From: Lachnospiraceae bacterium MD308
Lineage (GTDB): Bacteria > Bacillota > Clostridia > Lachnospirales > Lachnospiraceae
Reading direction: 5' to 3'
Assembly: GCA_010206225.2 (NCBI GenBank)
Contig: VIQU02000037.1
Coordinates: 1-38,326 of the forward strand
DNA: 38,326 bases
Numbering within the stretch: the first letter of the stretch is position 1; the number at the start of each line of letters is the position of its first letter. The translations under genes were made by a program, and so were the position numbers. The notes under the pieces were generated by a model. It did no database searches, had not been told where the DNA came from, and was given only the letters and a program-made list of their open reading frames with translations. Positions 1-38,326 of this stretch are shown here, one piece after another.

Positions 1-51
1 AAGACGGCAGATACCGTTCATCCATGATGTGGTACTGCCGCCTGTTTGCCA

Positions 52-201
52 TCATGATGTGTCAACATCTTGATGCGTGGGCGTTGCCAAAGTCATCCCT
101 GCTAAAAGATCTCTTTGAGCAAACCGCTTAACTTCATAAGCAATACCATTATAAACCATGTCGGGCACAAGGTCTATGAAAGTGCGCCATTTTTTCGTCA
201 T
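52..201 (-). CDS. Hypothetical 49-aa protein, possible mobile-element remnant
   Basis: A short open frame begins ATG-ACG-AAA-AAA and ends at TGA, giving a 49-residue, mildly basic product with no membrane segment or motif that I recognise. It lies downstream of a truncated membrane gene, in sequence that does not continue that gene, so it may belong to inserted or rearranged DNA. There is no strong ribosome binding site ahead of it (AAGTAATAA before the ATG). I cannot assign a function; it could be non-coding. Confidence 0.25.
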   Translation of the reverse strand: MTKKWRTFIDLVPDMVYNGIAYEVKRFAQRDLLAGMTLATPTHQDVDTS

Positions 202-251
202 TTATTACTTGTCATATCTCTTCTGGATAATATTTACTTTTCAAGGTTCAT

Positions 252-273
252 CCGACTGGTGAATCTTAGTCGG
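252..273. repeat. Small inverted repeat (hairpin) downstream of the truncated membrane gene
   Basis: CCGACT and AGTCGG flank a 10-nt loop just 3' of the stop of the minus-strand membrane gene. The stem is only 6 bp and is not followed by a good T-run, so it is a weak terminator candidate. It may mark the junction at which the gene was cut. Confidence 0.3.
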
Positions 274-294
274 TAGGCTCAAAATTCCGAGAGC

Positions 295-699
295 CTATAC
301 AAATGAACTCCAATAATTATGTGTAACTCCAATCTCTGAGACTATCTCCACACCATCTTTTGAAAATAAATATTTTCGTTCACTACTCATTTTTTGTTCT
401 TCTTTATTTATGACTGCTTTCATAAATGCCTTTTGGAATTTATCTACACTTAGACCTAATGCAGAAAATCCAATACTTAACAATAAACATATCCATCCAA
501 ATGACATATTAAACAAGTATGAATAAATTGCTAAAGAAAAGATATAAAAAGCACTCGCAAAAGTTGTACCTTTGATTACTCTATTGATCTTTATAGTTTT
601 TAATGAATTAAGATGCATTAAAATATCGTTTGCTTCCTTGTCTATATTTAAGTGATATATAACTTTATTATCACGATATTCTTTCTCTTCGACTACCAT
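295..699 (-). CDS. Small membrane protein, YcxB-like, C-terminally truncated
   Basis: The 134-residue product has two adjacent hydrophobic segments (about residues 48-65 and 67-85), then a soluble tail with the pattern RKYLFSKDGVEI...YWSSFV. That tail resembles the start of a YcxB-like C-terminal domain, where the Trp-Ser-Ser motif is normally followed by a further 30-50 residues. Here a stop comes directly after WSSFV, so the gene is probably cut short by a rearrangement at about position 295. Its start lies inside the 3' end of the upstream lipoprotein gene (29-bp overlap), which suggests the last place in that operon. The family call is by resemblance only. Confidence 0.55.
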   Translation of the reverse strand: MVVEEKEYRDNKVIYHLNIDKEANDILMHLNSLKTIKINRVIKGTTFASAFYIFSLAIYSYLFNMSFGWICLLLSIGFSALGLSVDKFQKAFMKAVINKEEQKMSSERKYLFSKDGVEIVSEIGVTHNYWSSFV

Positions 700-1954
700 T
701 CTTGATTTCTCCCTTCACACGATACTGATATTCCGGGACATTGTTTCTATCCTCTTTCTGGATCTCATTCCCTAAATATTGAAAACTCCCATCTTCTTTG
801 AATTTCACTGTTAATTCATGTGTAATAAGGGCATCATCACAGATAACCATATCACATACTGCATTAACCGTTAATGTAACCGTATCATCTGGATTTTCTT
901 TTACTTCCACCACCTCCGGCACAGAAGTACCAAAAAAGTTCGGAGAATAATTGCCACAGCCTAATGATGCCCATGTATACCTATGTGTTTTTTCATCAAA
1001 TTCTGCATATTCCTGCAACTCTTCTTTCGATATTAGAAGATATTCCATCATCAAACTTTCAAACTCAGCTTTTGGAATCCCGTCTATATAGTTTTCTGCT
1101 TGAAGCCGCTCCCCATATTTCATTCTATACAAGTATTCATACAGTCCATTATAATCTAATGCATCCAAATTGTCTAAATCCCAATCAGAGCATAACAGAT
1201 TATTTCCCTGATACCCGATTCCCTGAACACATAATTTTGTCAGTTCTCTCTCCTTTTCCGGCATGGGGATAATTCGGATCAAGCAACTTCCATCCATGAT
1301 TTCCGTGACTTCCGGCGGTTCTGGTACACACAACTCATAACAAAACCATCCATTTTCTGTGTATTCCCATTCTTTGATTCGGGTATAAGACGTATATGCA
1401 ATCCCCGGTGTGTTATTTTCCATCCATATGCCGCTTGTACTGACTACATACATATCGGCTCCATCATAAAGAAATTTCATTCTGTTGACACCGCCGTCCT
1501 GACGTACATCATAAATAACTACGAAACCATTTTTCCCATTTTTACAATCTGTAAGGAATTGATCTGCCTTTTCATAATTACCCATAGCAGAATAAGCGAC
1601 TGATACCGAAACCGGACAGCCTGTTTCTGTCAAAGCTTTTTGCATTTCAAGCATCGTCTCATCCTGCGGAACAACATTGGATGCCTCCCCCTTATCCGCC
1701 AGCTTATAGATACCCTGAATTTTTTTCATCATCTCTTTACATTCTGTGGCTGCCTCTTCCTGTTCCGCTTCTTCTAAGGATAGATCATACCCTTTCTCCC
1801 TCTGTTCTCTTGTCTCTTGGCTTGTATCTTTTATTTCTTTGGTATTCTCTGCAATCATATTTTCCGATTCTGTTTTTCTTTTCTCACAGCCACATAACAA
1901 ACACCCGACTATCAATACCATCATTAGAATTTCATACCCTTTTCCGAATTTCAT
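671..1954 (-). CDS. Lipoprotein of unknown function, third of three tandem paralogues (DUF6070-like)
   Basis: I chose the ATG at 1954 because it follows AAGGAAGGATGATAAG and gives a classic lipoprotein signal (MKFGKGYEIL, hydrophobic core, LLCGC lipobox). The frame upstream of it lacks a signal peptide. The mature part has a Glu/Lys-rich linker, then a domain shared with the next two upstream genes: YDVRQDGG near residue 150, EWEYTENGW, ELTKLCVQGIGYQGNN followed by LLCSDW, and a C-terminal DDTVTLTVNAV...KFKEDGSFQYLGNEI strand. The upstream gene ends 4 nt before this ATG, so the two are co-transcribed and probably coupled. The product is presumably anchored on the outer face of the membrane. 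The resemblance to DUF6070 is from memory; no enzymatic motif is visible. Confidence 0.8.
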   Translation of the reverse strand: MKFGKGYEILMMVLIVGCLLCGCEKRKTESENMIAENTKEIKDTSQETREQREKGYDLSLEEAEQEEAATECKEMMKKIQGIYKLADKGEASNVVPQDETMLEMQKALTETGCPVSVSVAYSAMGNYEKADQFLTDCKNGKNGFVVIYDVRQDGGVNRMKFLYDGADMYVVSTSGIWMENNTPGIAYTSYTRIKEWEYTENGWFCYELCVPEPPEVTEIMDGSCLIRIIPMPEKERELTKLCVQGIGYQGNNLLCSDWDLDNLDALDYNGLYEYLYRMKYGERLQAENYIDGIPKAEFESLMMEYLLISKEELQEYAEFDEKTHRYTWASLGCGNYSPNFFGTSVPEVVEVKENPDDTVTLTVNAVCDMVICDDALITHELTVKFKEDGSFQYLGNEIQKEDRNNVPEYQYRVKGEIKNGSRRERIS

Positions 1955-1958
1955 CTTA

Positions 1959-3227
1959 TCATCCTTCCTTTCTTGCGATTGGTGGCAGCTCCAGTTCCTT
2001 CTCTTCAACGGAATTAGAAAGATAGCGAAAACTTCCATCCTCGAAAGGCTGAACAACTATTACATTTTGAAAAGCAAAATCTGAATTGTAATCTGCCCAC
2101 ACACCATCAACAATCAATGTAATTGTCCCATCATCATTATATCTATAATAAACGACTTCTCCAAAAGGCGGATACGGGCTGGCATAGATCATCTCATACG
2201 CATAACTGTTACTGCTCGCATCATACTCACAATGTTGTCTCAACTGCTCCACAGATACCGGAAAATAAGTAGTCATGATTTTCTCATATTCTTCTGCAGG
2301 AATTCTCCCGCTTTCCACTTTCAAATTTTCACCTGTCGCAATCCGATAAATATCCTCATACATACAAGGCATCAGAATATCCTCTACATTACTGCTGTCC
2401 CAATTCGTGACAAGAAGATTATAATTCACATAGCTTAATCCGGATAAATACTTTCTTGTCAGTTCCCTACACTCCTCTGATAATGGTTTAGCTCTCCAAT
2501 ACTGTCTTAAACTTGCATGGGCAATGACATTCTTATAAGCATAAATAAAATAGCCTTTCTCCGTTAATTTTATCTCTGCCACATCACTCACCGAAGTTCC
2601 CTCAATTTCAGGAATACCGCCTTCTTTCCACTGTATCCCTATATAATAGGTCTGCAATCTATCTTTCCGGTAAATGAATGTAACTGCCCCGATCACTCCA
2701 TCTCTATGCACATCATATACAGTAACCATTGACTCCTGACCACTCAGATATTCTCCATAAAATGTTTCTATTCCTTGTGGGTTTTGCATATTTGTATCTT
2801 CTTCTACTGCTACAAAACCTGCTACTCCTAATTGTTCTACAACTCTTTTTCGTTGCTCATAGGGAAATTCTACATGACCAGAAAACGCTTCCTCTTTTCC
2901 TGTAACAACACTCTCCTTATAAATATCGCAAACTGATTCTGCTGCTGACAGCACCTGATTCTGTAAATGCTCCTGTTCCTCCTCAGAAATAAGGCAGTCA
3001 CTGGACTGCGGAATAAACCAATAGGCTGACGATTCAGAAACTTTATCATTGGAAACTTTTTCTGCTGATTGATTATTTTCTATCTCAACAGGCGGCTCCC
3101 ATACCACTTCTGCCTCCTGTTCTTTTGTAGATAAACCTTTTCTTACGAAAATTACAGTTACCAGCAATAGAAAAAGAATCAAAAGTGGAATCCCACATTT
3201 TCTAACTAACCATTTTACATCTTCCAC
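1959..3227 (-). CDS. Membrane-anchored extracytoplasmic protein, second tandem paralogue (DUF6070-like)
   Basis: The 422-residue product starts with a charged stretch and one transmembrane segment (about residues 10-28, IPLLILFLLLVTVIFV), with no lipobox Cys. It is therefore a signal-anchor protein, whereas its two neighbours are lipoproteins. The ectodomain shares with them a YDVHRDG segment, ECRELTRKYLSGLSYVNYN followed by LLVTNWD, and DDGTITLIVDGVW...FEDGSFRYLSN near the C-terminus. Its ATG overlaps the stop of the preceding gene by one base, indicating translational coupling. Function is unknown; tandem duplication followed by divergence is the simplest origin. Confidence 0.8.
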   Translation of the reverse strand: MEDVKWLVRKCGIPLLILFLLLVTVIFVRKGLSTKEQEAEVVWEPPVEIENNQSAEKVSNDKVSESSAYWFIPQSSDCLISEEEQEHLQNQVLSAAESVCDIYKESVVTGKEEAFSGHVEFPYEQRKRVVEQLGVAGFVAVEEDTNMQNPQGIETFYGEYLSGQESMVTVYDVHRDGVIGAVTFIYRKDRLQTYYIGIQWKEGGIPEIEGTSVSDVAEIKLTEKGYFIYAYKNVIAHASLRQYWRAKPLSEECRELTRKYLSGLSYVNYNLLVTNWDSSNVEDILMPCMYEDIYRIATGENLKVESGRIPAEEYEKIMTTYFPVSVEQLRQHCEYDASSNSYAYEMIYASPYPPFGEVVYYRYNDDGTITLIVDGVWADYNSDFAFQNVIVVQPFEDGSFRYLSNSVEEKELELPPIARKEG

Positions 3228-4489
3228 TAATTACCTCCATACAGCTCTTCCCATTCTGCTCTTGTCAAACGAGGCACATGCCATCCAATCTCCGAGTCAT
3301 TGATTGGTTCAATAACATGATTTGCTACATACTGTATGCCTCCATCTTCCGTATCACGTACAGTTACCTCATGGATAGATACCTTTGACAATCCCCTGTA
3401 AGGGAAGACAACCTGTACATTCAAGGTCAATGTTCCATCATTATTTCTTGTATATCCAATCACTTCTGGATATGGATATTCCGGGTATTCTACCTCTTCA
3501 AATCCTCTCGGTTTATATTCATACACTTCTTCCTCTGGATAATAAACGGTTTTCGATTGTAAAACTTCACTACTAATCCTAAATTTTGACATAATAACCG
3601 GTTCAAATTTTTCTTTTGAAATCAAATAGACTGCACTTGTCCCCATTGCCATCCCTGCGGTAAAGTCCCCGTTTCCCATATGATTCTCCCGGTAAAACAG
3701 ATCAAAAGCATCGTAAAAGTCTAATTCGCCAAAATCTTCTTCACTCCAGTCCGTAAGGAACATGTTATTCCGTTCATATCCGATTGGAAGGATATATTTA
3801 CGGTTTAACTCCCTGCATGTTTCATCCAATGGCAATACCCGATATGCAGTATATTCCATCATCTTATCTCTTGTAACTTCATAAGAGCCTTCAAATGCTA
3901 ACCACCCGGAAAACATCAGATATCCATTCTCTGTATATTCCCACGATTCTGCCCGATATATGTCTTCCGAAGATTGATCCATTTCGCCTTCTTCATAAAC
4001 ATAGTAACTTCTGATTATGTTTACATTTCCATCCTGTGTCTCCATGTTCCGGATCGTGCAGCTACCATTTTTTGTAACTTCTACAACGGTCATACGTCCC
4101 TTTTTCTTAGCTTTCACAGTTTCACAAAATTGTTGCAATTTCTCATATTCCGTCATGTTGATTTGATTTTCACTATCAACTGCTGTATAACCCTTTTCAC
4201 CAAGATTAGTCACAAGACCACGTATCATCTCCAAATCATTCAATTTATCTTCTTTTGTAGCTTTTTCACAAGCCTGACAGCAGATCTCCAGAATTTCTTT
4301 CGCTTCCTTTTCTTCTGTTTCATTACGCTTCATAGTTATTTTATTCGCATTTTCACGCTCCTGCTGCGATGGCTGAGTATCTATGTTCCCTGATTCGTTC
4401 TCTGTAAAGGAACTACACCCGGACATATTCACTGCCAATAAAATTCCTATTGCTACAAATCCGCTTTTCAAAAATACTGATTTCTTCAA
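3227..4489 (-). CDS. Lipoprotein of unknown function, first gene of the three-paralogue operon (DUF6070-like)
   Basis: The start is TTG at 4489, preceded by AAAGGAGATGATTA. The product begins MKKSVFLKSG with a hydrophobic core ending in NMSGCSS, a lipoprotein signal with Cys at about residue 25. The 420-residue protein carries the same landmarks as its two downstream paralogues: ESWEYTENGYL, ETCRELNRKYILPIGYERNN followed by MFLTDW, and NDGTLTLNVQVV...TEDGGIQYVANHV. A long charged region separates the signal from the domain. Being first in the operon, it lies immediately behind the two tandem promoter/operator units at 4508-4601. There is no recognised catalytic motif; an envelope-stress or cell-wall role is only a guess from the operator type. 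Confidence 0.8.
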   Translation of the reverse strand: MKKSVFLKSGFVAIGILLAVNMSGCSSFTENESGNIDTQPSQQERENANKITMKRNETEEKEAKEILEICCQACEKATKEDKLNDLEMIRGLVTNLGEKGYTAVDSENQINMTEYEKLQQFCETVKAKKKGRMTVVEVTKNGSCTIRNMETQDGNVNIIRSYYVYEEGEMDQSSEDIYRAESWEYTENGYLMFSGWLAFEGSYEVTRDKMMEYTAYRVLPLDETCRELNRKYILPIGYERNNMFLTDWSEEDFGELDFYDAFDLFYRENHMGNGDFTAGMAMGTSAVYLISKEKFEPVIMSKFRISSEVLQSKTVYYPEEEVYEYKPRGFEEVEYPEYPYPEVIGYTRNNDGTLTLNVQVVFPYRGLSKVSIHEVTVRDTEDGGIQYVANHVIEPINDSEIGWHVPRLTRAEWEELYGGN

Positions 4490-4507
4490 ATAATCATCTC
4501 CTTTATC

Positions 4508-4601
4508 ATATTACATTTGTAAGATTTTGAGTCAAAAAATATGATCTTTTTATATCTTATCGATTTATACAAATACTACATCTGTAAGATTTAAAAGTCA
4601 A
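4508..4601 (-). promoter_or_regulatory. Two tandem promoters, each overlapped by a BlaI/MecI-type operator
   Basis: Read on the minus strand, the distal unit has -35 TTGACT (4596-4601), a 17-bp spacer and -10 TAGTAT (4573-4578). The proximal unit has TTGACT (4530-4535), a 16-bp spacer and TAATAT (4508-4513). Within each lies the dyad TACA-NN-TGTA (4577-4586 and 4512-4521) followed on the plus strand by AGATT, matching the TTACATATGTAAGATT-type operator known for BlaI/MecI repressors. The two dyads are 65 bp apart, close to six helical turns. Position between -35 and -10 fits repression by occlusion. No blaI or blaR1 lies in the window. The operator assignment is inference from motif similarity. 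Confidence 0.6.
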
Positions 4602-4786
4602 GTTAATTTCAGAAACTTCTGTAAAATAAGCAGTCTTTACAAAGTCTGTGTTTACTCCTTAACAAGAGTCTTCGAGACTGAGTTTATCAAAGTGATTTCT
4701 GTAACTTTTTTCTCTTTAATGTAATGATACATATTACCTCTAACTTCCCCGCTTTCCAACTAATTTCCCTTATCAGCTTGCGCTTA

Positions 4787-4966
4787 TTATTTTTTAATCT
4801 CCGCCAATGACAGAATAAAATTTTTATCTTCATCTGATACAGTAGTATAAAATGTCAAAAATTCCTCGGCTACATCTTCCCCTCCCGCATTCCCGCCTGC
4901 GCCGCATCCAGCCAGACCTATAGCGGACAGAATAACTGCCAGTAAACAACTCAATACCTTCTTCAT
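4787..4966 (-). CDS. Small lipoprotein (59 aa)
   Basis: The ATG at 4966 overlaps the TGA of the upstream membrane-protein gene as ATGA, a translational-coupling arrangement, and GGAAGGAAT lies just upstream. The product starts MKKVLSCLLAVILSAIGLAGC, a textbook signal with lipobox LAGC (Cys21). A Gly/Ala-rich linker and a short acidic segment follow (EDVAEEFLTFYTTVSDEDKN). The length is close to that of a lipoprotein signal plus one helix, so it may be a truncated DUF4878-like or similar lipoprotein, though it ends cleanly. Function unknown. Confidence 0.65.
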   Translation of the reverse strand: MKKVLSCLLAVILSAIGLAGCGAGGNAGGEDVAEEFLTFYTTVSDEDKNFILSLAEIKK

Positions 4967-5406
4967 TTAGATTCCTTCCTTTCTATCAGCAATTTACAGA
5001 CTGTCACAAGCAACACACAAATCAGGAAAATGACCGGGAAAACCGGGCTCCAGGCATTTGTGGCAATACCTATCAATACCGCCAGTACCGTTGCAGGCAG
5101 GGCAATATACACCCATGTAAATTTCCCGCGCAAATTTTTCTTCGCAATATAATCCGCATTCCGGGTAATTATATTTTCGGCATGGATTGCTATTCCCGCT
5201 ATAATCAGGAGCATGACCGATGCCGCATCTATCAGCCAGTCCAATGCGTTGCATACTTCACTGCCGACAGCATCTTTTACCATATACAGAAACTCTGATC
5301 CAAAAAGGAACATTATCACCCCCAAAACAATCATGCCAACATATCTTTTCCTGTTTCGGTTACTTTCCTCGCGAAAGGATTTTATCACTGTTTCGTCAAA
5401 CAGCAA
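4963..5406 (-). CDS. Four-helix integral membrane protein of an XRE-linked operon
   Basis: The 147-residue product has a basic N-terminal tail (FREESNRNRKR) and four hydrophobic segments, at about residues 23-42, 57-76, 97-115 and 120-138. No catalytic motif is visible. The probable start is a TTG at 5406 inside the 3' end of the upstream regulator gene (11-bp overlap), with a poor ribosome site, so expression probably relies on coupling. The 3' end overlaps the small lipoprotein gene. The order regulator with membrane tail, polytopic protein, lipoprotein suggests a small envelope-sensing unit; this is inference. Confidence 0.65.
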   Translation of the reverse strand: MLFDETVIKSFREESNRNRKRYVGMIVLGVIMFLFGSEFLYMVKDAVGSEVCNALDWLIDAASVMLLIIAGIAIHAENIITRNADYIAKKNLRGKFTWVYIALPATVLAVLIGIATNAWSPVFPVIFLICVLLVTVCKLLIERKESK

Positions 5407-5863
5407 GGTATTTGAACTGATTTCTTTGTAACGCCTCGGTTGAAAAAAAAGTCCATACCAAAACAGCTATGCCAATTGCCATTGTCCCCCAATACAACGG
5501 GCGCAGCAACTGCATGTATCCGGAAAAGCATCCAAAAATATCTGAGCTGATGACCAGACCAACCCCAATAGCAATGTTTTTCGCCAAATGCCTCTTATGG
5601 GAAAGGAACCCATCAATCGTCTCCCGGCTTACATAATACCCATTTTCTTTATTATTCTCATCCGGCCCTTCACTTTTTAGTAGATAATCCAGTGTCACGC
5701 CAAACATATTGCTGATCTGCAATAATTTATCGATCTCTGGTATCCCCCTGTCACTTTCTCATTTACTTACAGCTTGGCGTGACACCTCTAACAGTCCTGC
5801 CAGTTCCTCCTGAGAATAGCCTTTCTCTTTGCGGAGCCCTTTCAGTTTTTCTCCAAAAGTCAT
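5396..5863 (-). pseudogene. XRE-family regulator with membrane C-terminus, broken by an in-frame TGA
   Basis: From ATG 5863 the frame encodes MTFGEKLKGLRKEKGYSQEE, a helix-turn-helix, and reaches SRQAVSK. It then meets TGA at 5759-5761, precisely where this family has the near-invariant Trp of VSKWE (TGG). Beyond it the same frame continues ESDRGIPEIDKLLQISNMFG and VTLDYLL, then a linker and two transmembrane segments (near 5480-5580), ending at 5396. A single G-to-A change explains the break, so this is a young pseudogene. A TTG at 5722 could restart translation of the membrane half without the DNA-binding domain. A -10 TATAAT lies upstream near 5905. Readthrough is possible but unproven. 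Confidence 0.75.
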
Positions 5864-6019
5864 CTTAAACAACCTCTCTTTCTGTTTTTCTGTTTGGATT
5901 ATAGAATCAAAGTTGTATAAATGCCACCATCTTAACATGTCATCCTGTCAATTCAGCGTGTCATTCTCTGTTTTTATGCTCTAATTCCGTTTTCTGGCAG
6001 AACTTTTGGTATCAAACCA

Positions 6020-6139
6020 TCATTCCATCTCCCTGAACGTGCCGACCATTCCCCCAACAAACCTCCACTGGCGCTGCATATAGGATTTCAGTTTTTCCGT
6101 GCTTTGCCTGTATGCCTCCCAGACTGTTTCCGAGTCATA
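6020..6139 (-). pseudogene. Coding-like remnant downstream of the MBL gene
   Basis: Directly after the MBL stop codon, in the same frame, about 38 codons read like real protein (DSETVWEAYRQSTEKLKSYM, then QRQWRFVGG) before a TGA at 6020-6022. There is no start codon or ribosome site of its own. It may be the tail of a lost gene. The stretch 5864-6142 otherwise holds only the promoter side of the broken XRE gene. Confidence 0.25.
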
Positions 6140-6142
6140 AAA

Positions 6143-7021
6143 TTATGCCCTCTGCCAAAGCAGCATACTGTCCTGAAATTCAGCCGACATTTTCCCGGTA
6201 TCTTTCATCCATGAAAGATAAGACCGCACCGTGCTGCCAACCAACACATACTGCTCAAAGTTCATGGAAAGACCATAGCCTTTGAACACTTCCTGCAGAA
6301 TCCGCTCAAAACACATTGGTTCTTCACAAATGGATAAAATTCTTTCTGACACTTCATGCACCTTATCCCTGTTATAGCGAACAAGTTCCTTTACATCAAC
6401 AGAGGCTTCCGCATGGGCAGGGACAAACATAGCCGCCTCCATCTGCTCCACTTTATCCAGCGTTTCCAGATATGCGCCCACGTCATAGATGAAGGAAACC
6501 GCATATTTGTCCAGCGTCTCCCTACTGCTGATGCAGTCCGCAAGAAACACCACATTGTCCGGCATACGGAATCCGACCATGTCAAAGAAATGCCCCGGCA
6601 GGGGAATCACCTCAATCCCCTTCGGGAAACTTTCATCTGAGAAATCCGCCACATCGCTTTCCTGCGCCATCAGGAACTTATGCCGCAAGTCCTTACACGG
6701 ATAACCGCCGTAAAGGAAGGACGGCTCCAGTACCGGGTATTTCGTGAAAGCCGCCTCTATGCCGCTAGAATAAACCTTACATCCCGTCTGCCCCTGCAGG
6801 TATCTATTCCCGCCGATATGGTCTGCGTTGGAATGGGTATTCAAGATTGCCGCCAGATGCCAGCCGTTCTTATCCAGTATCAGTCTGACTTTCCTCCCCG
6901 CATCCTTATCATTTCCGCTGTCAACCAGATAGACATTATCCCTGTCCGCAACATAGACGCCTATCTTCGCCGGGCAGTTTATGTAATAGCATTTCTCACT
7001 GACCTGAACCAATTCATACAT
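6143..7021 (-). CDS. MBL-fold metallo-hydrolase
   Basis: The 292-residue protein shows the metallo-beta-lactamase fold: LVDSGNDKD near residue 33, the metal motif THSNADHIGG at 62-71, IPLPGHFFDMVGF near 138-150, VVFLADCI near 160 and VPAHAEA near 200. In the usual HxHxDH motif the second His is Asn here (H63-S-N65-A-D67-H68), so one metal site may be altered. A C-terminal helical domain follows, as in small-thiol or lactone-type hydrolases. An AAAGGAGG site precedes the ATG. It lies 15 bp after the cupin-XRE gene and is almost certainly co-transcribed with it; the substrate is unknown. Confidence 0.8.
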   Translation of the reverse strand: MYELVQVSEKCYYINCPAKIGVYVADRDNVYLVDSGNDKDAGRKVRLILDKNGWHLAAILNTHSNADHIGGNRYLQGQTGCKVYSSGIEAAFTKYPVLEPSFLYGGYPCKDLRHKFLMAQESDVADFSDESFPKGIEVIPLPGHFFDMVGFRMPDNVVFLADCISSRETLDKYAVSFIYDVGAYLETLDKVEQMEAAMFVPAHAEASVDVKELVRYNRDKVHEVSERILSICEEPMCFERILQEVFKGYGLSMNFEQYVLVGSTVRSYLSWMKDTGKMSAEFQDSMLLWQRA

Positions 7022-7036
7022 TTTCCGTTTCCTCCT

Positions 7037-7594
7037 TTAATTGTTCGGATAAAATATCACGTTATAGGCGGTGCAGGCTTTCTCGGAAGCATTATGGTAT
7101 CCGTGGGAAACATCCGCCCGGAAGCGTATTGACTGCTTTTCCTGCAGCAGCACTTCCTTCCCGCCTATTACCATTTTCAGCGTCCCCTGCACCAGAAAAA
7201 TATATTCTTCCACGCCTGTTACATGAGGGAGCGAATCATGACGCACTCCTGCATCAAACTCAATATAGAACACCTCCACATTCCGCACCGGGTCAAAGGG
7301 GAATAGAGGGTAAGCCCGCATCCCTCCGTTTTCCTCCGTGATCACATTTTCCCCATCAAGCCCGGCGACCATGTATTCCGCTTCTTCCTGTTTACAGAAA
7401 AAAGATAGTGGGATTTTCAGCCCTGTTGAAATCTTCCATAATATATTGATGGTGGGCGAGGACTGCCCACGCTCGATCTGGCCTAACATGGGCTTGCTCA
7501 CGCCAGTCAGTTCCGCAACATCATCCAGTGTAAGCTGCCTTGTATTCCGGATTTCTTTCAGCCGCTCGCCTATCTTCAATGAAACCTGCTCCAT
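7037..7594 (-). CDS. XRE-family regulator with C-terminal cupin sensor domain
   Basis: Residues 8-62 form a helix-turn-helix (IGERLKEIRNTRQLTLDDVA, then LTGVSKPMLGQIERGQSSP). Residues 105-180 form a cupin_2 barrel (HVTGVEEYIFLVQGTLKMVI, then SIRFRADVSHGYHN). This is the SutR/PuuR-like architecture in which the cupin binds a small effector. Length (185 aa) is normal for the family. AAAGGAGGAATC precedes the ATG. A large imperfect dyad at 7607-7633 between the promoter and the ribosome site suggests autoregulation. It probably controls the MBL hydrolase encoded right behind it. Confidence 0.85.
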   Translation of the reverse strand: MEQVSLKIGERLKEIRNTRQLTLDDVAELTGVSKPMLGQIERGQSSPTINILWKISTGLKIPLSFFCKQEEAEYMVAGLDGENVITEENGGMRAYPLFPFDPVRNVEVFYIEFDAGVRHDSLPHVTGVEEYIFLVQGTLKMVIGGKEVLLQEKQSIRFRADVSHGYHNASEKACTAYNVIFYPNN

Positions 7595-7606
7595 GATTCC
7601 TCCTTT

Positions 7607-7633
7607 AATATGTTTTATTGAACAAAATATATT
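7607..7633. promoter_or_regulatory. Imperfect palindrome upstream of the cupin-XRE gene
   Basis: AATATGTTTTATT and its near-complement AACAAAATATATT (reading 3' arm) match at 11 of 13 positions around a central GA. A minus-strand TATAAT lies at 7632-7637, next to and partly inside the right arm. The placement fits an autoregulatory operator. Confidence 0.45.
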
Positions 7634-7667
7634 ATAACATATTCATTTTGAAATATAAAGAAGAAAA

Positions 7668-7697
7668 CGCCGCAATGGTCTGATCCCATTTACGGCG
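7668..7697 (-). terminator. Intrinsic terminator of the HxlR/PEBP transcript
   Basis: On the minus strand CGCCGTAAATGG pairs imperfectly with CCATTGCGGCG around a GATCAGA loop and is followed by TTTTCTTCTTT. It lies about 30 bp after the PEBP-family stop codon. Confidence 0.7.
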
Positions 7698-7724
7698 ATT
7701 CTGCTATTTTGTCAATGCTGTCTG

Positions 7725-8222
7725 TTAATTTTCATATATCCCTTTCAGCGTAAACTGGTCTAAGATATGCCCGTCCATTTTACAGTAAAGTTCGTTCAGC
7801 AGAAAGCCCCGCTCCAAGTCTAGCATCTTATCCAAAGCATACACATGAAGTTCATATATGTGCGGCTTATCGGACGGCGTCATCCCGCCGTAATAACAGG
7901 AAAGCTCCGCAGACTGCTCTCCGCCCTGTATGCTCGTCCAGCTATTCCGCCCCTGCACAAAATCCTCCGCCGTCTGGCTCTCATTCTCTTTGATCTCAAA
8001 ACGGGTAATATTTGCCGCCAGCCAGTGTATCCATGCAAATCCCCCTGTCACCGGGTATGCGTCCTTGTCCTCCAGGACAATGGCAATCGACACCGTTCCC
8101 TGCGGCGCATCTTCCACCTTAAAGGGTAAAGAATAAGTAGGGATACCGTTTTCATTGAACTGCGTCCCATGCCCGCCATATTGGGGCTGGATTACTCCGT
8201 TTTCCTCCAAAATATGTTCCAT
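7725..8222 (-). CDS. YbhB/YbcL-type PEBP (Raf-kinase-inhibitor-like) protein
   Basis: The 165-residue product has the phosphatidylethanolamine-binding-protein signature: AIVLEDKDAYPVTGGFAWIH near residues 48-67 and a later PHIYELHVYALD segment near 120-131. A central GRNSWTSIQGG stretch is typical of the bacterial YbhB branch. It lacks a signal peptide, so it is cytoplasmic. The gene starts 9 bp after the HxlR-type regulator, without an obvious ribosome site, suggesting coupling. The biochemical role of bacterial YbhB proteins is unsettled, so only the family can be given. Confidence 0.85.
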   Translation of the reverse strand: MEHILEENGVIQPQYGGHGTQFNENGIPTYSLPFKVEDAPQGTVSIAIVLEDKDAYPVTGGFAWIHWLAANITRFEIKENESQTAEDFVQGRNSWTSIQGGEQSAELSCYYGGMTPSDKPHIYELHVYALDKMLDLERGFLLNELYCKMDGHILDQFTLKGIYEN

Positions 8223-8231
8223 GCCATTTAC

Positions 8232-8597
8232 TTACAGATAATCAATCCCGATATGCTGCATAATCCTTAACGCCTCCAGTATCTCCCTTCCCATACCATC
8301 CGTTAAAGAATATTCCACTCGTAGCGGGTATCCCTCATAGGATTTCTTTTCCACAAATCCGTAATCCATCAATTCCTTTAACTGCTCCAGCAGCATCTTC
8401 TGTGTAATGCCGTCTATATCCCGCTCCAGCTTCGCCAGGGATGTTGCCCCTAAACGCAGCCGCCATAAGATGATTGGTTTCCACTTCCCTTTCCATTTCC
8501 TATTACTTCGGCAGAAAATTATTCCCACTAAAGCAAAAGTACCCACTGAATTATACCATAAAAATTTTCTGGCATCCATGGCTCTGCCCCGCCCCAT
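8232..8597 (-). CDS. HxlR-family winged-helix regulator, unusual N-terminus
   Basis: From about residue 34 the product is a clear HxlR domain: KWKPIILWRLRLGATSLAKL, GITQKMLLEQLKELMDYGFV, VEYSLTDGMGREIL. The first 33 residues (MGRGRAMDARKF...FCRSN) do not look like the normal short N-terminus, in which a conserved Cys-Pro precedes the GGKWKP motif. Start options are the ATG at 8597 (weak AAAGG site) or a later internal GTG. A minus-strand TATAAT at 8550-8555 inside the putative coding region supports a later start or an altered 5' end. A perfect 10-bp inverted repeat lies just upstream at 8605-8631. Such regulators often sense quinones or aldehydes; the PEBP gene is the likely partner. Confidence 0.7.
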   Translation of the reverse strand: MGRGRAMDARKFLWYNSVGTFALVGIIFCRSNRKWKGKWKPIILWRLRLGATSLAKLERDIDGITQKMLLEQLKELMDYGFVEKKSYEGYPLRVEYSLTDGMGREILEALRIMQHIGIDYL

Positions 8598-8604
8598 TCA
8601 AACC

Positions 8605-8631
8605 TTTTAACGATTCCTGCTATCGTTAAAA
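8605..8631. promoter_or_regulatory. Perfect 10-bp inverted repeat, candidate HxlR operator
   Basis: TTTTAACGAT and ATCGTTAAAA flank a 7-nt spacer immediately upstream of the hxlR-type start. The right arm recurs alone at 8823-8832, where the left arm has been lost (TCTAAAATTCC). The 190 bases between the two hold nothing else that I can identify. HxlR proteins typically bind such dyads. Confidence 0.5.
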
Positions 8632-8834
8632 AGTGGTGCAAAATCAGAAAACGGAGCTGCTCCCTCAACAGAAAAAAGGCTTAAAAAGCGAAAAAACAAA
8701 ACCGAAGAACCCGCAAAATACCTTATTTTCAGGCTTTTCAGCCATTCCCATTGTATCAATTTCGTTGTTGCGATGTTTCCATACGGCTACGGATATTTTC
8801 CTGATAGATATCTAAAATTCCTATCGTTAAAATT

Positions 8835-8860
8835 TGCACCCAAAGTCATGCTTGGGTGCA
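8835..8860 (-). terminator. Hairpin overlapping the stop codon of the truncated flavodoxin
   Basis: TGCACCCAA and TTGGGTGCA form a perfect 9-bp stem with an 8-nt loop; the TGA of the flavodoxin fragment lies within it. The following minus-strand AAATTTTAA is a weak T-run, so termination may be inefficient. Confidence 0.4.
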
Positions 8861-9175
8861 TTGTATCAAATTGTGGTACACAAGCCAGTTCGGGTATACG
8901 AGTACAATCGTGTCATAATCCTCCACGTTAATGTTATTTCCTTTCAGTTCCGGACGGGCATCTTCCCTTTGTTCTGTCTGCGCAATCGTCACCGTTTCCA
9001 TGTGACTGTACGGATACGGCTTTACCGTTTCAATGCGGAATACATCAGCTCCCATCATTTTCTCCATCATCTGAGCCGCCGCCCTCGTATTGCCGATTTC
9101 CAAAGTTACAATCTTTCCGCCCGCATAAGCCTCCCCTTCGTGGGAAAAATACGCAATCAATACTTCTTTGTTCAT
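8846..9175 (-). pseudogene. Flavodoxin-like protein, C-terminally truncated
   Basis: The N-terminal 95 residues follow the flavodoxin_4 pattern: EVLIAYFSHEG as the phosphate-binding loop, GNTRAAAQMM, and DYDTIVLVYPNW, which is where the family continues with a Trp-Gly segment and a second half of about 60 residues. Here the frame instead ends LVYHNLIQCTQA-stop, so the second FMN-binding loop is missing and the product is unlikely to bind flavin normally. The start overlaps the MATE stop as ATGA. The cut point leads into a scarred non-coding stretch. Confidence 0.7.
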
Positions 9176-10551
9176 GCCATTACCTCTAATTTCATAATCT
9201 GATTTTTATGTGTTCTTCTTACAAGGAATACCCCTATCACAAACCGAAGTACCTCCATGATTGGAAATGCCAGCCATACTAATACCGCACTTCCCGTCAG
9301 TGACAAAAGCCACGCTGCAAGCAGAAGGAATACTGCCTGCGTAATTGCAATGATGAAGCTGTCCGTACCACGCCCGAGCGCCTGCAAAAAACCGGTCAAA
9401 ATCTGCGTTGTCGTTGTAAGCAGCAGGGAAGCCGCAATGATGCGGAGTGCCGGGACACCAATTTCCAGAACCGCATCCGAAGCGTTAAACATGGCAAGCA
9501 GAAACTCCGGCGCCGCCAGAAATACTGCCATACCGACAGCAACAACAATTAGATTTACCACAATGCTTTTTTTCAAGGTTTCCATGATCCGCTCTTTATT
9601 CCCCGCCCCATAATTATAAGCAATGATGGAAATTCCTGCTGTACTCATGCCGCCGGAGGGCATAATTACAAAGCTCTGCAAACGGATATAAATGACATAG
9701 ATTCCGGGAGCCACCGCCGAAAGCGAAAGCAAAATATTGTTCATGCCAAAAGCAATCACGGAGATCAGACATTGGGAAAGCGCAACGGGTATTCCGACTT
9801 TCAGTATTTCAGCAATGATACCGCCGTTTGGCAGGAATCCCGCACCGGTAAACCGCACTTCTTTATTAAATTTCAGGTTCAGGAACAATCCCACCAGAGC
9901 GGCAACTGCCTGTGCGATCACCGTTGCATAAGCTGCGCCTGCAATGCCAAGAGCCGGGAACCCAAACCAGCCGAAAATCATAACCGGGTCAAGAACAATA
10001 TTTACAACCGCACCCGTCAGCATGGGAATCATTGTAAGGTTTGCTTTTCCGGTAGCCGACAGAAGCCTTTCCATAATGACCTGATGCAGAGCCGCAAAGG
10101 ATACAATACTAATGATCCTACTGTAAGAAATACTCATATCAAGCACTTCTGTAATATCCGTCTGTAATTGATAGAATGGCTCCATTGCAAACAGCCCCAT
10201 TATTACGAAAACAACCGATACAATCCAGATCAGTACAAAGCCGTTTCCCTCTACCCGGTTTACTCCCTGATCGTCTTTTTCCCCTAACTTCTTTGATAAA
10301 ATGGAATTGACACCTACTCCGATACCAATACCGACACCAAGCACCAGATACTGTACCGGCATACAGAGGGAAATCGCCGTAAGCGCCGTATCTCCAAGCT
10401 GTGCCACATACATACTGTCTACCAGACCATACAGCACCTGCACGAACATGGAAAAAATCAGCGGAAGGGACATTTTTCTTAAAAGTTTTCCTACCGGGAG
10501 CGTCCCCATTTCATTCTCCTGCAGGACTGCCGTTTCTGCATTTTTGCTCAT
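9172..10551 (-). CDS. MATE-family efflux transporter
   Basis: The 459-residue protein has twelve predicted membrane segments and the MATE pattern: LPLIFSMFVQVLYGLVDSMY near residues 29-48, GDTALTAISLCMP, and a repeat of the fold in the second half (VGIPVALSQCLISV near 252). Length is typical of NorM/MepA-like Na+- or H+-coupled drug exporters. GAGGAAACAATT precedes the ATG. It stands between an aldo/keto reductase and a flavodoxin-like gene, all on the same strand with tight spacing, a combination that may serve export or detoxification of redox-active compounds; that link is inference. The substrate cannot be read from sequence. Confidence 0.9.
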   Translation of the reverse strand: MSKNAETAVLQENEMGTLPVGKLLRKMSLPLIFSMFVQVLYGLVDSMYVAQLGDTALTAISLCMPVQYLVLGVGIGIGVGVNSILSKKLGEKDDQGVNRVEGNGFVLIWIVSVVFVIMGLFAMEPFYQLQTDITEVLDMSISYSRIISIVSFAALHQVIMERLLSATGKANLTMIPMLTGAVVNIVLDPVMIFGWFGFPALGIAGAAYATVIAQAVAALVGLFLNLKFNKEVRFTGAGFLPNGGIIAEILKVGIPVALSQCLISVIAFGMNNILLSLSAVAPGIYVIYIRLQSFVIMPSGGMSTAGISIIAYNYGAGNKERIMETLKKSIVVNLIVVAVGMAVFLAAPEFLLAMFNASDAVLEIGVPALRIIAASLLLTTTTQILTGFLQALGRGTDSFIIAITQAVFLLLAAWLLSLTGSAVLVWLAFPIMEVLRFVIGVFLVRRTHKNQIMKLEVMA

Positions 10552-10566
10552 AATTGTTTCCTCCTC

Positions 10567-11553
10567 TTAATGAATCCGGTAATTGCCAAACATACGGGCA
10601 AGCTCCGGGCTGTCATGTTCAAAAAATAATTCCCTGCCGCCCTCCATTTTCTGGATTGCTGCCATATCCTCCTTTGTCAGCCGGAAATCCCATACATCAT
10701 AATTTTCTCTGATACGGGAAGGCTTCGAGGATTTCGGAACCACCGCAACACCACGCTCTATGTTCCATCTTAAAATAACCTGCGCCGGAGTTTTTCCGTA
10801 TTTCTGCCCTATGTCGGTCAGCACCTTATCCCGGAAAATATTATTACGCCCCTCCGCAAACGGAGCCCATCCTTCCGGCTGGACACCAAGGTTTTTCATT
10901 TCCTGCACCGCTTTTTCCTGACTGTAAAAAGGGTGTATTTCCACTTGATTCACATGAGACGTGATCCGGTTGTGCATGGATAAATCCACAAGCCTGCCGC
11001 TGTTTAAGTTTGATACACCGATTGCTCGAACCTTTCCCTCCTCATAAAGTTTTTCCATTGCCCTCCATGCGCCGTAAATATCGCCAAGTGGCTGGTGGAT
11101 CAGAAACAGGTCTACATATTCAAGGCCGAGATTTCTAAGGGACTGTTCATAAGCTGCCTTTGCGTGCCTTTCGTCTGCGTCCTGTACCCAAAGTTTTGTG
11201 GTGATAAACAGCTTTTCTCTATCTATCCCGCTATCCCTGATTCCTTTACCCACCGCAGCCTCATTCCCATAAATTGCTGCCGTGTCAATCATCCGATACC
11301 CTGCGTCCACCGCTTCACAGATTGCCCGGACACATTCATTCCCGTGCATGTGCATCACGCCCAAGCCAATCATAGGCATCTGTATGCCATTGCTTAATAT
11401 GGTAAATTCTTTTGTTTCCGCTTTATGATCTTCCTTTGGAAGATGATTTCCGAAGATATTTTTCAAACAAAATTTCTTTGAAAAAAGCCTTGTCTTTCCA
11501 CCGAAAATGTGTAAGCTGTCACTCACAAGGCAAACAGCCAGTACAAAATACAA
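10567..11553 (-). CDS. Aldo/keto reductase with an abnormal N-terminal extension
   Basis: From about residue 48 the product is a standard AKR: NGIQMPMIGLGVM, DTAAIYGNE with the catalytic Asp and Tyr, FITTKLW with the Lys, and LFLIHQP with the His, then the NADPH-binding VVPKSSKPSRI near 278. The first 47 residues are atypical, and no ribosome site precedes the TTG at 11553. Good Shine-Dalgarno-like sequence (AAAGGAAG) occurs instead near 11435-11442, just ahead of AAAGCGGAAACAAAAGAA, where the family would be expected to have ATG-GAA-ACA-AAA. The true start therefore seems to have been lost or moved at the edge of the inserted element. It probably reduces aldehydes or ketones. Confidence 0.75.
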   Translation of the reverse strand: MYFVLAVCLVSDSLHIFGGKTRLFSKKFCLKNIFGNHLPKEDHKAETKEFTILSNGIQMPMIGLGVMHMHGNECVRAICEAVDAGYRMIDTAAIYGNEAAVGKGIRDSGIDREKLFITTKLWVQDADERHAKAAYEQSLRNLGLEYVDLFLIHQPLGDIYGAWRAMEKLYEEGKVRAIGVSNLNSGRLVDLSMHNRITSHVNQVEIHPFYSQEKAVQEMKNLGVQPEGWAPFAEGRNNIFRDKVLTDIGQKYGKTPAQVILRWNIERGVAVVPKSSKPSRIRENYDVWDFRLTKEDMAAIQKMEGGRELFFEHDSPELARMFGNYRIH

Positions 11554-11579
11554 TCAAAAGCGAAAGGTGGAAAACATTA

Positions 11580-12062
11580 TGAAGACAGGAAAAATCACAG
11601 CAAACCCCGGGACGCGGTTCCGGTATGCCTTATGGTAGATGGACAGGAAGTAAAACGGTACAAGAACATTGACCTGCCAGATATGCTCAAAGAGGTGGAA
11701 ATGCTGGACTTCCATTTCGATGTACCGGAGGACGGCAAAATCACTTTTGAAATCAGTTATGCGCAGGGCGTACTGCCGGAGGTATTCCTGGAGCCGAAGC
11801 CGAAGAAACCACCGAGCAGGCGGCGGAAGAATCCGAAGCCGAGGAAACCGGGAGCAAGAAATCCAAGAACCGCAGTATCAAATATGTCTGTCCCTGCTGC
11901 GGCACCATTATCCGGGCAACGCGCGAGGTCAATGTAATCTGTGGGGATTGCGGAGAGCCTTTCGAACGAGCGTTATTGCATGGCGGCAAAGCCCGCAGAA
12001 TAAGGCTTTTTCGGGCAAGGCAGAAAAATAGCCCTCCAAACCGGAAGGCTTATGTTGTATGA
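11580..12062 (+). pseudogene. Conjugative-element zinc-ribbon protein gene with two frameshifts
   Basis: Three consecutive frames together encode one protein. MKTGKITANPGTRFRYAL runs from ATG 11580. After a one-base shift near 11630 comes VDGQEVKRYKNIDLPDML and a short domain. After a second shift near 11795 come an acidic Glu/Ala linker and a KYVCPCCGTIIRATREV, CGDCGEPFE zinc ribbon with four Cys-X2-Cys cysteines. The ribbon closely resembles the tail of SprT-like proteins on Firmicutes integrative elements. The reading frame is broken, so this is debris of such an element. The end of the natural gene is uncertain because the 3' part merges with a truncated tnpV. Confidence 0.6.
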
Positions 12063-12379
12063 AATGTTGTTCCTTTTGATACGGCATTTTCTGCCTTTAG
12101 CTGTTCTGTTGTTATGCCCTGCGCCTGTTTCATGCGCTCTATGAGCCTGTGGAAGCGTTCCCCCGCCTGCCTGTCAATGTCGGCAAGATAAGCGTTGAGT
12201 CTGCCGCTTGTGAGAAGATTGGTGTATGTAACCTTGCGGTACTGCTTCAGATAATCCAGATGCCGCTGCCCCCATGTGCCTATCGGCTGTTCTTCTTCGG
12301 CGGATAATCTTAAATCTGGTATAAGATACCTATTTTCTTCGTGGTATATGCCGCCTAACTGTTCAAATATTGATTTCAT
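12050..12379 (-). pseudogene. tnpV: TnpV-family transposon protein, 3' truncated
   Basis: I took the ATG at 12379, which follows AAAGGAGTTTTTGCAT. The product MKSIFEQLGGIYHEENRYLI has the TnpV core (PIGTWGQRHLDYLKQYRKVT, LLTSGRLNAYLADIDRQAGE, MKQAQGITTEQLKAEN). TnpV proteins normally continue with about 25 further residues after the AEN segment. Here the frame runs into AVSKGTTFHTT-stop, at the same point where the zinc-ribbon pseudogene ends on the other strand. The gene is therefore cut at that junction. TnpV is an accessory gene of Tn4451-like and conjugative transposons; its role is unknown. Confidence 0.65.
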
Positions 12380-12464
12380 ATGCAAAAACTCCTTTTCTGT
12401 ATGGTTTGGTTTCTGCGGGGTATCTGCAAGCAATGTATCAGCAGGCTGTATGTATATACTGTCT

Positions 12465-12530
12465 TTAAGTTAAGTAATCCCCCTGTCTGATATAAGTACC
12501 ACCCATTTCTTCAAAAATTGTTTTCTTCAT
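12465..12530 (-). pseudogene. tnpV: Second TnpV N-terminal fragment (21 codons)
   Basis: ATG 12530 opens MKKTIFEEMGGTYIRQGDYL, the canonical TnpV N-terminus, and stops after one more residue. It lies just upstream of, and in the same orientation as, the larger TnpV fragment. Two copies of the gene were therefore once present in tandem, or one was duplicated and collapsed. Confidence 0.55.
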
Positions 12531-12628
12531 TGTCTGTTCTACCTTTCTTATCGTTCTCTACTCATAGATTTTCTTTACGGCTTGTGTCAGCTTTACAGTA
12601 ACAATAATTCTCCAATTTTCAGTTCACA

Positions 12629-12657
12629 TTGCCCCTCCCGAAGAAGTATGATAAAAT
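12629..12657 (+). promoter_or_regulatory. Promoter of the ribbon-helix-helix gene
   Basis: TTGCCC (12629-12634), a 17-bp spacer and TAAAAT (12652-12657). A weak dyad (ATTC...GAAT, about 12660-12676) sits between the -10 and the ribosome site and could be an autoregulatory operator. Confidence 0.5.
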
Positions 12658-12687
12658 AATTCTATTAAATTGAATCGGAGGTGCCAC

Positions 12688-12858
12688 ATGGCTATCAGTT
12701 CCAACAATACTCAGGTCTATACTACTTTGTCCAAAGAACTGGTTGCTGAGATTGATAAGGATGCGAAAGCGAACTATCGTACACGTTCCCAGCAGATTAA
12801 CATGATCCTGACCGAGTATTATAAGACCCAAATGACAACCAAACATGAATCCGAGTAA
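12688..12858 (+). CDS. Ribbon-helix-helix (Arc/CopG-like) DNA-binding protein
   Basis: The ATG at 12688 follows CGGAGGTGCCAC, a strong site, so I prefer it to an upstream TTG. The 56-residue product MAISSNNTQVYTTLSKELVA has an N-terminal beta-strand (QVYTTLSK) and two helices (ELVAEIDKDAKA and RSQQINMILTEYYKT), the Arc/MetJ/CopG fold. It has its own promoter and terminator and is intact amid broken genes. Such proteins regulate plasmid copy number, toxin-antitoxin pairs or their own transcription. No toxin partner is adjacent, so it may be an orphan of the lost element. Confidence 0.75.
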   Translation: MAISSNNTQVYTTLSKELVAEIDKDAKANYRTRSQQINMILTEYYKTQMTTKHESE

Positions 12859-12899
12859 AACACTGAATCGCCTGAAAACACAGGAAATATCAGTGTTTT
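12857..12899. terminator. Bidirectional terminator-like hairpin
   Basis: AAAACACTGA and TCAGTGTTTT form a perfect 10-bp stem around a 23-nt loop. It overlaps the stop codon of the ribbon-helix-helix gene and also lies immediately 3' of the convergent protease fragment, so it can serve both transcripts. Confidence 0.65.
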
Positions 12900-12912
12900 C
12901 TTATGTTTTCCC

Positions 12913-13773
12913 TTAATTATAAGGTTCATGAGATCCGTAAGTATTTCCAAAGCTTATGTTGACTGCCACCGGTTTCTGATACTCAAGGGCTTTGCGGATC
13001 ACATAATCAATCCCCATCATGAGTTCTGTTGTCCGCGGGAACCCATCGCTTGACGGATTTCCCAGTTTTACGACTATCAGTTCGCTCTCCGGCGCCGCTC
13101 CTGCATAGCGCCGGTAATCTGCACCTGCGCCTCTCCCGTTTCCCGCCGCGATCCCTGCTACTGCCGTTCCATGGCCGGTTGTGTCTCTGGTAGCTATAAG
13201 CTTCCCCCTCTCCGCCGGCGTCTGGGCTTTCAACGCCTCATCAATCACTTCCTTTGTATATTCCACCCCGATTTCATATCCGTTTGGCGCACGCTCTCCC
13301 TCCCGCGGTCTTAAAGACTGATCCCAAATCGCCCGGATCCTCGTTGTACCGTCAGAATTACGAAAATCATCCAGTGTATAATTAATCCCCGAATCGATCA
13401 CTGCCACTAAAACTCCCTGTCCAAACAGAGAAAAACGGGTATCCTGCACCGCATCGATACAAGATACCCTTCTTCCATTCGCTGTCTGAAAAAACAGTCT
13501 TTTCGGTTTTTCTATATATTCAACCTGAGGCAGAGCTGCCAACTCATTAATGCGGGATTCTAAAACCCTTATCACTGCATATTCATTCATAAGTTCGGTA
13601 GTCTGCTCCGCTATCTCCCTCACTGCATCCAGATTCCCAGAATACTTTATGATCAGTTCCCATGACCGCTCGATCGGATTGTAACCCACATCAAGCTGCA
13701 GGGATTTTTCTCTCTCTTCTTCCGTGGCATCAAGCGCCAGATTTAAAAGATTCTCAACCTTCTGTCCTGTCAA
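12913..13773 (-). pseudogene. Subtilisin-like S8 protease, truncated before the catalytic serine
   Basis: The 286 residues match the N-terminal half of the clostridial CspB-like S8 peptidases: a prodomain-like region to about residue 95, then VLVAVIDSGI with catalytic Asp127, TTGHGTAVAGIAAG with His201, and VNISFGNTYGSH with the oxyanion Asn277. Family members continue for about 250-300 residues and carry the GTSM-type serine motif. Here the frame reads EPYN-stop right after GSH, so the serine is missing and the protein cannot be an active protease. The start is TTG with GGGAGTGGGATT before it. The cut lies against the hairpin of the ribbon-helix-helix gene, implying loss during the insertion that brought in that gene. 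Confidence 0.8.
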
Positions 13774-13885
13774 AATCCCACTCCCGTACCTGTCATTTAT
13801 CTATCATATGACCAGCAGTGCATGTCCTATGCCGCAGAGCCTTTCACATAATATGGCACAAATACAGTTGACTGCTTTTGACCTC

Positions 13886-14500
13886 TTATTCATTCATACA
13901 GCACGATGCCAGATACGGCGCCAGTCCTGCCGGGATAAAATATCCTCTATCATGCTGGCACACCGGACACTTGGCAGGAACGTTTTTCCCGTGATAGATG
14001 TGTCCGCAGTTTAAACACATCCAGTCCTGCTCTCCGCTGCTCTCATAGTATTTGTTATTCTCGATCAGTTCTGCCACTTTTCCGAACCGTTTTCCATGGA
14101 TTTCCTCGATTTTAGCGATTTCCCGGAATGTATATGCCACTTCGCTAAATCCTTCTTCCTCGGCGACTTTCGCAAATGCCGGATAAACATCGCCGAATTC
14201 TTCCATTTCATTGTGTTGAGCTGATTTTAAAAGCTTCACCACATCGTCAAAATGATCCACCGGGTACCCGCCGTCAATCTGAATCGTCGTCCCAGACTGA
14301 CTCTTTAACAGTCCATAAAATCTCTCCGCATGCGCCCTTTCCTGATCCGCCGTAAAAAGGAAAATCTGATTCACAGCATACATCTGCTGCTTTTTCGCCG
14401 CCTCTGCAGCTATCGTATAACGGTTCCTCGCCTGACTCTCTCCCGCAAATGAACGCATCAGGTTCTCTCTTGTTTTGCTCTCTTTAAAATCAACAGCCAT
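13886..14500 (-). CDS. rbr: Rubrerythrin
   Basis: GAAGGAGTGTGTAAC precedes the ATG at 14500, so I start at MAVDFKESK. The first 140 residues form a diiron four-helix bundle (FAGESQARNRY, DQERAHAERFYG, FREIAKIEEIHGKRF supply the Glu and His ligands). The C-terminal 35 residues form a rubredoxin-type iron site (CLNCGH...CPVCQH). The family reduces hydrogen peroxide to water in anaerobes, accepting electrons through rubredoxin or NADH-dependent partners in the cytoplasm. The extra tail GLAPYLASCCMNE is unusual in ending with two Cys. A TATAAT-like -10 lies near 14549. It stands alone, as an oxidative-stress gene often does. Confidence 0.92.
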   Translation of the reverse strand: MAVDFKESKTRENLMRSFAGESQARNRYTIAAEAAKKQQMYAVNQIFLFTADQERAHAERFYGLLKSQSGTTIQIDGGYPVDHFDDVVKLLKSAQHNEMEEFGDVYPAFAKVAEEEGFSEVAYTFREIAKIEEIHGKRFGKVAELIENNKYYESSGEQDWMCLNCGHIYHGKNVPAKCPVCQHDRGYFIPAGLAPYLASCCMNE

Positions 14501-14602
14501 GTTACACACTCCTTCTTTTTTCAGGTAGTATGTACCATAGCTGTCAGATTATACATATTATTTTTCAAATGACATTCTAATTCTACAAAATATCACTGCT
14601 GA

Positions 14603-15970
14603 TTACACATCACTATCTTTACCAACCAAAATTTTTTCAACACGTCCTTGCATGTAACTGCCAAGCCCGTACACTGCGTTACTGATCACATATTCCCCGC
14701 CGTTAACAAATACTTCAATCAGATTCGGCTCCACAAAAATATCCAGTTCATAATTGCCATATACCTTAGGCGTATTACTCACCATGCGGTGTCCTTTTAT
14801 GTCTCCGAACACACTGCTTCTGTCCGTCTTGATAAAGTCCCTTTCCACCCGGATTTTAAATCCGCCGATATCCAGTGTCTCTCCTTTCTTAAGCGTCACC
14901 CGGATACGGTATGGCTCTCCTTCATGAACAGAAAGCGCCTGAAAATCTTTTTCTCCGTCAAAAATTTTCTCTTCTGACAGTATTTCCTTTTCAAAAAATG
15001 TATCAACCTCCGGATGCACACGGAAATAAATGTGTCCATTTTCCAGTTCCACAACTCTTGGAAGGCACATCATTCCGTTCCATGGTTCTTTACCTTCCTG
15101 TTCCACAGCCTTCGGCATACGCAGCCAGGCAATCATCACGCGTCTTCCCGCCGCATCCACATTTGTCTGAGGCGCATAAAGATCCAGTCCATAATCAATG
15201 TACTGGTAATTTCCATGAAGGCTCAGACTGCATCTCCCCGGCTCAAAATCCGCCTGCATACAGACAGCATGGTGCTCATAACCGCCTGCATCTTTTGCGA
15301 TATACATCGGCGATCCAACAAACACATAGCTGTCCCCTATCTTAAAGATATCCGGACACTCCAGTGTCTTCCCAAATCTCTCGCTGCGAAATTGAGATAC
15401 ATATGTCCAGTTTTCGCCGTCTTCACTTTTATAAAAAAGTGCCCGTCCCATCTCACCCCGGTATGTACTACCAAGAACCATGTAAAAGCAATCCCCGTCT
15501 TTCCATACCTTGGGATCTCTCGTATCCTTGCAGTCTCCAATCTCTATATCATCAATCCTTGGGATGACAACCCGCTTTCCATCAAAATTATCAAAATGAA
15601 TCCCATCCTCTGATGATATCATAAGCTGCGAGGCATCATAATCCTTGGAATCAATATGTATGTTTTCAGCATTTATTTTATTATAATGAATTCCCGTATA
15701 ATACAAGCTCATCTTCCCGTCATGTTCTATGGCGCTCCCTGAAAAACAGCCGTTTGAATCCTCATATCTTGTAGGGAATAGAACGATTCCTACATGTTCC
15801 CAGTGTACCAGATCTGTACTCACTGCATGTCCCCAATGCATCGTGCCCCATATGGGGGCATACGGAAAATTCTGGTAAAACAAATGATACTTTTCTTTAT
15901 AATAAATAAACCCATTCGGATCATTGATCCAATTACCAGGTGCCTTCAGATGTAATGTATTCTCTATCAT
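14603..15970 (-). CDS. Glycoside hydrolase family 32 (beta-fructosidase / sucrose-6-P hydrolase type)
   Basis: Hallmarks of GH32 are all present: NWINDPNG with nucleophile Asp17, the RDP triad (Arg151-Asp152-Pro153) for transition-state stabilisation, and the acid/base motif EC at Glu204-Cys205. A C-terminal beta-sandwich (about residues 310-450) follows, and there is no signal peptide, so the enzyme acts inside the cell on imported sucrose, kestose or short fructans. 455 aa is typical. GGGAGATTGGC precedes the ATG. It is the last gene of the binding protein-permease-permease series and also has its own promoter at 16014-16042. Whether the substrate is phosphorylated cannot be told, but the ABC context favours unphosphorylated oligosaccharide. 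Confidence 0.9.
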   Translation of the reverse strand: MIENTLHLKAPGNWINDPNGFIYYKEKYHLFYQNFPYAPIWGTMHWGHAVSTDLVHWEHVGIVLFPTRYEDSNGCFSGSAIEHDGKMSLYYTGIHYNKINAENIHIDSKDYDASQLMISSEDGIHFDNFDGKRVVIPRIDDIEIGDCKDTRDPKVWKDGDCFYMVLGSTYRGEMGRALFYKSEDGENWTYVSQFRSERFGKTLECPDIFKIGDSYVFVGSPMYIAKDAGGYEHHAVCMQADFEPGRCSLSLHGNYQYIDYGLDLYAPQTNVDAAGRRVMIAWLRMPKAVEQEGKEPWNGMMCLPRVVELENGHIYFRVHPEVDTFFEKEILSEEKIFDGEKDFQALSVHEGEPYRIRVTLKKGETLDIGGFKIRVERDFIKTDRSSVFGDIKGHRMVSNTPKVYGNYELDIFVEPNLIEVFVNGGEYVISNAVYGLGSYMQGRVEKILVGKDSDV

Positions 15971-16013
15971 GCCAATCTCCCGCCTGTTTGTTTAATTTTC
16001 TTCATCTTATTTC

Positions 16014-16042
16014 AGTATAGTAATAAAGAGGGTATTTTTCAA
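16014..16042 (-). promoter_or_regulatory. Internal promoter of the GH32 gene, overlapping a hairpin
   Basis: On the minus strand TTGAAA (16037-16042), a 17-bp spacer and TATACT (16014-16019) make a good promoter. Its -35 falls in the loop and stem of the hairpin at 16025-16052, so readthrough, termination and reinitiation meet at one place. Confidence 0.55.
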
Positions 16043-16052
16043 TACCCTCTTT
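16025..16052. terminator. Strong hairpin between permease and GH32 genes
   Basis: AAAGAGGGTATT pairs perfectly with AATACCCTCTTT around a 4-nt loop, a 12-bp stem. After it on the minus strand comes ATTACTATACT, so the T-run is limited to the stem end; it may attenuate rather than fully stop transcription, or protect the upstream mRNA from 3' decay. Confidence 0.6.
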
Positions 16053-16071
16053 GGCAGTACGCAAAATATCT

Positions 16072-16932
16072 TTATTTCACAGCGCCTGCAACTACACCTC
16101 CAATAATCTGCTTCTGCAGTGCAACGTACAGAACGAGTATCGGAACTACACAGAGCAAAAGCCCCGCCATGATCGTACCGTAATCTGCCGAATAGGTTCC
16201 ATAGAAGCTGTATGTAGAAAGAGGAAGTGTCAGCAGCTTCTTATCTGTCAGTACCAGCGAAGGCAGAAGGAAATCATTCCAGAACGCCAGTGAATTTAAG
16301 ATTACCATCGTAGAGATAATCGGCTTCAACAGCGGCAGTACAATCTTGAAAAATGTCTGTGAATGCGTACATCCATCTATGTAAGCGGCTTCTTCAAGCG
16401 CCAACGGCACATTTCCTTTGATAAATCCGTGGAACATGAAGACCGACATCGCCATAGAAAATCCAGTATGTAAAAAAATCAATGTAATTCTGTGATTCAA
16501 AAGGTTCAGCGTCCCTCCGTAAATACTCACAAGCGGAATCATGATTGCCTGGAATGGAATGATCATAGATGCCACCATCAATCCGAACGTAAGCTTCGAG
16601 ATTCCATTATTGTGCCGAACGATATAGTACGCCAGCATTGCAGCAAGGAGAGTCACGAGCACTGTCGCGGACACAGTTACGATCAGTGAATTTTTAAACG
16701 CATTCAGAAAATCCATCTGAGTAAATGCTTTCACAAAATTGTCAAAGGAAAGTCCTTTAATCGTAAACAGCCATGAAAACGGGCTTTTAATAATATCTCT
16801 CTTTTGCTTTAAAGAGTTGATCACTACCATGATAAACGGGAACATATATGCGATAAATATGATGATAAGCCCTAACATTGCAAGGATATTTGTTACTTTT
16901 CTCTTTGTTCCTCCAATTGTCGTCTGCTTCAT
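16072..16932 (-). CDS. Carbohydrate ABC transporter permease (MalG type), fructoside locus
   Basis: The 286-residue protein has six membrane segments and the conserved inner-loop EAA motif (LALEEAAYIDGCTHSQTFFK followed by IVLPLLKP near 190-215) that contacts the ATPase. It is the MalG/LacG type with a long first periplasmic loop. Its ATG shares one base with the stop of the partner permease (TAATG), a sign of coupling. No ATPase gene is present in the locus, so it presumably uses a shared MsmX-like ATPase. Confidence 0.93.
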   Translation of the reverse strand: MKQTTIGGTKRKVTNILAMLGLIIIFIAYMFPFIMVVINSLKQKRDIIKSPFSWLFTIKGLSFDNFVKAFTQMDFLNAFKNSLIVTVSATVLVTLLAAMLAYYIVRHNNGISKLTFGLMVASMIIPFQAIMIPLVSIYGGTLNLLNHRITLIFLHTGFSMAMSVFMFHGFIKGNVPLALEEAAYIDGCTHSQTFFKIVLPLLKPIISTMVILNSLAFWNDFLLPSLVLTDKKLLTLPLSTYSFYGTYSADYGTIMAGLLLCVVPILVLYVALQKQIIGGVVAGAVK

Positions 16933-17804
16933 TATGCTTCCACCTCCTGTCTCTTAGTCAGGTATACCTGGATACCACTGATACATGCAACAATGATAAA
17001 TAAGATCAATGCCTCAGACTGGCCTACCCCAAACTGTCTCGATGTAAATGCCTTTTCATATACATGCATAGCCGCCATCTCAGTCGTTCCGTAAGGCGCG
17101 CCCGCTGTTAACGACAGGTTGACGTCGTATACCATGAATGCCCGTGATAAAGTTAAAAACAGGCAGATTGTAATGGATGACATCATCAGCGGCATGATAA
17201 TACTTTTTAATTTTACAAATCCGGAAGCTCCGTCAATACTTGCCGCCTCCATGACATCCTCAGAAAGTCCCATAAAACCAGCTACATAGATCAGGATCAT
17301 ATAGCCGGATAACTGCCATACGGACACAACTACCAGCGCGATAAACGCATTTGTCGGATCGGACAGCCACGATACTTCAAAGAGCTTCCATCCAGTACTT
17401 TCCCCGATACTTACAAATACTCTGGAAAAGACAAACTGCCAGATATATCCGAGTACGATACCGCCAATCAAGTTTGGAGTGAAAAAGCCTGCCCGGAAGA
17501 AATTCTCTCCCTTCATCCCCCTCGTCAGGAGATATGCAATGGCAAATGCAAGCACATTTACGATAATCACAACAAATATTACATATTTAAAAGTCAGAAG
17601 CAAAGATGACCAAAACTGCGCATCCTTTACGACTCCTCCAAAGTTTTTAAATCCCACAAAATTCTTAACCGTAGCAACACCGTTCCAGTCCGTAAACGTC
17701 AGATACACACCATAGATAAACGGTACGATCACAACTGCAAAGAAGCAAAACATCCCCGGCAATGCAAACATGCAAAAATCTTTTCCATTATTTTTTGATT
17801 TCAT
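16932..17804 (-). CDS. Carbohydrate ABC transporter permease (MalF type), fructoside locus
   Basis: I start at the ATG 17804 (MKSKNNGKDF) because AAGGAGGAGCAGAAT stands directly ahead of it and the binding-protein gene ends at 17818; a longer frame would overlap that gene. Six membrane segments follow, with the EAA loop VMEAASIDGASGFVKLKSII near residues 190-210. MalF/LacF-type permeases pair with the MalG type encoded next. The product forms the transmembrane channel of the importer. Confidence 0.92.
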   Translation of the reverse strand: MKSKNNGKDFCMFALPGMFCFFAVVIVPFIYGVYLTFTDWNGVATVKNFVGFKNFGGVVKDAQFWSSLLLTFKYVIFVVIIVNVLAFAIAYLLTRGMKGENFFRAGFFTPNLIGGIVLGYIWQFVFSRVFVSIGESTGWKLFEVSWLSDPTNAFIALVVVSVWQLSGYMILIYVAGFMGLSEDVMEAASIDGASGFVKLKSIIMPLMMSSITICLFLTLSRAFMVYDVNLSLTAGAPYGTTEMAAMHVYEKAFTSRQFGVGQSEALILFIIVACISGIQVYLTKRQEVEA

Positions 17805-17817
17805 ATTCTGCTCCTCC

Positions 17818-19191
17818 TTATTCCTGCTCATCCCAGTAATCCTGAATAGATTCCATCAGCTCCCTGCGGTCGCTTCTGCCTGCAAGATATTTCTGCATCG
17901 CGGCTCCAAGCACTGCCCAGTGATCATTCGGTACGATCACCGATGCACTGAAAGCCTTCTGCGCATGCACTTTTTCATAAATATCACGGCTCAGCGGATC
18001 ACTTGGCTCATACGGATTATTCTGAAACGGCGGGATGATATTACACGTCTTTACAAGCATCTGCTGCCCAATCTCACTGAATACGATCCAGTTTAAGAAC
18101 TGCCTTCCTGCAGCCTGCTCCTTTTCAGTCGCAATCTGCCGGTCCACCATCACCTGCTTTGACGGTGCGCCCTGAATCATCTGATTTGCGAAATCCTCTT
18201 TATCGTTGTTCATAAAATAGGGAAGGAAGCCATACTCGTCTGTCTCTTCGGCTCCTGCCTCCACAAGGTTCGGCCATGCCCAGTTTCCATTAAACCAGAA
18301 CGCTGTCTTACCGTCCGCAAGGTCGATCGCCATCTCATCATAGTCTGCCCCTAACGGATCGCCTTTTGCTACGTTATACTCTTTCAGCACGTCAAAGATA
18401 TCCAGAAATTCCGACATCCGGTTGTATGTATTAAGATCCAGCGTTCCCGCCTTGATCTCCTCCACCACTTTCTGCGCACCTTCTGAGGTTCCGTCATAAG
18501 TCTCGTAAATATACTGGAGATGATGCGCTCCTAACGACCAGTCTTCTTTCGCCATAGACACTGGTTTTTCTATTCCGTTCTCCACTAATCTGTCAAGAAA
18601 TGCCTGAAACTCATCCAATGTAGTAATAGAAGCCGGATCAAAGGTTTCGCCAAGAGCCTTCTCAATTACCGTTTTATTGTAAATGATTCCACGCCCTTCA
18701 ATACATAACGGAAAACTATAGATCTTCCCATTGATTTTTGTAAGATACCCCTCTGCCTCCGAGACCCACTTCTCCTCTGACATATCTACTCCCTTTTCCT
18801 CTGCAAGAGCGATAACATCCGTCGTATCCAGAATAGCGATCGTAGGCGGATTCCCTGAATTGTAAAGGCTTATCATCTTCGTATAAGGCGAATCGTCGCT
18901 GACTGGCATTACCTCCACATGTACGCCGGATTTTTTTTCATATTCTACCCCCATCTCCTCTAATGCAACCTGAATCTCCGCTTTTGTATTAAGCAGCGTG
19001 ATGTTTGTGCCATTAAGGGAAGCGTCATACTCGAAGGTATCCGTCGAGGTGTCGATGGGTTCCTTCTTCTCTTCTGCATTCGGATCATCCGGATCACTGG
19101 CAAATCCAAATCTGCATCCTGTCAGCATTGTCATCATCAGTACCATAATCAGCACAACCGAGACAAGCCTTGCCATGACTTTCTTTCTCAT
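17818..19191 (-). CDS. ABC sugar-binding lipoprotein, fructoside locus
   Basis: The product has a lipoprotein signal (MRKKVMARLVSVV, hydrophobic core, MLTGC at Cys26), then a family 1 extracellular solute-binding fold: GTNITLLNTKAEI, SLYNSGNPPTIAILDT, ADGKTAFWFNGNWAWPNL and a late AGRQFLNWIVFSEIGQQML segment. The protein is anchored outside the membrane and delivers oligosaccharide to the two permeases encoded next. CAAGGAGGAATGATTC precedes the ATG. Transcription starts from a promoter at 19262-19290 with LacI operators just downstream. The GH32 partner implies sucrose or fructo-oligosaccharides as ligand. Confidence 0.93.
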   Translation of the reverse strand: MRKKVMARLVSVVLIMVLMMTMLTGCRFGFASDPDDPNAEEKKEPIDTSTDTFEYDASLNGTNITLLNTKAEIQVALEEMGVEYEKKSGVHVEVMPVSDDSPYTKMISLYNSGNPPTIAILDTTDVIALAEEKGVDMSEEKWVSEAEGYLTKINGKIYSFPLCIEGRGIIYNKTVIEKALGETFDPASITTLDEFQAFLDRLVENGIEKPVSMAKEDWSLGAHHLQYIYETYDGTSEGAQKVVEEIKAGTLDLNTYNRMSEFLDIFDVLKEYNVAKGDPLGADYDEMAIDLADGKTAFWFNGNWAWPNLVEAGAEETDEYGFLPYFMNNDKEDFANQMIQGAPSKQVMVDRQIATEKEQAAGRQFLNWIVFSEIGQQMLVKTCNIIPPFQNNPYEPSDPLSRDIYEKVHAQKAFSASVIVPNDHWAVLGAAMQKYLAGRSDRRELMESIQDYWDEQE

Positions 19192-19226
19192 GAATCATTC
19201 CTCCTTGTTCTTTAGATTTTTTTCAT

Positions 19227-19246
19227 AACCGGTAAAGTAACCGGTT
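19227..19246. promoter_or_regulatory. Paired LacI-type operator, transporter side
   Basis: AACCGGTA (19227-19234) and AACCGGTT (19239-19246) are exactly 12 bp apart. The second is the centre of a perfect 18-bp palindrome at 19234-19251 (AAAGTAACC and its complement). They lie just downstream of the predicted transcription start, suiting a roadblock by the adjacent LacI-family repressor. Confidence 0.7.
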
Positions 19247-19261
19247 ACTTTTGATGTACTT

Positions 19262-19290
19262 ATCATATCACTGAAACTATATTGCGTCAA
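19262..19290 (-). promoter_or_regulatory. Promoter of the fructoside transporter operon
   Basis: On the minus strand TTGACG (19285-19290), a 17-bp spacer and TATGAT (19262-19267). Near-consensus and followed by the paired operator and the binding-protein gene. Confidence 0.7.
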
Positions 19291-19355
19291 TCTCCAAAAA
19301 AATCTTTGTGAAATATATCTGATTTTACACAACAAAACTTGTATATGTTTTACAA

Positions 19356-19375
19356 AACCGGTTACTTAACCGATT
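19356..19375. promoter_or_regulatory. Paired LacI-type operator, regulator side
   Basis: AACCGGTT (19356-19363) and AACCGATT (19368-19375), again spaced by 12 bp, lie directly upstream of the lacI -35. They mirror the pair on the transporter side about 110-130 bp away, suggesting cooperative binding or DNA looping and autoregulation. Confidence 0.65.
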
Positions 19376-19380
19376 ACTCA

Positions 19381-19409
19381 TTGCCTGTATTTTATATTTT
19401 TGCTATACT
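19381..19409 (+). promoter_or_regulatory. Promoter of the LacI-family regulator
   Basis: TTGCCT (19381-19386), a 17-bp spacer and TATACT (19404-19409). Confidence 0.6.
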
Positions 19410-19455
19410 GTAAAAGAGAAAAAATAACAGATTATACTGACAGAAAGAGGCAGCT

Positions 19456-20490
19456 ATGGGGCAGAAAAAAAACGTAACCTTCAACGACATCGCAAAATAC
19501 ACGCACTTTTCCAAGACGACAATTTCCAGATATTTTAACAATCCGGACTCACTCACTCTTGAAAATCAGGAGATCATCGCGAAGGCTCTCGCTGATCTGG
19601 ACTATAAAGAAAACAAGGTGGCACGCATCCTTGCCAACGGCAAAACAGAATTTATCGGAATCATCATCCCGAATCTCTCTCTCCATTACTATTCCGAGAT
19701 GTTAAATAAGATTCTGTCTACCTACGAACAATTTGGCTATAAATTTCTCGTATTCATCGGCAATGAGAACGGGGAAACAGAGCGGCGTTATATAAAGGAA
19801 CTCCTTGCCTATAAGATTGAAGGGCTGATCATCCTGAGCCATACGATTCCCTCAAAGGAACTTTCTGACCTTAATCTCCCCATCGTGACCATAGAGCGAG
19901 AAGATAAGTATGTATGCAGCGTGAACACAGATAACTATATGGGCGGCTACCAGGCGACCAGTCTTCTGGCCAGGCTGAATTGCGACATCCTGATACACAT
20001 CAATTCCCCCACAGATGAAGCCATTCCTGCTTACGGACGTGTCAGAGGCTTTTTAGATCTGTGCAGAGAAAAACGGATTCCACATGAAATTATCCTGAAA
20101 GAAATAGGAAGCACTTATGAATCCATTCAGGGACACTTAAAAACCATCCTTGATGATCTGGAGCAAAAATATGCCGGAAAGAAAAAAGGAGTCTTCCTGT
20201 CTAACGATTCACAGGCAAATGTTTTTTTAAACCTCCTTATAAGAAAATACGGATTTCTGCCCGATGATTATCTGATCATCGGCTTTGACAACTCCCCCGT
20301 TTCCAGAGAGGCCATCATACCTATCAGCACCATCGGACAGCAGATTGATAAAATCGCCTATGAAGCGGTAAGTATGCTTGTAGGGCAGATGAATGAAAGA
20401 AAGAAGAGAAGACCGGCTCCTCCAAAAGAACCGGTCCATAAAGTCATTACACCTATATTGATCAGGCGGGACACTACCGAGAAAATGTAA
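19456..20490 (+). CDS. LacI-family transcriptional regulator of the fructoside locus
   Basis: Residues 8-30 form the LacI helix-turn-helix (VTFNDIAKYTHFSKTTISRY), followed by a hinge helix region (KVARILANGKTEFIGIIIPN) and a periplasmic-binding-protein-like effector domain to residue 330. The recognition helix residues SKTTISRYFN differ from the usual SxxTVSRVLN, in line with the unusual AACCGGTT operators. It is divergent from the transporter operon. AGAGGCAGCT precedes the ATG. The 3' end overlaps the convergent dehydrogenase gene by 17 bp. The effector is probably an imported beta-fructoside or a metabolite of it. Confidence 0.9.
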   Translation: MGQKKNVTFNDIAKYTHFSKTTISRYFNNPDSLTLENQEIIAKALADLDYKENKVARILANGKTEFIGIIIPNLSLHYYSEMLNKILSTYEQFGYKFLVFIGNENGETERRYIKELLAYKIEGLIILSHTIPSKELSDLNLPIVTIEREDKYVCSVNTDNYMGGYQATSLLARLNCDILIHINSPTDEAIPAYGRVRGFLDLCREKRIPHEIILKEIGSTYESIQGHLKTILDDLEQKYAGKKKGVFLSNDSQANVFLNLLIRKYGFLPDDYLIIGFDNSPVSREAIIPISTIGQQIDKIAYEAVSMLVGQMNERKKRRPAPPKEPVHKVITPILIRRDTTEKM

Positions 20491-21517
20491 CTCCCAGCTT
20501 CACACTGCTTGACGGGTTCTGCTCGATCGCCATGTAAGCATCCGCAGCCTCCTCTAGAGCTACCACCGGATCTACAATGTTCTCACATTTGATGAGTCCC
20601 TTTCTGAGCATATCCCAGCATACAGCACAGATACGGTCAAAATCCCATCTTGGGTAATCCCTGTTCGGCTCGCTGCATGCCCGGGACAGTAATATGTTCG
20701 GTTGGTTGAAATGAGCCTCCCTGCCCAGATTAAAGCCCCCTGCACATTCATGATACCATCCTACCACCGCTATGTTCCCGTTGTATGCGATTCCTCTGAT
20801 CGCATGCTGCAGCGCATGGTAATTCGCACTTGTTTCAATGATTACATCCGCACCGCGGTTATCTGTTGCCTTTTTTATTTCCAATCCAACATCAACGGCT
20901 GATGAATCCAATGCCAGATCTGCTCCGTTTTCTAATGCAGCCTCACGTCTTTTCTGAATCGGATCACATACAATGACCTTGGCAGCCCCTGCAAGACGTG
21001 CAAGCTGCGCGGCGATCAGGCCGATTGCGCCTAATCCAAAGATTGCTACATTGTCCCCTACTCTCACCTGACCGTCGCGGATTCCTCCAAGAGCAAACTG
21101 TGCCGGATCGTAACACATCGCTTCCTTCCAGGTCATTCTCTCTGACATTCTCAGCGCATTCTCTGCTTTTAAAGTATGGGTACTCTTAAATGGTCCGTAT
21201 CCCGCAATTCTTTCACCAACCTGAAACCCTGACACCTTCGGTCCTATCTCCGTAATATTTCCAACCCACATATTGCCCGGCCGCATAAAGAACGGTTTTT
21301 CAGCCGCTTCCTTACTGGGTAGGAATAACTGCAGTTCTTCATCAAACACATTTTCTAAAAACGGATCTTCCCCGCGGAAATGGGTAAATTCCGTCCCATG
21401 TTTGGCCGCCGCATAAGAGACCTTCACCCGAATCTCATCTTCCTTTAGCGGTGCATCCTCATATTCTCTCGCAAAAGCTTTTCTCGGTTCCGTTGAAACA
21501 ACCTCTAATTTTGTCAT
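20474..21517 (-). CDS. Medium-chain dehydrogenase/reductase lacking the usual zinc cysteine
   Basis: The 347-residue protein has a GroES-like N-terminal domain and a Rossmann domain (VAIFGLGAIGLIAAQLARLA near residues 160-180, then VIVCDPIQKRREAA). The usual catalytic Cys of zinc alcohol dehydrogenases is replaced in SYAAAKHGTEF, and the four-Cys structural zinc loop is absent, so it belongs to the zinc-poor branch related to BchC-like and bi-domain oxidoreductases. RDYPRWDFDRI near 285 resembles that branch. It is last in the GH4 operon, after the Gfo/Idh gene, suggesting a redox step on a sugar or polyol released inside the cell. It overlaps the 3' end of the lacI gene. Confidence 0.82.
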   Translation of the reverse strand: MTKLEVVSTEPRKAFAREYEDAPLKEDEIRVKVSYAAAKHGTEFTHFRGEDPFLENVFDEELQLFLPSKEAAEKPFFMRPGNMWVGNITEIGPKVSGFQVGERIAGYGPFKSTHTLKAENALRMSERMTWKEAMCYDPAQFALGGIRDGQVRVGDNVAIFGLGAIGLIAAQLARLAGAAKVIVCDPIQKRREAALENGADLALDSSAVDVGLEIKKATDNRGADVIIETSANYHALQHAIRGIAYNGNIAVVGWYHECAGGFNLGREAHFNQPNILLSRACSEPNRDYPRWDFDRICAVCWDMLRKGLIKCENIVDPVVALEEAADAYMAIEQNPSSSVKLGVTFSR

Positions 21518-21551
21518 ATGCCTACTCCTTTTACTTTCTCTCTCAAATTTA

Positions 21552-22556
21552 TCACTCTACCCTGACAGTGCTTCCTTCTTTCTCGGAAGATGAGACGACT
21601 GCACTGACAAGCTTTAGCCCTTCATATCCTTCCCTGATGTCTGCCATCGGTTTTTCCTCTCCCAGAACTGTACGTATAAAATAGCGGTCTTCTTCATAAG
21701 TACAATCTGCATCTGCCGCAATCTCTTCAACCCTTATCTCCTCTTCCCCAGTAAAGGTGAATACGGCATGATTCTGATCTTCAAATTCAGCGGTCATATT
21801 CTCACAGATCACCCGGAATCTTGCATTCCACTGGTTCTTTACAGAACAGTTGGAGCCGCAGACAGAACCCAATGCCCCGTTCTTGAATCTAATATTACTT
21901 ACACTGGTGTCCTCAACCGTATATCCTTCCACCTGTTTATGACACAGGTTGGCAACATACCCGTTTACAGCCGACGCTTTCCCCATCAGATACAGACTCA
22001 TATCATAGAGATGGATCACCTGCTCAAACACCTGTCCGCCACACCTCTTTGCATCCCGCCACCATGGGCCGTGAAGGCTGTTGCACTCATAATTTGCCAT
22101 ATACAGTGTCATTCTTCCTGCCGTACCGTCCGCTATATATTCCTTGAATTTTTTCACGGCGACGCCAAAGCGCATCTGATACCCAACCTGCGTAACAATT
22201 TTGTTTTTCTCAGCAGCCTCTGCCATAGCCCGCCCTCTTTTCAATGTAAGCGCAATTGGTTTTTCAATAAAGATATGAATCCCCCTTTTTGCTGCTTTCT
22301 CGAATTGTCCGTTATGTGCAAAAGGAGGCAGGCAGATATAAAGCACATCTATCTGCGCTTCTTCAAGCATTTGATCAAAATCATCAAATATCTGGCACTC
22401 CAAATGTTCTTCTTCTGCAAATCTTCTGGCATCGCCTATCGGCTCAGAACAGAGCGCCGAAAGCTTTACCCCTTCCATCTTCATCATACTGCTGGCATGT
22501 CCTCTTCCCATATTTCCCATTCCAAGTATCGCTGCTTTCAGTATTCTTTCCATCAT
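21552..22556 (-). CDS. Gfo/Idh/MocA-family oxidoreductase
   Basis: The N-terminal Rossmann fold starts LKAAILGMGNMGRGHA, followed by LYICLPPFAH and the family's catalytic Lys in HIFIEKPIALT near residues 94-104. The C-terminal alpha/beta domain contains QVIHLYDMSLYL with the conserved His near residue 180. The family oxidises or reduces sugars, cyclitols or amino sugars with NAD(P). AAGGGAAATGA stands before two adjacent ATGs; I chose the first. It is sandwiched between the GH4 and dehydrogenase genes. A two-step oxidation-reduction (epimerisation) of a released sugar or cyclitol is a reasonable hypothesis, not shown. Confidence 0.88.
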   Translation of the reverse strand: MMERILKAAILGMGNMGRGHASSMMKMEGVKLSALCSEPIGDARRFAEEEHLECQIFDDFDQMLEEAQIDVLYICLPPFAHNGQFEKAAKRGIHIFIEKPIALTLKRGRAMAEAAEKNKIVTQVGYQMRFGVAVKKFKEYIADGTAGRMTLYMANYECNSLHGPWWRDAKRCGGQVFEQVIHLYDMSLYLMGKASAVNGYVANLCHKQVEGYTVEDTSVSNIRFKNGALGSVCGSNCSVKNQWNARFRVICENMTAEFEDQNHAVFTFTGEEEIRVEEIAADADCTYEEDRYFIRTVLGEEKPMADIREGYEGLKLVSAVVSSSEKEGSTVRVE

Positions 22557-22567
22557 TCATTTCCCTT

Positions 22568-23890
22568 CTATGTATATTCCGGCATCCAGTCTCTGTGCGC
22601 TGTTAACATCTCATCGCACATACAGCGGATTTCATCCATGGACAGTTCCGCTGCCGTATGCGGATCCATCATTGCCGCCATATATAAATCTTCCTTACGT
22701 CTTGATTTAGCTGCCTGTATGGTCAGTAGCTGCACATTGATATTGGTGCGGTTGATCGCCGCACACTGCTCCGGAAGGTTCCCCACGTAACAGGGATGTA
22801 TCCCCGCCCTGTCAACTAGACATGGCACTTCCACGCAGGCATTGGGCGGAAGGTTGGGAATTATGCCATGGTTCAGCACATTTCCGTGTATGCGGTAAGG
22901 GACATCATTTTCCATCGCGTTGATGATAAATGACGCAAACTCCCGGCTTTTTTCATGTTCAAGCTTTTCGTTATTCACAAGCTCTCCCCGCATTTTCTTC
23001 CAGTCCTCAATCTGTTTGATGCAGCGTCTCGGATATTCATCCAGCGGAATCTTGTACCTTTCAATCAATTCCGGATATTTTTCCTTAATAAACCAGGGCG
23101 TATACTCCGCAGAATGCTCGGAAGATTCCGTGATATAATATCCAAACCGCAGCATCATCTCATACCGCACACGGTCCCAGTCCGCATCGTAAGATGTCTT
23201 TCCCGCCAGAAAATCCGCTGCTCTTCTTTTTATCTCTGGATACAGGTCATTGCCTTTTCCGTCTTCCACCTTCAAGAGCCATGCCTGATGATTGATTCCT
23301 GCAATGTCCCATTTCGTCTCCGGAACAAGCTCTTCCATATCCAAGGCTTTGAATAGCTGCGGAATACATACCTGCACACTGTGACAAAGCCCCACGGTCT
23401 GAATATCTGTAAAGGTTTGAAGATAGCCTGTCAGCATAGCCATAGGATTAGAATAATTAATAAAAAGCGCGTCCGGACACATCTTTTCTATATCCTTTGC
23501 AAATCCCTCTAATACCGGAATCGTACGAAGCGCTCTGAATATTCCGCCGATCCCCAGTGTATCCGCAATTGTCTGTCTGAGTCCGTATTTTTTCGGAATC
23601 TCAAAGTCCGTAATGGTACATGGATCATACCCTCCCACCTGAACGGCATTCACTACATATTTCGCTCCTTTCAGCGCTTCTTTTCTGTCCAGATGGGCCG
23701 CAATCTTTATCTTTCTTTTGGAGTTTGCCGCAAGGTTATCCAACATCATCTTAGAATCCTTAAGACGCACTGGATCAATATCGTGCAGCGAAATTTCTAA
23801 GTTTTCAATCTCCGGTGTCAGAATACAATCTCCCAGCACACTTTTGGCGAAAATTGTACTTCCTGCACCCATAAAAGTTATTTTTGGCAT
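22568..23890 (-). CDS. Glycoside hydrolase family 4, alpha-galactosidase-like (NAD+/metal dependent)
   Basis: The 440-residue protein begins with a Rossmann motif (KITFMGAGSTIFAKSVLGD). It has the GH4 metal and substrate residues Asn148 in NYSNP, Cys169-His170 in LCHSVQ and His201 in GINHQAW. The CHS form is the one I associate with MelA-type alpha-galactosidases, while glucosidases and phospho-glycosidases differ there. GH4 works by transient oxidation at C3 with NAD+ and Mn2+, so it cleaves unphosphorylated or phosphorylated glycosides in the cytoplasm. It lies 25 bp after the permease gene and 11 bp before the Gfo/Idh gene, in one operon. Substrate specificity needs a test. Confidence 0.88.
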   Translation of the reverse strand: MPKITFMGAGSTIFAKSVLGDCILTPEIENLEISLHDIDPVRLKDSKMMLDNLAANSKRKIKIAAHLDRKEALKGAKYVVNAVQVGGYDPCTITDFEIPKKYGLRQTIADTLGIGGIFRALRTIPVLEGFAKDIEKMCPDALFINYSNPMAMLTGYLQTFTDIQTVGLCHSVQVCIPQLFKALDMEELVPETKWDIAGINHQAWLLKVEDGKGNDLYPEIKRRAADFLAGKTSYDADWDRVRYEMMLRFGYYITESSEHSAEYTPWFIKEKYPELIERYKIPLDEYPRRCIKQIEDWKKMRGELVNNEKLEHEKSREFASFIINAMENDVPYRIHGNVLNHGIIPNLPPNACVEVPCLVDRAGIHPCYVGNLPEQCAAINRTNINVQLLTIQAAKSRRKEDLYMAAMMDPHTAAELSMDEIRCMCDEMLTAHRDWMPEYT

Positions 23891-23915
23891 AGCAAAAATC
23901 TCCTCTCGTATAGTA

Positions 23916-24785
23916 TTATCCTTTCATCCCTGTAATCGTGATTCCTTCAATAATATGCTTCTGGGCAAACAGATACACGATTAACACCGGTATGATTGAT
24001 ATGGTAGATGCCGCCATGATCAGAGACCAGTCTACCGTATATTTCCCTTTAAACATATTCAGAAGCAGCGGAACTGTAAATTTATCCTGTGAATTCAGGA
24101 AGATAAGCGGTGTATAAAAGCTGTTCCAGTTCCACATGAAGGAAAAAATGCCAAGGGATGCCAGAGCCGGTCTTATTAACGGGACGATGATCCTGAAAAA
24201 GATAGAGCCGTAATTTGCACCGTCAATGATCGCCGCCTCGATCAATTCATCCGGCAGCGCCATAATGAACTGCCTGCACAAAAATACACCCATCGGCATA
24301 TAAGCAAACGTCATTAAAATAATTGCAAGATGCGTATCGATCAGATTCAGTTCACTAAAGATCAAAAACAACGGAATCGAAATAACCGTATACGGCACCA
24401 TCATCACGGTGATAAAGCCCCCGAAAACAACATTCGAGCCTCTAAACTTCAGTTTTCCAAGCGCATAGCCTGCCATTGCGGATGTCGTCACCTGCCCCGT
24501 CACATTGATGACCGCCAGCTTCAGACTGTTAAAATATGCTTTGTCAAAAGGCAGGTCTGTCAGCGCCTTTTTATAATTCTCCCACCGGAATATCTCCGGG
24601 ATCAGACTTGGCGGATAGGCAAATGCTTCCTGCGCACCCTTCAGTGAAGTCGAAACCATCCAGAGGAACGGAAAAATCGCCAATGCCGCCATAATAATTA
24701 AGATAATCTGTATGATTAGATTCGAAATTCTCTTTTTTGTTTTTCCGCCGATCAAAATCTTTTTACTCTCTTCCATCTTCTGCAT
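23916..24785 (-). CDS. Carbohydrate ABC transporter permease (MalG type), GH4 locus
   Basis: I start at ATG 24785 (MQKMEESKK), with AGGTGAGAGAT as ribosome site. A GTG 9 bases upstream is possible. Six membrane segments and the EAA loop ELIEAAIIDGANYGSIFFRI near residues 195-215 identify a MalG-type permease. It follows the MalF-type gene by about 9 bp. It has no ATPase in its operon. Confidence 0.92.
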   Translation of the reverse strand: MQKMEESKKILIGGKTKKRISNLIIQIILIIMAALAIFPFLWMVSTSLKGAQEAFAYPPSLIPEIFRWENYKKALTDLPFDKAYFNSLKLAVINVTGQVTTSAMAGYALGKLKFRGSNVVFGGFITVMMVPYTVISIPLFLIFSELNLIDTHLAIILMTFAYMPMGVFLCRQFIMALPDELIEAAIIDGANYGSIFFRIIVPLIRPALASLGIFSFMWNWNSFYTPLIFLNSQDKFTVPLLLNMFKGKYTVDWSLIMAASTISIIPVLIVYLFAQKHIIEGITITGMKG

Positions 24786-24794
24786 ATCTCTCAC

Positions 24795-25679
24795 CTACTC
24801 TCCGTAATGAACCCATTTGTCAGACAACTTAAACTGCACGATAGATATGACGACAACAATCGCGAACATGATCAGGGCGATTGCCGATGCTTTACCAAGT
24901 TCAAACTGCCTGAATGCTGTCTGATATATATGGATCGCCAGTGTATAAGTCTTCTTGGCAGGTCCTCCTGATGTAAGCAGAAACATCTGATCAAACACCT
25001 GAAACGCATTGATCATTGTCGTAATCGTCACTAGAAGCGTCGTGGGCGATATCAGCGGGATCGTAATATGGAAAAAGACATCTCTTTCATTCGCTCCGTC
25101 AATCTTTGCCGCATCCACATAATCTCTCGCAACATTCTGAAGTCCAGCAAGAAATAACACCACATTGTAGCCAAGCCCCCACCAGATACTCATCACAATG
25201 ACTGCTCCCATTGCCGTCGCCGGATTTCTGAGCCACTCCTTTCCTTCAATTCCGAAAAAGCTAAGTATCATGTTAAGTATCCCGAACTGCGGCTGATAAA
25301 TCCATGACCATACAACTGCGATCGCTACAGAGGTAACAATCTGCGGCATGAAAAACACTGCCCGATAAAACATTTTTCCCCACGCCTTATTCAGCAGCAA
25401 AGCCAGTCCCAGCGCCAAAACAATCGAGCACGGCACATAGATTGCCGCATATACAAAAGTGTTTTTTACAGCGATCATTGTATCCGAATCCAAAAACACC
25501 TCTTTAAAATTGGAAATCCCCACATAAGACGGCGAACCAAAACCATTCCACTCGAAAAAACTAAGTACAAAAGCAATCATGATCGGAATGATTCCAAGAC
25601 AGATCAGACTGATAAGCTGGGGGAGGATAAACACAATCCCCCAGCGGTTTCTGGAGCTTTCCAGCTTACTTTTCTTCAT
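24795..25679 (-). CDS. Carbohydrate ABC transporter permease (MalF type), GH4 locus
   Basis: The 294-residue product has six membrane segments and the EAA loop YVDAAKIDGANERDVFFHIT near residues 188-207. The N-terminal cytoplasmic tail is short and basic (MKKSKLESSRNRW). It lies between the binding protein and the second permease and pairs with the latter as the import channel. Confidence 0.92.
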   Translation of the reverse strand: MKKSKLESSRNRWGIVFILPQLISLICLGIIPIMIAFVLSFFEWNGFGSPSYVGISNFKEVFLDSDTMIAVKNTFVYAAIYVPCSIVLALGLALLLNKAWGKMFYRAVFFMPQIVTSVAIAVVWSWIYQPQFGILNMILSFFGIEGKEWLRNPATAMGAVIVMSIWWGLGYNVVLFLAGLQNVARDYVDAAKIDGANERDVFFHITIPLISPTTLLVTITTMINAFQVFDQMFLLTSGGPAKKTYTLAIHIYQTAFRQFELGKASAIALIMFAIVVVISIVQFKLSDKWVHYGE

Positions 25680-25702
25680 ATGCCTACCTCCCCCTTTTAT
25701 GG

Positions 25703-27001
25703 TTATTGCTCATTCAGTGCTTCATCTATGACCGCGTTCATATTTTGGAGCGTCTGCACCGAATCCTGTTCTCCAACAAGCATTTTTTCTGCTTCTTCCA
25801 TAATAGAATCTGTCAGTCCCGGATGAGTAGCTTCTGCTTTCGGATATACTAAAGCCGGATCGACTGCATCCAAAAAATACTGCGCGTGCTCCGGCGTACC
25901 GGTAAGCACGATATCACTCAGCCCGTCTACGGTAGGCACTGCATTTCCCTGCCCCTCCATACGGATCTTCTGACCATCTTTTCCGCAGTAATAAGATACA
26001 AATTCCCATACAGCCTCCGGATTCTTTGTATTCTTATTGATAACCATCGGCGTTGCCGGCATCGCCGGCATCTGTTGCGACGGATCATCATAGTACGGGA
26101 ACGGAGCTACATCATACGTAAAATCCAGATCCGTAAAGTCCGCCACAAACCACCTTCCTGCATAAAGCATTCCCGCCTGACCGGATACGAACAATGTATC
26201 TGCCGACTCTCCGCTTGTCAAAGAACCCGCGAAAGTAAATGCTTTTGATTTTATATTGTTTTCCAGATATTCCAGCCCACTTTTCGCTCTGTCCGAGTCA
26301 AAACCGGATGACTTCATATCATCTGAGTAAATATCTTCGTCAGAAGAAAACATCATGGAATAAAGCGGACACCAGTAGTTTTCATAGACAAATCCAACCT
26401 TTGATGCATCTCTCAATTTTTCTGACACTTCCTGAAGCGCCTCAAAGTTCCATTTTCCTTCCTCATAATATTCCTGCGGCGTCTTAATCTTCAGTTCCTT
26501 AAGTAGCTCCGCGTTATAATAGATGACCATCGGATTGCAGTCTACCGGAACTCCTGTTATCTTGTCATTAAACGTATAACTTTCCAAAAGGTTTTCCGGA
26601 ACATCACTTTTCTTCAATAAAGAAGCAGAATCATCCAGATATTCTGTCAGGTCTAAAAGCACATCTGAATTATTAAGCTCCCCGTAAGAAGCTTCCTCCG
26701 AATAAAAGCAATCCGGCGCTTCCTTAGATTTTAACTGTGTCAGGACTTTTTCATTATAGTTGTCTCCGGGAACGCCGATCAGTTTTACCTGTGTGTTATC
26801 ACTCTGTTCATTAAATGCGTCAACAGCCTTTTGATACTGCGCAAGTTCCCCCGCGGAACCTCCCACCATAAAGCGCACCAGCGTCTTGCCGTCCTTACTC
26901 TCACTGCTGCCGGAATCATCAGAACTGCCGCACCCTGAAAGTGCTGATACAGTGATCATACCCACCGTTAAAAGTGATGCCAGAATTCTCTTTCTTACCA
27001 T
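25703..27001 (-). CDS. ABC sugar-binding lipoprotein, GH4 locus
   Basis: The signal MVRKRILASLLTVGMITVSA ends at the lipobox LSGC (Cys23), followed by a Ser/Asp/Gly linker. The fold is family 1 solute-binding: LVRFMVGGSAGELAQYQKAV, KSKEAPDCFYSEEAS, VSGQAGMLYAGRWFVADF and a late KNPEAVWEFVSYYCG. AAGGAGGAAATTAT precedes the ATG. The control region is shared with the divergent araC gene and has a minus-strand TTGACA at 27074-27079 but no good -10 at 16-18 bp, which fits activation by AraC. The ligand is probably an alpha- or beta-galactoside given GH4 and GH2. Confidence 0.92.
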   Translation of the reverse strand: MVRKRILASLLTVGMITVSALSGCGSSDDSGSSESKDGKTLVRFMVGGSAGELAQYQKAVDAFNEQSDNTQVKLIGVPGDNYNEKVLTQLKSKEAPDCFYSEEASYGELNNSDVLLDLTEYLDDSASLLKKSDVPENLLESYTFNDKITGVPVDCNPMVIYYNAELLKELKIKTPQEYYEEGKWNFEALQEVSEKLRDASKVGFVYENYWCPLYSMMFSSDEDIYSDDMKSSGFDSDRAKSGLEYLENNIKSKAFTFAGSLTSGESADTLFVSGQAGMLYAGRWFVADFTDLDFTYDVAPFPYYDDPSQQMPAMPATPMVINKNTKNPEAVWEFVSYYCGKDGQKIRMEGQGNAVPTVDGLSDIVLTGTPEHAQYFLDAVDPALVYPKAEATHPGLTDSIMEEAEKMLVGEQDSVQTLQNMNAVIDEALNEQ

Positions 27002-27073
27002 ATAATTTCCTCCTTAAGTTCACACTATTTTTTGTTTCCAGCCGGCTACTTATGTTTATTTTATAAAATTTCC

Positions 27074-27079
27074 TGTCAA
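27074..27079 (-). promoter_or_regulatory. -35 element of the GH4 transporter promoter (activator-dependent type)
   Basis: A perfect minus-strand TTGACA lacks a recognisable TATAAT at the right distance. The dyad ACAT-TC-ATGT at about 27087-27096 lies just upstream and is a candidate AraC-family site. Confidence 0.35.
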
Positions 27080-27116
27080 AATACATACATTCATGTGTCT
27101 TAGAGATGGATTTATG

Positions 27117-27145
27117 TTGTTTTTTGTATATTTCCATGATATATT
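27117..27145 (+). promoter_or_regulatory. Promoter of the AraC-family regulator
   Basis: TTGTTT (27117-27122), a 17-bp spacer and TATATT (27140-27145); the ribosome site AAGGAGG follows at about 27152. Confidence 0.5.
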
Positions 27146-27167
27146 GTCAAAGAAGGAGGACTCTTTT

Positions 27168-28016
27168 ATGAAAATTGAAACATACTATGCCTCAAAGAAT
27201 GAGTATGACATCAATCTTAGATACTGCGGATATGAAGAATGCTATCCTGATTTTAAAATGGCTCCCCATGTTCGTTCTGAATATTTGATCCATTATGTCA
27301 CACAAGGGGAGGGAGAATTCACCTGCGGAAATTTCACATATCCGATTCGGCAGAACGACCTTTTTATCATACAACCGCAACAGATTGTGAGTTATAGGAC
27401 GAACGCTGAAAATCCGCTGCATTTTTCATGGTTTGCATTTGCCGGCGAAAAGTCAGACCAACAGCTTCCCTTACTTGGATTTTCCGATGAATGCCCTGTA
27501 CAAAGGCTCCATCCCCAGTATTCCATTGAGGAAAACATTCATCTTCTGGTAGAACATATTAATTCTCCGGGCTACCAGAATGAATTTGCGATACAATCCA
27601 TTATTTATTCCATCATGTCCAATATCGCGCAATCATATTCTCTTTCAGGGAAACACAAAAAAAACAGCCAGACAACTGCATTTGTACACGTAAAAAAAGC
27701 GAAGTCCTATATAAAATGCAATTATATCTACCCTATCACCGTCACAGACGTGTCCAAACATGTCGGTTTAGAGAGAAGCTATCTGTCTAAGATCTTCAGC
27801 CAGTGCACAGGCACCACCATCCAGAAATATATACTGAACGTTCGGATACAGCGCTCTAGATTTCTTTTAGAGCAGACCGATTACAGCATAAAAGAGATCA
27901 GTTTTTCCGTAGGCATGACGGACGAATACTATTTTTCCAGGGTATTCCGGCAGGCTGTAGGTGTCCCCCCTTCCAGATACCGTACAAACGCAAAAACACA
28001 TTTATCTCCATTGTAA
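27168..28016 (+). CDS. AraC-family regulator with sugar-sensing cupin domain
   Basis: The ATG at 27168 is chosen because GAAGGAGGACTCTTTT precedes it; a longer frame has no such site. Residues 20-110 form an AraC-type cupin (APHVRSEYLIHYVTQGEGEF, then IRQNDLFIIQPQQIVSYRTN). Residues 180-278 form two helix-turn-helix motifs (VTDVSKHVGLERSYLSKIFS and IKEISFSVGMTDEYYFSRVF, then RQAVGVPPSRYR). The layout is that of MsmR/RafR activators of oligosaccharide use. It lies between the divergent transporter operon and the downstream GH2 gene and probably activates both. Confidence 0.88.
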   Translation: MKIETYYASKNEYDINLRYCGYEECYPDFKMAPHVRSEYLIHYVTQGEGEFTCGNFTYPIRQNDLFIIQPQQIVSYRTNAENPLHFSWFAFAGEKSDQQLPLLGFSDECPVQRLHPQYSIEENIHLLVEHINSPGYQNEFAIQSIIYSIMSNIAQSYSLSGKHKKNSQTTAFVHVKKAKSYIKCNYIYPITVTDVSKHVGLERSYLSKIFSQCTGTTIQKYILNVRIQRSRFLLEQTDYSIKEISFSVGMTDEYYFSRVFRQAVGVPPSRYRTNAKTHLSPL

Positions 28017-28117
28017 AATCCTTCGCCAGATTATACATTGAAGCTGCCGGCTATGAAATGATCATATATTCCGCGGCATACTTGTAAATATGCCATGGCA
28101 CATAAGGAGGACACATC

Positions 28118-29869
28118 ATGACAAACGAACAGATACTAAGTAAAGCCAGTTACCCAAGACCAGATTTTGTCCGGGAAAACTGGACGTCCCTTGACGGGGA
28201 ATGGGAGTTTTCCCTCTCATCCCAGTTAAAATACTCCTTCCCTGACAGTTATCAGGACAGGTCCCTTCCCGGGAAGATCACTGTTCCATTCTGCTGCGGC
28301 TGCAAAGCAAGCGGAGTCAACTGCACCGATTATGAGAGTGAAGTGTATTACGCACGCACCTTTACTGTTAACGAGCAGATACTTTCCGGTGAAGTTCTGC
28401 TAAAATTCGGCGCTGTGGATTACTGCTGCGACGTGTGGATCAACGGCTCGCATATCGGCTCGCACTCCGGCGGACATACACAGTTTGAATTTCCTATAGC
28501 CGCCTTTCTCCATCCCGGAAAGAACCGCATTTATCTTCACGCAAAAGACACCCGAAGCTGTGACCGCCCCCGCGGAAAGCAATATTGGAAAGATAAACCC
28601 GACCGATGCTGGTATACGAACACGATTGGCATCTGGAAATCCGTCTGGCTGGAGTTCACCCCAAAGGAATATATAACACGCGTAAAACTGACCCCTGATA
28701 CAAACAATCGAAATCTGAAACTGGAAGTATATTTGAACCGAAACCTTTCCGGCACCTTGAAGTCAGACATCTATTTTCACGATATTCTGAAAAAAACAGT
28801 TACCCTGTCATTCACTGACACACATTATATTAACGAAACCCTCTCTATTGAGGAAGAGGATTTCATTGACGAGATCCACTACTGGAGCTGTGATTCACCG
28901 AATCTTTACAATCTTTGCCTGACTCTGTCAGGAGGCGACTTCGTGGAATGTTATTTTGGCATGCGCAAAATAGAAGCCAGAAATGGCCGTGTCTTTCTAA
29001 ACAACCGCCGGCTCTTCCAAAGATTGATTCTCGATCAGGGATACTGGAAAGATTCCCTGATGACCTCGCCCGCAAAAGAAGCTTTGAAAAAAGATATCCA
29101 GCTGACCAGACTGATGGGTTTTAACGGCGCAAGAAAACATCAAAAACTGGAAGATCCCCATTATTATTATTGGGCTGATGTCTTAGGGCTGCTCGTATGG
29201 TGCGAGATGCCAAGCCCTTACCAATTTAATGACTGTGAGATTCATTCTTTTCTGTCCGAATGGCAGGAAATGCTCTGCGAAGCATACAATCATCCTTGTA
29301 TTATCACATGGGTTTTATTCAATGAATCATGGGGCATACGCAACGTCCTCACCTGCCATCAACAGCAGGACCTGATCTCTTCTGCCTATTATCTTACTAG
29401 AGCGTACGATCCGACACGACTGATCAGCACAAATGACGGCTGGGAGAATCCCGAAGAAACAGATCTCTTCTGCATTCACGACTATGAAGGAGATGCAGAC
29501 ATCCTTAAGAAACGTTATCAGGATATTGAGAAATTTTCCAGAACAGGAATTCCGGGCAGACAGGCCATGACTCATTCTGCCTCATACCAGAGACAGCCAT
29601 TCTTTCTGAGTGAATACGGCGGACTCTCTCTTTTATGTGATTCGTCCGGTGATAACTGGGGCTATAATGAGGCTGCAAAAACCTGCGAAGAATATGTCCA
29701 GAGAATCACAGAACTCACCAACGCAATCCTTTCTCTTCCTGACTGCTGCGGTTACTGCTACACACAGCTTACTGACGTCATGCAGGAAGTAAACGGACTC
29801 CTGACAGCAGAAAGGGATCCAAAAGTCCCCTTAGAAACCCTGAACAAAATCTTTTCTACGGACTTGTAA
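28118..29869 (+). CDS. Glycoside hydrolase family 2 (beta-galactosidase/glucuronidase-like)
   Basis: The product has the GH2 order: an N-terminal jelly-roll sugar-binding domain (residues 10-180, with LDGEWEFS and VDYCCDVWINGSHIGSHSGG), an immunoglobulin-like domain (185-285) and a TIM barrel (286-583). The barrel carries acid/base Glu403 in VLFNESWG and nucleophile Glu499 in FLSEYGG. It is short (583 aa), like the small GH2 enzymes without C-terminal domains, and has no signal peptide. AAGGAGGACACATC precedes the ATG. The intervening 100 bp after araC hold no clear terminator, so it may be co-transcribed with araC. The exact substrate (beta-galactoside, mannoside or glucuronide) is open. Confidence 0.88.
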   Translation: MTNEQILSKASYPRPDFVRENWTSLDGEWEFSLSSQLKYSFPDSYQDRSLPGKITVPFCCGCKASGVNCTDYESEVYYARTFTVNEQILSGEVLLKFGAVDYCCDVWINGSHIGSHSGGHTQFEFPIAAFLHPGKNRIYLHAKDTRSCDRPRGKQYWKDKPDRCWYTNTIGIWKSVWLEFTPKEYITRVKLTPDTNNRNLKLEVYLNRNLSGTLKSDIYFHDILKKTVTLSFTDTHYINETLSIEEEDFIDEIHYWSCDSPNLYNLCLTLSGGDFVECYFGMRKIEARNGRVFLNNRRLFQRLILDQGYWKDSLMTSPAKEALKKDIQLTRLMGFNGARKHQKLEDPHYYYWADVLGLLVWCEMPSPYQFNDCEIHSFLSEWQEMLCEAYNHPCIITWVLFNESWGIRNVLTCHQQQDLISSAYYLTRAYDPTRLISTNDGWENPEETDLFCIHDYEGDADILKKRYQDIEKFSRTGIPGRQAMTHSASYQRQPFFLSEYGGLSLLCDSSGDNWGYNEAAKTCEEYVQRITELTNAILSLPDCCGYCYTQLTDVMQEVNGLLTAERDPKVPLETLNKIFSTDL

Positions 29870-29891
29870 AAGAGGACAGCACGAAAAAAGA

Positions 29892-29918
29892 GGACACAGT
29901 TCCAAAAAAACTGTGTCC
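29892..29918 (-). terminator. Terminator between convergent GH2 and GT2 genes
   Basis: GGACACAGTT pairs with AACTGTGTCC, a perfect 10-bp stem. On the minus strand it is followed by TCTTTTTTCG, so it serves the glycosyltransferase gene; on the plus strand there is no T-run. Confidence 0.65.
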
Positions 29919-29929
29919 CCGATATCGCT

Positions 29930-30946
29930 TTAGTTAAATCCGATGATTCTCCTTGCAACAGAATATGCCAGTGAAGAAATTCTGCGTCCCGGCCTGCCCG
30001 GAATATTCATCGTCTGCCCGAGTATTCCGTACCGTATTCTCAGATAAATCTTTAGATCTTTTTTCTTAAGATATCTCCAAAGTTCCCTTTTCTTCTCCAA
30101 ATTTTCCTGTTTTTTCGAACGTATCAAAAGAATCGAAGAAACCGTCATCATAATCGCCAGATAATTCACCATATAATGCCGAAGCTTTCTGCTGGAAATA
30201 TCGCGGAGATGGTACATATCAATCATTGTCTTCGTTACAAAAATCTGCTGATCCACTCTGGAAATCATAACTTTTTCGTTTACCGACTGATCCTCACGCC
30301 CAATGAAATAGCGATAAAAATCCACATCCATATAATAAATTTTACGTACATGCGGAAGCGGATAGTACACATAGATATTATCCACATAAAAGGTATGTTT
30401 CGGCAGCGTCATCTGACTGAGCTTAATCATAGAAGTCCGGTAGATCACTGAATGCATGAGAATATATTGATCCAAATGAAAGCGTCCGATCTCATCCCAT
30501 GTAAAAATCTTATCCTGCGGCAGCACATTCCGGTAATGGATACACTTTTTATGCGCCGCCCCGACTTTCTCATAGACATAATTAGAGACCAGCATATCGA
30601 TTTCTTTATCATCCCTCTCCAGTTCCTTCAAAAAAGAAAGAATGAGGAGCAATGCTTCTTCATTCACCCAGTCGTCACTGTCAACTACTTTAAAATATTT
30701 CCCGGTTGCATTAGCAAGTCCAAAGTTGACCGCATCTCCATGTCCCCCGTTTTCTTTGTCCACTACCTTGATGATATCCGGATATTTTTCTTTATATTCT
30801 TTGGCTATCTTAAGTGTCCCGTCCTTTGAGCCATCATTTACAATAATAATCTCTACATCTTCTCCTCCCGGAAGAATGCTTTCAATCGCGCGAGATATAT
30901 AGTCCTCTGAATTATACGATGGAATTGCAAATGAAATATATTTCAT
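29930..30946 (-). CDS. Family 2 glycosyltransferase
   Basis: The GT-A fold is plain: ISFAIPSYNSEDYISRAIES at the N-terminus, IIIVNDGSKDGT, NGGHGDAVNFGL and the metal-binding VVDSDDWV near residues 92-99. The C-terminal region (about 190-338) is basic and lacks membrane segments, so it is a peripheral enzyme. It probably adds a sugar to a surface polysaccharide, teichoic acid or glycolipid. AGGAGGAGATTAAG precedes the ATG. It is transcribed alone, divergent from the phosphofructokinase gene. Acceptor and donor are unknown. Confidence 0.88.
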   Translation of the reverse strand: MKYISFAIPSYNSEDYISRAIESILPGGEDVEIIIVNDGSKDGTLKIAKEYKEKYPDIIKVVDKENGGHGDAVNFGLANATGKYFKVVDSDDWVNEEALLLILSFLKELERDDKEIDMLVSNYVYEKVGAAHKKCIHYRNVLPQDKIFTWDEIGRFHLDQYILMHSVIYRTSMIKLSQMTLPKHTFYVDNIYVYYPLPHVRKIYYMDVDFYRYFIGREDQSVNEKVMISRVDQQIFVTKTMIDMYHLRDISSRKLRHYMVNYLAIMMTVSSILLIRSKKQENLEKKRELWRYLKKKDLKIYLRIRYGILGQTMNIPGRPGRRISSLAYSVARRIIGFN

Positions 30947-31007
30947 CTTAATCTCCTCCTGGTTGTTTTACTCTTCTACCCTTCCAGTTGTTTTCACACT
31001 TCTTCCT

Positions 31008-31036
31008 AGTATAAATCATTCCCGCAAATTTTCCAA
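31008..31036 (-). promoter_or_regulatory. Promoter of the GT2 gene
   Basis: Minus strand TTGGAA (31031-31036), a 17-bp spacer and TATACT (31008-31013). Confidence 0.55.
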
Positions 31037-31064
31037 CTTATTTTTAAGAAAAACAAATATTCAA

Positions 31065-31093
31065 TTGTAAAATCTTCCGATATCCGATATAGT
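31065..31093 (+). promoter_or_regulatory. Promoter of the phosphofructokinase gene
   Basis: TTGTAA (31065-31070), a 17-bp spacer and TATAGT (31088-31093), about 24 bp ahead of the ATG, with GGAGGAATGATAT as ribosome site. Confidence 0.55.
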
Positions 31094-31116
31094 TATTACA
31101 GATGGAGGAATGATAT

Positions 31117-32337
31117 ATGAAGAAAAACATTATTGTCGGACAATCCGGCGGACCAACAGCAGTAATTAACGGAAGTCTTTACGGTGTCGTATCGGAAGGG
31201 CTGAAACAGACAGGTGTAAGCCGCGTCTATGGCATGATCAACGGAATCGAAGGATTCCTCCATGATCACTATATGGACATCGGAGCTCTTGATTCCACGA
31301 ATGAACTAGAGCTTGTGAGGACGACACCGGGAGCTTATCTTGGCTCCTGCCGCTATAAACTCCCAGAGAATCTGAGCGATCCTGTCTATTCGCAATTATT
31401 TGAAAAATTCGATGAAAAGGATATCGGATACTTTTTCTACATCGGCGGAAATGATTCTATGGACACAGTAAGCAAGCTTTCCCGCTATGCAGCAAAGATA
31501 GGAAGCGACATCCGCTTTATCGGTGTCCCCAAAACAATTGACAATGACCTTGTAGAAACAGACCATACGCCAGGCTACGGAAGTGCGGCCAAATATGTTG
31601 CCACCGTTGTCAGGGAGATTGCCACCGATGCCACTGTTTATGATAATAAACAGTCCGTCACTATCGTAGAAGTCATGGGACGCCATGCCGGATGGCTCAC
31701 TGCCGCAAGCATGCTTGCCCGTAAATTTGAAGGTGATAATCCGGTACTGATATACCTTCCTGAAGTTGCTTTCGATCAGGACGCGTTTATCGAAAAAGTC
31801 AAAGAATGCTTAAAGACCACTCCAAACCTTGTCGTATGTATCTCCGAGGGTATCAACGACGGCAAGGGAACGTTCATCTGCGAATATGCCAGCGATGTCG
31901 GTATTGATAATTTCGGTCACAAGATGCTGACCGGCTCCGGAAAATATCTGGAAAATCTCGTCAAAGAAAAAATTGGCATAAAAGTGCGCTCTATAGAACT
32001 GAATGTATGTCAGCGCTGTTCATGTGCGCACCTTGCCAGAGTAGACCTTGACGAAGCAGTAAATGCGGGTATTTATGCTGTGCATGCCGCACTCGAAGGC
32101 GCGACAGGAAAGATGATTACTTTTGTCAGGAACAAGAGCGTGCCTTATGAACTATCCTATGGCACCGCGGATGTGAATATTATCTGCAACAAAGAAAAAC
32201 CGGTTCCGACAGAATGGATCATTAATGAAGGTTCTGATATCAGCGATGCCTTTATCGACTACGCAAGACCACTCACTCAGGGGTATGTAGAACTGCCTAC
32301 CAAGAACGGAATCCCCCTTTTCGCATATCGTAGATAA
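31117..32337 (+). CDS. pfp: 6-phosphofructokinase, pyrophosphate-dependent type
   Basis: Motifs in order: NIIVGQSGGPTAVINGSLYG, the phosphoryl-donor motif GGNDS at 110-114, PKTIDND with catalytic Asp142, GYGSAAKY and MGRHAGWLTAAS. The Asp in the donor loop (ATP enzymes have Gly there) and the Lys of PKTIDND (ATP enzymes have Gly) are the two residues that mark PPi users, so pyrophosphate is the predicted donor. The preceding Asn in GGND replaces the usual Asp and is worth noting. The enzyme converts fructose 6-phosphate to fructose 1,6-bisphosphate reversibly. It follows its own promoter and is the metabolic outlet for sugars freed by the two upstream loci. Confidence 0.9.
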   Translation: MKKNIIVGQSGGPTAVINGSLYGVVSEGLKQTGVSRVYGMINGIEGFLHDHYMDIGALDSTNELELVRTTPGAYLGSCRYKLPENLSDPVYSQLFEKFDEKDIGYFFYIGGNDSMDTVSKLSRYAAKIGSDIRFIGVPKTIDNDLVETDHTPGYGSAAKYVATVVREIATDATVYDNKQSVTIVEVMGRHAGWLTAASMLARKFEGDNPVLIYLPEVAFDQDAFIEKVKECLKTTPNLVVCISEGINDGKGTFICEYASDVGIDNFGHKMLTGSGKYLENLVKEKIGIKVRSIELNVCQRCSCAHLARVDLDEAVNAGIYAVHAALEGATGKMITFVRNKSVPYELSYGTADVNIICNKEKPVPTEWIINEGSDISDAFIDYARPLTQGYVELPTKNGIPLFAYRR

Positions 32338-32498
32338 TCGGAACATCAGGTATCACAACAGGGAGAACCATGTTAACAGTTTGTTCACTTATCTTTCAAA
32401 ATTCTTTTACTCCTTTAACATTGTTTCTTCATAGCTGATTCGTATAATAATATCATCAAAAGAAAACAGTGACGTTATCATAGTAGCACACTATTTTG

Positions 32499-32583
32499 AA
32501 TAAACTTTTTCATAATACATGCCGGGAACCGTTTGATGCGGTTACCCGGCATCCTCCCTTTTTACGGGATTTTCAGAGATTCT
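32499..32583. repeat. 85-bp hairpin repeat, copy 1
   Basis: About 95 percent identical to 36201-36284 (three substitutions and a one-base gap, by eye). It holds a long imperfect stem (ATGCCGGG, AACCG and their complements around TTTGATG), then CCTCCCTTTTT. Read on the minus strand, the unit ends with ATT-ATG-AAA-AAG-TTT-ATT, after which the copies diverge. The stretch 32338-32653 contains this repeat and otherwise nothing I can identify. Confidence 0.75.
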
Positions 32584-32653
32584 TATCATCTGCTTATTTT
32601 CTTTTCCCAGATATTGACACCACTTTTTACACCATTTGTTTTTTGACGAAAAA

Positions 32654-32681
32654 GACACCATCGGATTTGCTCCATGGTGTC
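32654..32681 (-). terminator. Terminator behind the AAA ATPase remnant
   Basis: On the minus strand GACACCAT and ATGGTGTC enclose a 12-nt loop and are followed by TTTTTCG. It lies 7 bp past the stop of the ATPase tail, presumably its original terminator. Confidence 0.7.
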
Positions 32682-32687
32682 CTCATA

Positions 32688-32957
32688 TCATATTGTTTTA
32701 TCTTTATCTATAATCAGATCCGGATTTATCCTTAACAGATATTTATCAAACTGCGGCACTGTAAAATCTATCTCGCCATAAGATGTCGCATAGATAAATC
32801 CTTTGTGGACAAGCTGGCTCCGAAGAGGTCCTATTGATTTGAGCGTCGTTCCCATTTGATTTGCCACCTCAGCAATTGTACAGGGCAAATCCCCGCATCT
32901 AACCATACCAAACATAAAGTCCTTCTCTCTCTTCGTGGCTCTGTCATACCGGACTTT
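32688..32957 (-). pseudogene. C-terminal remnant of an AAA-family ATP-binding protein
   Basis: The frame reads VRYDRATKREKDFMFGMVRC, GDLPCTIAEVANQMG, SQLVHKGFIYATSYGEIDFT, VPQFDKYLLRINP. This is the winged-helix tail that follows the ATPase core in a group of Firmicutes AAA ATP-binding proteins with an Orc1/Cdc6-like tail. The Walker motifs and everything before the tail are gone, replaced at about 32957 by integrase sequence in another frame. There is no start, so it is a remnant. A natural terminator is still present behind it. Confidence 0.65.
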
Positions 32958-33348
32958 AAAAAAACTCTTAATATCTTCTGCTCATCTCTGGTCATTACAC
33001 GTCTTTCTTTTTCCGGTGGATATTTGGGAAATTGAGTAAGGAGAACCGGGTTCTTCTTAATAATTTCATTCTTATAAGCCTGATTAAACAAATCATTCAG
33101 TATAACCTTAAGTCTGGACAGAGTCTTTTTACTCAATCTTTTTGATTCTTTATTCAGCAATCTCTGTATATGCTCCGCACGTATATCTTTTACCATGTCC
33201 AAAACCATTTATCAACCGTAATATTCTGCTCTCGTTCATATATTCCATGACGAAGCTCATATTTCATATCTTCCATTTTCATTGACAGCTTTTCTACATC
33301 ATCATCGTATAAAGTATAGCGTTCTCCTTCGTATTGGAAACGCCTCAT
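32958..33348 (-). pseudogene. Tyrosine integrase, N-terminal remnant with internal deletion
   Basis: ATG 33348 opens MRRFQYEGERYTLYDDDVEK, MKYELRHGIYEREQNITVDK, WFWTW and then a stop. In the next frame the sequence resumes at KDIRAEHIQRLLNKESKRLS, FNQAYKNEIIKKNPV and ERRVMTRDEQKIL. The join lacks the roughly 30 residues that normally lie between WFWTW and the DIRPEHIQ motif of Tn916/phage-like integrases, so a small deletion shifted the frame. The catalytic Arg-His-Arg-Tyr domain is missing altogether, cut at the ATPase remnant. A mobile element once sat here and can no longer move by this enzyme. Confidence 0.75.
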
Positions 33349-33422
33349 ATACCGCCCATCTGAATTTCATCAGTATCTCTTAATGCTAACGCATAAAAGT
33401 CATAATCTCCATCAATCCGCAT
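33345..33422 (-). CDS. Possible 25-aa leader ORF before the integrase remnant
   Basis: ATG 33422 encodes MRIDGDYDFYALALRDTDEI and five more residues; its stop overlaps the integrase ATG as ATGA. There is no clear ribosome site. The sequence reads like protein and the overlap suggests translational coupling, but it may be chance. Confidence 0.3.
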   Translation of the reverse strand: MRIDGDYDFYALALRDTDEIQMGGI

Positions 33423-33427
33423 TATAA

Positions 33428-33640
33428 TCAGTCAGATGTAATCCTTGCCGCAATCCAAACCATAATTAATATAGGAAATGCTATGTAGAGTAATCCGACA
33501 ACTGCCATTCCGATTAAAATAACTGGGAACAATACAACCGTCAATAAAAATTTTGATATTCCCCACGCAGCCTTAATGCCAAAGAAAAATAACTTTCCAA
33601 ATACCCATATCATACATACCAAAAATAAAAATGTTAACAT
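33428..33640 (-). CDS. Small two-helix membrane protein (70 aa)
   Basis: The product is almost wholly hydrophobic: MLTFLFLVCMIWVFGKLFFF, a short GIKAAWG turn, then LLTVVLFPVILIGMAVVGLL and a second helical stretch, ending AARITSD. GGGAGGAATGAGATA precedes the ATG, and the ATG shares a base with the stop of the 46-aa gene (TAATG). It is therefore a genuine coupled small gene. No function is known to me; size and hydrophobicity fit a holin-like or membrane-anchor peptide. Confidence 0.65.
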   Translation of the reverse strand: MLTFLFLVCMIWVFGKLFFFGIKAAWGISKFLLTVVLFPVILIGMAVVGLLYIAFPILIMVWIAARITSD

Positions 33641-33780
33641 TATCTCATTCCTCCCTTCTGACCCGCTGTTTTAAAGACTGACTTATTTTTAATACCTAAC
33701 TTTTCACTGAATTTCGGATCTTTCTCTATTTTCCCAAGCATCCGTATCATCTGAATCCTTTTTACTGCATCCATTTTCAT
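33640..33780 (-). CDS. Small basic protein (46 aa) coupled to the membrane peptide
   Basis: The frame MKMDAVKRIQMIRMLGKIEK, DPKFSEKLGIKNKSVFKTAG ends at the TAA that overlaps the next ATG. A second ATG two codons in is an alternative start. AGGGAATGAAA precedes it. The product is amphipathic and basic and looks conserved in style. Just upstream, an AAC-GGC-AAG-CCA frame (NGKPKPDEMREMRE) could be the end of another small gene with a slipped A-run. Divergent from the XRE gene, it may be its target. Confidence 0.55.
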   Translation of the reverse strand: MKMDAVKRIQMIRMLGKIEKDPKFSEKLGIKNKSVFKTAGQKGGMR

Positions 33781-33813
33781 TCCCTCATTTCCCTCATTTC
33801 ATCTGGCTTTGGC

Positions 33814-33842
33814 TTGCCGTTTTTTCATAATTCCAGTATAAT
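33814..33842 (+). promoter_or_regulatory. Promoter of the XRE-type gene in the small-protein module
   Basis: TTGCCG (33814-33819), a 17-bp spacer and a perfect TATAAT (33837-33842). Downstream, TCTCTC (33893-33898) and GAGAGA (33915-33920) flank TTTC-GA-GAAA, a nested dyad that could be the autoregulatory site. Confidence 0.65.
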
Positions 33843-33926
33843 AAACTGCAGATGATAAGTACACATATAGTGAAGAGAAATACTTATGTATATCTCTCAA
33901 ATTTCGAGAAATAAGAGAGAGTCATT

Positions 33927-34442
33927 ATGGGAAAACAATCTACGAGAGCGAACAAAAACATTTACCAGCTATGCCGTGAAGCGCAAGGCTTAACACGCGA
34001 AAAAGCCAGCGAGAAGATGTCCGGCATATCTGCTTCCAGAATTGAAAAGATTGAATACGAACTTCAGGAGCCTACTCCTTACGACATCACACAAATGGCT
34101 GACTGTTACAAAAGACCGGATTTATGCAATTACTATTGTTCCCACAAATGCAGCATTGGCGACCGTTATGTGCCCGCAGTTGAAATATCCGATTTATCCA
34201 ATATCATTTTAGAAACCATTGCCAGCCTGAATGAGATCAATCCTCTTACCAGCCGTCTTATCCAAATTACACGAGACGGAAAAATCACTGATGATGAAAT
34301 CAAAGATTTTGCACTTATCACCAAAAAACTGGACGAGGTATCTCTTGCAATTGATTCACTGAACCTATGGGTGGATAAAACTGCCAGTGAAAATAATATT
34401 AATATTGACCTGCTAGATTCCGAGAAAAAGAAGTTGAAATAA
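33927..34442 (+). CDS. XRE-type helix-turn-helix protein with C-terminal helical domain
   Basis: Residues 10-60 form the helix-turn-helix (NIYQLCREAQGLTREKASEK, SASRIEKIEYELQEPTP). A Cys-rich segment NYYCSHKCSIG follows near residues 68-78 and then a long helical region (SDLSNIILETIASLNEINPL, DGKITDDEIKDFALITKKLD) predicted to self-associate. The C-X3-C arrangement with nearby His could bind a metal or be redox-active. It has a strong promoter and a dyad before the ATG. It is divergent from the 46-aa/70-aa genes and convergent with the 138-aa gene. 171 aa, complete. Confidence 0.7.
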   Translation: MGKQSTRANKNIYQLCREAQGLTREKASEKMSGISASRIEKIEYELQEPTPYDITQMADCYKRPDLCNYYCSHKCSIGDRYVPAVEISDLSNIILETIASLNEINPLTSRLIQITRDGKITDDEIKDFALITKKLDEVSLAIDSLNLWVDKTASENNINIDLLDSEKKKLK

Positions 34443-34519
34443 AACATATGGGCAGTGATTAATCCTTCATACAACCCACTGCCCGATGTTTTCACTTAAT
34501 ACGTACTTTCCATCAGATT

Positions 34520-34936
34520 CTAATAATTTTGCAGTTCTCCCAGAATATATTCTACCCGGCGAATCGCTTCTGCCACTTGTCCTCCTGCCTTATTAATCCG
34601 ATCCTGCACCATCCAGTCTACAATGAACCCATCAAAAAACCAGTCTGCAAAAGAAAGGAAATCTCCGGTTTCAATATTCAGATCATAAGACACGCTTACA
34701 TCTCTAAGTTCCCGGCTAAAATTGTGAAGATCATATTTCGCCTGTTCCATATTTCGCTTTGCGTCTCCCATCTTCGATTGTTTTAATGCAGTGGATAAAA
34801 AACCTCCGCCAAACATATCCCATATTCCCCAGTTCCTTGCACTATTCAGATTTTCCTGTGCCGTCCGAAGGCTGTGAAGCGCCTGATTCCCGGCAGCAAT
34901 TGCTTCTTTTTTTTCTTTTTCTAAATCATAAGCCAT
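34520..34936 (-). CDS. Hypothetical 138-aa helical protein of the XRE module
   Basis: I start at ATG 34936 (MAYDLEKEKKEAIAAGNQAL), 9 bases after AAGGAG; an ATG two codons upstream sits too close to the site. The product has a long amphipathic first helix, a Gly-rich turn (GIWDMFGGGFLSTALKQSKM), then two further coiled-coil-like helices (AKRNMEQAKYDLHNFSRELR, GGQVAEAIRRVEYILGELQN) with an aromatic WFFDGFIVDW stretch between. No signal peptide or catalytic motif. It resembles uncharacterised Firmicutes proteins found with XRE regulators, but I cannot name the family. Confidence 0.65.
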   Translation of the reverse strand: MAYDLEKEKKEAIAAGNQALHSLRTAQENLNSARNWGIWDMFGGGFLSTALKQSKMGDAKRNMEQAKYDLHNFSRELRDVSVSYDLNIETGDFLSFADWFFDGFIVDWMVQDRINKAGGQVAEAIRRVEYILGELQNY

Positions 34937-35118
34937 ACTCATTCACTCCTTTTCATTTTTGAGATGATTATAAGTCATATCATCAGTCCAGCAAATATTT
35001 TAATAAAATTATAAAGGAATGAATGATTTTGGTAAACCTTTCCGTTATAGAAATACAAGGCTCCATTCCTCAAATTTAGAGAAATTATGCCTTGTCCTTC
35101 TATTAGCTCCATATATTC

Positions 35119-35776
35119 TTAATCTAATTCTATTCCTTCCATTACTGCCAAAATCTTGTCTGACACTTTTTCCTGCAGATAAACCGGATTTAACTGCCTC
35201 TTAGTATATTTAAGATAACTATTTTGTGTACGCTGAATTAATTGTGCTGTAAAATACCGCTCCCAGCCAAAATATTCTTCACTTTCAATATAATCTCCCG
35301 GACGTTCCAACATCTTCAAGACACTGCTGTCCTCTACTGCTCCGGACATCTTACAACTGCGGCAAAAATATTGGACTTCCCCTGTGCGCTGACACAAGTA
35401 ATCTGTCCTTTTTCACAAATCTTCTAAAAAAATTGAAAACCCGAATTGGAATCCTCTGTGATCACTTTCTCAGGCTTAACCGATTCACGATAATCTAGTT
35501 ATCCGTATTTTGGATAGTATCGGCAAACTCTTTACTCATAACAAAATCATTGCCTTCGTCAATAAATACGATACACTCTCTCATCATAGAAAGCTGTCCT
35601 GCCCACGTCCGTCCCTCCAGAGCAGTACACTCTTTATCACATATAAGCTCGATGGCACTGGCATTTCCATTTTCATAATACTCACGTATCATATCTACCA
35701 GTGCGGTCTTTCCTGTTGCACTGTCGCCGCGGATGGCCGTAATGTTTCTTTTGATTTCAAAATCATACCTGATTCG
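35119..35776 (-). pseudogene. P-loop ATPase of a DUF4869-linked pair, degraded
   Basis: Without a start codon the frame opens YDFEIKRNITAIRGDSATGK, with Walker A GDSATGKT, then the Walker B-like CIVFIDEGN, and stops after IQNTDN at 35495. A second piece (VKPEKVITEDSNSGFQFF, then KICEKGQITCVSAQGKSNIF) and a third in another frame (LERPGDYIESEEYFGWERYF, NSYLKYTKRQLNPVYLQEKV) complete the same protein with a missing middle and at least two frame shifts. The intact homologues I recall are about 270 aa and lie next to DUF4869 genes in Lachnospiraceae. The gene is dead. Confidence 0.65.
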
Positions 35777-36061
35777 TATTCATAATGCAGATATCAAACA
35801 TATCCTCTCCAAAATCCATCAAGTGCCGGAGATTGAACGTGAGATTATCTGTTTCAGAAAGCTTCAAAATCCATTTTGCACAATTATCACCGCAAGTAGC
35901 TACGTTAAATATCCTAGTACGTTCATTTTTCATAAGAATCAATGTTTTCACGCCGCCCGAAAGAGTGTAGGGGCAATTTTTCCCATAACAGGGCTGTCTA
36001 TCACTGCACTATCCAAAACAACCGACTTCCGGACATCTAAAATACAACCGCCACTTCCCAT
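35763..36061 (-). pseudogene. DUF4869-family gene, N-terminally truncated and frameshifted
   Basis: The part from 35951 reads MKTLILMKNERTRIFNVATC, GDNCAKWILKLSETDNLTFN, LRHLMDFGEDMFDICIMNTN, the C-terminal half of DUF4869. Extending upstream gives LSGGV, and then in another frame VVLDSAVIDSPVMGKIAP, the preceding part, joined through a one-base shift near 35975 (in an A- or C-run). The first roughly 45 residues are absent. The 3' end meets the ATPase remnant, in the order known for this pair. Function of the family is unknown. Confidence 0.6.
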
Positions 36062-36200
36062 GCATAGCGGCTTTTATCTCTCATTTTCTACACCACTTTG
36101 ACACCACTTTCTATAAACCCACCATCATCCTTATAAACTAAAAACACCGCACAACCGCCTTAATATCGTATTTTATAGATTCACAAACTATAAACTGCGA

Positions 36201-36284
36201 AATAAACTTTTTCATAATACATGCCGGGAACTGTTTGATGCGGTTACCCGGCATCCTCCCTTTTTATGGGGGTTCAGAGATTCT
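36201..36284. repeat. 85-bp hairpin repeat, copy 2
   Basis: Near-identical to 32499-32583. One stem position (AACTG in place of AACCG) no longer pairs with CGGTT, so this copy has the weaker hairpin. It abuts the truncated 3' end of the nuclease-transposase remnant. A third, 18-bp piece (AATAAACTTTTTCATAAT) is at 36789-36806. Confidence 0.75.
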
Positions 36285-36672
36285 ACAGTACATATATCCG
36301 AAACTCCAGACTGCAAATACTTTTTAAACTCCCGCTGTGAGACAGCACTTATTACTATGATATCATCCCGTTTCAGTATAATCTTTAACAGAAATTCTGT
36401 AGCCGGAATGTTACCGTCAAAGACCATAGACATTAGATCATCGTCAAATAAATCCATCCCTTCATACACCCTTACCAGATCCCCCTCCGGACAATCTTTG
36501 TATGCTCCCTCCATACCGAGTCTGCCTGTTTTTTCTTCGCATACCGTTTTTTCTGCTCAAGGATAACGTTCAGCTTATTCAGTGCATCCCTTTTATTCTC
36601 ATACTGGCTCCGCTCAGAAGTGGACTCTTCAATATCCGGATACTCATTCTGCATGATTTTTCTGAGAATCAA
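36212..36672 (-). pseudogene. PD-(D/E)XK nuclease-family transposase (Rpn-like), frameshifted and truncated
   Basis: The first frame gives MILRKIMQNEYPDIEESTSE, ILEQKKRYAKKKQADSVWRE, HTKIVRRG. After a slip in a run of five G near 36480, the next frame continues DLVRVYEGMDLFDDDLMSMV, FDGNIPATEFLLKIILKRDD, IIVISAVSQREFK. This is the N-terminal part of the nuclease-type transposases common in gut Clostridia. The continuation with the nuclease core and the RARYHSSM segment is missing: the frame instead runs into the hairpin repeat. Not functional. Confidence 0.65.
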
Positions 36673-36703
36673 TGAGACACTACACTTGTATACCGAACAT
36701 TAA

Positions 36704-36769
36704 TTATTCTTTGACTAATTTCCACAAAGGCGCTTCATCCAGCGTACCTTTCCCAATGCAGGAGCAGTA
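36704..36769 (-). pseudogene. Short coding-like tail near repeat fragment 3
   Basis: A 21-codon frame without start, YCSCIGKGTLDEAPLWKLVK plus one residue, ends at TAA 36704. It reads like the C-terminus of a lost gene. The rest of 36673-36887 holds the repeat fragment and the promoter side of the next gene. Confidence 0.2.
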
Positions 36770-36842
36770 CTCTTAGTAATTCATCCACAATAAACTTTTT
36801 CATAATGACATTACTTCACTTTTCATTTTTCCAAGAATGAAG

Positions 36843-36860
36843 TATACTATAAATAGTATA
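36843..36860. promoter_or_regulatory. Perfect palindrome upstream of the receiver/alarmone-synthetase gene
   Basis: TATACTAT and ATAGTATA enclose AA, an 18-bp perfect dyad 27 bp before the ATG. It contains a TATACT that could be the -10, so a bound regulator would block or position polymerase. No good -35 is visible. Confidence 0.5.
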
Positions 36861-36887
36861 TTCGGACAAAGAGATTGGTAAAGAAAT

Positions 36888-37958
36888 ATGAAAAAAATAC
36901 TGGTTGTAGATGATGCCAAACTGAACCGTGAATTATTACAGGACATGCTGAACAACGATTATATCGTTGAGACAGCCGCAGATGGAGCAGAAGCCTTAAA
37001 AAAACTCAGCGCATATCAGGACGAAATATCGGCTCTCCTTCTGGATCTGCGCATGCCTGTATTAGACGGTTTTGGTGTGATCAGAGAAATGAAATACAAT
37101 AATTGGATGAAACAATTTCCCGTACTCATCATTAGCAGTGAAAATGCTGTAGAAATTGAAACACAATGTCTGGAACTGGGTGTGTCGGATTTCATTCATA
37201 AGCCTTTTGAAAGTTCTATTGTTAAACATCGCGTTAAAAACGCAATTGAACTGTTTACCTGTAAGAATCAATTGGAACAGACAGTTGCAGAACAAGCTAA
37301 AACTCTGAAAAAACAGTATCAGATTATTCAGATGCAGGCAGAACAGTTAAGGGAAGCAAAACCATTTAATCAGTTGATGATGGAATACCGTTCTGCCATC
37401 GTAGAGGTCGAGACGAAACTAAAGGTACTGAATGCCGAATTCTCTCAGGAATACAACAGAAACCCTTTTGAATCAATCAAGAGCAGATTAAAGTCGCCAG
37501 AAAGTATCTATGAAAAGCTGGAGCGAAAAGGATTTCCTGTTACAGTAGAAAGCATTCGGGAAAAGCTGTCAGATGTGGCAGGACTGCGTGTCATCTGCTC
37601 ATTTCCTGATGATATCTACCGTATTGCAGAACTTTTCTGTCAGCAGGATGATATCATCTTATTGCGGAAAAAAGACTATATTAAAAATCCAAAACCCAAT
37701 GGTTACCGGAGTCTCCATCTCATTTTAAGCGTCCCCATCTTTCTATCGACAGGGAAGAGATATATGAAAGTAGAAGTGCAGTTTCGCACAATAGCTATGG
37801 ATTTCTGGGCAAGTCTGGAGCATAAATTAAAATATAAAAAAGATGTGAAAGAAACCGACAAGATTGTAGCGCAACTAAAAACTTGCGCGGATTCTATAGA
37901 AATGCTGGATTACCAGATGCAGGAAATCCGCGACAAAATTTATTACTCCAATGAATAG
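36888..37958 (+). CDS. Response-regulator receiver fused to a (p)ppGpp synthetase (SAS-like) domain
   Basis: Residues 1-118 are a complete receiver: acidic pair Asp8-Asp9, phospho-acceptor Asp53 in LLLDLRMP, switch Ser83/84 and Lys105 in HKPFE. Residues 119-160 are a coiled coil (QLEQTVAEQAKTLKKQYQII). Residues 162-350 match small alarmone synthetases such as RelQ: IKSRLKSPESIYEKLERKG, SDVAGLRVICSF with catalytic-type Asp229, NGYRSLHL with Tyr273, VEVQFRTIAMDFWASLEHKL with catalytic Glu296 and Arg300. No HD hydrolase domain. The predicted action is pyrophosphate transfer from ATP to GTP or GDP under control of phosphorylation. No histidine kinase is nearby. TTGGTAAAGAAAT is a weak ribosome site. 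Confidence 0.85.
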   Translation: MKKILVVDDAKLNRELLQDMLNNDYIVETAADGAEALKKLSAYQDEISALLLDLRMPVLDGFGVIREMKYNNWMKQFPVLIISSENAVEIETQCLELGVSDFIHKPFESSIVKHRVKNAIELFTCKNQLEQTVAEQAKTLKKQYQIIQMQAEQLREAKPFNQLMMEYRSAIVEVETKLKVLNAEFSQEYNRNPFESIKSRLKSPESIYEKLERKGFPVTVESIREKLSDVAGLRVICSFPDDIYRIAELFCQQDDIILLRKKDYIKNPKPNGYRSLHLILSVPIFLSTGKRYMKVEVQFRTIAMDFWASLEHKLKYKKDVKETDKIVAQLKTCADSIEMLDYQMQEIRDKIYYSNE

Positions 37959-37985
37959 AAGATACAATTTCTATATGAAAAACGA

Positions 37986-38013
37986 GGGCTGAGTGAATCA
38001 GCCCAATATTTTT
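37986..38013 (+). terminator. Intrinsic terminator of the receiver/alarmone-synthetase gene
   Basis: GGGCTGA and TCAGCCC form a 7-bp stem with a 5-nt loop, followed by AATATTTTT, 28 bp after the stop codon. Confidence 0.75.
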
Positions 38014-38029
38014 AAGAAACTATTCTGAC

Positions 38030-38326
38030 GGTAGTGTAAATTAATTTGTGTTTTTGGAAGAAAATGGCTCCTTTTTGGTAAGAATTAAGATATGACAATT
38101 CTTATAGTAAAGGAGTGTTTTTATGGCAGTTGCAAAGGAGCAGATCCGACAGATTATTTCACAAAACAACATTAACAGCGTATCAGATGTTTATTCTCTT
38201 CTCAAAGAGAGTTTCAAAGACATCCTTCAGGAGCTTATGGAAGCAGAACTGGATGCTACCCTTGGTTACGAGAAAAATCAAAAGGGTGGCTTGCTGACAG
38301 ATAACAAACGGAACGGCCATTCCCCT
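38030..38326 (+). mobile_element. IS256-family insertion sequence, left end (continues beyond the window)
   Basis: The sequence GGTAGTGTAAATTAATTTGTG resembles the terminal inverted repeat of IS256-type elements, and the transposase starts 93 bp inside it. A small hairpin (AAGAATT and AATTCTT, about 38080-38105) lies ahead of the ribosome site. The exact left boundary and target duplication cannot be fixed without the other end. Confidence 0.6.
38123..38326 (+). CDS. IS256-family (mutator-type) transposase, N-terminal part
   Basis: ATG 38123 follows AAAGGAGTGTTTT and encodes MAVAKEQIRQIISQNNINSV, SLLKESFKDILQELMEAELD, ATLGYEKNQKGGLLTDNKRN, GHSP, the characteristic N-terminus of IS256-type transposases (ELMEAELDxxLGYEK). 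The frame is open to the window edge; the DDE catalytic domain lies outside. It appears intact so far. Confidence 0.88.
   Translation, partial: MAVAKEQIRQIISQNNINSVSDVYSLLKESFKDILQELMEAELDATLGYEKNQKGGLLTDNKRNGHSP

Follow-up and report, generated by a model that had tools for sequence, protein, structure and literature searches.

The window, by which we mean the whole stretch of DNA that was analysed, is the entire contig C88 (38,326 bases) within a 4.35 Mb assembly. It carries a gene that joins a receiver, a coiled coil and a small alarmone synthetase in one chain (REC-coil-SAS, Table 1). The frame is single and uninterrupted from its ATG start through 356 codons, and Pfam assigns residues 4-115 to Response_reg (80.1 bits, cut-off 30.2) and residues 199-319 to RelA_SpoT (118.6 bits, cut-off 27). 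The sequence-only reading, which had claimed one intact frame with receiver, coil and synthetase, is borne out, and the residues it named (Asp8, Asp9, Asp53, Lys105, Asp229 and Glu296) sit where it had placed them. The assembly holds three RelA_SpoT matches in all: a long Rel (C76), the fusion, and a frame of 242 aa (C70).

Table 1. Features of the receiver-synthetase fusion gene, in window coordinates; fractions give conservation among aligned full-length sequences.
Feature	Position	Strand	Remarks
REC-coil-SAS gene	36888..37958	+	356 aa
Receiver domain, residues 1-108	36888..37211	+	
Asp8-Asp9, receiver acidic pocket	36909..36914	+	Asp8 31/32, Asp9 32/32
Asp53, presumed phospho-acceptor	37044..37046	+	32/32
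Lys105 of receiver	37200..37202	+	31/32; Arg in L037
Coiled-coil helix, residues 109-157	37212..37358	+	alignment columns, model helix, REC-HD match
RelP-like alarmone synthetase, residues 158-352	37359..37943	+	
Asp229 = SaRelP Asp107 (Mg)	37572..37574	+	32/32; alignment; PMC5794853, in part
Pro268 = SaRelP G-loop Pro146	37689..37691	+	32/32; alignment; PMC5794853, in part
Tyr273 = SaRelP Tyr151, guanine nucleotide binding	37704..37706	+	32/32; alignment; PMC5794853, in part
Glu296 = SaRelP Glu174 (Mg)	37773..37775	+	32/32; alignment; PMC5794853, in part

Several smaller features surround the gene. An inverted repeat, TATACTAT-AA-ATAGTATA, occupies window positions 36843-36860, 27 bases upstream of the start of the fusion gene. 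One base of it is changed in L059, while L060 and L089 lack its second arm and keep a TATACT element that is perhaps a -10 box. Between a phosphofructokinase-like gene and the fusion gene lies a reverse-strand fragment (32831-33208) with weak matches to phage-type integrases; the related locus L005 has an integrase-like frame at the equivalent place and no room there for the frames of window 33927-36514. At 38123-38326 the start of an open frame, which we take to resemble an IS256-type transposase, is truncated by the contig end, and a repeat at this place may explain why the contig ends there.

Our alignment of 32 full-length sequences, including two second copies from the same genome, shows how closely the arrangement is kept. 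Thirty-one of the sequences are 67-96% identical to the window's protein, and no insertion or deletion falls between residues 46 and 318 in any of the 32. Asp9, Asp53, Asp229, Pro268, Tyr273 and Glu296 are invariant, residue 83, the receiver switch position, is always Ser or Thr, and position 8 is Glu in one sequence and otherwise Asp. Homologues lacking Asp229, Glu296 or the acceptor Asp, which the sequence-only reading had named as evidence against its proposal, are thus absent from the alignment. Averaged over sequence pairs, identity is 0.78 in the synthetase, against 0.63 in the receiver and 0.62 in the coil. Between the window and L005, dN/dS is 0.135 in the receiver, 0.059 in the coil and 0.032 in the synthetase; across all three parts it spans 0.016-0.135 where dS could be estimated, several of the dS estimates exceeding 1 and being rough. 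The dN/dS values and the same architecture in other genomes rule out a chance or broken fusion peculiar to one assembly. Judged by these 32 sequences and their indel-free stretch, the REC-coil-SAS architecture is beyond chance.

The database search for a receiver joined to RelA_SpoT that had been proposed with the original observation found the same architecture in at least 30 genomes besides the window's own. With the window protein as query, full-length matches, its own genome included each time, were recovered from 3 of 61 relatives of that genome, from 13 of 397 genomes of the family (spanning 13 genera), from 3 of 392 genomes of the order, each of which belongs to this family too, and from 1 of 391 genomes of the class, namely its own. 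The order and class samples, searched at E 1e-95 or better, thus gave none outside the family. A near relative (G003) has the gene at 96% identity. A named genome collection contributed at least 19 full-length loci (L059-L076 and L089) among the 80 matches listed, the other 61 covering the synthetase with at most part of the preceding region. These matches are mostly from Lachnospiraceae; one record (L067) is titled Clostridiaceae and some have no family name, so the family limit rests on the family, order and class samples. Counting duplicates once (L059=L005, L062=L035, L073=L042), we arrive at 31 carriers, the window's genome among them. Homologues from Petralouisia muris and IMSAGC_019 are included; the former points to the mouse gut, and the IMSAGC and MGBC records are presumably from mice as well.

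In a quick tree of 132 synthetase domains, all 30 fused ones lie together on the same side of a single branch (support 93, where the starred level is 95), adjoining the stand-alone synthetases L077, L079 and L078. This distribution fits a single fusion event. On a tree of Rel the presence or absence of the fusion needs 11 changes, a scatter that fits later transfer or loss. We rejected a phage or plasmid gene as a description of the locus, as no full-length copy was found in matching records of either kind: no single place covered 80% of the query among the 31 plasmid records and 37 phage records with matches, and in viral contigs two loci matched the synthetase part only and none at full length. 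Two other fusions were seen along the way. In another genome of the family a RelP-like synthetase is fused to a GDSL lipase/acylhydrolase domain (L007:1149-2600, +, 483 aa), and at L279:811-2460 (+, 549 aa) a family 8 glycosyltransferase domain is fused to a RelP-like synthetase; together they suggest that in this family the synthetase has been combined with partner domains of several kinds.

The synthetase of the fusion is RelP-like, not RelQ-like, and the earlier label of RelQ-like should be replaced on grounds of sequence, fold and site residues. Among solved structures, those of S. aureus and B. subtilis RelP come nearest by sequence, before RelQ, and Foldseek ranks the chains in the same order by fold. 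RelP (SAS2, SasA, YwaC) and the fusion have the same magnesium, ATP and guanine-binding residues and the same G-loop proline. Lys202, Ser206, Lys210, Asp229, Tyr273 and Glu296, equivalent to such residues in the S. aureus enzyme, are present in 32 of 32 sequences and His312 in 31, and Arg213 (SaRelP Arg91) in 90% or more. In the available text of PMC5794853, S. aureus RelP Asp107 and Glu174 coordinate magnesium; the expectation that Asp229 and Glu296 would serve catalysis agrees with their alignment to these two residues throughout the 32 sequences. In RelQ (SAS1, SasB, YjbM) the G-loop has His111 where the fusion has Pro268, and the allosteric pppGpp site consists of Phe42, Thr44 and Asn148 (residues from PMC5794853, in part), which align with Ser196, Lys198 and Asp305 of the fusion. 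Ser196 is Ala in 8 of the 32 fusions, and Lys198 and Asp305 are constant. Stand-alone RelP likewise has no RelQ-type pppGpp site, and the fusion differs from it by a receiver and a coil placed before the first helix. A RelQ-like identity can therefore be set aside, given the G-loop proline, the missing pppGpp-binding residues and the greater nearness of RelP.

This assignment bears on how the enzyme may be controlled. According to PMC5794853, RelP is active at all times and its G-loop is ordered, which would leave the receiver as the source of control. The case for such control is stronger because the nucleotide route through pppGpp is missing from the synthetase.

The same assignment bears on whether the protein is instead a toxic synthetase or defence protein, acting by tRNA pyrophosphorylation or making ppApp, in which the receiver has replaced an antitoxin. 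PADLOC does match residues 137-308 to the candidate defence family PDC-S33 (80.9 bits), a family that, we would guess, may include ordinary synthetases as well. The closest kin by sequence and, among solved structures, by fold is RelP, whose ATP-site and G-loop residues are kept. In 20 loci no recurring neighbour gene of 70 aa or more could be put forward as an antitoxin; the only neighbour group present in more than three of them (ORFs of at least 70 aa) consists of ABC-type ATPases, so labelled by reading their sequences, at nine loci. With the lack of a full-length copy in the matching plasmid, phage and viral-contig records, these observations make a toxin or defence role very unlikely.

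The input half of the protein has relatives of its own. A comparison with nine further receiver proteins of this order or family gave identities of 39-47%; the best three, of REC-HD type (L151, L152 and L157), are 40-47% identical over residues 2-158, coil included. Their match stops at residue 157-158, where the synthetase starts, while matches to stand-alone synthetases mostly start between residues 120 and 160, a few of them earlier; the two limits together put the junction near 145-160. The output of L151 is an HD domain by Pfam, HD being confirmed for this one of the three, and we take regulators of this kind to be of HD-GYP type. These response regulators of the same bacterial family and the fusion have in common the receiver, the coil and the Gln positions of the coil, and differ in output, an HD domain in one and an alarmone synthetase in the other. 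Receiver and coil thus resemble, as far as sequence can tell, the input module of receiver-HD proteins set on a new output.

With heptads assigned by eye, the a positions of the coil are hydrophobic (Val133, Leu140, Ile147, Leu154), the d positions are Leu129, Gln136, Gln143 and Gln150, and e position 151 is often Ala or Thr. In DgcR, a receiver-linked diguanylate cyclase, weak d and e positions permit a change of coil register on pseudo-phosphorylation, and linker lengths in its class come in steps of seven (PMC8041772, available text). The Gln d-layers of the fusion coil recall these weak, conditional positions (PMC8041772, in part). By the same analogy, a fixed linker length is what a DgcR-like register mechanism would need, and common descent would give the same.

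An AlphaFold2 model of the monomer shows a receiver, a RelP-like core and a single helix, residues 109-189, that comprises the coil and the first synthetase helix. Mean pLDDT is 84.4 but drops to 71 for residues 141-150 and 68 for residues 151-160; with a pTM of 0.52, the placement of the domains is unsettled and the continuity of the helix is a prediction. In structural alignment with 6ewz the model matches over residues 151-353, which places the final coil heptad over the beginning of helix 1 of RelP.

The gene-context check suggested with the original observation gave a divided answer. Direct neighbours were read in 29 of the 31 carriers (L075 and G1032 left out), and a kinase gene adjoins the fusion in L070 only, the other 28 being without one, so that no kinase neighbour is conserved. 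In L070 a hybrid histidine kinase gene lies upstream, its stop codon 7 bp before the fusion ATG, and encodes 1047 aa with PAS, HisKA, HATPase and two receiver domains by Pfam. L063 has a response regulator downstream and then a kinase, and in a few other carriers kinases stand two or more genes away. Adjacency makes the L070 hybrid kinase a candidate partner, a lead and no more.

Relatives of this kinase accompany the fusion more widely. Among 397 family genomes, at E of at most 1e-260, they occur in 13 of 13 carriers and in 27 of 384 non-carriers; over all carriers the count is 29 of 31 (14/14 and 15/17 further ones, the latter including the query's own genome), the exceptions being the genomes of L060 and L065. 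Among the 14, the match breaks off near residue 780 in five copies. The relatives stand beside varied other genes (31 loci). In five carriers they measure 887-928 aa (L270:2061-4793, L271, L272, L273 and L274), Pfam finding one receiver domain in L270 as against two in L070, and one relative (L162, in G006) is split by an in-frame TAG, which marks either a broken gene or an assembly error.

We compared the kinase and the fusion as pairs on a tree built from the Rel of 78 genomes, a selection meant to include nearly all of the kinase-positive genomes found and leaving out the carrier G006, G035 (no Rel match) and three second Rel-like copies. The pairs never ran in the opposite direction, with median p of 0.0625 and 0.031 for the two directions and a range of 0.0078-0.5, a result that agrees with an association of fusion and kinase without being decisive. 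Control kinases make this association less telling. Among 80 genomes, an unrelated hybrid kinase of the window's genome (L275) was found in 12 of the 14 carriers; of the non-carriers, it was present in 23 of the 27 that have a relative of the L070 kinase and in 4 of the 39 that lack one. It was also found in 14 of the 17 further carriers, 26 of 31 overall. The two kinases are not strictly comparable, L275 being the looser match, its near full-length matches being mostly 47-60% identical as against 62-80% for the L070 kinase, and at 60% identity or more it is left in 7 of 31 carriers. Full-length matches to a second control (L276) occur in 4 of the 14 carriers, in 12 of the 27 non-carriers with a relative of the L070 kinase and in none of the 39 without one. 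The L070 kinase stands out a little, and shared ecology or descent can explain the co-occurrence. As the carriers tend to have hybrid kinases in common, the partner cannot be picked out by co-occurrence, nor did neighbourhood single one out.

These results are where a different view of the receiver finds its footing, namely that it serves for dimerisation or docking and not as a phosphorylation switch, or receives its phosphate only from small phosphodonors or from many different kinases with no dedicated partner. That 28 of 29 carriers have no directly adjacent kinase gene, and that no partner could be singled out, would both fit. The acceptor Asp nevertheless never varies and the other residues of the phosphorylation site hardly do, and orphan receivers are common where hybrid kinases are numerous. 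On balance we regard a receiver of this kind as rather unlikely.

The analysis shows a protein with intact, conserved parts, a linker of fixed length, a synthetase of RelP type and a distribution that fits one fusion origin. The interpretation offered with the original observation is supported in part. We consider it likely that the protein is a response regulator with a RelP-type synthetase as its output, in which phosphorylation shifts the coil, changes (p)ppGpp output and releases the enzyme. A histidine kinase would phosphorylate Asp53; by analogy with DgcR, phosphorylation would then change the packing of the receiver dimer and shift the coil that continues from receiver helix 5. In the model the coil helix runs on as the first synthetase helix, by which route the shift may reach the catalytic core and alter (p)ppGpp output. 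Since activity is reported to be the default state of RelP enzymes, the receiver is most likely inhibitory when unphosphorylated; it would restrain the enzyme until phosphorylation releases it, the sign being the least certain step. Against this explanation count the lower conservation of receivers and coils relative to the synthetase and the co-occurrence of the L070 kinase, which is not clearly specific. The lack of a conserved kinase neighbour, the low model confidence where coil and synthetase meet, and the single exceptions at positions 8 (Glu) and 105 (Arg) weigh on the same side.

The opposite sign deserves consideration. Phosphorylation may switch the synthetase off, the enzyme being active by default and the kinase signalling good conditions. 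A synthetase that is always on and has no rapid means of being turned off would, however, be expected to slow growth. The always-active RelP with its ordered G-loop (PMC5794853, in part) and the invariant Pro268 speak for an off-switch, whereas DgcR, the closest studied analogue with a coil, is activated by pseudo-phosphorylation (PMC8041772, in part). We think the off-switch doubtful, and prefer release on phosphorylation.

Each part of this protein is known already; what is new, as far as the open-access literature was searched, is their combination and the route implied by it. No report of a fusion between a receiver and an alarmone synthetase appeared among the papers listed by those searches, in keeping with the sequence-only reading, which knew of no characterisation of such a route. 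DgcR and PleD, which are REC-GGDEF diguanylate cyclases, likewise have a receiver, a helix and a nucleotide-messenger synthetase in one chain, but the GGDEF synthetase fold is unrelated to the alarmone synthetase fold. Their GGDEF domains make c-di-GMP as a dimer, whereas RelP and RelQ form tetramers (PMC5794853, available text), and the coil register shift upon pseudo-phosphorylation is described for DgcR (PMC8041772, in part). Small synthetases are also joined to domains other than receivers. In Mycobacterium smegmatis the partner domain is RNase HII. The fusion seen in actRel is with DUF429 (PMC3153485, in part), and neither 'receiver' nor 'two-component' occurs in the main text of that article.

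We give slightly better than even credence to the more specific proposal that, in this Lachnospiraceae clade, phosphorylation of the receiver moves the coil that leads into helix 1 of the RelP-type synthetase and so replaces the pppGpp allostery present in RelQ and missing from RelP. If true, sensor kinases, perhaps the PAS-hybrid kinase of L070, would have access to the stringent response by a route that bypasses transcription, the ribosome and the sensing of starvation by Rel. A receiver in a RelP-type enzyme would link sensor kinases directly to (p)ppGpp in gut bacteria, and would place alarmones beside c-di-GMP as a second messenger issued by response regulators. In these bacteria a sensor kinase may directly switch the ppGpp starvation alarm on or off.
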